64,000 nucleotides of DNA from Heterostelium album PN500 (lineage: Eukaryota > Evosea > Eumycetozoa > Acytosteliales > Acytosteliaceae). The notes under the pieces are model-generated. The model did no database searches. It was not told the origin of the DNA and saw nothing but the letters and a program-made list of their open reading frames with translations. The translations under genes were made by a program, and so were the position numbers. The stretch spans positions 1,178,001 to 1,242,000 of the forward strand of contig NW_008805068.1 in NCBI RefSeq assembly GCF_000004825.1, written 5' to 3'. Below, in pieces: positions 1-64,000 of this stretch (the stretch's first letter is position 1; every line of letters begins with the position of its first letter).

Positions 1-1323
1 GAATAACATGTTTTAAAAACATTAAAAAGAAAGAAAGATAGATAGAAAGAAGAAGTAGAAACTATTATTAGTAATACATAATTCTATGATCTCATTATTA
101 GTTAATTAGAAAGTAAAAACAATCTATTTGTTTGATTTGAAAATAGTAGGTAGATACACATTTAATTTTCAATTACCAATACCACTTATTTGTTTTTTTT
201 TTTCTTTTTTTACTCGCTATTATTATTTTGTTTTTTAAATTATTTTAACTAATATTCATTGTTTTTGTTGTGGTGGTGAAGACATTTCATTAAATTCAAA
301 ATTTGACAAGTCTAGTCTTGATTGTCATTCAATTCAATAACCTTCATCATGATTGTTCATTTACTATTCTTGTTATTTTACACATTTGAAATTATAATCA
401 CTTTTTTTTTTAATTAATTTAAACAATATGATTTTATCCACGCTCACAACAATGACATTAGCTTAAGATCGAATTTAGAAAATCCTCCTGTAATGACATA
501 CCACTTTCCACACCATCCAAACAGACAACACACCACACAACACCATAATTATGCATTTTCATTCTTTTGGTCACTGCATGTCAGACGAAATATTAAAAAA
601 TAGGGAGAATGAAATAACACGACAACACACAAAAAATTGTTATTTATAAATAAATATATGTGTATGTGTGTGGGTATGGTGTGGTAGATAGATATTTTGT
701 GGTATATGAAAATTAACAAGATAATACCATATCAATATGGTAAAAACAACAATCAAATCCACTTACTTGTTCCTTAATATTTAAATCATTGATTATTTCT
801 GTATTTGGTAATTTTTTAATTCACTCTTTTAATTTTTTATCAATGATTAATATCGCTCATCTCCTCACTCACTCGCTCACTCACTTATGTTCATTGCTAG
901 TTCGTCAGTGAAAAAATATAAAAAAAAGAGTGATCAATAAATTGCTGTGAAGATAGATGATATGATCTCATCAAACAATGAAAATCTATCAATTATTTTC
1001 ATTTTAACATTAAATAAATCAATTAATCAAAATCAAATCAAATTGATCAGATTCGAATAGTCACTCTATTATTGTAGTTTGTCGTATTTTCAAGTTTTAA
1101 AGATTTCCAAAAACCTCTGGAACTTTATTTCCAATATTTATAAAAAAAATAATATAATAATAGCCAACAATATAATAATAATATTAACCATTAATAACAA
1201 ATATTAAATAAATATTTAATAAATATTCTAATAATTAGATATAAGCTAATAAAAATTAAAATATAGATAGATAGTTATAAATTTATTTATATTTAGAAAA
1301 ATATAAAAAAAGAAAATAATAAA
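1..1323. other. AT-rich intergenic region upstream of galE
   Basis: No ORF or RNA gene is supported here. The stretch holds A/T tracts, GT-rich runs near 658-690 and a CTCA/CTCG repeat near 855-890. The last 200 bases before the galE start are almost pure A/T, as is usual for dictyostelid 5' flanks. Confidence 0.7.
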
Positions 1324-2409
1324 ATGGAACCAATTACAGATGAAAATATCGTTTTGGTAACTGGTGGAGCTGGATATATCGGAAGTCATACCGTTGTCGA
1401 GATGGTAGAAGCTGGATTCACACCGTTGATCATTGATAATCTGTCGAATTCCTCAGTGGAAGCGGTTCGTCGTGTTGAGGAAATCACTGGTAAGAAAATT
1501 GAATTTCACGAGATGGACATCTTGGACGAGCCAGCCATGGATCGATTGTTCTCCACCAGAAGTATTAAGCGTGTCATTCATTTTGCCGGTTTGAAAGCCG
1601 TCGGTGAATCAACGTCGGTCCCTCTGAAATACTATGACAACAACATCACTGGAACTGTCAACCTGCTCAAAGTGATGGCACGTCACCACTGTAAGCAAAT
1701 TGTGTTCTCATCGAGCGCCACCGTCTACGGTGATGCCGTCGCGCCAATCCGCGAGGACAGTCCACTTGGCGCCACCAACCCATACGGACGTACTAAACTC
1801 TATATCGAAGGAATCCTCGAGGATTTGTGCTCGAGTGACCCCGAGTGGAATTGCGTGTTGCTGCGTTACTTCAATCCGGTTGGCGCACATCCCTCCGGAA
1901 TGATTGGCGAGGATCCGCGCGACATTCCCAACAACCTGATGCCATACATCACCCAGACTGCCATTGGCAAGCGTGCACAACTCTCGGTGTTTGGCAACGA
2001 CTACAACACACCCGACGGAACAGGTGTGCGTGACTACATTCACGTGGTCGACCTGGCCAAAGGACACATCTCGGCACTGCGATACCTCACCGAGAACAAC
2101 AGACTTGGATGCGTTGCATTCAATCTTGGAACTGGTCGTGGTTACTCAGTGTTGGAGATGATTGCTGCCGTCGAGAAGGCATCGGGTGTCAAAGTGAACT
2201 ACAAGATTGTCGAGCGTAGAAAAGGTGACGTCGCCACATCCTTTGCCGATCCAGCCAAAGCACTCAGCATTCTTGGTTGGAAAGCAAACTACAACCAAGA
2301 GGATATGTGTGAGCATGCTTGGCGATGGCAATCAAAGAATCCCAACGGATACCTACCAGTTACAGAATCAGAAGTTATTCGTACCGATATTCCAATGACA
2401 CATGCTTAA
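1324..2409 (+). CDS. galE: UDP-glucose 4-epimerase
   Basis: This 361-residue enzyme interconverts UDP-glucose and UDP-galactose in the cytosol (Leloir pathway) using bound NAD. The N-terminal Rossmann motif [10 protein letters not shown] is at residues 13-22. The SDR catalytic set is visible: the Ser-rich SSSATVYG at 129-136 and the YGRTK motif with Tyr154 and Lys158. Further family motifs include [23 protein letters not shown], and [14 protein letters not shown] towards the C-terminal substrate domain. Length matches the 340-360 residues usual for GalE. It is a single uninterrupted exon. The start ATG follows an A-rich leader. Codons are C-rich in third positions in the middle of the gene, suggesting good expression. 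A UDP-xylose or UDP-glucuronate epimerase is less likely because the GalE-type motifs run the full length. Confidence 0.96.
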
Positions 2410-2885
2410 AAAAATTCAATAACAACAGCTTTAAAAACATCATTCATCATCATCATCACCCACCATCATCACCATCATTATTCATATGTTTATAACATTA
2501 ATTACTAACTAACTAGTCAAAATGCATTACTTTTATTAAAAAAAAAAATGTAGCATCAAATAAAAAAAATAAAAATAATATAATAACAATAAAAACTATT
2601 TTCATAAAAACTAACTATTATAATAATAATAATTAGATAATTAGAGACAAAAACAAACAAATACTTATAAATATAAGATTTGTTAAAAACTTTTAGCTAA
2701 AACAATGAGAATCGAAAGAACTTCGTTTTTTTTTAAAAAAGAAAAAAAAAAAAAAAATTTTGACGACTATGATTGTATTATTAATAATTTTTTCTCTATC
2801 TTAATAATATCTTTATTTATTTTATAGTTTTATCAATTGTTTTTAATATATATACTCTTGTATAACTTTATAATATAGATCGAAA
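2410..2885. other. galE 3' region and drg1 promoter region
   Basis: There is no gene in this 476-bp gap. It contains a CAT/CAC repeat near 2440-2480, several A/T homopolymers and a long T/A tract near 2728-2760. It presumably holds the galE 3' UTR and the drg1 promoter, but no specific site is recognisable. Confidence 0.6.
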
Positions 2886-4559
2886 ATGAGTATTGTACAA
2901 AAGATTAAGGAAATTGAGGACGAGGTAATCATCAAACACCAAAAATCAATCACAATATCATTATTGATATTGTCATTGTCATTGCGATTAGTCTTTTGAT
3001 GGAAATAGAGAGTAAAACAGCACAATACAATACATTCAATACAATTAAAGAGAAATAGACAGAATAAACAGCATTTTATTTTATAACGACGGATATTGTC
3101 TAAAAAATGGTTTTTTGGTCTTATTTCTTTGGTTCCAAATAACCATGATGATTCATATGGATAGGTTTAAAAGAATGGAATAGATATCATAGTTATGAAA
3201 GAAAATGGCAATGATAATGACAATAATAATGACAACAGTGTATACATCATATATATATTTTAGTAAGTAAAAACTAACTAAACTAAATTTTAAATATAAC
3301 ATATTAGATGGCTCGTACCCAAAAGAATAAGGCTACATCTTTTCATTTGGGTGTCTTGAAGGCAAAGTTGGCTAAATATAAACGTGAGTTATTGTTGGGA
3401 CCATCAAAGGGAGCTGCTGCCGGTGCAGGTGAAGGTTTCGATGTATCGAAAGCTGGTGATGCTCGTGTCGGTTTGATTGGTTTCCCGTCGGTCGGTAAGT
3501 CAACACTCTTGACCAAACTCACAGGAACCCGTTCAGAGGTTGCATCGTACGAGTTCACTACGCTCACTTGTATTCCCGGTGTCATCCAGTACAACGGTGC
3601 CAAGATCCAGTTGCTCGATCTCCCGGGTATCATCGAAGGTGCCAAAGACGGAAAGGGTCGTGGTCGTCAGGTTATCGCCGTCGGTCGTACCTGCAACTTG
3701 ATCTTGATCGTGCTCGACGCCATGAAACCGTTGGTTCACAAGAAGATTATCGAGCGTGAGCTCGAGGGATTCGGTATCCGTTTGAATCGTCAGCCACCCA
3801 ATCTCACATTCCGTCGTAAGGAGAAGGGTGGAATCAACTTTACATCCACTGTCACCACAACCAATCTCGATCTCGATCTGGTCAAGGCTATCTGCGCAGA
3901 GTACAAGATTCACAACGCCGATATCACACTGCGTTACGACGCAACCGCCGACGATCTCATCGACGTCATCGAAGGAAACAGAGTCTACGTACCATGTCTA
4001 TATGTTCTCAACAAGATCGACGGTATCTCCATTGAGGAACTCGATTTGCTCGATCGTATTCCTCATTACGTACCAATCTCATCCCATTTAGAGTGGAATC
4101 TCGATAGCTTATTAGAAAAGATTTGGGAATATTTGAATTTAATTAGAATGTAAGTTTATTGTTAAACAATCAATGATTATTTTTTGATTATAGCAGCAAG
4201 CAATAGATAATTAATAATAATTTCTTTTCTTTCTTTTAATATCTATATAGTTACACTAAACCAAAGGGACAAATTCCAGATTATAATGCACCAGTTGTAA
4301 TCAGAGGAGGTGATTCATCAACAGTCGAAAACTTCTGTAATCTTATTCACAGAACTATCATGAAACAATTTAAATAGTATGTTTTGCTTTTATAGCAATG
4401 ATCATCTTTTTTGAAAGTAAAGTTATTCAATTACTAATTCAATTATTTTACTTTTTTAGTGCTATGGTTTGGGGATCATCTGTAAAGCATAATCCACAAA
4501 GAGTCGGTAAAGATCATACACTTGCTGATGAAGATATCGTACAAGTTGTTAAGAAATAA
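2886..4559 (+). CDS. drg1: Developmentally regulated GTP-binding protein 1 (DRG1), 4 exons
   Basis: Joined exons 2886-2924, 3308-4149, 4251-4376 and 4460-4559 give 368 residues, matching the 367 of animal DRG1. This OBG/DRG-family translational GTPase associates with ribosomes and a DFRP partner in the cytosol. The P-loop GFPSVGKST lies near residue 71. The G3 motif DLPG follows with [15 protein letters not shown], and NKID is the G4 motif. Exons 3-4 encode the C-terminal TGS domain, ending [10 protein letters not shown]. All introns are GT...AG. The first intron is 383 bp, long for this window, and falls after codon 13. Exon 2 itself begins with an in-frame ATG (MARTQKNK), so unspliced RNA could still make a protein lacking 13 residues. 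DRG2 is excluded by the DRG1-type N-terminus and RGRQVIAV stretch. Confidence 0.95.
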
Positions 4560-4894
4560 AAAAAAACACTAAAAATAAAACTAAAAAATAAATTAAACAA
4601 TAGAAATTAATTCCAAAAATAGTAGTAGTAGTAGTACAATCATTTATAACTTCAAACAAATATTTCATCAACCAATTAAGACACAAATAACAACAATCTA
4701 GTCTCAATGTTTTTTTTTGCATTCATTTTATTTTCATTTTAATTTTTTTTTTTTTTTTGATAAAAAAAACGAACGACTTTTTATTATTTTCAAAAATCTT
4801 TTAAATTAATATTATTTCTATTATTAATATTTATTTATTATTATTATTATAAATCAATTATTAAGATATATATTTAAATAGTATTAGTAGATAA
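4560..4894. other. drg1-wdr3 intergenic region
   Basis: This 335-bp gap has no gene. It holds GTA repeats just after drg1, a long T tract near 4740-4760 and, next to it, the short motif AAAACGAAC (4766-4774), which recurs elsewhere in the window. Confidence 0.6.
4766..4774 (+). promoter_or_regulatory. AAAACGAAC motif upstream of wdr3
   Basis: The 9-mer sits about 120 bp before the wdr3 start, beside a T tract. The same 9-mer occurs at least nine times in the window, counting both strands. One is upstream of the UMP synthase gene at 42233 and one lies in each arm of the TIR element. A regulatory role is inference only. Confidence 0.25.
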
Positions 4895-7800
4895 ATGGTT
4901 AAAGCATATCTTAAATTCGTACAACAAGATGTATTTGGTGTGATTGCTAGTACAACTTCGTTGTTTGATAAGAATACCAAACATTGTATTACAGGTTCAG
5001 GTGAACGTATTTCAATTTGGAATCTAAAGAAACAGACTTTGGAACGTTCATTGTTTGAAGAGGATACCAATTCAGAGATTGCTACACTCGCGTTGAGTAA
5101 TGACGGTGAGTTGTTGGCTGCCGGACACAATGACGGATCGATTCGTTTGTGGTCGATGCGTGAATACCAATTGGTAGCGGTGTTCAACGGTCATCGTGGA
5201 TCGGTATGTGCACTACACTTTAACCAACTGGGATCACAGCTCGTCTCTGGCTCAAAAGACACTGAGATCATCGTGTGGGATATCATCACCGAGACCGGTC
5301 TCTACCGTTTGCGCGGACATCGTGATATGGTGACAGCGGTCCGACTTCTCGAGAAGACAAACCGTTTGGTTTCATCGTCGAAAGACGGTCTTATCAAGAT
5401 TTGGGAGTTGGAAACACAGCATTGCATTCAAACTATCGTTGGTCATCGTAATCCGGTGTGGGCAATCGATGTCAACGCCGACGAGTCGAGACTTGTCTCT
5501 GTTACAAACGATAGTTTCATTCGTTGTTGGCGTCTCGATGCCGGCGATAGCAAGTCGAACAACAACCGTAAATATATAGTGAATAATCCAATCAATACAA
5601 TGTCGATAGATCCAAGTGCGGAGCAAACCAAAGAACAACAACAACTCTCACAATACCCAGTTGTCAAAGTCAAGAAGGAAGAGAACAGTGGAAGCAACGA
5701 CGATGACAATCAAGACGTCACAACAGAACAAGAGTTTGCAATCTACTATGGATCTGTTCCATGTAAAGGTGAATCATACAACGGTATTAAATTCGATCCA
5801 ACCAATCGTGTCCTCATTGCACAATCCCAAGGTAAATTCATTGATCTCTTCCAAGTTTCACATGGTAAAGAATTGGATCAAAAATTAAAAAAAGAAAATA
5901 GAAATGGTAAGTAAAATTATAAACTATATCTATTCTATTATTCAAAAGTATTAATTATTTGCTATTGTTATGTCATAGAATTAAATGTAATAGATGAATT
6001 TAGACATACAGAAACAATAAAGACACCATCAAAAGTTAGAGGATTCAATTTTGGTAATCAAAATCATTGGAACAAGTTTGTCATTTCGATGATGGGTAAT
6101 CAGGTTCAGGCATATGAGATCAAACAGGAAGGAACAGAGGTTTTCTCAACTCTTGAGAATGGAGGTCATCGTGCTGATGTCCGTTCGCTTACTCTCAGTA
6201 GTAATGACGCTATCTTGGCATCGACATCGTCGGATTCCGTCAAGATTTGGAATGTAAAGACACTCAATTGTATTCGTACATTCCAGTGTGACTATGGTCT
6301 TTGCTCGGTTTTCGTACCTGGCAATCTGCATGTAATCGTTGGAACCAAGAGTGGAACACTCGAGGTGTTTGAGTTGGCATCGGCTGAGCATGTCGCCACT
6401 GTGCAGGCACACGAGGGTGCACTCTGGTCGATGGCGCTGACACCGGATGCGCGTGGAATCGCTACATGCGGTAGTGACAAACAAGTTAAATTCTGGAATT
6501 TCAAGCTGATTGCCAATCCCGACAATCAAAAGACAAAGAAGCTGACATTGGTACAAACTCAGATCTTACAGCTAGAGTCAGAAGCGATGTGCGTGCGTTT
6601 CTCTCAGGACAAACGATTCTTGGCCGTCTCACTATTAGATAACACCGTCAAGATTTTCTATGCCGACACACTTAAATTCCATCTTTCACTGTATGGACAC
6701 AAACTGCCAGTTATGACCATGGATATTTCCGATGATTCCACACTGATTGTCACTGGATCCGCCGATAAGAACATAAAGATTTGGGGACTTGACTATGGTG
6801 ATTGCCATAAATCTTTGTTTGCACACGACGACAGTATTATGCAAGTTGCATTCATTCCAAAGACTCATCACGTCATTTCCACCAGTAAGGACAAGCGTAT
6901 CAAATATTGGGATGCCGACAAATTCGAACATATCCAAACTCTCCAGGTTCACCACGGTGAAGTTTGGTCGTTGGCAATGGGATCGGTCGGTACATTCTTC
7001 TTGACAGGTTCACACGATCGTTCCATTCGTACTTTCAAACAAACTTCAGAACCAGTCTTTGTAGATTCAGAGAAACAGCAAACACTTGAAAAAGAATGGG
7101 AAGCAACTTTAGAAGATGATAATAGAGTTAGAACAAAAGAAATGGTAAATATTATAAACATTGAAATATTTTAAATTTAAATATCGAAAAAACAAACTAA
7201 CAATATTTAATTAAAGTTGGAAGAACATGCTTCAGCAAATAAAAAAACATTGGAAACTATTATTGCAGGTGAAGAAATATTGGATGCTGTTTTATTGGCA
7301 GAGAATGAAAGAATTAGATTGAAGGAATATCAAGAGACTGCTCAAACTGAAGATGAACCATACAATCCCAATATTTTGTTGTTTGGAATGTCACCTTCCG
7401 ATTACCTGTGGAACAAGGTGTTCAAGGTGCGTGCCAGTGACTTGGAAGAGGCACTCGTTGTCTTGCCTTACTCCACTCTCAAACCACTGTTTACCTACTT
7501 CTCAGAGTGGCTCAACGCCGGTAAGAGCGTAGAGTTGATTTCGAAATGTTTGTTCTTCTTGGTGCAGACTCACCAGAATCAATTGTCCACTGAAATGGAA
7601 ATGGTGCCATTGCTGCAGGCCATCAACGAACGTTTGAAACAGAGAGTACAAAAGGAGAAGGATGCCATTGGATTCAATCGATCGGCAATGACCTACCTGA
7701 GGAGAGAGGTTGAGCTCGAGAAGTCCTACGCCTTCTTTGAGGATGCTCCATCTGCAACTACCGCCTCTAAAACCTCATCTTCATCCACAGCTAAACAATC

Positions 7801-7909
7801 ATCAAAAGAACCACAAAAGAAGAGTAAAATTCAAACCGAAACTTTATTGTTACCAACAAAATCAACAAAACCAATTAAAAATAGCAATAACAAACGTACA
7901 AGAAAATAA
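4895..7909 (+). CDS. wdr3: WD repeat protein WDR3/Utp12, small-subunit processome component, 3 exons
   Basis: Exons 4895-5906, 5979-7144 and 7217-7909 join in frame to 956 residues, close to human WDR3 (943). The protein is a nucleolar component of the UTP-B subcomplex of the small-subunit processome, needed for 18S rRNA maturation. It shows two successive WD40 propellers. Typical blades are GSKDTEIIVWDI and RGHRDMVTAVRL in the first, and GSADKNIKIWGLDYGDCHKSL in the second. The third exon encodes the Utp12 C-terminal domain (roughly residues 745-860), followed by a Ser/Lys-rich basic tail typical of nucleolar proteins. The N-terminus KAYLKFVQQDVFGVI matches the family start. A charged, Asn/Asp-rich insertion lies between the propellers near residues 240-285. 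Introns are GTAAGT...ATAG and GTAAAT...AAAG. Other UTP propeller proteins (Tbl3/Utp13, Pwp2) are less likely given the start and tail. Confidence 0.93.
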
Positions 7910-8805
7910 ATTAATTATTAATAATATAGTATTCTTTTTTTTTTATGTGTTAATAGTTAAATTCGAATAATTTTTATTTATTTAAATATGATCTCCTTTT
8001 TGAAACTCCTTTTTTAATCAACTATTTATAGTTAAAATAAAATACTATATATAAAATAAAAAAAAATTTCAATTTGATAAACAATCACACAAAAAAAAAA
8101 TGATTGATCATAAATCTTTCCTAAAAAAACAAAATAAGTTTATATATTTATTTGATTAATAATTTTTCAAAATCTAAGGTAGAACAAATTAATTTAATGA
8201 AAGTTTGATAAATAGATAAAAAGTTTTTTATTTTTAAATTTTTCTTCAAATTTTTATACCACATCGGTGGAACAGTATACTATATAGTCACAAAATTCCA
8301 AAACCCCCAAATAAATATCTACAAGTAATATTTGAATTAATTTTGTATTTACTTTTCAAAAAAAAAATTATTAAATGATTTTATCTGAAATGTGTAACTC
8401 TCTTATTACTATTTTATTAGCTTCAACTTCTTTTTACACTTATTCAAAAAAATAAATACTTGTAACTCTTATTTTATTAAAGAATGCAGTTATACGACTA
8501 CTTTTAGCAATGAGAGCATCTTTTGTGTTGTTTTCTTATCAACCTAAAAATTGGTTAGGTTATTCCAAAGAAAATTAAATATCATTTTGAAAATATAAAC
8601 ACACTTTTTTTAAATTAGATGGAGGATCTTTTATAAAAAGTACCTATCCTCTACTTTCGAAATACTTACTAATCTTGTAAAAGGTAAAACCGTTTGAAAC
8701 TCTTTTTTTTATTTCACTCCTCGAAAAATATTTATACTCCAGATAAAGAATTGACTCAAATTATTTCTATAACAACAAACAAAACTAAAAATAGAATTTT
8801 ATAAA
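7910..8805. other. Intergenic region between wdr3 and the BP74-like gene
   Basis: These 896 bp are AT-rich with no convincing ORF, RNA gene or repeat family. A short inverted repeat (AACCTAAAAATTGGTTAGGTT) near 8540-8560 is the only local structure I see. Confidence 0.55.
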
Positions 8806-9288
8806 ATGAATATAAACACTAAAATATTTATTACCTTTTCTTTGATATTCTTTATAGAAATTGTATCAATGGAACCTGCAATTTTTGTATTTCAAGATGA
8901 AAATAAACATGAATTTGCTTTTAAATTAGTAGATTATAAAGATATCCAACATGCCAGAAATCTTATAAATGGCGAAACAAAACGTCCTCATGTAACTGGT
9001 AACATTGTAATGGGTACCTCAATAATCAATCCAACATTAAGTTTCCACTTGAACCCAGAGTCAATTAAATTTGTTGACAATGTTAATAAAACTTGTGATG
9101 TTTCTATTCATAATCTTAAAGAGAATACAGAGAATAGTTGTGGAGATGTACTAGAAGGTATGTATAGATAATTAAATAAATATAAATCAAAAATTAAGAA
9201 TACTAAATTATTTAATATAGATTGTTATTGGTGTAATGGAGCCAGCAAAGTAACAAAGGAAATTCAAATAATCAATTCAAGATTTTAA
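8806..9288 (+). CDS. Small secreted BP74 N-terminal-domain-like protein, 2 exons
   Basis: Exons 8806-9157 and 9221-9288 join through a GTATGT...ATAG intron to give 139 residues. The first 22 residues form a hydrophobic signal peptide (FITFSLIFFIEIV core), so secretion or vesicle targeting is likely. The mature part follows the pattern I recall for the N-terminal domain of Dictyostelium BP74 and its small bacterial and eukaryotic relatives: IFVFQD, then FAFKLVDYKDIQHAR, a GE, HVTGNIV, NP and SFHLNPESIKFVD. In that family the C-terminus carries a WCPW-type motif; here exon 2 supplies CYWCNGASK at the equivalent place, which supports the splice. Function is unknown; BP74 was described as a calmodulin-related binding protein. 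Cysteines (DVSIHN side, SCGD, CYWC) suggest disulfides. The gene lies alone beside a transposon-like element. Confidence 0.72.
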
Positions 9289-9420
9289 GTTTGATAAATA
9301 TTAATATAATATCAATATAAAGGATATAAAATAAACAAATTCACATTCAAATTTAGTCTTTGAAAAAAAAATTGGTTTAGTTTCAATATATTTTTTTTTT
9401 TTTTTTTTTTGCAAAAAAAG

Positions 9421-9580
9421 ATTTGTTGACCTATGATCAGTCAACAAATTGCAGGTATTGATATTAACCTGCTAGTTCGTTTTTTATGTTATATTTACAT
9501 TCTCACACAGGCCGTGAGAAATATAGCCAGTTATATTATATATATTCTCACATAGATCGTGAGAAATAGCCAGTTATATT
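9421..9580. repeat. Cluster of hairpins and a short tandem repeat
   Basis: Four compact structures lie in 160 bp. A 10-bp-arm inverted repeat (9421-9430 with 9440-9449, ATTTGTTGAC/GTCAACAAAT) is followed by a 6-bp-arm hairpin (9451-9456 with 9467-9472). A tandem duplication of about 38 bp then follows (9499-9537 and 9544-9580). Each copy contains CTCAC...GTGAG and ends in GCCAGTTATATT. The cluster sits between the BP74-like gene and the left end of the TIR element. It could be a remnant of an older insertion or form structured RNA. Confidence 0.6.
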
Positions 9581-9605
9581 CTTTTATTTTTAGTTAGATC
9601 TATTC

Positions 9606-9836
9606 TGTAACGACAATACCACTTTTTCAAAATTCAAATTATTTTTCATTTTTAAAAACTCAACGACTATTCAAAAAAACGAACGATCAACTTTACCATT
9701 CAAGTTCTTACACTAACTCTGAATAGGTATGATCAATTTATATTTAATAAACATAAATTCAGTTCTTACACTAACTCTGAATAGTCTTTAAATTATTTGA
9801 GTTGATTATTAATAAATAAATAGACTGATCATCTAC
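9606..9836 (+). repeat. Left terminal inverted repeat of the element
   Basis: This 231-bp arm pairs with 10768-10998 in inverted orientation. It contains two direct copies of a 24-bp unit, AGTTCTTACACTAACTCTGA plus ATAG, at 9703-9726 and 9761-9784. Such subterminal repeats are typical recombinase-binding sites. The inner end overlaps the stop codon of the internal ORF. Confidence 0.9.
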
Positions 9837-10626
9837 TAGTACTTCTGACATGCAGAGCGGATTCTAGCCAATTTAAGAAGTGTTCCCATGTATCAGTAAT
9901 GTCACGCAATTCTTCAACTGATTTGAAACTTAGTCTGGAATGAACTGCTTCGATCTGGGAGATGGTGGAAATCGCTATTTCGACTCGTTCTGGTGAACAG
10001 TCGTGGTGGAGCTTAGCTCTAAAGGTCAAGTTATCTCTTGTTGTCTTGATTGACCTGTTATTAATATCGCTGATGGATAGTCTGAGTAACCTAAGTTCGG
10101 CATCGTTGTATTTTAACTGGGAGCTAGTTGAGGTACCTGTTGAATGTAATTGTGATAATCTCATTGTAGATGATTCGGTGGGTGGAGATTGTCGACTGTT
10201 GTTATTTTCATCATGGTGGTTTGATGAAGACTGACGATTGTTGTTGTTTTCATCGTCGTCGTGGTTTTGTGAACTGTCGCTCGTAAGAGAGTTGGAACGA
10301 GGTGTTGAGTGTTGAAGGAATGTTGATTGTTGTTTTACTTGGTCTTTTAAGCTGTTGATGAAACTTGCTTGAGTTTCAACGGTCGTATTCAGAACTCTGA
10401 TAATGCTTTCTGCTGACTCGTATCTCATATTGATCAATTGATACTCGCTCTTAAGACGTTCGTATTCATTAAGTAGTTTCTCCGTGTCAGGCACTTGCTC
10501 GTATATTCTCTTTCTTGCCAAGTCAGCGAGAGCCTTGAGTGTCATACCGCTGACGTTCTTGAGCTTGGTATAATCTATTGACGTATCACCGTCGAGAATT
10601 CTTTCTAATGTAGTTTTATCTGACAT
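9829..10626 (-). CDS. Unknown 265-residue coiled-coil protein encoded by the TIR element
   Basis: I do not recognise this protein. It starts MSDKTTLERILDGD inside the element and its TGA stop falls in the left inverted repeat. Residues about 45-105 look like a coiled coil (charged heptad-like stretch from the region PDTEKLLNEYERLKSEY). The middle (about 105-165) is Asn/Asp/Ser-rich and contains a duplicated segment of the form DENNN(N/S)RQS. The C-terminal 90 residues are a compact, non-repetitive region ending WLESALHVRSTSR. There is no DDE triad, RT, RING or zinc finger that I can see. Codon use is less AT-rich than the surrounding DNA and the frame is fully open, so the protein is probably under selection or the insertion is young. 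A gag-like or DNA-binding accessory role is possible. Confidence 0.7.
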   Translation of the reverse strand: MSDKTTLERILDGDTSIDYTKLKNVSGMTLKALADLARKRIYEQVPDTEKLLNEYERLKSEYQLINMRYESAESIIRVLNTTVETQASFINSLKDQVKQQSTFLQHSTPRSNSLTSDSSQNHDDDENNNNRQSSSNHHDENNNSRQSPPTESSTMRLSQLHSTGTSTSSQLKYNDAELRLLRLSISDINNRSIKTTRDNLTFRAKLHHDCSPERVEIAISTISQIEAVHSRLSFKSVEELRDITDTWEHFLNWLESALHVRSTSR

Positions 10627-10683
10627 TGTAAATGTTATTTTAAAGTATATAAAGATAATATATAAATATAATTAATTGATATC

Positions 10684-10695
10684 CTCCCCGGGGAG
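10684..10695. promoter_or_regulatory. GC-rich 12-bp palindrome upstream of the element ORF
   Basis: CTCCCCGGGGAG is a perfect palindrome lying 58 bp before the start codon of the element's ORF, in otherwise AT-rich sequence. GATATCC and a GGTATATCC half-repeat flank it. It may be a protein-binding site for transcription or recombination; this is inference. Confidence 0.35.
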
Positions 10696-10767
10696 ATTGA
10701 GGTATATCCTAAATAGATATTATATATATAAAGATAAAAAAAAGATTTAAAAAAGTTTAATAAATAG

Positions 10768-10998
10768 GTAGATGATCAGTCTATTTATTTATTAATAATC
10801 AACTCAAATAATTTAAAGACTATTCAGAGTTAGTGTAAGAACTTGAATTATGTTTATTAAATATAAATTGATCATACCTATTCAGAGTTAGTGTAAGAAC
10901 TTGAATGGTAAAGTTGATCGTTCGTTTTTTTGAATAGTCGTTGAGTTTTTAAAAATGAAAAATAATTTGAATTTTGAAAAAGTGGTATTGTCGTTACA
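10768..10998 (-). repeat. Right terminal inverted repeat of the element
   Basis: This is the inverted partner of 9606-9836, with the same length and two inverted copies of the 24-bp subterminal unit. It ends in GTCGTTACA, followed by a flank unrelated to the left flank. Confidence 0.9.
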
Positions 10999-11071
10999 AA
11001 ATTCTGCAAGATTTGTTAGAGGAAAAATTGAAATAAACCGCTTGCGGGATTTAATTTTTGGTTAGTTTAAC

Positions 11072-11075
11072 AAAA
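11072..11075 (-). terminator. RNA polymerase III T-stretch of the tRNA gene
   Basis: On the minus strand, TTTT follows directly after the discriminator base of the tRNA, as expected for Pol III termination. Confidence 0.6.
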
Positions 11076-11146
11076 TGCGTTGTCCGGGAATCGAACCCGG
11101 GTCTCCTGCTTGGTAGGCAAGAATTCTGCCACTAGACCAACAACGC
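11076..11146 (-). tRNA. tRNA-Gly with anticodon ACC
   Basis: The minus strand folds as a tRNA of 71 nt without an intron. The acceptor stem is GCGTTGT/ACAACGC with discriminator A. The anticodon stem is CTTGC/GCAGG with loop CTACCAA, and the T arm is CCGGG-TTCGATT-CCCGG. The body closely matches eukaryotic tRNA-Gly(GCC), but the anticodon reads A34-C35-C36, decoding GGT. The D stem is weak (TCT/AGA pairing). The B box GGTTCGATTCC is intact and a T-stretch follows. A34 in tRNA-Gly is very rare in eukaryotes, so this is either a real GGU decoder or a variant or pseudogene copy. Confidence 0.88.
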
Positions 11147-11440
11147 TTTATGATGAAAAATATTTTCCTTAAAAATTTTAATTTTTCAAGTCTCTTCAAT
11201 GAATTGTTATCTTTCTTTTTTTCTTCTTTTTCAATTTATTTAAGTTCCAAATCCTAAAAGCTTGAGTATATTAACATGAAATCTTTGATATCTAAAAATA
11301 AAAAGTGATTTGAATACTTTTTGCACAGCTACTACTTTTTATTGGAAGTTTTTTTCAAAAGATCAATCTGTCAAAAAAAAAAAAACTTATTCAAATATTT
11401 TTTTTTTTTAAGATAATTATGATTTAGATTTATATATTAG

Positions 11441-13480
11441 ATGGATCCGAATCATATCACTGATCACAAAACTAATAGTAAAAGTAGTAGTAGTAGTAGT
11501 GGTAACTGTGGGAATAATAATGATAGCAGCAGTGGTGGTAGTCATAAACGAAGTAAAAGTCAGCAACAACAACACACAACCAATCATCAAACACAATGTG
11601 TTCACCATAAAAAAAAATTTAAATTCATATGTCTGAATTGTAATGAAGTACTTTGTTCGAGTTGTATCATTGAACCACCGCATCGCGGTCACACCTTTGA
11701 CGATACCAATAGCATTGCCAGTATGAACAGTGGCAACCACTACTCACAACGACTCTCACATCTGTGGCTGCGAATGAAGCAGTTGGGCGACGACTACGAA
11801 ACTTTTATGGCTACCGAACAGAAGGTCAGTGAGTTCTACAGGATACTTCACGAGTTTCTCAGAGTCGAAGAACAAAAGACAAAGAAACCCATCAAACAAC
11901 AACGCGAAATCACAGAGAAAACAATAGAGTCTATCTTGAACGAAATCAAGTCGATTAATGACATCATCTTGGAACTCCAATTGTTATGTAATCAGAATTC
12001 AACAACTTCAGATTCTGAAGGATCTGAAGATAATAATAATAATAACAATAATAATAGAAATAAGAAACAAAAAGTTAATCATAATAATTCTACCAAACAA
12101 GATAAAGATATTAATATAAAGAAGAAGGAGGATGAAGAAGAAGTAGAAGAAGTAGTACAAACAAGACAAGAACAAAATGAACAAGAAGAACAACAACAAC
12201 AACAAAATATATTTAAAGATGAAAATAATAATAATAGTAATAATGATGATAATGAAAGTAATAATAATAATAATAATAATAATAATAGTATAGATATAGA
12301 TATAGATAATAATAGTTTAAGTTTATTACATAATCAAACATCACCGTCAACCAATTTCACTCATAATGATGTCAATGTAATTAGTATTAGTACGATTATA
12401 AAATCAGTGAAATCAACTGATAGTTATGAAAATTTTATTAGTGACAATCAGTTGATATTTGGAAATAGTATGACAAAGTATAATAAGCAAGCACTGCTCT
12501 CAAAGATTCAACAGTACTCCATTGCCTACAAGAATGTAGACTACAAGAGTCCGCTAAACTATGAGGTGGTTTTCGATAACGATAAATTGTTGCTGCTCAA
12601 AGAGCAGATTCAATCGGTTTCAGAGTTGGTCGATAAGAACTCGATATCACGCTCACTCAAGATCTTCTCGATTGGCAAGGAAGGCAGCTTTGTTTTCGAC
12701 CCGTCGTGCACCGCCTGGAGCAAGCTGGAGAGCGACACTGTAGAGCGCAAAGTAACTCTAAACTCTGTGGTATCGGTCGGTGAGTACGTCTATATTTTTG
12801 GAGGAAAGGATGGTGACCGCTCACCTGTTTACTCGCGCTACTCGCTCAACGCCAACAAGTGGACGTCGACAGAGATAACCCGCGTCAAAGGTCAGTCGCT
12901 GCTATTCTCTGTGTGCTCCGATGGCAACAACTCGATCTATCTGGTGGGATGCAGTCTCGACTCGTTCGATAGTCCTTCTTTTGTCTACAGATTCGACATT
13001 CACTCTACGAAATTCACTAAACTCGCCGATATAAAGAGGACCGCTCACGCATCAATGACATTCTTTCACAAAAACCATATCTACATATTCAATGGACTCA
13101 ATCAACAGAAATCGATTATGACCTACGATGTCCAGCAGGCTACAGGCGAAACGAAACTGTTCATTCCCGACGTCGGATTTGGAAGTCCAACTGTTTCCTG
13201 TTGCTACGACGAGCTCGATCACGTTTACATTCTCGAGAGAAACTACAAGTTCTACCGAGTGTCACTATCGACCAAGGAAACCACCGAACTCAAATCACTG
13301 GCATTCAAAGTGAACAGACAGGTATCGATGATGATCATAGACTCCATTCTCTATCTGATCGGTGGAAACATGAGTGGAAACTACAAATACGGTTTAGAAT
13401 CAAACGAATGGGAATTATTGAACGATGACGACAAAGTCGATAGGTTTTGGTATGGTGCATGTATAGTTAAATTAAAATGA
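11441..13480 (+). CDS. B-box zinc finger and Kelch-like repeat protein
   Basis: This 679-residue single-exon protein belongs to a family abundant in dictyostelids. A Ser/Asn/Gln-rich head is followed by a B-box zinc finger at about residues 53-84 (CVHH, CLNC, CSSC, then HRGH). Residues 95-180 are probably a coiled coil, as in TRIM-like proteins. Residues 185-290 are Asn/Glu/Gln low complexity. The C-terminal 280 residues carry Kelch-type repeats, for example SVGEYVYIFGGKDGDRSPVYSRYS and SILYLIGGNMSGNYKYGLESNEW, and should form a beta propeller. There is no RING, so E3 ligase activity cannot be assumed; a protein-binding adaptor role is inferred. The coding part has GC-rich third positions, the low-complexity part does not. 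It is convergent with the FBXO3-like gene, 130 bp apart. Confidence 0.85.
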   Translation: MDPNHITDHKTNSKSSSSSSGNCGNNNDSSSGGSHKRSKSQQQQHTTNHQTQCVHHKKKFKFICLNCNEVLCSSCIIEPPHRGHTFDDTNSIASMNSGNHYSQRLSHLWLRMKQLGDDYETFMATEQKVSEFYRILHEFLRVEEQKTKKPIKQQREITEKTIESILNEIKSINDIILELQLLCNQNSTTSDSEGSEDNNNNNNNNRNKKQKVNHNNSTKQDKDINIKKKEDEEEVEEVVQTRQEQNEQEEQQQQQNIFKDENNNNSNNDDNESNNNNNNNNNSIDIDIDNNSLSLLHNQTSPSTNFTHNDVNVISISTIIKSVKSTDSYENFISDNQLIFGNSMTKYNKQALLSKIQQYSIAYKNVDYKSPLNYEVVFDNDKLLLLKEQIQSVSELVDKNSISRSLKIFSIGKEGSFVFDPSCTAWSKLESDTVERKVTLNSVVSVGEYVYIFGGKDGDRSPVYSRYSLNANKWTSTEITRVKGQSLLFSVCSDGNNSIYLVGCSLDSFDSPSFVYRFDIHSTKFTKLADIKRTAHASMTFFHKNHIYIFNGLNQQKSIMTYDVQQATGETKLFIPDVGFGSPTVSCCYDELDHVYILERNYKFYRVSLSTKETTELKSLAFKVNRQVSMMIIDSILYLIGGNMSGNYKYGLESNEWELLNDDDKVDRFWYGACIVKLK

Positions 13481-13610
13481 AACAAACAAACAAACAAACA
13501 AGCAAGCAAATAAATAAAATAAAAAAAGACTTGGTCAAAATAAAATTATTGTACACAAACTAACAAAATAAACATGTTTATTGATTCATTATTGTTTTTT
13601 TTTTTTTCTT

Positions 13611-14939
13611 TTAATGTTGAGAGATATCCAGTTGGAATGGCGGTGCTATTACACTGATAACCGATGGTGTATCCATGTTTGGTTTCAATGGTATAAAGTT
13701 AAAGTAGCCAGACATCTGACTGCCATTCGGTGAATCGACATTGCAACGACTGCAATACTCGAATTTGTCACCGGGTGTAAGCTTCGGGAATTCACCGATC
13801 ACACCTTCACCATCGACCGTATCGGTTCTCGATGGTGTTGATATATCCCAATGTCTGGTAATGAGCTGTGCTGAGTAACTTGCATCTTCATCTTTATCCA
13901 TCCACATCGATATTCTGTAGAAGAAGGAATAGTCGCCGCTACCTCTTTCTTCGGGTACATAGACAGCACTACCTTTTACCCATATACCATTGGTCTTTAC
14001 TTGTGATATGAAATTGGAGTACTCTGGATATCTCGAGATGACGTTATCACGTAGAGTAAGTACATTCGTTTCCAACTTGACGACATGCTGCTCCAGGAAC
14101 TCCTGGAAGCTATTGGCAACGACTATCGGCGAACCGTTTCCACATGGCAGAATGACATTGCCCGGATGAATATCTTTGTATCCGGTGTCGCTGTTTATTA
14201 CGAGATAGTAACAACGCTCAGTGGAGACGGAAAAAGCGACTGGCCATATATTACCGAATTTCTCTCCATAGTAAGAGTATTTCTGTCGGTAGATATCAGA
14301 GGATGACTCGAATGATAATAATATGATGTTGGTTTTAAAGTCGTATGCTTCGAACGTTCCGAATAATCCGTACTGCGTCGACTTGTTCTGACCATTGTAG
14401 ATGAGTAGCGATGCAATGTAATCTCGTGGAAACAGGCAGGATTTAGGAATTGGTGGTGGTGTTATAGATGTCTGAAATCTTGGTGGTACTCTATATCGTT
14501 CTCTGTTCATTTCGAATACATGGACAGTTGCAGTTGCATCCTTGCTAAACTCTACGATGTTATCGGTGATCGGTATCTTTAGTGAATCTAAAAGGTAATC
14601 TTGTTGATCGTTGGCAATAGCCCACTTTTCAAGACGCGACCAAATGCTACGCATCGGAAGATAGTTGTCACCCGCTACTCTAGTGATTCTGTGGTGTAGA
14701 TATGCATAGAGCTTGAATGGCGATAGAGGTGTCGCTTGTTCAGTGACATACTTTTCATTGAGTGCTTCACAACTATCACCGTAGACATCCAACAGTAGAT
14801 CATCCCATTTCAGTTCGGTGTGCATCGACATCTCGCTCGATGTCTGAGATAATCTACATAACTCTATATGTCCAAGAAACGATAGTATATGTTGAACTGT
14901 TTCATATGGTATTAAATCGAAATAACATACATCCTCCAT
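13611..14939 (-). CDS. F-box protein with ApaG domain (FBXO3-like)
   Basis: The 442-residue protein has an F-box at about residues 8-48 (LIPYETVQHILSFLGHIELC then RLSQTSSEM), expected to bind Skp1 in an SCF ubiquitin ligase. The middle region resembles the SMI1/KNR4 (SUKH)-like part of FBXO3 and plant SKIP16, with an LPCGNGSPIVVANSFQEFLE stretch near residue 265-285. Residues about 305-430 form an ApaG/DUF525 beta-sandwich domain: VYVPEERGSGDYSFFYRISM, QLITRHWDI and VDGEGVIGEFPKLTPG are characteristic. Domain order and length agree with FBXO3 (about 470 residues). It is one exon. The ApaG domain probably recognises substrates; the substrate here is unknown. It runs in the same direction as the WRKY gene upstream of it. 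Confidence 0.9.
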   Translation of the reverse strand: MEDVCYFDLIPYETVQHILSFLGHIELCRLSQTSSEMSMHTELKWDDLLLDVYGDSCEALNEKYVTEQATPLSPFKLYAYLHHRITRVAGDNYLPMRSIWSRLEKWAIANDQQDYLLDSLKIPITDNIVEFSKDATATVHVFEMNRERYRVPPRFQTSITPPPIPKSCLFPRDYIASLLIYNGQNKSTQYGLFGTFEAYDFKTNIILLSFESSSDIYRQKYSYYGEKFGNIWPVAFSVSTERCYYLVINSDTGYKDIHPGNVILPCGNGSPIVVANSFQEFLEQHVVKLETNVLTLRDNVISRYPEYSNFISQVKTNGIWVKGSAVYVPEERGSGDYSFFYRISMWMDKDEDASYSAQLITRHWDISTPSRTDTVDGEGVIGEFPKLTPGDKFEYCSRCNVDSPNGSQMSGYFNFIPLKPNMDTPSVISVIAPPFQLDISQH

Positions 14940-15183
14940 TTTAAATATTTATAATAATCTGTAATATGCAAATTTAAAATAAAATGATTAATAATATCCC
15001 AAATTGTTTTTTTAATATTATTATTTTTTAAATTTCAAAAATCTCACCCGAGTTTTGGTATTGTTTTTTAATGCAAAGTTGTATAAAATTAATTTATCAT
15101 GTTTGTTCTTAATTTTATTATTCTTTTACCCATCTATATATAGCTAAAAGAGTAAGGCGGACTTGCAAGTTTATTTAATTGAT

Positions 15184-18100
15184 CTAATCTGAATTGCAAG
15201 ATGAATTTGGCGAGTCTGGTGCCATTATTGTCAATTCATCTTGGTCACCGTTCTTTGTGGATTCAAAACCTTCTTTGTTGTTGTTATTGGCAGCAGCTTC
15301 TTTTCTCTTTCTCTTTCGGAGTTCGCTGTCTCTTGAAGGAGGATCATGAGTATGTCTACCATTGTAGGTATTAACAAACTTCTTATCTCCTTGTTGTATG
15401 ACTTGCTTCTTTACGTTGCAACCATGTTCGGCACATTTGAAATAGCTCTTTGGGTAAGGACTGCCTTTGACTGCTTTCTGTCCGTACTTTCTCCAATTGA
15501 AACCATCGTCCAAATGATCGACCATCGAGGTTGTTTCGATAACCAACTTCATAGGATTCTTAGTACCATTGTTATTACCATTATTATTATTATCATTTGT
15601 TGTTGTTGTTGAATGATTCAATTTAGATGGTTGTACCACAGGTGAATTTGAAATTGATGGGGAAGAAGATATGTCTTGTTTCTTTTCATTATTATTACTA
15701 TTATCTATAGTATTGATATGATTGTTATTACTCTCTCTCTTTGTGATATTCTTATCTATGTTGTTGCCACTACTACTATCATCTTTTCTTTTCTTTTCGT
15801 TATTTACAAGTTGTTCTACTTTTACTAAACTATTATTATTATTTGTAATATCTTTTAATAAATTAAAAGCACTACTATTATTATTATTATTATTTCCACT
15901 ATTATTGGAAGTAGTGGTAGTTGTAGTAGTAGTAGTTGATGTTGAGGTTGCAGTAAAAGTAGATGTCATTTCAGCACCATATTTTTCAATGGGCATTGAT
16001 ATATCATCATCTTTATGAGTTGTGTTATTATTGTTATTTATAATTTGTACAGATTTAGTTATTGAGTTTGATTGTGATTGTTGTTGTTGTTGTTGTAATG
16101 ATGGTGATGGTGTTGTAATCATTGGACTTTCATCGTCAAACGAGTTATCAACCTCTTCTTTCTAAAATTAATTAAAAAATAAAATAAAGTGTTAGCATTA
16201 TTATCATTATTTTTTTTGTTATTGATTTACTTAAGTATAAAAAAACTTACCATTACACCTTCAGCTATAACAGATTTCTTAAATGAAAGTTGGTCACTAA
16301 CATTGACTCTGGTGGTCTGTGGTGACTCATGGTTATGCTCACCTTTGTAGACGACATGGTTCAGAGTGTCGTCACTCGAGGATCTACGCTCCATTTGTTT
16401 CTTTACAGTGCAACCAGGATAGGTACACTTGTAATAGCTTCTTGGAAACTGAGTGCCTTTGACATTCTTTTGACCGTATTTACGCCACTGGTATCCATCC
16501 GATGATATCGTGCAGTGATATTGATTGGACTTTTTACTGTTTCCATGAATATTACCATCACTGCCAGGTGTGCTTGTTATGGCTGTGTTGGATGATGCTG
16601 CTTGTTGTTGTTGTAGTAGTTGCTGTTTGGAAGATTTAGACTTCTTCTCAACTGTGGGTGTTGTTGTTGGAGATGATTGTGATTTGTTGAATTGAATCGT
16701 TGGTTTAATACCATTACTTGGTTTAATATAAAGTGGAAGTATATTGTGATTAATCTTTGACGATGAAGATGAAGATGGTGTATTGGGTGGTAATTGTTGT
16801 TGGGTTGTTGATGTAATGGTTGTAGAAGTTGTACTTGTTAATATCAATGATTTAGGATTGGAAATAGGTGATGAAGATGCAGATGATGAATTTGAAGATG
16901 ATGTATTATTATTATTATTATTGTTATTATTGTTGTTATTTAGGTTATTTGTTACTGATGTGATTGAAGCTGCTGAGGAGAGAGGAATAGATGAAATCAA
17001 TGGTGATGTCAGTGGCGAGGTGTGATAGGGTGATTGTGGTGATTGCGGTGATTGATGTATTGATTGTAGTTGAAGTGGTGGTTGTGTTTGAAGTAGTTGA
17101 TGTTGATAAATAGATGGAGAGATTGCTCCTTTCGATGGTGATGAAGATGGTGATGGTTTTGAGTAGATTGGAATTGGTTTGGAAATTTGGTTGGTAGAAC
17201 CGGTGTTGCTATTAAAAGTTGGAAGTTTCTCAACAAATTTTGATAGTTTTGAAGAGTTGTTGTTATTATTGTTATTGTTGTTGTTGTTGTTTGAGTGATG
17301 TTGGTTATGTAGGTGATGGTGATTCATAGAAGGAATTGGGTAGGTGGTAGTCGATTCGATCTGAGGTAATTTACCAGTGATAAATGGAGATTGTTGATTT
17401 GAAGAGAGTGGTTTAGTGGAAGGAGACAGTTTCGAAGATGAAAAAGAAGTTGTTTCAATCTCGATATCCCTGTAGTGATTGTAACTAGGTGACATTGGAG
17501 AATCTAGTTGCATATGAATCGGTGACATTGAAACTCTGGGTGGTGAAAGTGACATTAAAATATTATTGTGTTGTTGTTGTTGTTGTTGATAAGATTGTTG
17601 ATTATATTGTTGTTTCATCGGTGAAGATGAAGAGACAAGCATGTCAATGGAATTCTTTCTCGTCTTGTCATATGATTGATGATGTTGCTGCTGCTGTTGA
17701 ATTTGATACGGTAGATGTTGTTGCGGCAATAGATCATCGTCATCTTCATCGTCGTCATCGATTACCTCAATGTCATCGTCGTCGTCCTCCATATCACTAT
17801 AATGTAGGGAACCAGCACTTCCATGATGATGTGACTGATGTTGTTGTTGCTGTTGTTGGATATGATGAGAATGTTTGTTATTGCCATATGGATGGTGACG
17901 TAGTGGACTTCCACTGATTGTCCTACTCTGCTGTGATGAAGACGGTGATGAAGAGGCAGCGGGAGAATTCAACAGACTTGGTATATTGATATTGTGTGAC
18001 GTCAGTGAAGTTGATGAAGATGAAGAGGATGAAGAAGAATGATTCTTATTGTGATTGATGTGGTGGTGGTGGTGGTGGTTGTGATGATTATGATTATGAT

Positions 18101-18620
18101 TACTCTGAGTGAATATATCTCTCAGATGATTGCTTTTATCAGGTGATAACGATGTTTGGTCATTGTTATTATTATTATTATTATTGTCATTATTGTTATT
18201 ATTGCTATATGGATTCTGATTATTTTGTGAAAATGATGAAAGTGAATTTCTTGATTGTTGTTGTTGCTGTTGTAGTTGTTGCTGTTGATGTTGTTGAGAA
18301 TATGGATGATTTGATTGTTGTTGAAGTTTGTGATAGAATACAATCTTTCCATCGTTACTCTTGGCGGATGCATCTGGGGTCTGCTCGACCAACGCCTTGA
18401 GAAACGACGACAGATTCATCTGGTTAGGCGCCAGCAGTACCAGAACTCCACCCATTCCATTTCCATTGCCATTTCCATTAGTATTGATACCGCTGGCGGT
18501 AGAATTCTGGTGGTTGTGGTGGTTGTGATGGTTTTGATGTTGGTGGTGTTGTTGGTACTGCTGTTGGTGCTGCTGCTGTTGTTGTTGAGGCGGATAAGGT
18601 GTCGAAGGAGCTGCACCCAT
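15184..18620 (-). CDS. wrky1: WRKY transcription factor with two WRKY domains, 2 exons
   Basis: Exon 1 (18620-16251) and exon 2 (16161-15184) join in phase 0 through a GTAAGT...TTTTAG intron, giving 1,115 residues. Two zinc-binding WRKY domains are present, as in plant group I factors and Dictyostelium wrky1. The first, near residues 705-772, has [14 protein letters not shown]-x4-C (CTYPGC) and HNH. The second, near 1005-1068, has [19 protein letters not shown] and HTH, and is followed by a basic RKRKRKEAA stretch that may be a nuclear signal. The intron falls between the domains. The first 700 residues are dominated by Gln, His, Ser and Asn runs, typical of dictyostelid activation regions. 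The protein should bind W-box DNA in the nucleus. The start chosen is the first ATG of the long frame; an upstream non-coding exon is possible. Confidence 0.93.
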
Positions 18621-21600
18621 CTTTTCTCCTCCTATAATATAAAGATATATTTAAAATTAAATTTCAGATTTGAAATTAATTAAAAAGATTTGAATTAGCA
18701 TTGATTTGGATTTGTATTGGAACAACAAGACAGGAACTAGAATTATAACAAAAAATAAAAATCATCCAAAAAAAAAAAAAAATATCATCCAAATTTGTTT
18801 TTCCCAAAGTCAAACAAAGTCCAAATCCAAACCCGACACCAACTTCCTGATCCAATCAAATTCTAGATTTTAAAATGATCTTGTATTTCAATATTGGTTG
18901 TTGTTGATGTTTTTTTTTTTTTAATCTTCACCTATCCTTTTCTTTTTCGGTTCTCTTATTATAATAATTGTTGCTTTTGTTTTTCTTTTAAAATTTAAAT
19001 TTATGATTATGTTTGATTGTTATTTTATTATTATTATTATTATTATAAATTACTAAATAGTAGTATGGATCTATTATTATTATTAATTATGTAATTCCAA
19101 TTTATAAATTTGTTATTAATTGTAGTTGTTATTGTTGTTGCATTTTTATTTTTTATTTCATTTTTTTTTTTAATATTTGTTTGTTGTTGTTGTTATTGCT
19201 ATTAAAAATTTTTGGTATTCAAATTCACATACAGATACAGATATATACATACAAATACAATAGACAAGACAATTTCAATTCAATTCAATTCAAAATTCGA
19301 TTGAGGTCAGTCAGCAACAAAGTCAGTCAGTCAGTCGTTCAGCAAGGTCAGGTCAGTCAGCAACTATGTAAGTAAGTATATTGAGTTCTACTACTCTTTC
19401 TTTCTCTTTCTCTTTCTTTCTTTACACCCCCTTTGTATATAAATATATTGTGTCTACTTCTACTATACTACTACTGCTATTAATAATACTATTATTTTCA
19501 CTACTAATACCACTCTACTGCTGCGACTGTGATGTTATTTTTGTGTTATACTACTACTACTGTTGTTATTTTTTTTTAAAAAAAAAAATTAATTAATGTT
19601 CTCATATGCAAAATCAACTTATATTTTTCATTTTTTTCATTCCAACAAAACTTAACTTTACTGTATTTACGACAATAACAAACAAACAAACAAACAAACA
19701 AAGCAAACCATGCAAACCAAAAAGAAAAACAAAATGAAAACAATAAGGTCAGCTTAACAACGATAACAATAGATATAAACGATGCTTATTTAATAATAGT
19801 ACACTATGATTTCATATCAACATTTCTTCTTATAACATAAGTGCATATGTATTTTACTTTTTATATTTGTTGTTGTTGTTGTTGTTTTTCATTAAAGTGT
19901 ATGTGTGTGGGGGAATGTGTTGTAAGTAAAGTGTGGGAATAGAGCTTTGAGAATGAAAAAAAAAAAAATATTATTATTAACCAAGGTGAATTGTTTGTTG
20001 AGCAAATGTAATATAAAAACAACATTATTAAAAAACAAAAACATAAAAGAGTAGTAAATGAATAATGGATAGATATGAGAGATGTGATCTTATCTTTTTA
20101 ATATTCTTCAAACACTACACTATTGTTGATGCGAACTAAAAAACTTTAATGTTCACTCTGTAAGATTGATCTATCTCATACTCCGAATAATATCTACATT
20201 CATAAAATGAAAATCTAGACTTTTGTTTTAATAATATGATATGTCTGTTTTTTTTTTTTTGTTTGTTTATTACTCTAATCTTCTAATGTTGTTATATGAT
20301 AATTTGCGTATTGTGTCAAGTTAGTTTATTTGAAGAATGTAGTATGAACTCACTCTACTTTGAGTACTACTATTGGATACATCATCGCAAATAAATGTTT
20401 GTAACATGCGACCTTTATGTATAGAGAATGAATATTACAGATATATCAACTTATGTGGTTTGTTGATGAAAGTATCTATGTACAACGATAAAATGACTTA
20501 TTTTTGATATTTACTTCTCTTTTTCTCAACTTTAGATTTGACTGCAGTAAAATTTTATATGATATTTTTAATTATTAAAACTGTTTTCTATTGTTATTTG
20601 TATTGCTTGTTGACCTTACTATTACTATTACTAACTATAAATTGAACCTTTACTGTTGTATCTTCTTGTTCTTTCACTTTCTCTTACTCTAACTTATTTT
20701 TAAACTAATAGGAGCTGTAGGTGGTTTGACTTTTTTTTATTTTTATTTTTAATGTGTGTGGGTGCACCCTCTCTTATTTTGACCAGCACATATATATTAA
20801 ATCAAAATCTCTCACACTCCACCTTGACAATGATAATGATACTACAGTTGTTATGATTATTTTATTACTTGTTGATGTTTGTGCTTAAGTTGTCACTCAC
20901 ATCTGATTTTAATTATTAAAAATTTAAAGAAAAAATAACAAATAAAATTACTTTTAAAAGTGATATTCTCTTGCTTTTGCACTGTTTGTATATATGAATC
21001 TAGTTTGTGTGTTAGATCAAAAAAAATATGACAAGATATGTTTTCTTTTTTTTTTTTTAATTAATTGAGCAATGAGCAAAGCAAAACCAAAAAGTAAAAT
21101 AACAAAAAAAAAAAAAAAACATATCTTGATGAGAAAACAAAAAAAAAAAAAAAATTATCATTAGAAATTTCAAAAACAAAATTTGACTTGATTTTAAAAA
21201 TAAATTTTCAATAAATTAGTTAAAAAAAACAATAAAATTTTTATATCTAATCTAATGTTAGTAATAAATAAACAAATAAAATCAAATAAGTGTTATATTT
21301 TAAAAAAGAAACTTGGCAAAACACAAACTAATAACATTTTGATATATTTTGAGTTATATGCGTGAAAGATATTTTCCCAGGGATTTTTGGATTAAATAGA
21401 TAGATTTTTCGGATAACTTTTGGGTTGGAGTGACAATTCTTATTGGCGAATCTATTAATTAGCCCAAAAATTTATTTGCTGTGAAACCACTGCGAAGAAA
21501 CTGAGAATTGATTGCATCCCTCAAATGTTTCAAGTTTTCAACGAATTTTTTTGAAAAAAAAAAAAAATGCATTTACAAAAACCAAAAAAAAAAACCTTAC

Positions 21601-22122
21601 TAATTCCATTTAAATAAGTGACACAAGGTTTGGCTTGCAAAAAAGCCCACTAATGATCACAACACTGCCTATTATATTTTTATTTTTTACCAAATTGTTA
21701 AATTGAGTTGATCAATCACACAATCAATAAAATAAAACCGCAAAAAATAAAACAAAAAAAAAATAAAAAAAAATCTTTTTAATCTTTTGTAAATTTAAAG
21801 GTCGTGTGGTGCAGTGGTGGTGACCCTATCTTTCAACTCAAATAATCATTAAACATCTAAATAATATGATTTAAGATAAAATCAATTCATTCATTTCAAT
21901 TTCCTAAAAGTCAAAAAACATTGTTGTTGGTATTCATTTTTTTTTTGTAACCCTTTTTAACTTAGAACTAATAATATATTTGTAATTCAAATCTATTTTT
22001 ATAAATATCATCAAGATCGAGTCGAGTGTATTTCATCAATATTTATATCAATTTACTTAAAAAAGGGTTCTGTTTATTTATTTAAATTTGTATTTTTATT
22101 ATTATTTATTTATTTAAAAAAA
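18621..22122. other. 3.5-kb divergent intergenic region between wrky1 and the collagen-like/PH gene
   Basis: No protein gene is supported. The region has (TTG)n and (TTA)n repeats near 19020-19200, an (AACAA)n run near 19676-19700, T/CT tracts and many homopolymers. A GTCAGTCAG-repeat block at 19304-19364 is followed by a good donor-like GTAAGTAAG at 19367, perhaps a non-coding exon. A less AT-rich stretch at 21360-21540 has no recognisable RNA. This is probably a large bidirectional regulatory region. Confidence 0.55.
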
Positions 22123-25100
22123 ATGAGTTATTTAGAGTATATAAATGATGGTGTAAGAGGATCAGGTAATTATTGTTTTATCAGAACTTGTATTTATAGA
22201 TATTAATTATCTTTTCTTCTAAATAAATTAGATGGTATAAGTGGAAATCATGGTGATTCCGGTAGTGGCTATGGTGGTTCAGGTAGTCACGGTTCACATG
22301 GTCTACCAGGACAAAGAGGTACTAATGCCGGTACCATTAACACCTCAATTTTTTCAGATCCACATGGTAATATTGTATTACAATCAAACTTTGGTGCAAA
22401 TGAATTGTAAGTTTATTATTATATTACTTTCTTTTAAATTAGAATTGCTAATTTCTAATCCTTTTTGTTTTTCTTTTACAAAAAAGTTCTGGTGGTTTCC
22501 AAAAGACTGATGCTATGACTATGGGTAATCCATCGAATTACTTGGTTTTGTCTGCACATGGTGGTGATGGAGGTAGAGGAGGTGACGGTGGAAGAGGAGG
22601 TGATGGTGCACAAGGTTATCCTGGAAGAGATGCCACCAGATACTCGGCCGGTAGTGATGGTGGTCCTGGTGGCGACGGAGGTGATGGAGGTGACGGTGGT
22701 GATGGTGGTAGCTCTGGAAGTGGTGCCAATATCAATGTTGCCTGTAGAGAAGGTGATATGGATTTGCTCATGATTCTCAAGCAAAAGATTGGTGACACTC
22801 TTGCCGGTACACCGGGATCGCCAGGAATCGGAGGTCGTGGTGGTAGCGGAGGTAGCGGAGGTTACGGTGGTAGCTCCTATTCCTGGACTGAAGAGCGGTA
22901 CTACACCGACAGCGAAGGAAATAGATGTTCCACTACAGAGTCGTTCTCCAATCCGGGTGGTTACAATGGTCCCTCCGGAAGTTCCGGTGGATCCGGTAAG
23001 ACTGGTCACTCTGGTAATAGTGGCCGCGACGGTAATTTCTCGATTTCCGTCCAGATGGATGCTGGCAATGTAATCCATTATTCATCGCCCTACGATTTGT
23101 CAGTTGAGAAAATTGAATACAACGATACCGTTGGTTATGAAGTCATCGAGCCCGGTTCCGAAGTCAATCTTTTGGTTACTCACAAAAATGTTGGTGGTAT
23201 GCCAACGCCTTCCAAACAGAATATCTATGCCTATATCGACGACAACAAGTGGGTAATTTGTCCGGTTGCCAATCGTGTTCCACTCAAGAAATATCTTGCC
23301 GCCGGTTCAAAGACAGAGTTGTCGAGACCCATTCTTTTCCAGATTCAAAATTATCGCCAGGTATACCCATTGCCACGTGAAGCATTCACCGCTCCAGGCA
23401 CAATGGAGCACCAGGCTTTGGTGGAGCGTGTTGGTCAAACATTTGCTAGAGTCCACAAGTCTGCTCATAGTTTTGTAGTTGAATATCCAGTTCAGGCATC
23501 GATTATCAAAGGTCTGGACAGTATTGTTCTGGGTGACGAGTCACCAATTCTCTACTCCGTGTGGAACAAATCCAAGCTATCCATTGGATTGGATTCCACC
23601 AATGGACCATCAAGAGTTTTGTTCACCACAATTAGAGTATCGCCAAATGCACAAGGTGGAACTCTTCGTTTGACTCCACAAGATTTCATTTTGCGTGATC
23701 AAAATGGTCGAATCTATGATAATCCAGAGGTTGGTCTTCACGCCAACGTACCAAATGTACCGGGCGGTGGATTGAATTTCTTTACCAATACATTCCAATT
23801 TACTGGAACTGGTTTGAAGCCATACACTCGTGTATTGCTCGAATCCACATTGTTCCTTGGACATATCAAAGACATGGCCAATGCACAAGCAATCCAATCT
23901 CGTCCATTCGAAGTTCAATTGTCTGAGGGATACAATAATTCTCACCAAGCCGACTTGCTCCTTGTTACCAATAATCAGACTGAGTTTGCAGAGGTGAATG
24001 CATGGAGACAGCTGGCAAGTGACTTGGGATTGAAAGTTGCAGTTTGGAACGTCAATCTCTACAAAGACTTTAATTTGGCTCACAAAAAGATGGATGGACT
24101 TTCGTTGCTTGACGAATTTGTTGGAAAGACAATTGTCTTTTTGAATAATACATTCGTTCGTGATGAACGTCGTTACGACTCTATCATATTTACTAGAACA
24201 CTCGAGTTATTCTCAGCTGCCAAGTTCCGTGGTATTCACACATTGATCTATGGTAACAGAGGATTTGACATTGACAATGAATTGATTCCAGCCGTTTCCA
24301 ACGATAAGATTGTCTCTGCCAGTTATTTCAAGAGTATCGAAGAGTACACTCGTGCCTGTAAGCGTCGTATTCTTCAAGGACCAGGTTCCGCTTTGCCATT
24401 GCCAGCTACCTCCACCCCAACCTTCTCAGCGGTGGTAATCATGGATAAGAAACAAAGATACATTGGTATCCATTCAACCATTCACACCATGTGTATCTAC
24501 TCTCATCATCACGATGTCTACCCATCGGAAACAATCTATCTTGATCATTTCAGTATCAGTGATCTCACTGAAGATACATTCCATTTGAACCTGACCAAGT
24601 TGGACAAGAAATTCCACTTTAAGAAGGTGACCGACAAGAAAGTACTAGAAAAGGTTACAACTTTGGAGGCTCGTTTGAATTGTTCAACCGATCTCCAAGT
24701 TCTCAAGGAAAGATTGAGAGGTTTGGATTCACCAGCTATCAATTCCGTTGGAAACGATACTGTTAAGGAGGGTCTGTTGGACATGCGCAAAGGTGACCGT
24801 GGTTCCTCTAGCTATGTTAAGCGTTTCATTGTATTCAATGCAGCGGATCGTACCATCTCAAAGGTCGATGTCAATGGAAAGGATGTCCAACAAGCAAAGA
24901 CAAAGAAGATCTACTCGCTCAATCGTTTCTCCATTACTATCGGTAACCATTTCGGTAGTGAGACAAGCAAGGATGTATCAACAACATTCCAAATTGTCAC
25001 TCCCGACAAGATTATCTATCTTCGTGCCAAATCCACTGAGCAACGTGACGAATGGATTGCCTCGGTCTCCACTCTCCCAACTGTAGAGGTTACCAACGTC

Positions 25101-26521
25101 TACAGAGATCCATCGATGCAATTGAAGTTGAGCGCATCCCATACCAACTTATCACCGGATCGTACCAAGACACCGTTGCCATCGGCCAATGCCATGACTG
25201 AGTACTATCCAATCAATATCATTCCAATCAATGAGAGATTCATCTTTACCAAACCAAAGCCAAAGGATCTTGAAGAAAAGGCAATCAAGCTGAGCAAGAA
25301 ACTTCGTAATCGTTTCCCCAATCAACGTAATGTGATTGTCTACGATGCCAGACCCAACAAGATCGATAAGTTTGCCATGTACTATATGGGAACACTCGAA
25401 GTACATCGTTCACTCGATACCACAACTTCTCACATCATTCAAGTCAAGATTGACCAAGATGCAGCAATCCACGATCCATCTTCGGTTCTTTCCTATCCAA
25501 CCGTCTACAATATGCTAAAGACATTGGACTTTGCCCACAAACTAAAGTCACTCGATGATAAGGGATTCAGAACCAATCTCTTGGTTAAAAAGGATTTATA
25601 CTTGGATACCTACGATCTTTGTTCATTGACATTACTATCAATCATCTCTGATATTGCAGAAGAACAATATCATTTCAGAGAATCAAAATGGAGAGATAAA
25701 TTCAGTTCTGAAAAGGTAAGAAAGAAAATAATAATAATATCTTTATAAAATATTATACTTATCTTATATTAATATTACAATAATTATAGATCTATTCATT
25801 CCTTCGTACTTTACAATTGATAAAGAATTATAAATTTGCACCACAATCATCGACTGGAATCGAAACTCCATTGGCTGATGTTATCATTGAAATTGGATTG
25901 CATTTGAGTATCATGAAATCATGCTATACCACTTTGGCCGATAAGATTCTTCCAAATCGTAGAGGTAAAGCTGTCAATCAAGCATCCAACAAACTCTGGT
26001 GGGAGATTGTCATGATCCATATCTGTGGATTCGACGTTGAGAAAGCAGAGAAGACCAGCAAGGTCGATGCCGTTATGAAGAAGGCTGTTAAGGAGCGTAT
26101 GGCCGCCAAGTTGGCAGCATGGGAAGCATACGCCGTCGCTGCACAACCAGCACACGTCCATGGTTACCGATTCGACGAGAAGAAGAAAGTAGTCAAAAAC
26201 AAGGAAGCTGTCATTGAATGGTACCGTAAGCCACACTTTTCCAACTCGATCGTTGACTCTATGGCCACACCAGAGCTTGTTCTCACCAAGGAGAAATTCC
26301 AACAGAAAACAGTGGCACCACGTCCCAACCAGGTCGAAGAGAGTCGTTCCACCTTCAACAACGACAGCGAGAGAAAGGATTTCATCAATAAGATGTTAAT
26401 GGACAAACTCGGTGCAAAATCTGAACTTTTGGAAAGTCAAAAGCTTCAAGTCCAAGAGTTATCAAACATTCAACCATCTGCCCAATTATTCCCAAGAGAT
26501 TTACCACCATTAAATTGGTAA
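22123..26521 (+). CDS. Collagen-like Gly-rich protein with PH domain, 4 exons
   Basis: Exons 22123-22165, 22232-22406, 22487-25715 and 25790-26521 join in frame to 1,392 residues. The first 200 residues are rich in Gly-Gly-Asp/Arg and Gly-x-y collagen-like triplets (GGDGGRGGDGGRGGDGAQG, then PGSPGIGGRGGSGG). There is no signal peptide, so it is probably not secreted. Residues about 230-740 form a large globular region of beta-rich and alpha/beta segments that I cannot name. A PH domain lies at about 845-937 (KRFIVFNAADRTISKVDV ... RDEWIASVSTL), suggesting phosphoinositide or membrane binding. The last 450 residues are helical and charged, with no domain I recognise. The closest known type is the dictyostelid PH-domain proteins of unknown function. 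It is convergent with the WAP-like gene. Confidence 0.85.
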
Positions 26522-26724
26522 AAAATAATAATTAAATACATATTATTTAATTAATGACATCACACACATATATATAAACTTTGAAAAGAAAAAGCAATAA
26601 AATAAAAAAAAATACAAGAATATTTATAAATAAAAAAATTAGATATTTTGGAGGGAAAAAAAAAGAAAAATTAAAATCGACTGATATTTATTTTAATTAT
26701 ATAGTTTATCTTTTTTTTTTTATT

Positions 26725-27048
26725 CTAATATTGATAGGCTTTACTTATTTTAACATTGGATTCAGTTTCATTGTGTCCTACAGCATGATTCCAACAATAG
26801 GTACCATCACATGAAGTTGGGCAGCAAATTTGACCATTTGGGCAAGGGACCTCAGCTGAACAAACTGCTTCACATGTTCCTGGAATATGTAGACTAGGAC
26901 ATCTTTTGTCATAGTCTGATGGAGTTTCAGTGTCTTTATCACTATGATTACGATTATGATGATTCTTCTTATGTCTAAAAATTTCACCTACTGAAATATT
27001 CACCAACAAAAAAACTACTAATAATTGAATAATTATTTTTTGATTCAT
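26725..27048 (-). CDS. Small secreted protein with a WAP-type four-disulfide core
   Basis: The 107-residue protein has a signal peptide (IIIQLLVVFLLVNISVG), a His/Asn/Lys-rich linker, and one eight-cysteine module. The spacing C-x8-C-x3-C-x5-C-x5-CC-x3-C-x4-C (CPSLHIPGTC, VCSAEVPC, PNGQICC, PTSC, DGTYC) matches the WAP (whey acidic protein) four-disulfide core. WAP domains in animals often inhibit proteases or bind microbes; whether this one does is unknown. A potential N-glycosylation site, NET, follows the core. One exon; its stop lies about 200 bp from the stop of the convergent PH gene. The start ATG is the only one before the signal peptide. Confidence 0.82.
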   Translation of the reverse strand: MNQKIIIQLLVVFLLVNISVGEIFRHKKNHHNRNHSDKDTETPSDYDKRCPSLHIPGTCEAVCSAEVPCPNGQICCPTSCDGTYCWNHAVGHNETESNVKISKAYQY

Positions 27049-27702
27049 TTTTCTATAATTTAATTAATAAATATAAATATATTTCTAAAAATTATTATTA
27101 CTTTTAAGGAAAATATAAAAAAAAAAAAGATATTCTAAATGATAAATTTAGCTTGTGAATGACGATTTTATAATACAATTAAATATAAAATTTATTAAAA
27201 ATAAATAAAAATAACCAAAATATTAAATCTAAATTTATTGGATATTATTATTATTAAATAAAAAACAACAATTGTCTTTTAATACTTTTTAAAAATTTTA
27301 AAATAGTATAGATTAATGATTCTTTGTAAAATAATAATTGAAAAGGAGATCAATTAAAAAAATACAAGTTAATAAACTTTAAAAAACAAATATAACAATA
27401 ATTATAATAGAATGAATAAACAACAATAATTAACGATATGAAAAACAGAATTCAATAGTGTAAATTTACCATTATGATGTAAAATAAGAAGGAATAAGAC
27501 ACACCAAACACCCCGAACCACCAACCCACACACAATCTCATACAAACATTTATTGTTATTTATTATTTTTTTAAATTTTTAAATTTTCATATTCATAAAA
27601 AATGAGATGAGATAAAAGAATTTTTAATAAATACAATAAACATTTATATTGTTGTTGTTGTTTTTTTTGATTATTTTTATTTATTTATTTGATTTAATAT
27701 TA
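27049..27702. other. AT-rich region between the WAP-like gene and the GCN2-like kinase
   Basis: This 654-bp stretch has no gene. It contains long A/T runs and a C-rich patch near 27500-27540 (CACCAAACACCCCGAACCACC), which may lie in the promoter of the WAP-like gene or the 3' UTR of the kinase gene. Confidence 0.5.
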
Positions 27703-30700
27703 TTAATCATCGAATCTACTACTTGATTTAACTTTTGATCTGGTTACTATACCCGATAAGAATTTAACGAGATCCTCTCTTGATATATCGTCTTCTTTCT
27801 TTTTTTCGATATTCTTGACTTTGATCATCTTTTTGTTGCCTTTCTCTTTGAGTACAACGACATAGGGAGCACCACTGTTGAGTGCAAGCTCTGTTTGTTC
27901 CTCTGCAGAGGTGTCTTCGCGATACACTGTTTCCACTCGGAATCCAGCTTGCCATAGATCAGAGACGATGCTGACTTTCTCACCAAAGAGATTGGCACTA
28001 CCCATCGAACAAATAAAGATATCGGGTTGACTGAAACGAGCGAGTGGCGATTGATTGCTGTGTATTTGAATGGCGACTTGCTCACGTTGGTAGTGTTGAT
28101 ACTCGCGCTCCTTTGAGTAGATCTTGTCGAGTGCGATCGACAGTCCGACCACTGGCACCGCCGGTGCTTCATCCGATTTTCTCAGTGTCAGATTGTGTTG
28201 AGGAATCAGCTTGGCAATGGTCTGATCGTAACGACCACCGACAGCAGTGCACTCGAATCGAGTGTTATCCTCGCGAATCAGCACTTGGAAGGTTATTCCC
28301 GAGTAGAAGTTCTCGCAGTAGACATAGCCAAGGTCGAACGACACCTTGTTGACGACACCAAGTCGCTCGAGGTATCCATAGAGTGAACGCATCTCCTCGA
28401 GATAGACATTGAGTTGTGTACATTGATCGTTGTTCGAAGTCGATGCTGTGTTGGCAATCTTTTTCGTTACATCCAGTAGCGATCCTTTCACCAGAATCCA
28501 ATTGGCCAATCGTTCCACCTGTTTGGCTGTGAGTTGGAGTCGCTCCAACAACACTTTCTTGACGGTTGTCCATGGGTTGCGAAGTAGCTGTGATAAAATG
28601 ATTCCAATTTCATCGCGAAGTTTCTGGTCGGTGATACCAACGTAACGCCACATGTGCTCAACGATACCAGTGTGATTGAGACGTACCATATAGTTGGTCT
28701 GTGAAGGCAGTGAATCGAATATCTCACACGCAACTTTAATGACCTCGGCATCAGCAAACAATGATGATGCTCCAACAATATCGAAACAACATTGGGACAG
28801 TTCCTTTGGTGACTTTCCAACGAGGTGTGGACGACGATAGACTGTATCGAGTTCATATCGCTTCAGTGGGGAATTTGAAAAGAAATCCATCAAGTCATCG
28901 AAAGTTCGTAACTCTTTGTTGCTGGACGATGGTAATTCGGCGTCGTCTTCATCGGTGATGTTGCTGGCATTGTAGTTGTTATTGCCATATGGATTGTAGG
29001 TGGTTGCAAACTGTTGTGCAAGATAGTCGGCAAATGAATTTCTTAAGTCGTATCGCATCTCAAAAAGTTGTCCACTATCATCCATAACAATCGATCTCGA
29101 TCTAGTTTTGTTTTGATTGACTTTTGATGTTGTTGTAGCGGTAGCAGCTGCGGTTGTAGATGATTTCTGAGTGGCTGTAGAAATTGGTTGTTTAGTTGAT
29201 CCTATTGCTGTTGTTGTTGTTTGTGGTGTTTCATCATTCTCCCAATTCTTAACGATACTCATAACAGGTGTAGGAAGTACGTTGGAATTGTGCTTACGGA
29301 AGATCGATATGACCAAGTCGTTGACTGACTCTCTGATGCTCTGCTCATCGAGAATGCTGAGAGTTGTGAATCGGTTGACACTGCTTGAACTAACAGAACT
29401 GTGTTGTTGGTGATAGATGTGTGAGTGGAGATGCTGGTGCGATGGTGAGAACAGTGATTTCAGACAGTGTTGATAGAACTGTGTAGTAGGGTTGGTAATG
29501 ACACGAATCGCATTCTTCATGTACTCGTCCTCCATCTTGGGTGGCATCAACTCGGATTGCAAAAGTTCCTGCGCGGTTGGACGCTTGACTGGATCGCGCT
29601 CAGTCAACCAACGGATGATTTTTGCTTGTCGTGAATGGTTCCGCTCGAAATCTGGTGGGAAAATGCCACGTTCTCGTAGATCTTTCAGCACTGCAACACG
29701 CTCGTGTCCAGTGGAAAAGACATACCACATCTCAAAGAAAACGATTCCCAGACTGTACATGTCGACTTTGTCGTTGTATCCACCGTCACCTTCACTAGTT
29801 CCAAATTCCTGCTCGGGACTCGAGTAGAACAGTGTACCGACACGCGCTGTGTGTTGGTCGACTGCGTCATAAGAGAATTCACTCTCTTGATTGAGGTCAT
29901 CCCAATTCTGTTGTTTGGTGCTGGCATTGTTGTTTACAGCACTATTGTTGACAACGGAATTAGTTGAACTGGTACTGCTGTTGCTTACATTGATATTGAC
30001 GTTGTCGCTACTACCACTGTTGCCGTTGGTGGTGGACGCAGACTTTGAGGTGCTGCTAATGGCCAATCCGAAATCACCAATCTTGATATCACCACAACTG
30101 TCAAAGAAAATATTACTGGGTTTGAGATCACGATGTATGATACCTTGGGAGTGTACATAGGCAATACCCTCCACGATCTGACGGAACAGCTTCCAGATGT
30201 CATCGTCAGTGCTGATTCCACTCTCTGTCAGATTACGAAGAATCTTTTGACAATACTCCATCTGAATGTAGAGATATGCTGATTTTTTAGTTCTTCGTTC
30301 AGTAACATTTCGCTTGCCATTTGCACTACCCTTATTCTTGTTCTTATTCTTATTCTTATTGAGTTTACCACGTCCGAGGTGTGGATCGCTTCTGGATCCG
30401 CTAGAAGTGGAACTACTGGATCGACCACCACGACGATTGGAACTGCTTGTTGTGAAACTTGTGGCTCCACCCTTGTTCAAATCAAACATCTCCACCAAGA
30501 ATCCAGAGTCGGAATGAAGAAAACTGTAACTCTCATCGGTGAGATCAAAGCAATCGAGTGATTGCTTGGGGAATAGGATATTCTCTGAGAAGTCATCGTC
30601 GTCTTGGTCAAAATCACCATCGTCACTACTAGAGTCAGAGTCGTCGGAATCCGAGTTGGAGTCAGAGTCACCAGAGTCTGAATTGTCATCGTCGTCATCA

Positions 30701-32532
30701 CTCTCGAAATCAGAGAGATGATCACCACTGTCGTGATTATGGTTGGCAGCAGCAGTAGCAGCAGCGGTCTGCTTTGAGTAATAGAGACCTTCGGCACCTT
30801 CGATCCATGCTTGATAATAACGAACTACATGTTGATGATGCAACTGCGAGAGTGTAATTACCTCACGCAATATTCTCTTGTTTAAATTCTGATCGCTATC
30901 CAACTTGATCTTCTTGATCGCATAGTAACGACCGTCCAGACGATTCTTTACTTTAACGACCTGACCGAATCCACCCTGTCCAAGTAGCTGCAGCTCCTCG
31001 AAATCACCATGATATCTCGAAGTTTGAACATTTGGATTGTAACTAGTTGGAATCATGCCATTACCATGGGTGTTGGTCGCATCAAACTTGGTATTGGGTG
31101 TGGAAGGTTCGCGTACTTTTCCACCACCGACATCACCAACCCAGAATCTATCCACAAAATTCGTAGAAGCAACTGACGAGTAAGAAGAAGTCGAGTTGTC
31201 ATGTTGCTGTTGCTGCAATTGTTGCTGTTGTTGTTTCTCTTGTTTGTCAACAGAGGAATTAACCACCTTTGAGAAATACTCTGTGAATATCTGTTGGTAG
31301 ATTTGATTCGAGTTGGTGTTGCTCATGTTCAGCAGTGGTAAATGGTTCGGTTGGATGACGCCGAGTTGTACGAGTTGTGTACCGAGTGTGCGGATCTGAT
31401 CGATCGATGCAGACTGATCGTTTTGGCAGAGTATACGCAACAGGTAGAGTATGAACGTCTGTTGCTTATCGATGAACTTGTCGCTGTCTTTGCTGTTGGT
31501 GTACTGACTGACAATGTCACGCTTCTTCTCCTTCTCGAGTTGTGCACGTTCGATTGACTTTTGCAGACGGAAGTTCTTACGCTCCTCTTGCAGTGCGTTG
31601 TCCTCGAGTGTCGATTGCCACTCCCTATTCTTCTTGTCCGACTCTTCAAAGCTGGTTGCCAACTTACTCTGTGTATTGGCTGCCGCCGCTGCCTTCTTGA
31701 TTCGCTCTTGTTCACGCTGTTGTTCAACCATCTGGTCGTGGAAAGATTTTCCCGATGGTTTCTCATTGTGCTGCGCCAGATACTCCCTGGCGAATCCACA
31801 CAAATCAAAGATCATCTGATTGTTCAACTTTGTATTTGCTTCTTCATTCATTAACTCTTCTAATTCCTCTGCATTTTTCTACAATTATAGTTTGATCAAA
31901 GACATGTTGTCAGGATGATGTTTGAAATATGAATAGATTATAACACTTACATTAGGCAAACCTTTTACTACATTCACTTGAATGTGTGGAGGTGTTGTTG
32001 GATATAAGCTTGTGAATCCAAAGGTGAGCGAAACGACGACGTGACATTCGTTTTGAGTTGATTCGTCGAGGTCACCAAAGAATGGACGTACTATGATTTG
32101 GAATCGGAAGGTTTCGTTCGAGAATGATGGTGCTGGCAGCGAGAGAAAGTCGTCTTGGAAGATGGCAGCGAGTGCATCGACCTCCATCTGTTGTTCCTCC
32201 GACAGATGCTTGACGAGTGCTTCCTTTTCTTTCTTTTTTTGTTTCTTCTTCTCTGCTTTTCTTGATGCTGCATTCTTTTTCGTGTTGTTATTATTGATGC
32301 TACTGCTCATGTTGATTAGATCGTCGTCATCGGAATCAACGTTGGCCAACGTTGAAAATGAATTACCGTTGACATACAACGATTGTTGACTGCTCTTATT
32401 TGGTTGTTGACCTTGTTTTATTTGAATAGGTTGTGATTTATCGTGTGGATGCTGTTGTTGTTGTTGTTGTTGACCTCCAACCAACGACGACAACGACGTC
32501 TGTGTCGTCGTATTCTTATTGTGTTGAGGCAT
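27703..32532 (-). CDS. GCN2-type eIF2alpha kinase (IfkA/IfkB family), 2 exons
   Basis: Exon 1 (32532-31951) and exon 2 (31878-27703) join in phase 0, giving 1,585 residues. GCN2 kinases sense uncharged tRNA under amino-acid starvation and phosphorylate eIF2alpha. The order of domains is complete. An RWD domain occupies about 108-235 ([23 protein letters not shown]), and a coiled coil follows. The kinase spans about 485-980 with [28 protein letters not shown] (near 774) and GDFGLA (near 796). A HisRS-like regulatory domain lies at about 1190-1500 ([19 protein letters not shown] start). The kinase N and C lobes are separated by a long acidic Asp/Ser insert, as in other eIF2alpha kinases but unusually rich in DSD repeats. 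The intron divides the RWD domain. D. discoideum has ifkA and ifkB of this type; I cannot tell which this matches. Confidence 0.94.
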
Positions 32533-35500
32533 CTATATCTTAATCTTAAATCTTAATATTTATTCTTGACTATTATTATTTATCAGGTTTCTATTTTTGC
32601 TTGTAGGTATTATTCTATTATTGTTATTATTATTCAATTGTTTCAGAGACAAAGGCAAAAGACTTAACATAATTTATTACCTTTTATTTAAAAAAAAAAA
32701 AAGTTTGACTATTATTACTATTAACTAACTATTAAGCAATTAGTTGATTTTGATATGATTTGATTTTGATTTGTTATATATACAAATAATAATATTTTAA
32801 AAGAAGATAATAATAAAAATACAAATGTTTTGTTAACAATGAAGTAATTGGTTTTTAAGTGGGTGTTGACTCGTTTTACTTAAAAAAGAAAATTAAAAAA
32901 TTAAAAATTAAAAATATAAATAGTTTTTGTTTGAATTTTGTTTTGGTTTATTTATTAATAAAAGTAAAGAAATAATAATTTAACTAACTGTTTTTAGTTG
33001 TTGTAGTTGTTTGTTAATATTATTATTTTTATTATTGTTTGTCTAATGTATGAATGAATGATTATATAAATAAATTAATTAAAATAAAAGTGTTATAATT
33101 GTATTGTTTTTTAAATTTGATATATTGATTTTTTCATCATTGGATCCTTAAATAGGTATGAACTGAAAATTTTATTTTTAATTTTTTTCATTTTTTTCAT
33201 TTTTTTTTTGCATAAACACAGATCAACATTTCTCATTTTCTTTAGTTTTTACCAATGTTTTAAAATAAATGGGTTGATCTTTGAACCATTGGGATCTTTA
33301 CCAAAGAATTAATCAAAATCCCAGGAACTTTGATTCCATTTTGATTAACTTTTCAAAGGAATAGTTTTTAATTTATCTTCCGAAATTCTAAATTCTGTTT
33401 AAAAAACAATTTGTTTGAATATTGATTATTCATTAATTAATTTCAAAATCAATGTAACAATAATACAATATAGATCAATATTGAAAGATTAGATAATCTG
33501 ATCTTTTTAACTTTTTTTTTTTTGTAAATCTATTTTTTAATTGAATTTGAAATGACTTTATAAAATCTATATTTCTAAAATGAAAGAAGTGTGTTTTTAT
33601 CTAAAAATACTTTTGCTCTTTTCTTAATTTTAGATTTTATGAACGACCTCTTTCAATCTTTCTGTTTGGATTATTTTTTTTTACATAGAATTAATGATAT
33701 GCAATTTGCCTCAGAAAAAAATCTAAAAAAATACTGTTCATCCAATGTTAATAAAGGAATGAACACTTTATAAATAACTATTATAGATTTGGTATTGAGT
33801 ACCTACACAAAAATCGATTTTCGGGAATTTAGATATTTAGATAGGAGGAAAAACAATTAATTTCTTTCTGAAAACAATATTCTAAAGTTAAAATTAGTGA
33901 AGATCAGAAACTCAAACAGACAGATAGCTATAAAATTATTATAGTAATTGATAAATAATAAGTAAGGTTATATCAAAGTTAAAATATTTCAATTGAAAAA
34001 AAGTAAATATCTTTTAAACCATTTCTTTTAAAATTAAACAAGATGTAAAGGATTATTTGTTTTCATTTTTAAAAGGGTATTAAATTAAGTTTTAATCTGT
34101 TTAAAAGAAAATAAAACTTAAGATATTCTTTGTTTTCCTTTTCTTTTTAACACTTTAAAATCAAACCTTCACCAACTTTCACAGTTTTGTAATATTTAAA
34201 CTTTTAAAAAAAATAGTTTGTAACTTTTAACTCTTATGTTTTAACACAGTTATCATTTAAAGCTCTCACCTTCATTTTAAACAGTTAGAATTATTTAAAA
34301 TGCAATAGACATTTGTTATAACACTAACTAGTGTTCCATTGTTATTCTCTTCATTTAAGAATTTAAATGAAAAACACCAACAAACAAATTAATTTCATTG
34401 ACTATTGTTAGTGTCTTTTCGTAAATCATAAATCAAACATTTATTTGATTAATCGACAAAACATAAATAATTGGGCTTGATTAGTTCCAAATTAGAGACC
34501 AGATTTAATTTTTAATTCGTTGTTGTTGGTGTTTAAATGTGTGTTTACTAAGATAAATTTTTCTTTAGCCTGTTGTTTTGTTTATGAGAGATTGTGTGTG
34601 TGTGTGTGTTTCATTTTATTTAATTTATTTTAGTTTTTAAAAAGTTCAAAGTGTAGTGGTGGTATCCCAAATCCTTTCGGATTTAAATTCGCACATATCT
34701 TTATATATATATTTTTGTCAGATGATCACATGGACCACTCACTCTCGAAAGAGATGTTTTGGATCATGGATTGACCAGAGAGATTAAAAGATGGATATAG
34801 TTAACCAATTTAAATCATCGCTGAATCACACACACATAGACACACACAATTTAATTTTACAGAATATTCTCCCCATCTCTCATTGTTGTTGTTATTTTGC
34901 TTAGAATTTAATTATTAATAATAAATAGATTATAAAGACGAAGATCTACCACCACTAGAACACACATTCATGGTTAACACAAGCCTCTTAAAGAACATAC
35001 ACTCTCACTTCTCAACTGATTTCCTCTTTTATCCATGCAAATAAACATCAACCAATCAACAATTGAAATGATTGATAATCATTCAATATCACACAGGCAT
35101 GAATGTTCCTAACATTAACACAAATTACACAAACACAAAAGATAAGATACGAAAAAGCAATTTAAATTAAACAAAAACTCTGTTGTTGGTGTTCTTTCAT
35201 TCTATAATCTTTAATTTTAAATGGTAATCTGCAGACTTTTGACAATCAGCTCATTCGAAATAAACCGGTGATTCTGAAGGTGGTTTTCACTGGTGTGTTC
35301 GTATTGGGTGATGGTGATTTACTTACATCACCTATAAATCACAATAAAATCAATCACCATATACAACTGTTTTTTCTTATTGTTTACCTGATGGAGAGAT
35401 TTAATATGTTCAATCATCATCCCTTCAATTGAAGATGTTCATGATCATAGTGTTTTCTTTGTTACCTCTTTGCAATTAACACCAACAATATCACCAACTC

Positions 35501-37633
35501 CCAACCATAACCACAGTCATCGCCAACAACCAAGTGTTGAATGTATGAATCAGAAACAAAATCAAACCAAACTAAACTAAACTTCAAAGAAAAAACTATA
35601 GGATATCATCAATAAAATTGATTTCCTTTTTATTATATAAACAACAACCAACATCAACAACAAACAACAATAACATTTATTTATTTAAATTCTATTTATA
35701 ATTATATGTATATAAAATATATTTATTAATAATTAATCAAACGTAATCATTTACAAAATATAAATTATACACTGTTGTTGATATCATATATAAAAAAGAT
35801 ATTATATATTATTTATTTTATTTATTTTTTTAAAAACTAAAAAATAATTTATTTTTAAAATCTATCTATAAAAAAATAGTTTATTTTTGAAGTTATTGTG
35901 TTTTCGTTAACAACAATCATTATTAATGTTCTATCAAATTAAAAATTAAGTTCCTATCGAAATTAAACTGTTTTCTCACAGGATAAAATTGACCTTTTTG
36001 TAAAAATAAAAAGTGTAAGTAACCAATAGCAATGATTTCTCTCAGTCAAATCTGAGATCTTTAATTTTGTCACTAAATCAAAATGGCTGAGATGCTCCAA
36101 AATCAACAATTTTTTTCATATTACCACTCTCAATCAATCAATTCCTTTTTGTTCAAATTTTTGTTTTTTTTTTGATCATAAAAATAATGATCTTTCTTTT
36201 TTTTTATCCAATAGTTTAGTTTTTTCATTTTTCATTTTTTTGATCGAAATCATTGATGTTTGGTTTCAGTAACAACAAAAAATGAAATTTAATTCGAAAA
36301 AATGGTTTGTCAAGATATTTTTGTTTTAAAAACTCTTTTTTTGTCTAAATACCCAAAAACAAGTCTGATCAGTTTAAAGCTTTAGAAATCTCGAAAAAAC
36401 CGTTTATGATCATCTCCCAAGTCAGACCAAACACTTTTTTTCATTTAATTTGTTGATCAAAAACAATATTGTCACAACCCAAATCGATAGCACTCCTTAT
36501 TCCATATCGAAGGGGTTAACAACTCCAACCAGTAAAACACTTCACATGAAAACCACCACCATGACCCTTAATCCTAATAGACCTATGGAGTGATTGCATT
36601 GTGTTGTGTGTTTGTGTGCGATTTTATTTTATTAACTAGTGTGTGTTGTTTTGCCTATACTCTTGAAATCACCCCCACATCAATATAGAGTGATGGGTGG
36701 TTTACAGACCGATTTCATTGTTATTTTGTAACCACACACTACGGTAAATCAATTCTTTCAAAGGTGGAGACTGTTGGTTTATTCGACACTCATCACAACT
36801 CAGTGACAACACACACACTGATCACACAGATATATCACACATGTTTCCATTTACCTCTAATATTGATTGGCTAAACACTTCAATCACACATTTAATCACA
36901 TATTGGTCTAACAAGTAATTTTGATAGGCATGTTGTCTTTGTGTGTTTATTGTGATCACTGTTCCATCAGTCATATGCACCAGTAGACCGACTAATAAAG
37001 TCTATCAGTTTTCTATTCATAGAGTTTGTTAAATAAGAGTTGATGATCAGAGTGAAATCTCGAAAATCTATTTCACTTTATGGTTCTACTATTCCAAACT
37101 GTTTAATTTAATTTTACTAAACCAACAACAAGATATCTAAAGTAATTGATTGATAACCTCAAATGACTATCATTTTCTATCGGATATTTATTATTATATT
37201 TATTCCAACCAACCAACAAACTTAAAACTAAACCTAACTTTAATCTCATTACCTACTAAAGAAAACCTTTTAGTCAAAGACAATCATATCCTATTGTCAT
37301 ATGAAATCAATAATACTTTAGTTGGATAGTTTAGTTTAGTTTAGTTTAGTTTTTATTAATTTTAAAAATCAAATCAATAATTATTATCTATCTATCTATC
37401 TTTATTTATTTAGTACCATTACATATCAATTTATTATTTTATAGATATATAGTTTATTTTTTAATATTTTATTTTAAACATTTGTTGTAATATTATTTTA
37501 AAAACAACTAATGATTTCATTTCTATAAACAAATAATTTAGAAATTATTATATTATAGAAAAATCTAAAAAACACAGTTTTATATTTTTATTTATTTATT
37601 TATTATATTTTTATCGTTTTTTTATTTATTTAG
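32533..37633. other. 5.1-kb divergent intergenic region between the GCN2-like kinase and the GATA factor
   Basis: No supported gene. Short ORFs such as 33591-33773 look like chance. Features seen are a GT repeat near 34590-34610, CACA-rich patches near 34830-34850 and 36780-36840, a TTTAG repeat at 37328-37350 and a CTAT repeat near 37388-37400. Several patches (for example 34700-35500 and 36470-37130) are less AT-rich than normal spacer, which suggests regulatory or non-coding transcribed sequence. Confidence 0.5.
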
Positions 37634-39676
37634 ATGAATATACAAAGATTTGGCTCAGAGCAAACCAGAAGAGAAAATAATATGAATACCATTTATCAAC
37701 AAACTCAATATCCAATTCCACATTTCCCACCAAATTATTATTTACACCCACATCACACAGCTTCGACAATGCCACAACCAAGTCCAAGAAATACCACTTC
37801 CTATCCATATGAAAATGGAACCAATAGATCATCTCCATCAAATAATTATTTGTAAGTAATTTAATAAATAATATAATAATTAATATTAACCTTATTTTCT
37901 TTATTTTTTAGTCCATTATATCAACAACAAGATGTTTATAGTCATCAACAATTTAAGATATCCAAACCACAAATAGTACCAACACCAATCCAACCATATA
38001 CTTATCATCAAGGATACCACATGAGTCCACAATATTCACAACAACCACAATACCATCAACCACAACAACCACAACATCCATTTTCATATAATAAACAACA
38101 TATAGAATTGTAAGTTACAAACATTTATTATTAAAAATATAATTTATTAACATTTTATTATTAATATATAGTTATGACCAACTTATTCAACAACATCCAC
38201 ATAAAGAATTTCAAAACAAAGATAGTCTGTTCTATCCTCCTTCCATCATTCCATCACCAAGACCAAATAATATTAATAACACCAACGTCAGACCAGTGAC
38301 CTCCCCACCACCACAACATTTGACCACAATCGATATTTCACCATCTTCTTCATCCTCTTCTTTGTACAGTCCAGATGCACATCGTCCTATTTATTCTCCT
38401 CCATTAAATCAACAACAACAACAAAAATTACAAACTTCTCATTTATCTCCACAATATTCCGCTTCACCATTGTCTTCACCATCTCAACCACAAAACAATC
38501 AACATCAACAACAACAACCATCACCTATTTCCTACCACTCACCATCTTCATCGTTTACTTCTTTACATCAACCACAACCGCAATATCCAATCACTCAGTT
38601 ATACAATTTAGATGGTAGCTCAAGTATAATCAGTGTATTTTGGAAAGTCACCTGATCGCCAACAACTTCATCTCTATGGGGGTAGCAGTGCAGCATCTAC
38701 CAAGAGTATTCTGAATGACGATGAACCAACTCTTGGCCATATAACAAACAACAATGCCAATATTATTTTCAAAGAGAGACCTCACATCCCCAAGATTTCA
38801 TTACCAGTTACTGGTAATCAACCTATTGCCACTGAACAAGAAGAGAGCTTCGTAGATGAATCAGACAGCAAGTCTACAACATCGACTATAGTCAACGATG
38901 ACTCTGATCAACCAAGTAGCGATAGAAGTAGCAGTGCTGCTTCTACTACAACCACCACTACTACCTCTAGCTCATCGTCGAAAAGACATAAGGACAAAGA
39001 CAGTAGTAAAGAGAGAGGAGATAAGGATAAGGAATCAAAGAAATCGAGTAAAGTAAACAAGAGACCAGATGAAATCAAAGTAAAGAAACAAAGAGGTAGA
39101 CCTAGAAAGGAACGTCCAACCTCTTGTTTGGGTTGCAATACCAGTACCACTCCAGAGTGGCGAAGAGGTCCTCTCGGTCAGAGTCTGTGCAACGCTTGTG
39201 GAATTCAATATGCCAAGCGTGTGAAACGCGAGAGAGAAGCACGCCTTCGTCATAGTATTGCAAGTATTGTCAACTACGACGATGTAGAACCACTCGACCA
39301 CTTTAACAATAGTTATAAATCGTCAACCAGTAGCATTGATACTATCGATCAACTAGATGATTTCAATAGTAGAATCAACATTAGAAGTAACAATATCAAT
39401 AGCTATTACAATAATATAATGGATGAAAATGATGATCTTCCACTGGAAAGCAGTAGTACACCTAGAAGAGGATACAACAGTCAAAGAAGAAGTAGTATCA
39501 GTAGTTTGAGTAGTAGCAGTGGCTACGAAAGCTATAGCAGTGACATCGAGTCGGATACTACATCGATTGGTGGTAGCACACCCAGAACCGGCACACCAAG
39601 ATTAGGAACACCAAGAACAAGTACACCTCCTAGAATCATCAACAACAGTAACAACAACAACAATAGAAAGGAATAA
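37634..39676 (+). CDS. GATA-type zinc finger transcription factor, 3 exons, frame broken once
   Basis: Exons 37634-37851, 37912-38109 and 38172 onward join in frame, both introns GTAAGT...TAG in phase 2. The N-terminal half is rich in Gln, Pro, His and Ser. The frame stops at 38653-38655, while the continuation is open one base out of step from 38630 to the stop at 39676. Removing one T of the TTTT run at 38638-38641 would restore continuity. The zinc finger is at 39119-39240: CLGC, 17 residues containing TTPEWRRGPLG, then CNAC and a basic tail KRVKRERE. It would bind GATA sites in nuclear DNA. A Lys/Asp/Ser-rich basic region precedes the finger and a Ser/Thr-Pro-rich tail follows. D. discoideum has many GATA factors (stkA, gta genes); I cannot assign an orthologue. 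Confidence 0.88.
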
Positions 39677-40033
39677 GATCCATTTCCAAATAAACAAACA
39701 ATTTTTTTTTTTTTAGAGTATTATTACATTCAACTAAACCAAACCAACTTTATTATTTTAACATCTTTTCTTCTCTCTATTGAATATATTACACACATTG
39801 GGTTAGTTTTTTATTTCTAAAAATTTGAATTAAAGTGGGTCGACTCACAATAATAGATCATAAAAAAGTACAATTGAAGCAAAGAATAAACCATTATTTG
39901 TTTCATCATACAAAACATTCTCTCTTGTCTTTGAACTTAGTACTTATTCATTTTAACCAAGGATTCACAATTCAATACTAAAAAAAACCAAACAAAAAAA
40001 TCCCATGATATGAATTATTTTAGTTTTTAAAAA

Positions 40034-40078
40034 GTAAGCGACCGAATTAATTAAAACGAACAAAGCCAAATTAGCTCT
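40034..40078 (+). repeat. Direct repeat copy 1
   Basis: The unit has two conserved blocks, GTAAGCGACCGAATTAA and ACGAACAAAGCCAAA followed by T(T)AGCT. It recurs 227 bp downstream with a slightly different spacer. GC-containing sequence like this is unusual in 3' intergenic DNA here. Confidence 0.7.
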
Positions 40079-40260
40079 GTTTTGATCTTTATGGTCATGG
40101 CAGTTGTATCCTTCAATACGTTAAAAGTCATAGGGAGGCAAGATAATATTCCTACATTCATTTGGACAACAATATCAGTTTGTTTCATCCATCCATTCAG
40201 TAGGAACAGTATTAATATTTAAAAAAATAAAATAAAAATAAAAAAATAATATTTAAAAAA

Positions 40261-40307
40261 GTAAGCGACCGAATTAAGTGAAAAAACGAACAAAGCCAAA
40301 TAAGCTG
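40261..40307 (+). repeat. Direct repeat copy 2
   Basis: This is the second copy of the unit at 40034-40078, preceded as in copy 1 by an A-tract. It lies about 130 bp beyond the UMP synthase stop codon. Confidence 0.7.
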
Positions 40308-40439
40308 TTTTAAAAGATTCTTTTTAAAGATGCGCACAATTCCCAATCAATCTTTTTTGATTAATATGACAAGTTAAAATATTAAATGATGTTTATAAAT
40401 AATTGTTTTATTTTGTTTGTTGTTATTTTTTAATTTAAT

Positions 40440-42054
40440 TTAATTTAATCTTGATTCATAGGCAGCCCATGCAGCTTGTTTATATTTGATTGCCTCTGAT
40501 TTTGGTTCACTGTTTTGATAGATACCTCTACCGACAATGATTACATCGGTACCCTTCTCCTTGACAACATAGTCTGGAGTGTTGTATTGTTGTCCCATGC
40601 TGTCACCTTTGGAGTTGAATTGGATACCTGGTGTCATCAAAACAAAGTTGTCGCTCATCGATTCCAATCTCTCTTGACAAATGAATCCCATTACAGCATC
40701 GGAATTCTGTTTACCCATTTCAATCATTTGATTTGTATATTCACCGACACACAAAGATCCCTCTGTTATTATTAATTTATCAATGATATTAGTCGACTTC
40801 TAATATAATCATTACATTTATCTATCTATTATTTTAATCAAACAGTACTTACTTGATGACATTTGAGCGAGTAAAAGTAAACCGGCACCGGTTTGTTTGA
40901 TTGAATCTCTGAAACCATCGATAATAGCAGGACCGGCTACACCATGAATGGTCACCATATGTGCCCACTTGGAGATATGGTATACTCCACTTTCGAATTG
41001 ATATTTAACAGTGTTACCGATATCTGCAAACTTTCTATCCTCCTATAAATATGTACATTTGTTGTTTAGTTAGATTAACATTAACTTTGAGTTGTACAAA
41101 ATATGTAATAGGGTTGACAAATTTACTTACAAAAATTAAAAAGTTATGCTTTGATGCAATTTGTTCGAGTTGGTGAACAAAATCTTGGTCATAGTCGTCG
41201 ATGATGTCGACATGTGTCTTTAGTACACAGATTTCAGAACCAATGGAATCGGCCAAGTTCAATACTTCTTGTTTACGGGTGAGATCTACTGCTACTGCCA
41301 AATTGGTCTTCTTTGTGGCCATGATATTGAAAAGTTTGGAAGCGGTTGGGTTGGTAGCGAGTTTTGCACGTTCCTCATAGGTGAGGTATTTCTTTGCTGG
41401 CTTTGGTGCTGGTGCAGCAGCTGGCATTTGCGATGCGGCTGGCACGGTGACAGCACGGTTGGCTTCGAGGAAAGAGTTGACCAATGCCAAGGTTGGCTCG
41501 TCGAGTTTGCCTTGTTTGGTGAGGGTGTCGATCAACTCCTCCATGGTGATGACAGAGTGCAACTTCAAGCCGTGTTTGGCTAGCTCTTGACGTGCTCCCT
41601 GTTGACGATCGAGCAACACAACGACGTCGGTGACGACGAGTCCGCTGGCGTTCAAGTCACGCACGGTCTCGAGCACGGATGCACCCGAGGTGACGAGATC
41701 CTCGACGACCAACACGTTGTCACCGGCTTTGTAACGACCCTCGATCAGTTGAGCGGTACCGTAGTTCTTTGCTTCCTTACGACGCATTACCATCGGAGTG
41801 TCGTGGGCGATCGACATCGCGGTGGCAATTGGTAGCGCGGTGTAGGGAACACCACAGACGATGGGTGGCATCGAAGAGTCTTGACTGACCTTTTGGTACA
41901 TCATCTCGGCGATTTGAGATAGCAACACCGGTGAGCTAACAGTGACTCTAAGATCAATGTAGATCGGTGACATAATACCACTCTTCAATTTGAATTGACC
42001 TAATTTGACAGCGTTGATCTCATGTAATCTACTGACCAATGTATTTAAATCCAT
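40440..42054 (-). CDS. pyr56: UMP synthase (OPRT-OMP decarboxylase fusion), 3 exons
   Basis: Exons 42054-41131, 41042-40853 and 40762-40440 join to 478 residues, matching UMPS of about 480. The bifunctional enzyme makes OMP from orotate and PRPP, then decarboxylates it to UMP, the last two steps of pyrimidine synthesis. The N-terminal orotate phosphoribosyltransferase shows the PRPP loop [18 protein letters not shown]. An Ala/Pro-rich linker follows, then the OMP decarboxylase barrel with its catalytic [13 protein letters not shown] motif (assembled across the first intron), TPGIQF, GQQYNTP and the phosphate-binding IIVGRGI. The order OPRT-ODC is that of animals and amoebae. Introns are GTAAGT...ATAG and GTAAGT...ACAG. 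The second half of exon 1 is GC-richer than average, as in highly expressed genes. Confidence 0.96.
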
Positions 42055-43267
42055 TTTTTCAATAATATATAATTTTTATTTAAAAAGTAATAAAAGTAAT
42101 TAAATGTTTATTTATATATTCGATATAATAAAAAAAAAAAGGTAGTAAATTTTTTACTAAAAATGATTAATTTAAATTAATACGAAAATCATACATATGA
42201 TTTCGTTTTAAAATTCATCGGAATTTAAAAAAAAAACGAACAAAGTTATTTTATTTTATTTTATTTTTAAAATTTCCCATCAACTAAATCAGGAATTGAG
42301 AAAAATTCAAGTGTTTATTTATTTATTTTCTTTTAATATACAGATAGAAACAGAAGCATTTATTTGAATTTATAGTTGCTTAGTAATATCTTTTGAAAAT
42401 ATTGTTAATTTGATAAACTATAAAAAAAAAATGTTTAAAATCTAATAATATTGAATAAAAAGAAATCGAAATATATTACACAACTACATGTCTACTTTGA
42501 CAGTAATTAAATGTTTAATATTTACAAATTAAAATCTATATCTTTAATTAATTGTGAATACAAATCATAACTCCACTTACTTTCTAGAAAATAACAAAAA
42601 AAAAAACAAATATAATAAAATCAATCAAATAAAAATACTACTTTGATTACAAATAACTTACTATTGAGAAATGAATTTAATGATCAAGATTATAAATATA
42701 TATATTTTTTGGTTATCGTATATCTTTCGATTCAACATCAAGGCAATGAAATTTGAGAGATAATATGGATTCCTATGATCGTTCTTCTTCAATAAGCTTA
42801 AATTAAAGTTACCATTTTTTGTTTTATGACTTGTCAAACAAATTTAATCGATAATTTTTCCCTCCTTTTTTGTTTATTTTTTTAATTGTTTTCATACATT
42901 TTTTTTTTTGGTTGTAGTAATTATTTATATATATATATATCTTTATTAATCAAAGAATTGAAAAATAAATGAACATTGATTCATTCATCTTTTATAAACA
43001 CTTAAACTCTCACAAAACTAAATAACCAAAAAAAAATTAACTACTTAATTAATTGTATATGTATAGCTAATTGGTATTTCACAAATAACATATTATTATT
43101 GTTGTTGTTGTTTAATGTTGTTTCATTCTTTCTTTCACACAATCATTCTTTAGATTAGAATAAAGTTAGAAAGAAAGAACTTATTTAAATTGTATTATAT
43201 ATATATATCTATTTATCTATCTAATTTTCAAATTATTAAAAATAAAAAGAACATAGATTTTTGGAGA
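42055..43267. other. Divergent promoter region between UMP synthase and the DP factor
   Basis: These 1.2 kb contain no gene. An imperfect inverted repeat (42182-42206, ACGAAAATCAT...ATGATTTCGT) lies about 150 bp upstream of the UMP synthase start, with AAAACGAAC (42233-42241) next to it. AT and TATATA runs sit near 42926-42940. Confidence 0.5.
42233..42241 (+). promoter_or_regulatory. AAAACGAAC motif upstream of UMP synthase
   Basis: It lies about 180 bp upstream of the UMP synthase start codon, on the opposite strand to that gene. It is the same 9-mer as upstream of wdr3. Function is inferred only. Confidence 0.25.
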
Positions 43268-43571
43268 ATGAGTGACCATCATGATCCATCTACGAATTTC
43301 ATAGAGTTGGAATCCGCTTTGGATGACCATGTAAATGGCAATGGTGGTGGTGGCGTTGTTGTTGGTGTTACCACCGAATCGATGTCTCTTCACGAGCGTG
43401 TATTGAAGATATGCAAAGAGTCTGGCTTGGATAGTTTGGCACGTGATTCAGGTTTCATACAAAACGATGAAATACCAACACTTAGAGATTATGGTGGTGG
43501 TACAACTCAACAGCAACAACAACCTTATTTCCAACAAGGTGGTGGTTATGCACAACAACAACCTTTTAATA

Positions 43572-43616
<45 letters not shown>

Positions 43617-44791
43617 GACAAAATTCAACAACACCAATACCAACAACTACTACAACAACAACAATGGCGGATTATTATTTGATGGGTGACCTGAGGAGTA
43701 AGACTAGTACTGGCAATAGCAACAGTTCATCTCAGACATCGACACCTCCATTTACATCACCATACTCTAGTCAACAATCGTCGTATTCTCAATCATCTTT
43801 GGCATCGTCATCAGCATCACAATCAAACTATTATCAACAACAACAACCTTTGACGTCAACAACAACAACAACTACTACTACAACAACAAACAATAGCAAT
43901 AACAATAACAATAATAATTTAAATAGTTCAATTGATATGAGTTTGAATCAATCTATTAATACAGAGTTACCATCGTTTAACTCGGGTTTCAATCATCTCT
44001 TTGAACAGAACTCTATATCGGTGGATGAACACGCCAACAAAAAGACAAAGAAGGAAGACAAAGGACTTAGATTTCTCAGTATGAAAGTCTGTCAGAAAGT
44101 GCAGAGCAAGACAAACACCTCCTACAGCGAGGTGTCCAATGAGATCATCAACGAGATCGTAATGGAAAACATCAAGTCGGGCATGACCAACGCCGACATC
44201 AAGACAAACACCATGAAGCGACGTATCTACGACGTGCTCAACGTCTTCCAAGCGATGGGAATCATCACCAAAGAAAAGCAGACGATCAGCTGGATCGGAC
44301 TGCCCACATCGGCACCACCACCCGCGTCACACACCTCGCTCGAGCGACAAAAGCAAGATCTGCAGGCGCGTCTCCGTGCCAAAAAGATGGCGTACAAAGA
44401 ACTGCAGTTCCAGGAGCGTCTCTATCACACACTGATAGACCGCAACGAAGAGATGGTCGCCAACACCAACAACACTAGCACTGGAAGTTCCGGAAGCACC
44501 GGCAGCAACGGCGAGAACGACCGTATCCACCTCCCCTTTATTGTGGTGAACACCAAGAGCACCTCTGTCATCAACTGCGAAGTGGAGTCGGACCGCTCCA
44601 AATACTTTTTCAACTTTACACAACCGTTTGAGATACACGATGACAGCGAGCTGATAAAGAAACTGACATTCATACCGCCACATCCGACCAAACAGATGCA
44701 CTACAAAAAGAAGAGAAGAAAAGATGAAACATCGTTTATCGATTCCTCAATCGACCAATCTTTTGATTATAATGGAACTGAGAATGAATAA
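43268..44791 (+). CDS. Transcription factor DP (E2F dimerisation partner)
   Basis: The 507-residue protein begins at ATG 43268 (MSDHHDPS). The open frame extends 26 codons further upstream, but that part is spacer-like and hydrophobic, so the later start is preferred. The N-terminal half is low complexity (Gln, Asn, Thr, Ser). The winged-helix DNA-binding domain lies at about residues 260-350: GLRFLSMKVCQKVQ, then NTMKRRIYDVLNVFQAMGII and TKEKQTISWIGLP. This is the DP rather than E2F version, which has RRRIYDITNVL. It is followed by a leucine/arginine-rich coiled coil (LERQKQDLQARLRAKKMAY) and the DP-specific C-terminal block (HLPFIVVNTKSTSVINCEV, FNFTQPFEIHDDSELIKKL). DP binds E2F site DNA as a heterodimer with E2F and controls cell-cycle genes; no E2F gene is in the window. 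Codons in the conserved part are GC-rich. Confidence 0.93.
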
Positions 44792-45769
44792 TCAAAAAAA
44801 AAAAAACAATGTTTTATTTATTTTTAAACAATAATTATTTCAACATCAAAATTGTTGGTCAAATGTAATATTCCTATATTTCTCTTTCTTTCTTTCTTTC
44901 TTTTTCAATCAAACCAGAATATTTCAAACACATATATAAACATTTTTCATTTTCTTATCAAATCAGATAGATTCCAAAAAGATATTAAAAAATCAACAAA
45001 TCTACTTTCCTAAATTATATAACCAAACAAATAAATATCAAATATCAAATATTTATTTTAACAAATAATATTAATTGAAATAAAATGTATTCATTTTCAA
45101 ATTTCTCAATTTTAAAATTGTTTTTGATTAAGATCAATCCTGGTTCAAAGATGGTGGTTGGTGATTGAAAAACTGACGAGCAGTGCAAACACAGTTTTTT
45201 GATTTTTTTTTATTTTTGTTTTTAATTTAGAATCCGCTGAAGAAAAGCCCAAAAAAACGATTTTTTCAAAAAAAAAACAAAAAAAAAACAATTTGATAAC
45301 ATTTTTCTTTTTTAATTTTGGATTTCAACTTTTATTGTGACATAATCATTCTTTATTTATTGTTTATCATTTCTCTTCTTTTCTTTTAAATCAAACAGTG
45401 CAGTGTTGTTGTTGATTGACTTTGACCTTTTTTAAAACAAAACAACGAAAATATCATAATCACCACAAATCTTGTTGTCCAACCATCAACCATAGCAACG
45501 AGTTCATCATTTATTTCCATTTCTAGAAAGATTGATCAAACAAAAATCAAAAAAGTTTTTGTTTTTTTATTTTTTTAATCGACAGATATTATCACACCTT
45601 CATCCACCTCCACATTTCACAAATTCACTCGACATTTCCACCCCTCATAGTTTTTAATTACCATGTTTTGATTAAGATAGAAGAGATTTTCAAGTAAATT
45701 ATTTTTATTTTAAACTTTAGTTTTTAGCCAAATAGTAATAATACAAATACAGAAATATACAGAACAACA
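44792..45769. other. Intergenic region between the DP factor and the HTTM gene
   Basis: No gene is supported. It contains a CTTT repeat near 44883-44905 and several A/T tracts. The stretch 45380-45660 is CA-rich, consistent with a promoter or 5' leader. Confidence 0.5.
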
Positions 45770-48029
45770 ATGTTTGGTAGCGGCAACAGTAAATCTAAAG
45801 ATTCTGTTGGTGTTGATAAAACAATATGGAGAAGACTATATGAAATATTCATAGTAAACACTCTCTATTTGGATTACAGAAGTATGGCACTCTACAGAGT
45901 TGCAATGTCACTCTATTTGTTGTCGGACCTGTTTTGGCGTTCACAGTATCTCATGCACCACTATACTTGGTACGGACAGTATCCAATGTCGATGGGTGCT
46001 CAGGGAACAGAGCTGCGTTTTTCGATTCATCTCATCAACGGCTCCATTCCTTTCCAGTTCATGCTATTCGCTACCGCCTGGGCATTCGCAACAATGATGC
46101 TCGTTGGCTACCGCACTCGTTTCTCTGCATTCATGTCATACCTGCTACTGGCATCACTTCAGAATCGTAACATCTACGTTCTCGACGGCAGTGACGACTA
46201 TGTCCGAACGATGTTGTTCTGGTTGATATTTATGCCCAGTGGCAAAGTCTATTCCATCGATTCACTAAGAATTCAACCGACAGCCACAATTGGAAGTTCT
46301 GGACAAACCTCTGAAACTTCTCATAATAATAATAATAATGACAACAACAACAATAATAATAATAACAATAACAATAATAATAATAGACATTTATCATTTG
46401 CAACCATTGGATTTATAGTCCAATTTGCAACTATTTATATATTCACAGCATTATTAAAACATGGTGATGATTGGCATGTTACTTATGATGCAGTTCACTA
46501 TGCATTGAATTTAAAGGAATTCAATTATGGTTTGACCGATATCTTGATTCAATTCCCAGAGTTTTTAAGATTCCTAACAAGAGTAAGTAAATTAAAAAGT
46601 GGACAACTATTTGTTTTGCTTTAATAGGTTTATTAATTTTCTGTTTTTTTTTTTAGGTCACATTGGCATTTGAATATTTAGGACCCATTTTTATGGTATC
46701 ACCAATCTTTAACACACAACTAAGATTACTATCGATATGTGGATTTGTAGCAATGCACATTGGATTTGGAGCATGTATAAACATCTATCTATTTATTGTT
46801 ATTCCAATGGTTTGTTCATGTGGATTCGTACCAACACCATTCTGGGATTTTGTAATATCAAAGATTTCATCAAACAAAGAAAGAAATCATTTATCTGTAT
46901 GTATTGTAAAAAAGATTATCTTATCTTTTCTATATTATTCAAATATTAATTTAAAATTTTCATTTGCTATTTAGATTTTCTATGATTCTAAATCAAAGAA
47001 TGTAGAATATATGCTGTTTGCATTTAAGAAATTCTTTTTAATTTCACAAACTCCAATTGTTAAAATAGTAAATTCAAGTGGTGGTTCATCTTCAGGAGCA
47101 TCCGAACAACGCCTCGACGAAGATGGTATTCACATTTCAGAATTCATTCCATTGAATGACCAATTCAAATCGAAATACTTTTCCGCTCAATTCCAAGGTG
47201 AAGTATATTGTGATTACGATGCATTCGTTGTATTGGTATCACAATCATGGTTACTTTGGCCACTTGAAATCATTGTAAATTCACCATTCTTTGAAAAGAT
47301 TATTAGTAAATTCCATTTATTTATTGTAAGTAAATAATAATAATTTATAATAATAATTATTTCTTATTAACTTTATTGATTTTAAATTTAAAAAAGGATT
47401 GGTTAAACAATAGTAATAGTGAATATAATTTAAATAGATATAAAACAACAGTACCAACATCATCCAATAAGAATAACAGTAATAATAGTGGAATGTTGAG
47501 TAAAGTAGGCAGAATATTATTTACGATTATCATTCCTCTCGTTTTTATATTGTATGTACCCTATTGGAATTACAATGGATATATGCGACAATCGGATCCA
47601 ACCTATCCATCACCTCATTTTGCCTCGATTGCCTATGTGTTCAAGACCGATCAGTGGTGGGGAATGTTCGCGCCGAACCCGCCGAAATACAGTCGTTGGC
47701 TTGTTATTCCTGCGAATTTCGAGAAGTACACTGGCATCGATCTGCTGCAACCCGAGCCAAAGGCAGCGGACTACAAAGCGAACCCGATCTACACATTCAA
47801 CAGTGGTCAGCGCCAACGTAACTTCCTCATGTCGATCTTGTTCCACGATGACCTGCGTCTGCACTACGGTCGATTCATCTGTAGAACCTGGAACATCTAC
47901 TATCCGGATGCCGAGCGTGGCAAACTAAAGAACTTTAAGATCGTCGCTGTACAAAGAAATACCAGACCACCCTACGATGATTCTCCCGCCGAATACTTTA
48001 AAGAAGATATATGGGTGCATACATGTTAA
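45770..48029 (+). CDS. HTTM-domain (gamma-carboxylase-like) membrane protein, 4 exons
   Basis: Exons 45770-46582, 46657-46896, 46975-47325 and 47397-48029 join, all in phase 0, to 678 residues. The N-terminal half is an HTTM domain (horizontally transferred transmembrane), related to vitamin K-dependent gamma-carboxylase, with several membrane segments: ALYRVAMSLYLLSDLF, FMLFATAWAFATMMLVGYRT, and YVRTMLFWLIFMPSGKVYSI. An Asn-rich insertion near 180-205 precedes further segments (FIVQFATIYIFTALLKHG). Exon 3 (about 352-468) resembles a DCC/DUF393 thiol-oxidoreductase fold beginning IFYDSKSKNVEYML, but the DxxCxxC cysteines are replaced. Exon 4 carries one more membrane segment and a C-terminal WGMFAPNPPKYSRW block typical of bacterial HTTM proteins. 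The substrate is unknown; true gamma-carboxylation is unproven. HTTM proteins are mostly bacterial, hinting at old transfer. Confidence 0.85.
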
Positions 48030-48444
48030 CCAACTAACTACATATAACGAAAACGAAAAACACACCAAAATCTTTTCTTTTATTAATTACCTACCTAATT
48101 TTAAATCATTATAAACTAACAAAAGTAATCAAAATATATGCAGATATTAATAAAAGTAATTATAATTAATCAGACATCATCATTATAACATCATGAAATT
48201 TAAAATATTGGAAATGGGAAATTTCAAATCATAATCATCATGTTTTTCCTTTTCAAGAGGTCGTAAGTGGTGTGAAATGAAATTCAGTTTTTTTTTATTA
48301 AATTAATGTTATAAATTATCTGTCTAAAAAAGAAGAAGAATAAAATAAAATATAAATTTAGAAAGCTAGATTAATTACTCTATTAATAATTAATTCATCA
48401 AATAACTATTTACTTCTTTAAAAACAAAAAAGTTTTAAATAAAT
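48030..48444. other. Gap between the HTTM gene and the glutathione transferase gene
   Basis: This 415-bp AT-rich spacer has no gene or notable repeat. The last 100 bp before the transferase start are A-rich. Confidence 0.6.
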
Positions 48445-49204
48445 ATGTCAAAGATTATTATGTATGGTGACTTGATGAGTCAACCTTGTAGAGCAGTAGC
48501 CTGGGTAATGATTTATGGTAACATTCCATATGAATTGAAATTACTTCAAGTATTAAAAGGTGAAACAAGAACAGATGAATATAAAAAGATGTAAGTATAT
48601 AGAGATTATGTTGTTTTTTTTATTAAACAAAACAAAAGAAAACAAGTTTTTATTAACTATGTACATTTTACTTAAATATATTCACTCACCTAGTAATCCA
48701 TTTGGAAAGATACCAACTTTAAAAGTTGATGATGATGTAATTTTAGAATCACATGCTCAAATGAGATATTTGGCACAAAAGTACAAGTTGGATAGCTTGT
48801 ATCCCACTGATTTGATAAAGAGAGCATCAGTTGATAGCTATCTAGATTGGCATCATCTTAACTTTAGAAAACCATGTTTCACCTATTTCGTGAGTAAGTT
48901 TATGTTGCCAAAGTTCAACGTCGCTACAGACCCATTGAAAGTAGAAGCCGAAGCAAAAGAAGTAGCAAAAGCATTGCATCTCTTTGAAAAGTACTGGTTA
49001 GTCGAAGGTAAACAACCATTCATCAACGGTACCGACATGTCACTCGCAGACATCTCTGCCTACTGTGAACTAGTACAACTGCTTCTCCTGAGCTACGATC
49101 TCTCTCCATACAAACACATTGCAACCTGGATGAAGAGAATGGAGCAGCAAAAAGGTTATGAAGAATCACATAAAATACATAAATTAGCTGTATCAAAGTT
49201 GTAA
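48445..49204 (+). CDS. Glutathione S-transferase, theta-like, 2 exons
   Basis: Exons 48445-48590 and 48694-49204 join through a GTAAGT...CTAG intron in phase 2 to give 218 residues, the usual length of theta and related GSTs. The N-terminal thioredoxin-like domain has the theta-type active-site segment DLMSQPCRAV, in which the Ser is the expected catalytic residue. NPFGKIPTLKVDDD (cis-Pro) and LESHAQMRYLA (the glutathione-binding ES) follow. The C-terminal helical domain includes FINGTDMSLADISAYCELVQ, the N-capping box of helix alpha6. It would conjugate glutathione to electrophiles in the cytosol. Its stop codon is only 26 bp from the stop of the convergent DUF202 gene, so their 3' UTRs probably overlap. 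Confidence 0.93.
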
Positions 49205-49230
49205 TTAAAAAAATAACATAAACATAAACA

Positions 49231-50148
49231 TCAAATAAAATTGTATAACTTAACTTTCTTTTTTTTTTCTTTTATTAATCTATTATCATTGTTATTGTTA
49301 TTGTTATTGTTATTGTTATTGTTATGATTTGTAATGTTTAATTCATTTGTTGTTGTTGTTGATGTTGTTGTTGTTGGAAATATACAATTACAATTGATTG
49401 CGCTACTTGAATGATTGGCTAGTACTATTACGAGTGCGGTGATTGCAGCGGCAAGACAGAGAATGATAAAGAGAACCGTTCCGAAACGATTGGGTGAAAA
49501 GTTACCTCTGAGTAGCTGTCGATACACTTGGAAGTATCGGATTGGACTGTAGAGCAGAAAGAGTGAACCCAGTGCTACAAAGATAATGCCACCGGCTCGC
49601 GATGTTCCTATCTTTGCCAGTGCGACACCCAGTGCAATACAAGAGAGTCCAGTACGTAGCCATGCGAGGAACGTTCTCTCATTGGCCAGATGATCACGTG
49701 CAACCGAACCTTTGTTCTCGAGTATCTTTGTAAAGAGTACACGTCTGACGTGATCCTTTGATTTACTGACATCACCAGATGTCGCAATCTGTTGATTCAT
49801 TTCATGTCTTGATTTATTTGGTTTACCACCACCGCCGCCGCCGGCAGAGGAACTCAAATGAGAAGATCTCAATGGTGATTGATTGATTCGTTGTGATGTC
49901 GGTAACTCCAAATTCGATAAGGAATTGGACAATGATCTCGATTGATTTCTTTTCTTTGTTATATTTGATGTACTATTTGTTAGAGTTGTTCTTTCATTAT
50001 CTTCATTATTATTATTATTGTTATTGTTATTTTCTAAATTATTATTATTGTTATTATTATTTTCAATATTATTATTATTATTATTATTATTATTGTTATC
50101 TATATTTGTGTTACTAATACTATTATTATTAATATTATTATTTTCCAT
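49231..50148 (-). CDS. DUF202-family membrane protein
   Basis: This 305-residue single-exon protein has a long Asn-rich head and Ser-rich linker (residues 1-115). A DUF202 domain follows at about 130-240. The family signature ARDHLANERTFLAWLRTGLS starts it, continuing into the first membrane segment CIALGVALAKI. Two further segments follow: IIFVALGSLFLLYSPIRYF and TVLFIILCLAAAITALVIVL. The family (bacterial YidH and eukaryotic relatives, including the membrane part of fungal vacuolar VTC proteins) is poorly understood. There is no SPX or polyphosphate polymerase domain here, so it is a stand-alone form. The C-terminus is Thr/Asn-rich and ends in a basic KEKKKKVKLYNFI tail. It is divergent from RACK1. 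Confidence 0.87.
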   Translation of the reverse strand: MENNNINNNSISNTNIDNNNNNNNNNNIENNNNNNNNLENNNNNNNNNEDNERTTLTNSTSNITKKRNQSRSLSNSLSNLELPTSQRINQSPLRSSHLSSSAGGGGGGKPNKSRHEMNQQIATSGDVSKSKDHVRRVLFTKILENKGSVARDHLANERTFLAWLRTGLSCIALGVALAKIGTSRAGGIIFVALGSLFLLYSPIRYFQVYRQLLRGNFSPNRFGTVLFIILCLAAAITALVIVLANHSSSAINCNCIFPTTTTSTTTTNELNITNHNNNNNNNNNNNNDNRLIKEKKKKVKLYNFI

Positions 50149-51097
50149 TTATATAATATTACAATTAAATTATACTATTTAAATAAAATCTTCATTATAG
50201 ATGTAAAATATGTATATGTAAATAAATATCATTTAAATTTAGTTATTAAAGTGTAATATTCTAATAAATTACTTTAATTCATCATCATTATTATTAATAA
50301 TAACTAAATAATATTATTAAAATTGGTAGACTAGGTGGGTTAATATTAATTTATTATTATTTGATTAATTTTTAACACGAATATTCATCTTTCGTAATAT
50401 CAATTACTAAGAAGATTTGGACAATAAACTTAGTCTGCTAGTTATAAATTTCATTACATTTGGTAAGTAATTAGATTCTTCTTTTAATTGTGATTTGATC
50501 AATCATTGTCATATGACCAGCTTTTTACTTTTCAAAAACATTATTATTATCATCCAATCGCAATATTAAATAACAAATATTGAAAATTTTTTTAATTTGA
50601 TTGAACTTATTAATTATTAATTTGTTATATTGTTTGAGATTAATTCGAAAAAAAGGATATTTGTTTGGGTAATAGTATTATTAATATTCAGAGTAAAAAA
50701 ATATATTATATGTTCTATGATTATTTTTTTATTATTTTTTTTTTATAATCAATATTAAATTTTTAACAAGAGATATAAACTTTTTGAAAGTGTAAATGAT
50801 TACAATGAAAAACAAATAAGCAAGAATACTAAAAAATCATATACCTGACAAAAAAGAGTAACGTTGGCCAAATGGTAATTTTTTTCTAGTTTTTTTTTTT
50901 TTTGAGCTTTGTAATTTTTTTTTTTTTTTTTTGGTTCTGTACTTTGAGACGAATCAATTTTTCAATCATTGTTTTCACTTGTTAGAGATAATTCGATAAT
51001 GTAGGTATTTTTTTTTATTTTTAAAAAGTTTATCATCAAAATAATTATTTAATATTAATTATTCTCATTTATATAAATCAATCATTAACACAGTAAA
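50149..51097. other. Divergent promoter region between the DUF202 gene and RACK1
   Basis: These 949 bp contain no gene. T tracts at 50890-50932 flank a short GAGCTTTGTAA patch about 150-200 bp before RACK1. T-rich tracts of this kind are common in dictyostelid promoters of highly expressed genes. Confidence 0.5.
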
Positions 51098-52069
51098 ATG
51101 GAACAACAAATCCCAGTTGCTAAATACGAACTCCGTGGTGAGTTGAAAGGACACAACGGTCCAGTCACCTCAATTGCTTTGTCAGCTGACAACCCCGACA
51201 TTATTTTGTCATCCTCCCGTGACAAGTCTGTCATGGTCTGGAAGCTTACTCGTGAGCAAGACACCTACGGTGTTCCATTGAGATCCCTCCGTGGTCACTC
51301 TCACTTTGTCCAAGACGTTGTCATCTCCCACGACGGTCAATTCGCTTTGTCTGGTTCATGGGATAAGACTCTCCGTCTCTGGGATATCAACTCTGGTGTC
51401 ACCACCCGTCGTTTCGCCGGTCACACCAAGGACGTCCTCTCTGTTGCCTTCTCATTCGATCACCGTCAAATCATCTCTGGTTCATGTGACAAGAGCATCC
51501 GTGTCTGGAACACCATCGGTGAGTGCAAGTACGTCTTGTCTGAGGACGGTCACACTGAGTGGGTCTCATGTGTTCGTTTCTCACCAAACACTCCAACCAT
51601 CGTCTCTGGTGGATGGGATAACAAGGTCAAGGTCTGGGATATCAAGACCTTCAAGTGCACCAAGACTCTCGAGGGACACACTGGTTACATCAACTCTGTC
51701 ACCATCTCTCCAGACGGTTCATTGTGTGCCTCTGGTGGTAAGGACCAATCTGCCTGTCTCTGGGAACTCCAAACCGGAAAGGCCTTGTACAAGCTCGAAG
51801 CCCGTAACACCATCAACGCTTTGGCTTTCTCACCAAACAAGTATTGGTTATGTGCCGCCACTGACGACAAGATCTTGATCTGGGATCTCCTCACCAAGTC
51901 TGTCTTGTTGGAGATTGTTCTCCCACGTCCACCAGTCAACCCAGACTCAAAGAGACGTCGTGAAATTCGTTTGCCAGCATGCATTTCTTTGTGCTGGGCC
52001 CCAGACGGAACCACTTTGTACGCCGGTTACACTGACAACATCATCCGTGTCTTCTCCATCTCCTCATAA
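51098..52069 (+). CDS. gpbB: RACK1, ribosome-associated G-beta-like protein
   Basis: The 323-residue, single-exon protein has seven WD40 repeats over its whole length. Examples are [64 protein letters not shown] and [13 protein letters not shown]. It is a core 40S ribosomal protein near the mRNA exit channel and a scaffold for kinases. Family hallmarks are [12 protein letters not shown], the blade-6/7 sequence [20 protein letters not shown] and a short C-terminus RVFSISS. Codon use is strongly biased to GGT, CGT, GTC and ATC, as expected for a very highly expressed gene. Its last 60 bases and the following 155 bp are repeated in inverted orientation at 54693-54907. D. discoideum calls the orthologue gpbB. 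Confidence 0.97.
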
Positions 52070-52224
52070 ATTTGAAAAAAAACTCATTTTCACCCCCCTG
52101 TGTGAAAAAAATAAAATTTTCAAAATTATTTTTGATGAACATCAATTTTTTTATTTTCTATTTTTTAATGACTATTTTTTAATTTAAATACTTTAAACAA
52201 ATATTATAAATGTAAAACGAACTT
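52010..52224 (+). repeat. Left arm of the 215-bp inverted duplication (RACK1 3' end)
   Basis: It covers the last 20 codons of RACK1 and 155 bp of 3' flank. Reading both strands by eye, it is identical to 54693-54907 with no gap; the arms are separated by 2,468 bp. Confidence 0.92.
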
Positions 52225-52895
52225 AATAAACAAATATGATTAGTTACACGATGATCACCAAAGTGATAGAGAAAAAAAAAAAAAATTAAATCCACTACTT
52301 TTCCACTTGGGAAAATAATGTATAGAGTTACTTTAGTGAATTAGTTACATGATTGTTTGTGATTTTAACAATAGTCTTTGGTGTGGGTGATGCTTTTATT
52401 ACCTTTAATATCAATTTGCCAACAACTAAAATAACTATCACCAACATCATCTAACAAACAACTGACTTTGTTGGCTTTTTTTAGCTCTAAAACTTTTAAA
52501 TATATGAAATTTTTTTAAATTCAACCAGTTAAGTTATATTAAATTAGTTATATTATTTGTAAAATTAGAAAATTGTATAATTTTATTTTAAGGTAAAAAA
52601 AAAATTGTTGTACAAACAAAAAATAAATAATATCCATCTTGAGTTTGACACTTGTCTAGAGCCTATTTTAAAAACCCAATTATTACTTTTTATTTTTTTA
52701 ATTATCATTGATCATTGATAAATATTTTGGTTTTCAAAATCATTTCATTCTATATTAAATATTTGATCTTTTTTTTATCTGAAAAACATATAATAATATT
52801 ATTATCATTTTTAAATCTTTATTATTAATTTATTTTCTTTAATCTTTTTCAATCATTATATAGTATATTAAATCTATAGTTATCATTTTATCATT
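52225..52895. other. Spacer downstream of RACK1
   Basis: AT-rich with no supported gene. It lies inside the interval bracketed by the inverted duplication. Confidence 0.55.
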
Positions 52896-53398
52896 TCTGA
52901 AAATGAATACTACCCTCTAACTACAAGTTCAAAGAAGCTGTTATTGAAAAGTATTTGACTGAACATTTAACTCTATCTTCCAAACTTTAGGTATATTTTT
53001 TTGTTTGATATTAAATTAATAAATGCTAAATAAATATTCAAAAAATAGATAGGTAAGAATATTGTTAAATATGTACAAAAGTAAAAGTTGAAAGAAATCA
53101 GTCTAAAGAGATTTGCGAGAAATCTATCACACCTTAATTTCATTTGTAAATGTGGTAGCACATTTTTACTTGAAAAGGATTTAATTTCAAGTAAAAATGT
53201 GCTACCACATTTGGATCCAGCCAACATATTTGCAGAGAGTAGAGTAGAGTTGTAGAATCTGGTAGATACTGATCTCATTTATTCATCATATGAACTCACT
53301 CAATCTAGATCTCCAGTAGATTTCATTTTGAAATGTGGTCACCATTTTGTTATTCAAGAAAAACTAAAGACGCTTCATCAACACTATCTAAAGCAATA
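52896..53398 (+). pseudogene. Degenerate coding relic with repeated KCG motif
   Basis: Pieces of coding-like sequence occur in shifting frames on the plus strand. ISENEYYP near 52900 leads, after a frame change, into YKFKEAVIEKYLTEHL. After a possible intron (GTATAT at 52989) comes LKEISLKRFARNLSHLNF, then ICKCGSTFLLEKDL, and after an in-frame stop ILKCGHHFVIQEKL with a tail ending HYLKQ. The two KCG segments resemble each other, suggesting an internal repeat. I do not recognise the family. Frame breaks and the stop favour a pseudogene. It contains the perfect hairpin at 53148-53212. Confidence 0.35.
53148..53212. repeat. Perfect hairpin, 28-bp arms and 9-base loop
   Basis: Positions 53148-53175 and 53185-53212 are exact reverse complements (AAATGTGGTAGCACATTTTT...), separated by AGGATTTAA. 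A perfect 28-bp stem is unlikely by chance and stands out from simple AT palindromes because it contains GTGGTAGCAC. It lies within the degenerate coding relic. Confidence 0.9.
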
Positions 53399-53633
53399 AA
53401 CAAATAAATATAAAGTATTTTTACTAGGTAGTTTTTATTTTATTTATTTTACTTTTTGAATTATAAAGTTTGAAAAGTTGATTTTAACTTTTATCCATAT
53501 CACATATTATTCTTATATAGAATGTAATAAATAAATTTAAAAAAAGACCTAGATTATAACATATAAAGATTTTCTTTGTATTTTTATTGATGTTGATAAT
53601 GTTTTTTGTTTCAATATTTTTGTTGTGTTATCA

Positions 53634-54134
53634 TTACATTTGTTTGTTTATCTTTTGATCAACTTTGTCTTTCTTTGGTCGAACACTAGATTTTACCATG
53701 TTTGCAATAATATCAAAAACCTCGATTGCAGATCTAGCTTTGAAGGTTTTATTATTGAAACGTACACTATTGGTTTTTTGGTTGTTATCGATGTAACTAT
53801 TAAAACAAATTGATGTGAAATCAGCTTTACAAAAAAGAAAATCAAAAGTAAGTAAATATTTTTTAAAAGAGTTTAATTTTATCTCAAATACAAACTATAA
53901 TGAATGTGATCTCTTATCTTTTTACTATGGTTCTTGGCTAAAGGTGTATTGGTATAAACATCAATAGGTTTACCACGACGAATTTGGTCCAAAGTAAATC
54001 TGCTAACATCGAATGTTTGATACATTTCAACTCTTAATCCTTTGGTGACCATTTTGTTATGGTATATTTCATCTTTGGTCAACTTTACATTAGAAAAATA
54101 GCTTAGCAATTACTCTAATAAAATTCATTGACAT
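53634..54134 (-). CDS. Small tandem paralogue A, unknown family, 2 exons, probable 1-base frame break
   Basis: Exon 1 (54134-53896) and exon 2 (53824-53634) join in phase 1 through a GTTTGT...AAAG intron. The start ATG (MSMNFIRV) aligns with the start of paralogue B at 55696. The frame breaks at a T5 run (plus-strand A run 54094-54098): removing one base gives continuity into SNVKLTKDEIYHNKMVTKG. Without it the protein could start at the later Met in HNKMVTKG. The shared core is YHNKMVTKG-R-E-Y---FDVS-F--DQI. Exon 2 continues TDFTSICFNSYID and ends with a basic KKDKVDQKINKQM tail. No known domain. The N-terminus (basic, no acidic residue) could be a mitochondrial targeting sequence. The product is about 143 residues if repaired. 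Confidence 0.6.
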
Positions 54135-54347
54135 ATTTATATGTTTGAATATGATAAGATAAATAATTATTAAAGATGTTCAAAAGAATGATTAATGTTG
54201 ATTTTTAAACGTTTAGTTTATAGTTTGATCTCCTCGTAGTATTTAGTTTTCATGATTTTAAGAATGACAAATGTTATTATTACATTTGATTTTAAGTTGA
54301 AAATAATAAAAATAATAATTAAAATAAAAGATAAGCATTGATTGACA
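54131..54347. repeat. Upstream duplicated block of paralogue A
   Basis: About 217 bp just upstream of paralogue A's start is nearly identical to 55693-55891 upstream of paralogue B. Shared stretches include GATCTCCTCGTAGTATTTAG and GATAAGCATTGATTGACA. An insertion of roughly 18 bp near 54212-54232 is the main difference. It probably carries the promoter of both genes. Confidence 0.85.
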
Positions 54348-54692
54348 TCTATTGATTGACATCCGATTGTTTTGATCACTTCAACAAAAAAATAAAAATA
54401 AATTGTTTTTACAATTTTTTAGAATAAGAATGAATCTTGGTAGCGTAGAAACAAAATGATTACTAATAAAGTTTCAAAGATAATGATGTTATCATCAAAG
54501 TCAATATTCAAATACTAAAGACTTCATAATCAGTTACAGATATTCAAAAATATTTTTTTATAAATATTACAACCATCAGATAATCATGAATATTGTAGAT
54601 TTGAATAACTATTTGCAACATTAAACGTGAATCAAGTCACTATTGTTTTCAACATCATTTAGTTTAATTATTCAGCGAACATTTAGATTAAC

Positions 54693-54907
54693 AAGTTCGT
54701 TTTACATTTATAATATTTGTTTAAAGTATTTAAATTAAAAAATAGTCATTAAAAAATAGAAAATAAAAAAATTGATGTTCATCAAAAATAATTTTGAAAA
54801 TTTTATTTTTTTCACACAGGGGGGTGAAAATGAGTTTTTTTTCAAATTTATGAGGAGATGGAGAAGACACGGATGATGTTGTCAGTGTAACCGGCGTACA
54901 AAGTGGT
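54693..54907 (-). pseudogene. Inverted fragment of the RACK1 3' end (right arm of duplication)
   Basis: This 215-bp copy contains the last 20 RACK1 codons, the stop and 155 bp of 3' flank, identical to 52010-52224. Beyond 54907 similarity to RACK1 stops, so it is a truncated, promoterless fragment. It lies between the two tandem paralogues. Confidence 0.9.
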
Positions 54908-55230
54908 ACGGTCGGAGCCAAGAATGAAGCTTTCTCAAATTCCTCATGAGCTGGATTCCAAATAATATCTACTAATTTTCTTTATTGTCCAATAGAAAAT
55001 AAACAAGACTTATACAAGTAGATATAATAGAATGTGATATACCTTTTAAGTTATATAACTATTTTCAAAAGTTCATTAAAATAATAATTTGGATATAGTT
55101 TAAATATAATTTATAAAAATATGAAAATTTAATATACTAGTTAGGTATTACTTATTTAATATTTCTTTATTTTAAACAAAAATTTATTACATTGTATGAT
55201 TTGTTTTTGAGAAGCTTCTTCATAGGAGAT
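54908..55230. other. Spacer between the RACK1 fragment and paralogue B
   Basis: Mostly AT-rich. A short, less AT-rich patch at 54908-54972 reads on the minus strand as DIIWNPAHEEFEKASFLAP, which looks like a scrap of coding sequence of unknown origin joined to the RACK1 fragment. Confidence 0.45.
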
Positions 55231-55696
55231 TTACTTTGCTTTGATAAAGTTTGATACACTATCAAAATCTTTAAGAGTAGATTTTTTCCAAAAGAATTTA
55301 ATATCACCTTGAGCATTCATTACAAATAAACGATTTGATTCTCCATTCTTATCTTTATAGATTCCATAAGCACATATGTCAAAATTGTCCTCTTAAAAAA
55401 TATATAGTTAGAAAATTTCTAAATGGGAAATAAATTTAATAATACAAACCAATCATAATGTTCTTTTTTATAGTGGTGAATTGGAGGGATTTCATGTTTA
55501 ACTCTTTACTGATATAAACATCAGTACGAAAACCTTGACCAATCTGATCAAAGATAAAACTACTAACATCGAATGGTCGATATATTTCAGCTCTAAATCC
55601 TTTGGTAACCATTTTATTATGATATCTTTCAAATCTTGCCGCCTTAAAGGAAATTGCTCTAACATGTTTAATAGATACTCGAATGAAATTTGACAT
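55231..55696 (-). CDS. Small tandem paralogue B, unknown family, 2 exons
   Basis: Exon 1 (55696-55450) and exon 2 (55391-55231) join in phase 1 through a GTTTGT...TAAG intron to give an intact 135-residue protein. The N-terminus (MSNFIRVSIKHVRAISFKA) is basic and amphipathic, like a mitochondrial presequence. The core YHNKMVTKGFRAEIYRPFDV is shared with paralogue A. The second exon reads EDNFDICAYGIYKDKNGESN, then RLFVMNAQGDIKFFWKKS, and ends NFIKAK. No domain is recognisable. The beta-strand-like pattern NRLFVMNAQGDIKFFWK could form a small sandwich. The intron position and phase are the same as in A, confirming common origin. Protein identity to A is only moderate, whereas the upstream 200 bp are nearly identical. 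Confidence 0.75.
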
Positions 55697-55891
55697 ATTT
55701 ATTTGTTTGAATATGATAAGATATATAATTATTAAAGATGTTCAAAAGAATGATTAATGTTGATTTATAGATCTCCTCGTAGTATTTAGTTTTCATGATT
55801 TTAAGAATGACAAATGTTAATTATTACTTTTGATTTTAAGTTGAAAATAATAAAATAATAATTAAAATAAATGATAAGCATTGATTGACAC
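55693..55891. repeat. Upstream duplicated block of paralogue B
   Basis: Partner of 54131-54347. Conservation begins at the start codon and ends after GATTGACA. Confidence 0.85.
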
Positions 55892-56000
55892 CTCAAAAAA
55901 TAAAAATAAATTAAAATATTGTTTTGAGCAACAATTTTTTGGGATTAAGAAAAATGAGACTGATTCTACCGATTAGGTATGGTATATTGTGTTTGTTTTG

Positions 56001-59000
56001 CTAATCATCACCGAATAACATCTTTAATTCTTCAATTCTTATCTGTTTCTTCATTTGCAAAGTATCTTGTGCGAGATTCTTCTTATTCTGTTGAAGTTTC
56101 AAAATCCTTTCTTCGATTGAATCCTGGATGGAAGTAAAAAACAAATGTATATCAAATATTAGTATGATGATGTAATGATTTCGTTACTATTCAATGTAAT
56201 TTACCTTTATAACAAATCTCGTAACAAAAACATTCTTGTTTTGACCTATACGATAGACTCTGTCGATGGCTTGCTCCTCAGTGGCTGGATTCCACCATGG
56301 ATCTAGAAGGAAGACGTGAGAGGCAACCACTAAGTTTAGACCAAGTCCACCGGCCTTCATTGATATCAAGAACACCTTGATGTTTGGTTCCTCTTTGAAT
56401 CTACGGATCGATATCTCACGTTGTTTCTGAGGAACTTTTCCATCGAGTCGCACAAACGCAATGCCTTTCTTCTGCAGCGGAATCTCAATGAGATCGAGCA
56501 TCGATGTCCACTGTGAGAATATAAGTGATTTCGAATCGGGTTCATTTTCCATGACCTTATCCAACTCTTGCATCAACGCATCTATCTTTGTACTACTCTT
56601 CCAGTTGTCGACTGTCAGTTTACTATTCTGTTGTTGAGATGCTTGTGTTGTTGCTGTTGTTGAAGTAATGGTTGGTGATTTACTGAAACATACTGATTTC
56701 AATTGTGATTTAAGTAATTCTGATTTACATGTTGGACATTTGAATATTATCTCATTTGGTGAGTTGGGGTTGGAAGTGATCGAACATGAAGGAATTGGGA
56801 CACTGTTGCTTGATGTTGAAATGGGTGATGCAATATAGGGTGACGATGGAAGTTGTGGTGAATTGACTGGACTGATTGCAACACAGTTGGACGATACATT
56901 CAATGGGTTCTGTTGTCTTGGTGAGGTATAAGTTGGAACACCATTCAACGATAGATTCAATCCAAAGTTGGGTGAGGTCGGTGTAAGTTGTTTGTTGGTG
57001 GCCAAAGGTAGTTGGAATGAAGGTGATAATTTAGATTGTTGTGACCCATCTATATCATCAACATTATTTTTACTATCATTTCCATTATTACTAATACCAT
57101 TTGCAATAACATTAATATTATTACTATTGTTATTATTATTATTATTATTATCATCTTGTGAAATATATTTCATGATACAATCTTTACAGAATAAATGACC
57201 ACAGGTTGTAAGATATGGATTATCTAATGTCTCCATACATAGGATACACTCTTGATCTTCTATCTCTTTGCCAAGAATCTTCTTTAATCGTTGGCCAAGT
57301 ACGTTTGGAGTGATCTGAGGATCGTTGGACTTGATGGATTCTAGTAGTTTGTTGAGTTCTTCAGATACATCTTGTTCTTCGAATGAAAAAAGTTTGTCCT
57401 TGAGGATATTTCTTACGAGATAGGGATGGTCGCATATCTGTCTAAGTCTTAGAAGCAACTCCAAGATGTGTGCATAGTTTTTCAACAGAGTACCACTCTG
57501 AAAAAAGTTGATAAACTTTTTCTTGGAAGCATTCCACAACTCTTGGTAAATTTCCAATTCATCCTCATTGAAAGGATCACGTCTAATTACAATGGACTTG
57601 TCTGGTAAATCTAAAATCGGGGTATTATTCATCTTTTGATCTTTAACTCTTCTCAATAATATCTTTGATAATAATATCTAAAGAAATATTTAAAAGTTAG
57701 TTTACTGTCTTTTACAAAAATGTTACGTAATCTAAACTATTACTACTTACTCTTAATCTTGAAAAACCTTTCTCATCTCTATTCTTACTTGGTTTGATAA
57801 TGTATTGATTCCACCAGTAAAAGTTAGAGTATGGTTCAACACGAAGGAAGTGGAGCAGTGAGAACAGATCGTCCAGTTTATTTTGTATGGGTGTACCAGT
57901 GACACACCAACGGATTTGAGAGTCGAGTGCACAAGCAGCCTTGGTCGTACGTGTAAGTCTCTCTTTGATGGTGTGTGCCTCGTCTAGTACCACTCTAAAC
58001 CAATGAACTGCCAAAAGTCCACCGTTGCTATCGTTCTTCTTGGATCCACGCTTACGCTTCTTGGCCAACACTGAATTGGATGAGAGCGATGAGGTGGAGC
58101 TAGACAGTGATTGTGTCGAAGGTGAAACCAACGGTTGGAATGAGCTATTTACAAATAGATTACTGCTCTTACTGAGTGAATCGCCACTGTGCTGATCGGA
58201 ATCCGCACCGTTTCCACCGTCTTTCTCATCGGGATACTCGGCAGACAATGTTGTATAGGTAGAGAGAACCACATCGAAAGAAGACAGGAAGTTGATATCA
58301 CGATTTCTACCTGGTCCATGATAGATATATACATTCAAACTTGGCTCTGTGTGATTCACCAATTCATTATACCATTGTTGTAATACTGAAACAGGACATA
58401 TAATTAATGTTGTCTTTGATTGTTGAGATGAATTATTATTGTTACCATTGTTGTTGTTGTTATCATTCATTAAAAGTGGTGGACTACTATTATTACTATT
58501 ACTATTATTATTATTATTATTATCATTGTTGTCATTGTTATATTTGTTGGCCAATATAATTGATAGAATTTCAATGGTTTTACCCATTCCCATGTCATCA
58601 CAGAGCAGTCCACCCTTGATGAATTCGAGTTGTTCACTGCTGAGACCGGTCGCATCCAGTTCGTTCAGTGAGAGGTGCTCGTTTGGACTGGAGTGTTCAC
58701 GCTGATACATCCAGTGTAATGCTTGTCGTTGGTAGTTTCTCAGTGACAGTTTCAATCCTTTGGGCGAATCCATCTCGTCGACACAGGTGTTGGTGTAGAA
58801 ATCCTCAATCTTTTGTTTGAAAATCGACTCCATCGACTTGCCGAGAACATCGGAGCTGCTTGATCGCAGTGAATTTGGATTGAGATTACGAGAACTCGAC
58901 AGAAAATCAAGACTGATATTGAGTGACGACGATGAGTTGTTGAGATAGTTGGGGAGGTCACCCGTACTACTGGAAAAGTTGGTGGCACCAGCGGTGTGAA

Positions 59001-61000
59001 CAGGAATCGACGAGAATGAATTGCCCGGTGAGTACAGCGAGAGTGGTGTGATGATAGAGGAGAATGAATTGCTTGGTGAAAAATTAAAGGTTGAAATCGA
59101 ACCGAAACTGTTGCCCAGTGATGTGGAAGTGGTCGGTGCCGCCAAAAAAATGCTTGAGAATGAATTGTTCAAACTTGGTGAAGTGGTAATCGATGGTTGA
59201 CAAACTGTGAGAGTCGGTGGCGATGATGTTGACATCAAGTTTGGCGCTTGGTCAATGCTGGTGAGGTGTAGTTCCAGACCCATTTGTAGCCATGCCTTTG
59301 CCAAGATGTGATCTCGATTGACAGATTCCTTTTTGATGCCATCGTAGAACTTGACCTCCAGTTCCACCTTTAGTGTTTTAATATTGATGAGAACGATCGA
59401 TGATTCCATCTGTATGTATTTGTTCTCCATGAGAATCGACATCCACCATGCCATTGACTGAGGAATGACGCCTAGACAAACCTCATCAACACTTCCATTT
59501 AAAACAGTGAATACTCTCACTGATGTGATGTTGTTGTTGTTGTTGCCACTACTCTCAATGTTATTGTTACTACTACTATTGTTATTGTTGTTTAGGTACT
59601 TTGAATGACAATGGTTATTCTTTACAATTCTAACGGTTGTAAAACATCCAATGAATAGTTTCGAGAGGACTGTAAGATCACTACAAACTATATCGATATT
59701 AAAAAGACCCAAGTAATTATCTTTGCTTGTGGCTGGTAGTAAGATTGGTGATGATGGTGATGATGATGTTAGATGTTGTTGATGATAATGATTGATTAAT
59801 TGTTTATATTGTGATAACCAGAGATGTGAACAATGTCCACTTTCTCGTGTGATATGTTGATTAAAAGCGTTTAACAATGGTGAAATACTTGGAGGAGGAG
59901 GTGGTGGTAAAGAAGGTTGTTGTGGTGGTGTAGTGGATGTAGGTGTCAAAATATTGGGTGTAGAACCATTATTGATAATAGTTGGTGGTGTAATTATTAA
60001 ATTTGGATTTGCAATGATTTTCCTTGATTCTCCAGGTGCTAATGTTGATGAAATATTACTATTATTTGATATACTAACTAATTCATTATATATACTATGT
60101 AAACTATTTTGGTTATTATTACTATTTTTGTTGTTAATATTACTATTATTATTATTACTATTGTTACTATTATTATTATTGTTATTTTCATAAGGAGTAA
60201 AAGAATTTATACATGGTGATGAAATAGGTGATGATGGAATATTGTCATTAATAAATAAACTGGATGATGTGTGAATTGTGGTTGGTGTCGCTGGTGGTGA
60301 CATTGAAGAAATCAATGGTGAAGTATGAATCGATTTAGAAATATTATTGCTATTGTTATTGTTGTTGTTATTAAATAAATAATTGGATTGATTATTATTA
60401 TTGTTGTTGTTGTTGTTTGTATTGATAGTTGGTGTGATTGTTGTTGTTGTAGAGGTTGTTGTTGGTGTCGTATTTGATACAGTGGTTGATTGTGAGTCGA
60501 ATAAAAATGATGATGATGCCAATAAACTGCTATTGTTGTTGCTCGACGCTCCAACATTTCTCGATGATTTACTATAGAGTCCTGTCTTTACTGATTTTTT
60601 GGCTCGCTTTAGATTTTGATCGTTCTGATTATTGTTGCCAAACAACGATGAAGAGTGTGACGATGACGAAGCAAATGAGTTTGCATTGATCAATAATGCA
60701 GGTACTGTAAACTCTGCATGATTATTAATGTTACTACTACTGCTACTACTACTATTACTTAAATTATTATAGTATTGTGGTATATGTTGTTGCTGTTGGA
60801 TTGATGAAAGTGTTTGTGCTTGTGATTGGAAATAATTCATATTTAAATGATTATTATTATTGTTGTTATTGTTTAAATTATTAATATTTAATTGATCTCC
60901 TGATCCACTGTTGAATATTGAATTACTGTTGTTAAAAGATGGTACTATATAAGAAGGTTGTTGAGTTTGTTGTTGTAGTAGTTGTTGTTGTTGTTGTTGT

Positions 61001-61047
<47 letters not shown>

Positions 61048-61128
61048 TTGTTGTTGTTGTTGTTGTCCCTGTATCTGGGAGAGTTGTGAAGTTAGCTGTG
61101 ATGCCAACTGGCTGAAATTGGAATTCAT
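56001..61128 (-). CDS. RAD5/HLTF-like SNF2 ATPase with RING finger, 3 exons
   Basis: Exons 61128-57751, 57677-56205 and 56123-56001 join in frame to 1,657 residues. The protein is a nuclear SNF2-family DNA translocase of the RAD5/HLTF/RAD16 type, expected to act in replication-stress tolerance or chromatin remodelling and as a ubiquitin ligase. The N-terminus is poly-Gln then Asn/Ser/Thr-rich. A HIRAN-like region lies near 500-610 ([19 protein letters not shown]). SNF2 lobe 1 has the Walker [14 protein letters not shown] (near 843), [13 protein letters not shown] and the DEAH box [11 protein letters not shown] (near 1047), then [14 protein letters not shown]. The RING (near 1269: [13 protein letters not shown], then CPTC near 1439) is inserted between the lobes as in RAD5. 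Lobe 2 ends with [19 protein letters not shown], and [13 protein letters not shown]. The last exon completes the helicase C-terminus ([13 protein letters not shown]). Confidence 0.93.
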
Positions 61129-64000
61129 TCTATTGAGAGTTGGTCAGACAGAACATAAAGGGAGTTGGTGTTCAACAAAAAAAAAAAAACAAGGATCTAT
61201 CTACTCTCAGCCTTAAAAAAACAACTGACAAACAACTTATATAAATATAAATTTATATAAACCTAATTAATCGATTTGAAAAGAATATTAGTATGGTTTG
61301 ATTCAAATTCAAATTTAAATTTAAATTGAAAATTAGTGCTTTGTTGTTTATTTGTTTGACTGGACTGACTGGATCATTCATTCACAATCAATTAATTGAT
61401 ATTTGATTTGATTTGATTGATTATTATTATAATATAAAATTAAAAGAGTAAAGGTGTTGGAGTGAAAAGAATAATTTTCAGAGTAAACATAGTTGGGGGA
61501 TTGTTACTTTAGAAATTATAATTGTAAATAAAAGTGTCAAAGAGGTAAAATAAGTGTTACATGCTAAAGAGAGAGAGTAGGGGGTAGGGGTTGGTATAAA
61601 ACATCAGGGTCATGTCTGTGGGTAAGCCATATGTATCAGATTACTGATGAGTAATTACTTTTGTGGTAGTGGTGTGTTGGTTATTGTTTTGGTTGTTATT
61701 GATATTATATCAATATCATTATATTGATATGAGTGGTAGTTGTTGTTGTTGTTAATTTGGTAGTGTGTGTATGTGTTTGATATGATTAAAATTTCAAAAT
61801 CAATTAAAAATGAGATATAAAAACTAATCCAATCACACTAATAACTTTTTTAAATGTATGATCTTTATAATTGAAATATTAACTGCTGAAATATAATGTA
61901 ATGATGATGTTCAAATTATTCAATCTAAATGCTTTGTTGATTTAATTTCTTACAATTTTGATAAATGAAATATTAACTACTGACTACTTATTCTAAATAT
62001 TAATTTCGCATATTTCTACTATTGTTAATTATGAATGAATATATTTAGATTTATTTTAAATGAAAAATAATTTGGTGCTTTTTTTTTTAATTTTAATTTG
62101 ATCGTGGTTGTTTTGTTTTTTTTTTTTTTTTTTTTTTTTAATTTTCAAACATTTTTTTTTGATGGTTTGGATTGAAATCAAGAGGTTTTTAATCGCGATT
62201 AAAAAATCAACGATGATGTCTTACAATTTTTGGTACACATAAAACAAAAATAACTTTTTTTACAAACAAAAAAAGGTGGTGACAACCTTGTCAGGCAAAC
62301 AATGAAGTTGTTGCGCAGGTCTTCAAAAAAAAAAAAAAAAATATGTTGACAATGAATGAAAAATACTTACTTTGTTATTTTTTACAATACAATAAATTTT
62401 TAACACTAAACGAAGTTAGTATTTATTTATTTAATTTTTATTTTTATTTTATTTTTATTTTTTAGAATCTAAAAAAGAAAAAAAAGGTCTCAAACAAACC
62501 TTCTCATTAGAAAATAAAATAAATAAATAAATAAAATAAAATAAATCCAATATGAAGAATCGTCATGTCAGATGTCAAAAAAAAAAAGCAAATCTTTGAA
62601 TCTTGGATTGATTTTCGATAAATACCAACATTATCCAAACTTAATTTTAAGTGCAAAGTGGAAATTAGGTGAGAAGGGGGGGAAATACAGAGAGCAATCA
62701 AATAAATTGCAAAAAACAATCTTGGTCATTCGCTGAATTTATTTGTAGTAAAAAATTTTTGCAAACATTTCGTTGAATTGTATTATAATTAAATAAAAAA
62801 AAATTGGTAATTTTTTCACTACAAATAAAATTAGATCAGGTTGTTTTTACCCAGTTCTCTAAAATAACAGAATAACAAAAACAAAAACAAAAAAAATAGA
62901 AATTTTAAATAAAAATGATATTATTTTTCCAAATGTTTAATAAATAATACAAAAGATATTATTATTATTGATTTGAAAACGAAAATTTATTAACTTGAGT
63001 TGCTTGTTCAATAAAAAATTTTAAAAGATAAAATGATTTTTTAGTTTTTTCAATAAATTGATTAGTTGAAAAATCAAAGTTGAACTAATTCTTAAGTAGA
63101 AAGAAAATCTATGAATATAAATACAATACCATTCAACTAAAAGTTTTATCTTCAAAATTGTTGTTTTTTTTGTTGTTCTTCTTTGAAATCTCCCTTGTAC
63201 GTAATGCAAAGAAAAGGCTCTTAAATCGGTGGACTATTTATTGGGAATTGCTTAATTTAAAATTGTATAAAGAAATTTCAAGTTTATCGAAATTTAAAAC
63301 AATTGTTGTTTTGAGTACAGACATTATTAAATTAAGTATCAATTACCAATCTCTTAACCTGGTATACATTACTTAAGAATATTGTGACAATTGAAAAGAT
63401 TGATTATAAAATCAATTAAATTAAAAGTCAGGAAAAGTTGCCTATTGTTATTGGTTCTCAATAGATTCTAACTACACACGCACACACATTAAATTGTTTC
63501 GACAGTTAGGTTAGGTTGTAGAATAAAGATAGGTGTGTTTAGAAAGACTTGATTTTCATTTCTTTTTTGTCAACAAAATGCATTGTAAAGATTGATAATG
63601 GTAGTGTAGGTATGTAGAGAGTATATGCTTTAAAGTAGAAGAATCTCATGCTTGCCCAATGAACCAAAGGTGATCTTATTGGTGATGATGATGGGGTACA
63701 GGGAATACCACATTGAAATTAATATTTGATTAGCAGATATATTTATAGATATATTAATAGGATGTGTATGTGATTTTAAAAACAGTGGTAGTGAGTTAAT
63801 GCTATGTTATTGTGTGATTTGATTATGTGTTTGTGTGTGTTTTTGTGTTTGTGTGTGGGTGTGGGTGTTAGTGATTTAGTGAGTGATGTGTTTGTTTGAT
63901 TAGAGAGAATTTGAGTGTGGAATAAGTATGTGTTTGTGTGTGTTTTGTTTATGTTTATGTTTATTAATATGATTAATATTATATCAATGTATTATATTAT
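61129..64000. other. AT-rich terminal region upstream of the RAD5-like gene
   Basis: No gene is supported in these 2.9 kb. The features seen are an inverted repeat of ATATCAAT units near 61698-61730, a T tract at about 62116-62140, a 20-bp perfect palindrome at 62186-62205 and (GT)n-rich sequence at 63820-63950. The region nearest 61129 is presumably the promoter and 5' leader of the RAD5-like gene. Confidence 0.55.
62186..62205. repeat. 20-bp perfect palindrome
   Basis: TTTTTAATCGCGATTAAAAA is its own reverse complement, with a CG-rich centre in AT-rich DNA. It lies about 1.06 kb upstream of the RAD5-like gene start. Confidence 0.85.

Follow-up and report, generated by a model that had tools for sequence, protein, structure and literature searches.

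A probable rearranged remnant of a Skipper-2-like retrotransposon beside a tRNA-Gly gene in Heterostelium album

A 1.4-kb unit with long inverted arms, found in a 64,000-nucleotide stretch of Heterostelium album PN500 DNA (hereafter the window), is almost certainly, judging from sequence comparison, what rearrangement has left of a Ty3/gypsy chromovirus of Skipper-2 type whose insertion sites lie downstream of tRNA genes. We take the unit to be immobile because it lacks pol, both of its ends are of the same type and it was not found repeated. The fuller explanation, in which this remnant arose through two opposite insertions at one tRNA-Gly gene followed by a deletion, is somewhat favoured as a whole; the two-insertion origin is its weaker part and still our first choice over an aberrant cDNA. 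A false candidate transposon family is thereby removed and its parent supplied, an intact Skipper-2-like element beside tRNA genes. The kind of element is already known; new are this Skipper-2-like family, represented by an intact copy, and its rearranged remnant. A literature search, shallow for most papers, recognised no report of opposed-LTR (long terminal repeat) Skipper-2 units and, among the papers listed, nothing relevant on inverted LTRs.

Results

The arms of the unit are LTRs and its open reading frame (ORF) is part of Gag, because an intact copy in the same genome (L009, Table 1) carries the arm sequence as a direct repeat and its ORF matches that of the window over residues 1-263. 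In the intact copy two 244-bp LTRs, 100% identical, enclose a single 1643-aa ORF without internal stops, and the element is bounded by the 4-bp target site duplication (TSD) GATT. It is intact and, given the identical LTRs, recently inserted. Its ORF matches the Pfam families RVT_1 (3.9e-26), RT_RNaseH (2.2e-27) and H2C2 (3.9e-15) above cut-off, with sub-threshold matches to rve (1.5e-6; 28.9 bits against a curated cut-off of 32.6) and Chromo (E 9.4e-5; 22.7 bits against 25.1), and no tyrosine-recombinase family is among its Pfam matches. When the C-terminal region was compared with solved structures, chromodomain chains ranked best, weakly (best E 0.0029). In the alignment to 7n27_A, read by eye, the positions that we take to be those of the aromatic cage change from Y to L, W to F and Y to D.

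The near-identical inverted ends running from TG to CA, described in an earlier note on this DNA, are real, with arms at 9606-9836 and 10768-10998 (231 bp, 98% complementary). An inverted-repeat search extends them to 9602-9836 and 10768-11002 (235 nt each, 98% complementary, spacer 931 nt), and the runner-up inverted pair listed in the 3.4-kb stretch around the unit has only 44 nt at 75%. With 98% complementarity over 231-235 bp, chance origin of the arms is not an issue. The outer termini, TGTAACG on the left and CGTTACA on the right, are both exact LTR 5' ends (U3 starts), and the arms differ from each other by 0 substitutions and two one-base length differences. The left LTR lacks its final 13-14 bases, ending at position 230 by alignment to the intact copy and at 231 when set against the right arm, and the right LTR is the 5' LTR of the gag fragment. 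The junction at 9836/9837 fuses LTR position 230 to antisense gag position 1161 with no microhomology and no parental overlap, and no target duplication spans the unit.

The same note had reported a single ORF unlike any transposase, reverse transcriptase or tyrosine recombinase, and this agrees with our Pfam search of the one 265-aa ORF, which gave no match above the curated cut-off. Its sequence match identifies the window ORF as the N-terminal portion of Gag, a name given by position, as neither it nor the 1643-aa ORF has a Pfam gag match. It is 98% identical to the first 263 residues of the intact ORF, the two differing at 4 synonymous and 4 non-synonymous codons among 263, too few for claims about selection; the residues SR and the stop that end it are read from the antisense LTR. 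Its predicted structure is all helical, at low confidence (mean pLDDT 50.5).

Table 1. Features of the unit and its surroundings (window positions), the intact copy, and the damaged loci of the family (contig positions)
Feature	Position	Strand	Remarks
Poly(A)-tailed high-copy repeat, 3' end	9391..9592	-	adjoins unit on left; TRE3-like by position
Left flank ATTC	9602..9605		differs from right flank AAAT (10999-11002)
Left LTR	9606..9836	+	LTR positions 1-230/231 of 244; 98.3% identity to L009 LTR
ORF, 265 aa	9829..10626	-	Gag-Pol residues 1-263, then SR and stop
LTR (+) / gag (-) junction	9836..9837		blunt, zero shared bases
Retrotransposon bases 1-1161 (5' LTR, leader, gag start)	9837..10998	-	98.97% identity to L009 element
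Pyrimidine-rich stretch CTTTTTTAAATCTTTTTTTTATCTTT	10730..10755	-	immediately after LTR, at primer binding site position; without TGG
Right LTR	10756..10998	-	complete; 99.2% identity to L009 LTR 1-244
Palindrome-like CCGCTTGCGG	11038..11047		between tRNA-Gly and unit
tRNA-Gly (ACC)	11076..11146	-	unit begins 77 bp past tRNA 3' end
Intact copy	C17:1175512-1181118 (L009 2513-8119)		5607 bp; same genome as window
Damaged locus 1	window unit		left LTR forward, element 1161-1 antisense
Damaged locus 2	C2:1138903		LTR to gag 774, then inverted LTR 244-107
Damaged locus 3	C6:450282		LTR 1-204, inverted gag 979-487, inverted 266-200, LTR tail; TSD CAGT
Damaged locus 4	C17:248735		inverted pol and LTR, then PPT and forward LTR
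Damaged locus 5	C14:760016		inverted LTR and leader pieces inside; LTR 10-74 then inverted 265-174

Further copies were sought throughout the genome from which the window comes (39 contigs, 32.9 Mb), all match counts being lower bounds. The unit as query gave at least 47 matches, a figure in which every LTR appears once per direction; a query with only the LTR gave at least 24, which were grouped by hand into 14 loci. The copies that the earlier note had suggested looking for thus exist in part: the arm and the gag part recur, and this arrangement of them turned up a single time. A 4-bp TSD is present at 7/7 loci that retain the left TG and right AAA LTR ends (GATT, GGTG, GATT, AAAT, ATAA, CAGT and TCCC at L009, L011, L012, L014, L015, L016 and L017, in that order), and L011, L012 and L015 are TSD-bounded solo LTRs. 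Internal sequence was matched at 8 or more places: one intact, five damaged with more than 300 bp, and two short isolated pieces (C3:1798707-1798814, 108 bp; C9:409431-409478, 48 bp), which were excluded from the count of damaged loci together with distant Ty3 families at about 30% identity.

At each of the five damaged loci that keep more than 300 bp of the interior, family pieces of at least 60 bp run in opposite directions, and the breakpoints differ among all five (Table 1); the opposed pieces at C14:760016 measure 40-83 bp. As a control we used the family of L078 (C8:197000-205000), a stretch of 8 kb that carries an intact Ty3-type element with a 1926-aa ORF and LTRs of about 600 bp and in which ARAGORN found no tRNA gene. 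Among nine damaged control loci whose remaining interior was judged by hand to reach about 300 bp or more, opposed sequence occurred in 1/9, 2/9 and 3/9 at thresholds of 100, 60 and 40 bp. The focal family gave 5/5 at both 60 and 40 bp and 3/5 at 100 bp, or 4/5 if the piece at C17:248735 is counted with its PPT (110 bp; 98 otherwise), with Fisher p values of 0.021 (60 bp), 0.031 (40 bp) and 0.095 or 0.023 (100 bp). Given thresholds chosen after the data had been seen, the excess of opposed arrangements over the control is suggestive only. The recombination between LTRs that produces solo LTRs requires direct repeats, so copies in opposed arrangement would be expected to keep their interior. 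The recurrent pattern could therefore reflect survivorship, together with shared tRNA landing zones that bring opposed copies together.

A tRNA gene was found at 13/14 LTR loci, always with the element on the tRNA 3' side (13/13) and with both element orientations represented; at the remaining locus, L018, none was found within the stretch scanned. The gap is 47-80 bp at eight of the 13: besides the window unit (Table 1), it measures 71 bp at L009, 221 at L010, 63 at L011, 163 at L012, 993 at L013, 54 at L014, 812 at L015, 216 at L016, 75 at L017, 68 at L019, 47 at L020 and 80 at L021, where the values for L010, L019, L020 and L021 run to truncated or diverged near ends. The tRNA genes were called with ARAGORN, and with Rfam for L014, L015 and L020; the L013 gene was called by ARAGORN alone and is not among the Rfam matches.

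The poly(A)-tailed repeat that adjoins the unit on its left appears, by position only, to be TRE3-like. It has at least 44 genome matches, 40 of them strong and the window copy included, and a tRNA gene lies at 13 of the 18 TRE3-like loci scanned (of 30 retrieved). This repeat shares the landing zone of the unit, so a tRNA gene here does receive more than one insertion. At L017 (2144-3360) an insert of about 950 bp splits an LTR; LTR positions 68-94 occur on both of its sides, the TSD TCCC lies outside, and on the right the insert has a TRE3-like repeat end (C22:79056-79194).

Discussion

The history that we prefer for the unit would begin with two family copies that landed in opposite directions on the 3' side of one tRNA-Gly gene. 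A deletion would then have followed, its ends sealed by blunt end joining so that LTR position 230 of the first copy met gag position 1161 of the second; what remained would be a pair of 5' LTRs facing inward, with 0.9 kb of leader and gag between them. The missing TSD is expected if the two ends come from separate insertions; the partner copies would sit in the deleted part, so neither insertion's own TSD can be checked. Two observations weigh against this history. Arms without substitutions suit two LTRs of one element equally well, and at C6:450282 an inverted piece lies inside a single TSD-bounded insertion, with CAGT on both sides. Our second choice is the joining of two cDNA ends (U3 to LTR 230 and U3 to gag 1161) during or after reverse transcription, the product entering the chromosome via integrase or by capture at a break. 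We consider this rather unlikely, even though it fits the C6 locus and C14:760016, where LTR 10-74 is followed by inverted 265-174 within one element, better than two insertions do. It would also account for the two outer ends, since a U3 start is where a cDNA naturally ends and both match one exactly, and for arms that are nearly identical, and the left LTR stops just short of the outer 3' arm of a predicted LTR-tail hairpin. Integrase-mediated insertion of such a two-U3 cDNA is disfavoured by the lack of the expected 4-bp duplication, and capture at a break does not itself explain why the spacing between the unit and its tRNA gene is the one typical of the family.

That the assembler joined two separate copies at 9836/9837 is very unlikely. 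The blunt junction, found a single time, would suit a chimera, but four other loci have different opposed arrangements, the right flank continues into the tRNA-Gly gene, and the gag part was not borrowed from the one intact copy, since the two disagree at 8/263 codons and further bases. Least credible of all is a true non-autonomous DNA transposon with terminal inverted repeats (TIRs), such as a partner of Ginger or Tdd-4. The long inverted ends and TG...CA termini, whose start fits TGTNR, do recall one; this pattern is, in the accessible text of PMC2836005, common to Ginger and Gypsy LTRs. The earlier note had proposed both an undescribed small TIR family and a Tdd-4/Ginger partner, and neither survives, since in the intact copy the arm sequence forms direct LTRs, the ORF is Gag, and there is neither a TSD nor a second copy found of the unit. 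Ginger/Tdd elements duplicate 4 or 5 bp of target according to the same partial source, which does not fit flanks of ATTC and AAAT, and the ends are not inverted in other copies of the family (direct LTRs at L009; solo LTRs with TSDs).

The note's remaining proposal, an internally deleted DIRS-like retroelement that kept a gag-like ORF, was right as to a deleted retroelement with gag only. DIRS-1, a Dictyostelium retroelement described in sources seen as excerpts, likewise has inverted terminal repeats around a gag-like ORF, but there the inverted repeats are by design and accompany a tyrosine recombinase, and descent from DIRS is ruled out by the direct LTRs and integrase domains of the intact copy. 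Another partial likeness is to the non-autonomous TR-GAGs of plants, in the excerpted descriptions LTR-bounded pieces that carry a gag ORF only; the window unit differs in its opposed LTRs and in the one copy found. TR-GAGs have direct LTRs and are mobile as families.

Skipper-2 (Dp_Skipper-2, Df_Skipper-2) is a group of dictyostelid LTR retrotransposons, and the parent element resembles it by described features, not by a tree. Within the accessible text of PMC5006619, the features common to both are the Ty3/gypsy domain order of reverse transcriptase, RNase H and integrase (rve being sub-threshold here), a chromodomain at the C-terminus, likewise sub-threshold here, whose cage residues 1 and 3 are lost (group II), insertion downstream of tRNA genes (13/14 loci here) and, where a TGG primer binding site (PBS) would be expected, a run rich in pyrimidines. 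In the parent family the LTR is followed by CTTTTTTAAATCTTTTTTTTATC, which is pyrimidine-rich and not pure; a polypyrimidine is not universal in Skipper-2 either, Df_Skipper-2 having a PBS (PMC5006619, same portion). The parent measures 5607 bp against 5676 and 5708 bp (PMC5006619, Table 1), its LTR 244 bp against 315 and 312 bp, and it has one ORF where Skipper-2 of D. discoideum, like Skipper-1, seemingly has two (PMC5006619). Unlike that of Skipper-2, the ORF of the intact element is without the CX2CX4HX4C knuckle, and the window unit is a rearranged fragment whereas Skipper-2 is a whole element. The predicted hairpin at the LTR tail, at positions of about 204-243 (window 10756-10795), adjoins the pyrimidine-rich stretch and may bear on how Skipper reverse transcription is primed.

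The unit could also act as a natural RNAi trigger against its own family, which by analogy with other systems is possible and, in our judgement, improbable. The LTR 5' ends lie on the outside, so any LTR promoter, its activity being assumed, would fire inward; sense and antisense RNA over the gag fragment would follow, with a hairpin for Dicer, and the recurrent opposed-LTR copies near tRNA genes would be an evolved or selected brake on a tRNA-targeting element. In the predicted sense RNA of the unit the arms pair at 230 positions, with a minimum free energy of -517 kcal/mol against -282 for an equal length of the intact element. The closest parallel is a D. discoideum knock-down cassette in which two facing DIRS-1 repeats around a gene fragment yield siRNAs of about 21 nt and lower expression of the target (PMC4482531, accessible part). 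That cassette is engineered, whereas the unit carries its own gag as target and is known from DNA alone. Opposing actin15 promoters formed no efficient Dicer substrate in the portion of PMC4482531 available, so facing promoters alone may be insufficient. An extended hairpin from a Skipper-1 fragment of D. discoideum has been proposed as a small-RNA source (Hinas et al. 2007, via an excerpt of PMC5633606) and is set beside the unit by description. If opposed-LTR copies do make small RNAs, a compact genome would build a silencing trigger from insertion wreckage at a shared landing site, and the unit would be the natural counterpart of the engineered DIRS-1 cassette.

A short palindrome near the tRNA genes, noticed in the window (11038-11047) and at L003, L004, L011, L014, L016, L017 and L019-L021 among other loci, is a possible downstream tRNA-gene element, on which a term search of the accessible text of PMC5391098 returned nothing. 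In a non-random sample of 44 distinct tRNA loci, CCGCNTGCGG lies 16-26 bp past the tRNA 3' end in 20, and the full palindrome occurs in 0/44 within 200 bp upstream. The window copy, 28 bp from its tRNA gene, falls outside the scan count because its middle base is strand-specific. The core CGCATGCG is found at 21-26 bp past the tRNA 3' end in 9 further loci of the 44, and CCGCATGCGG occurs at 63 sites across the genome, compared with 1 for a reversed control.
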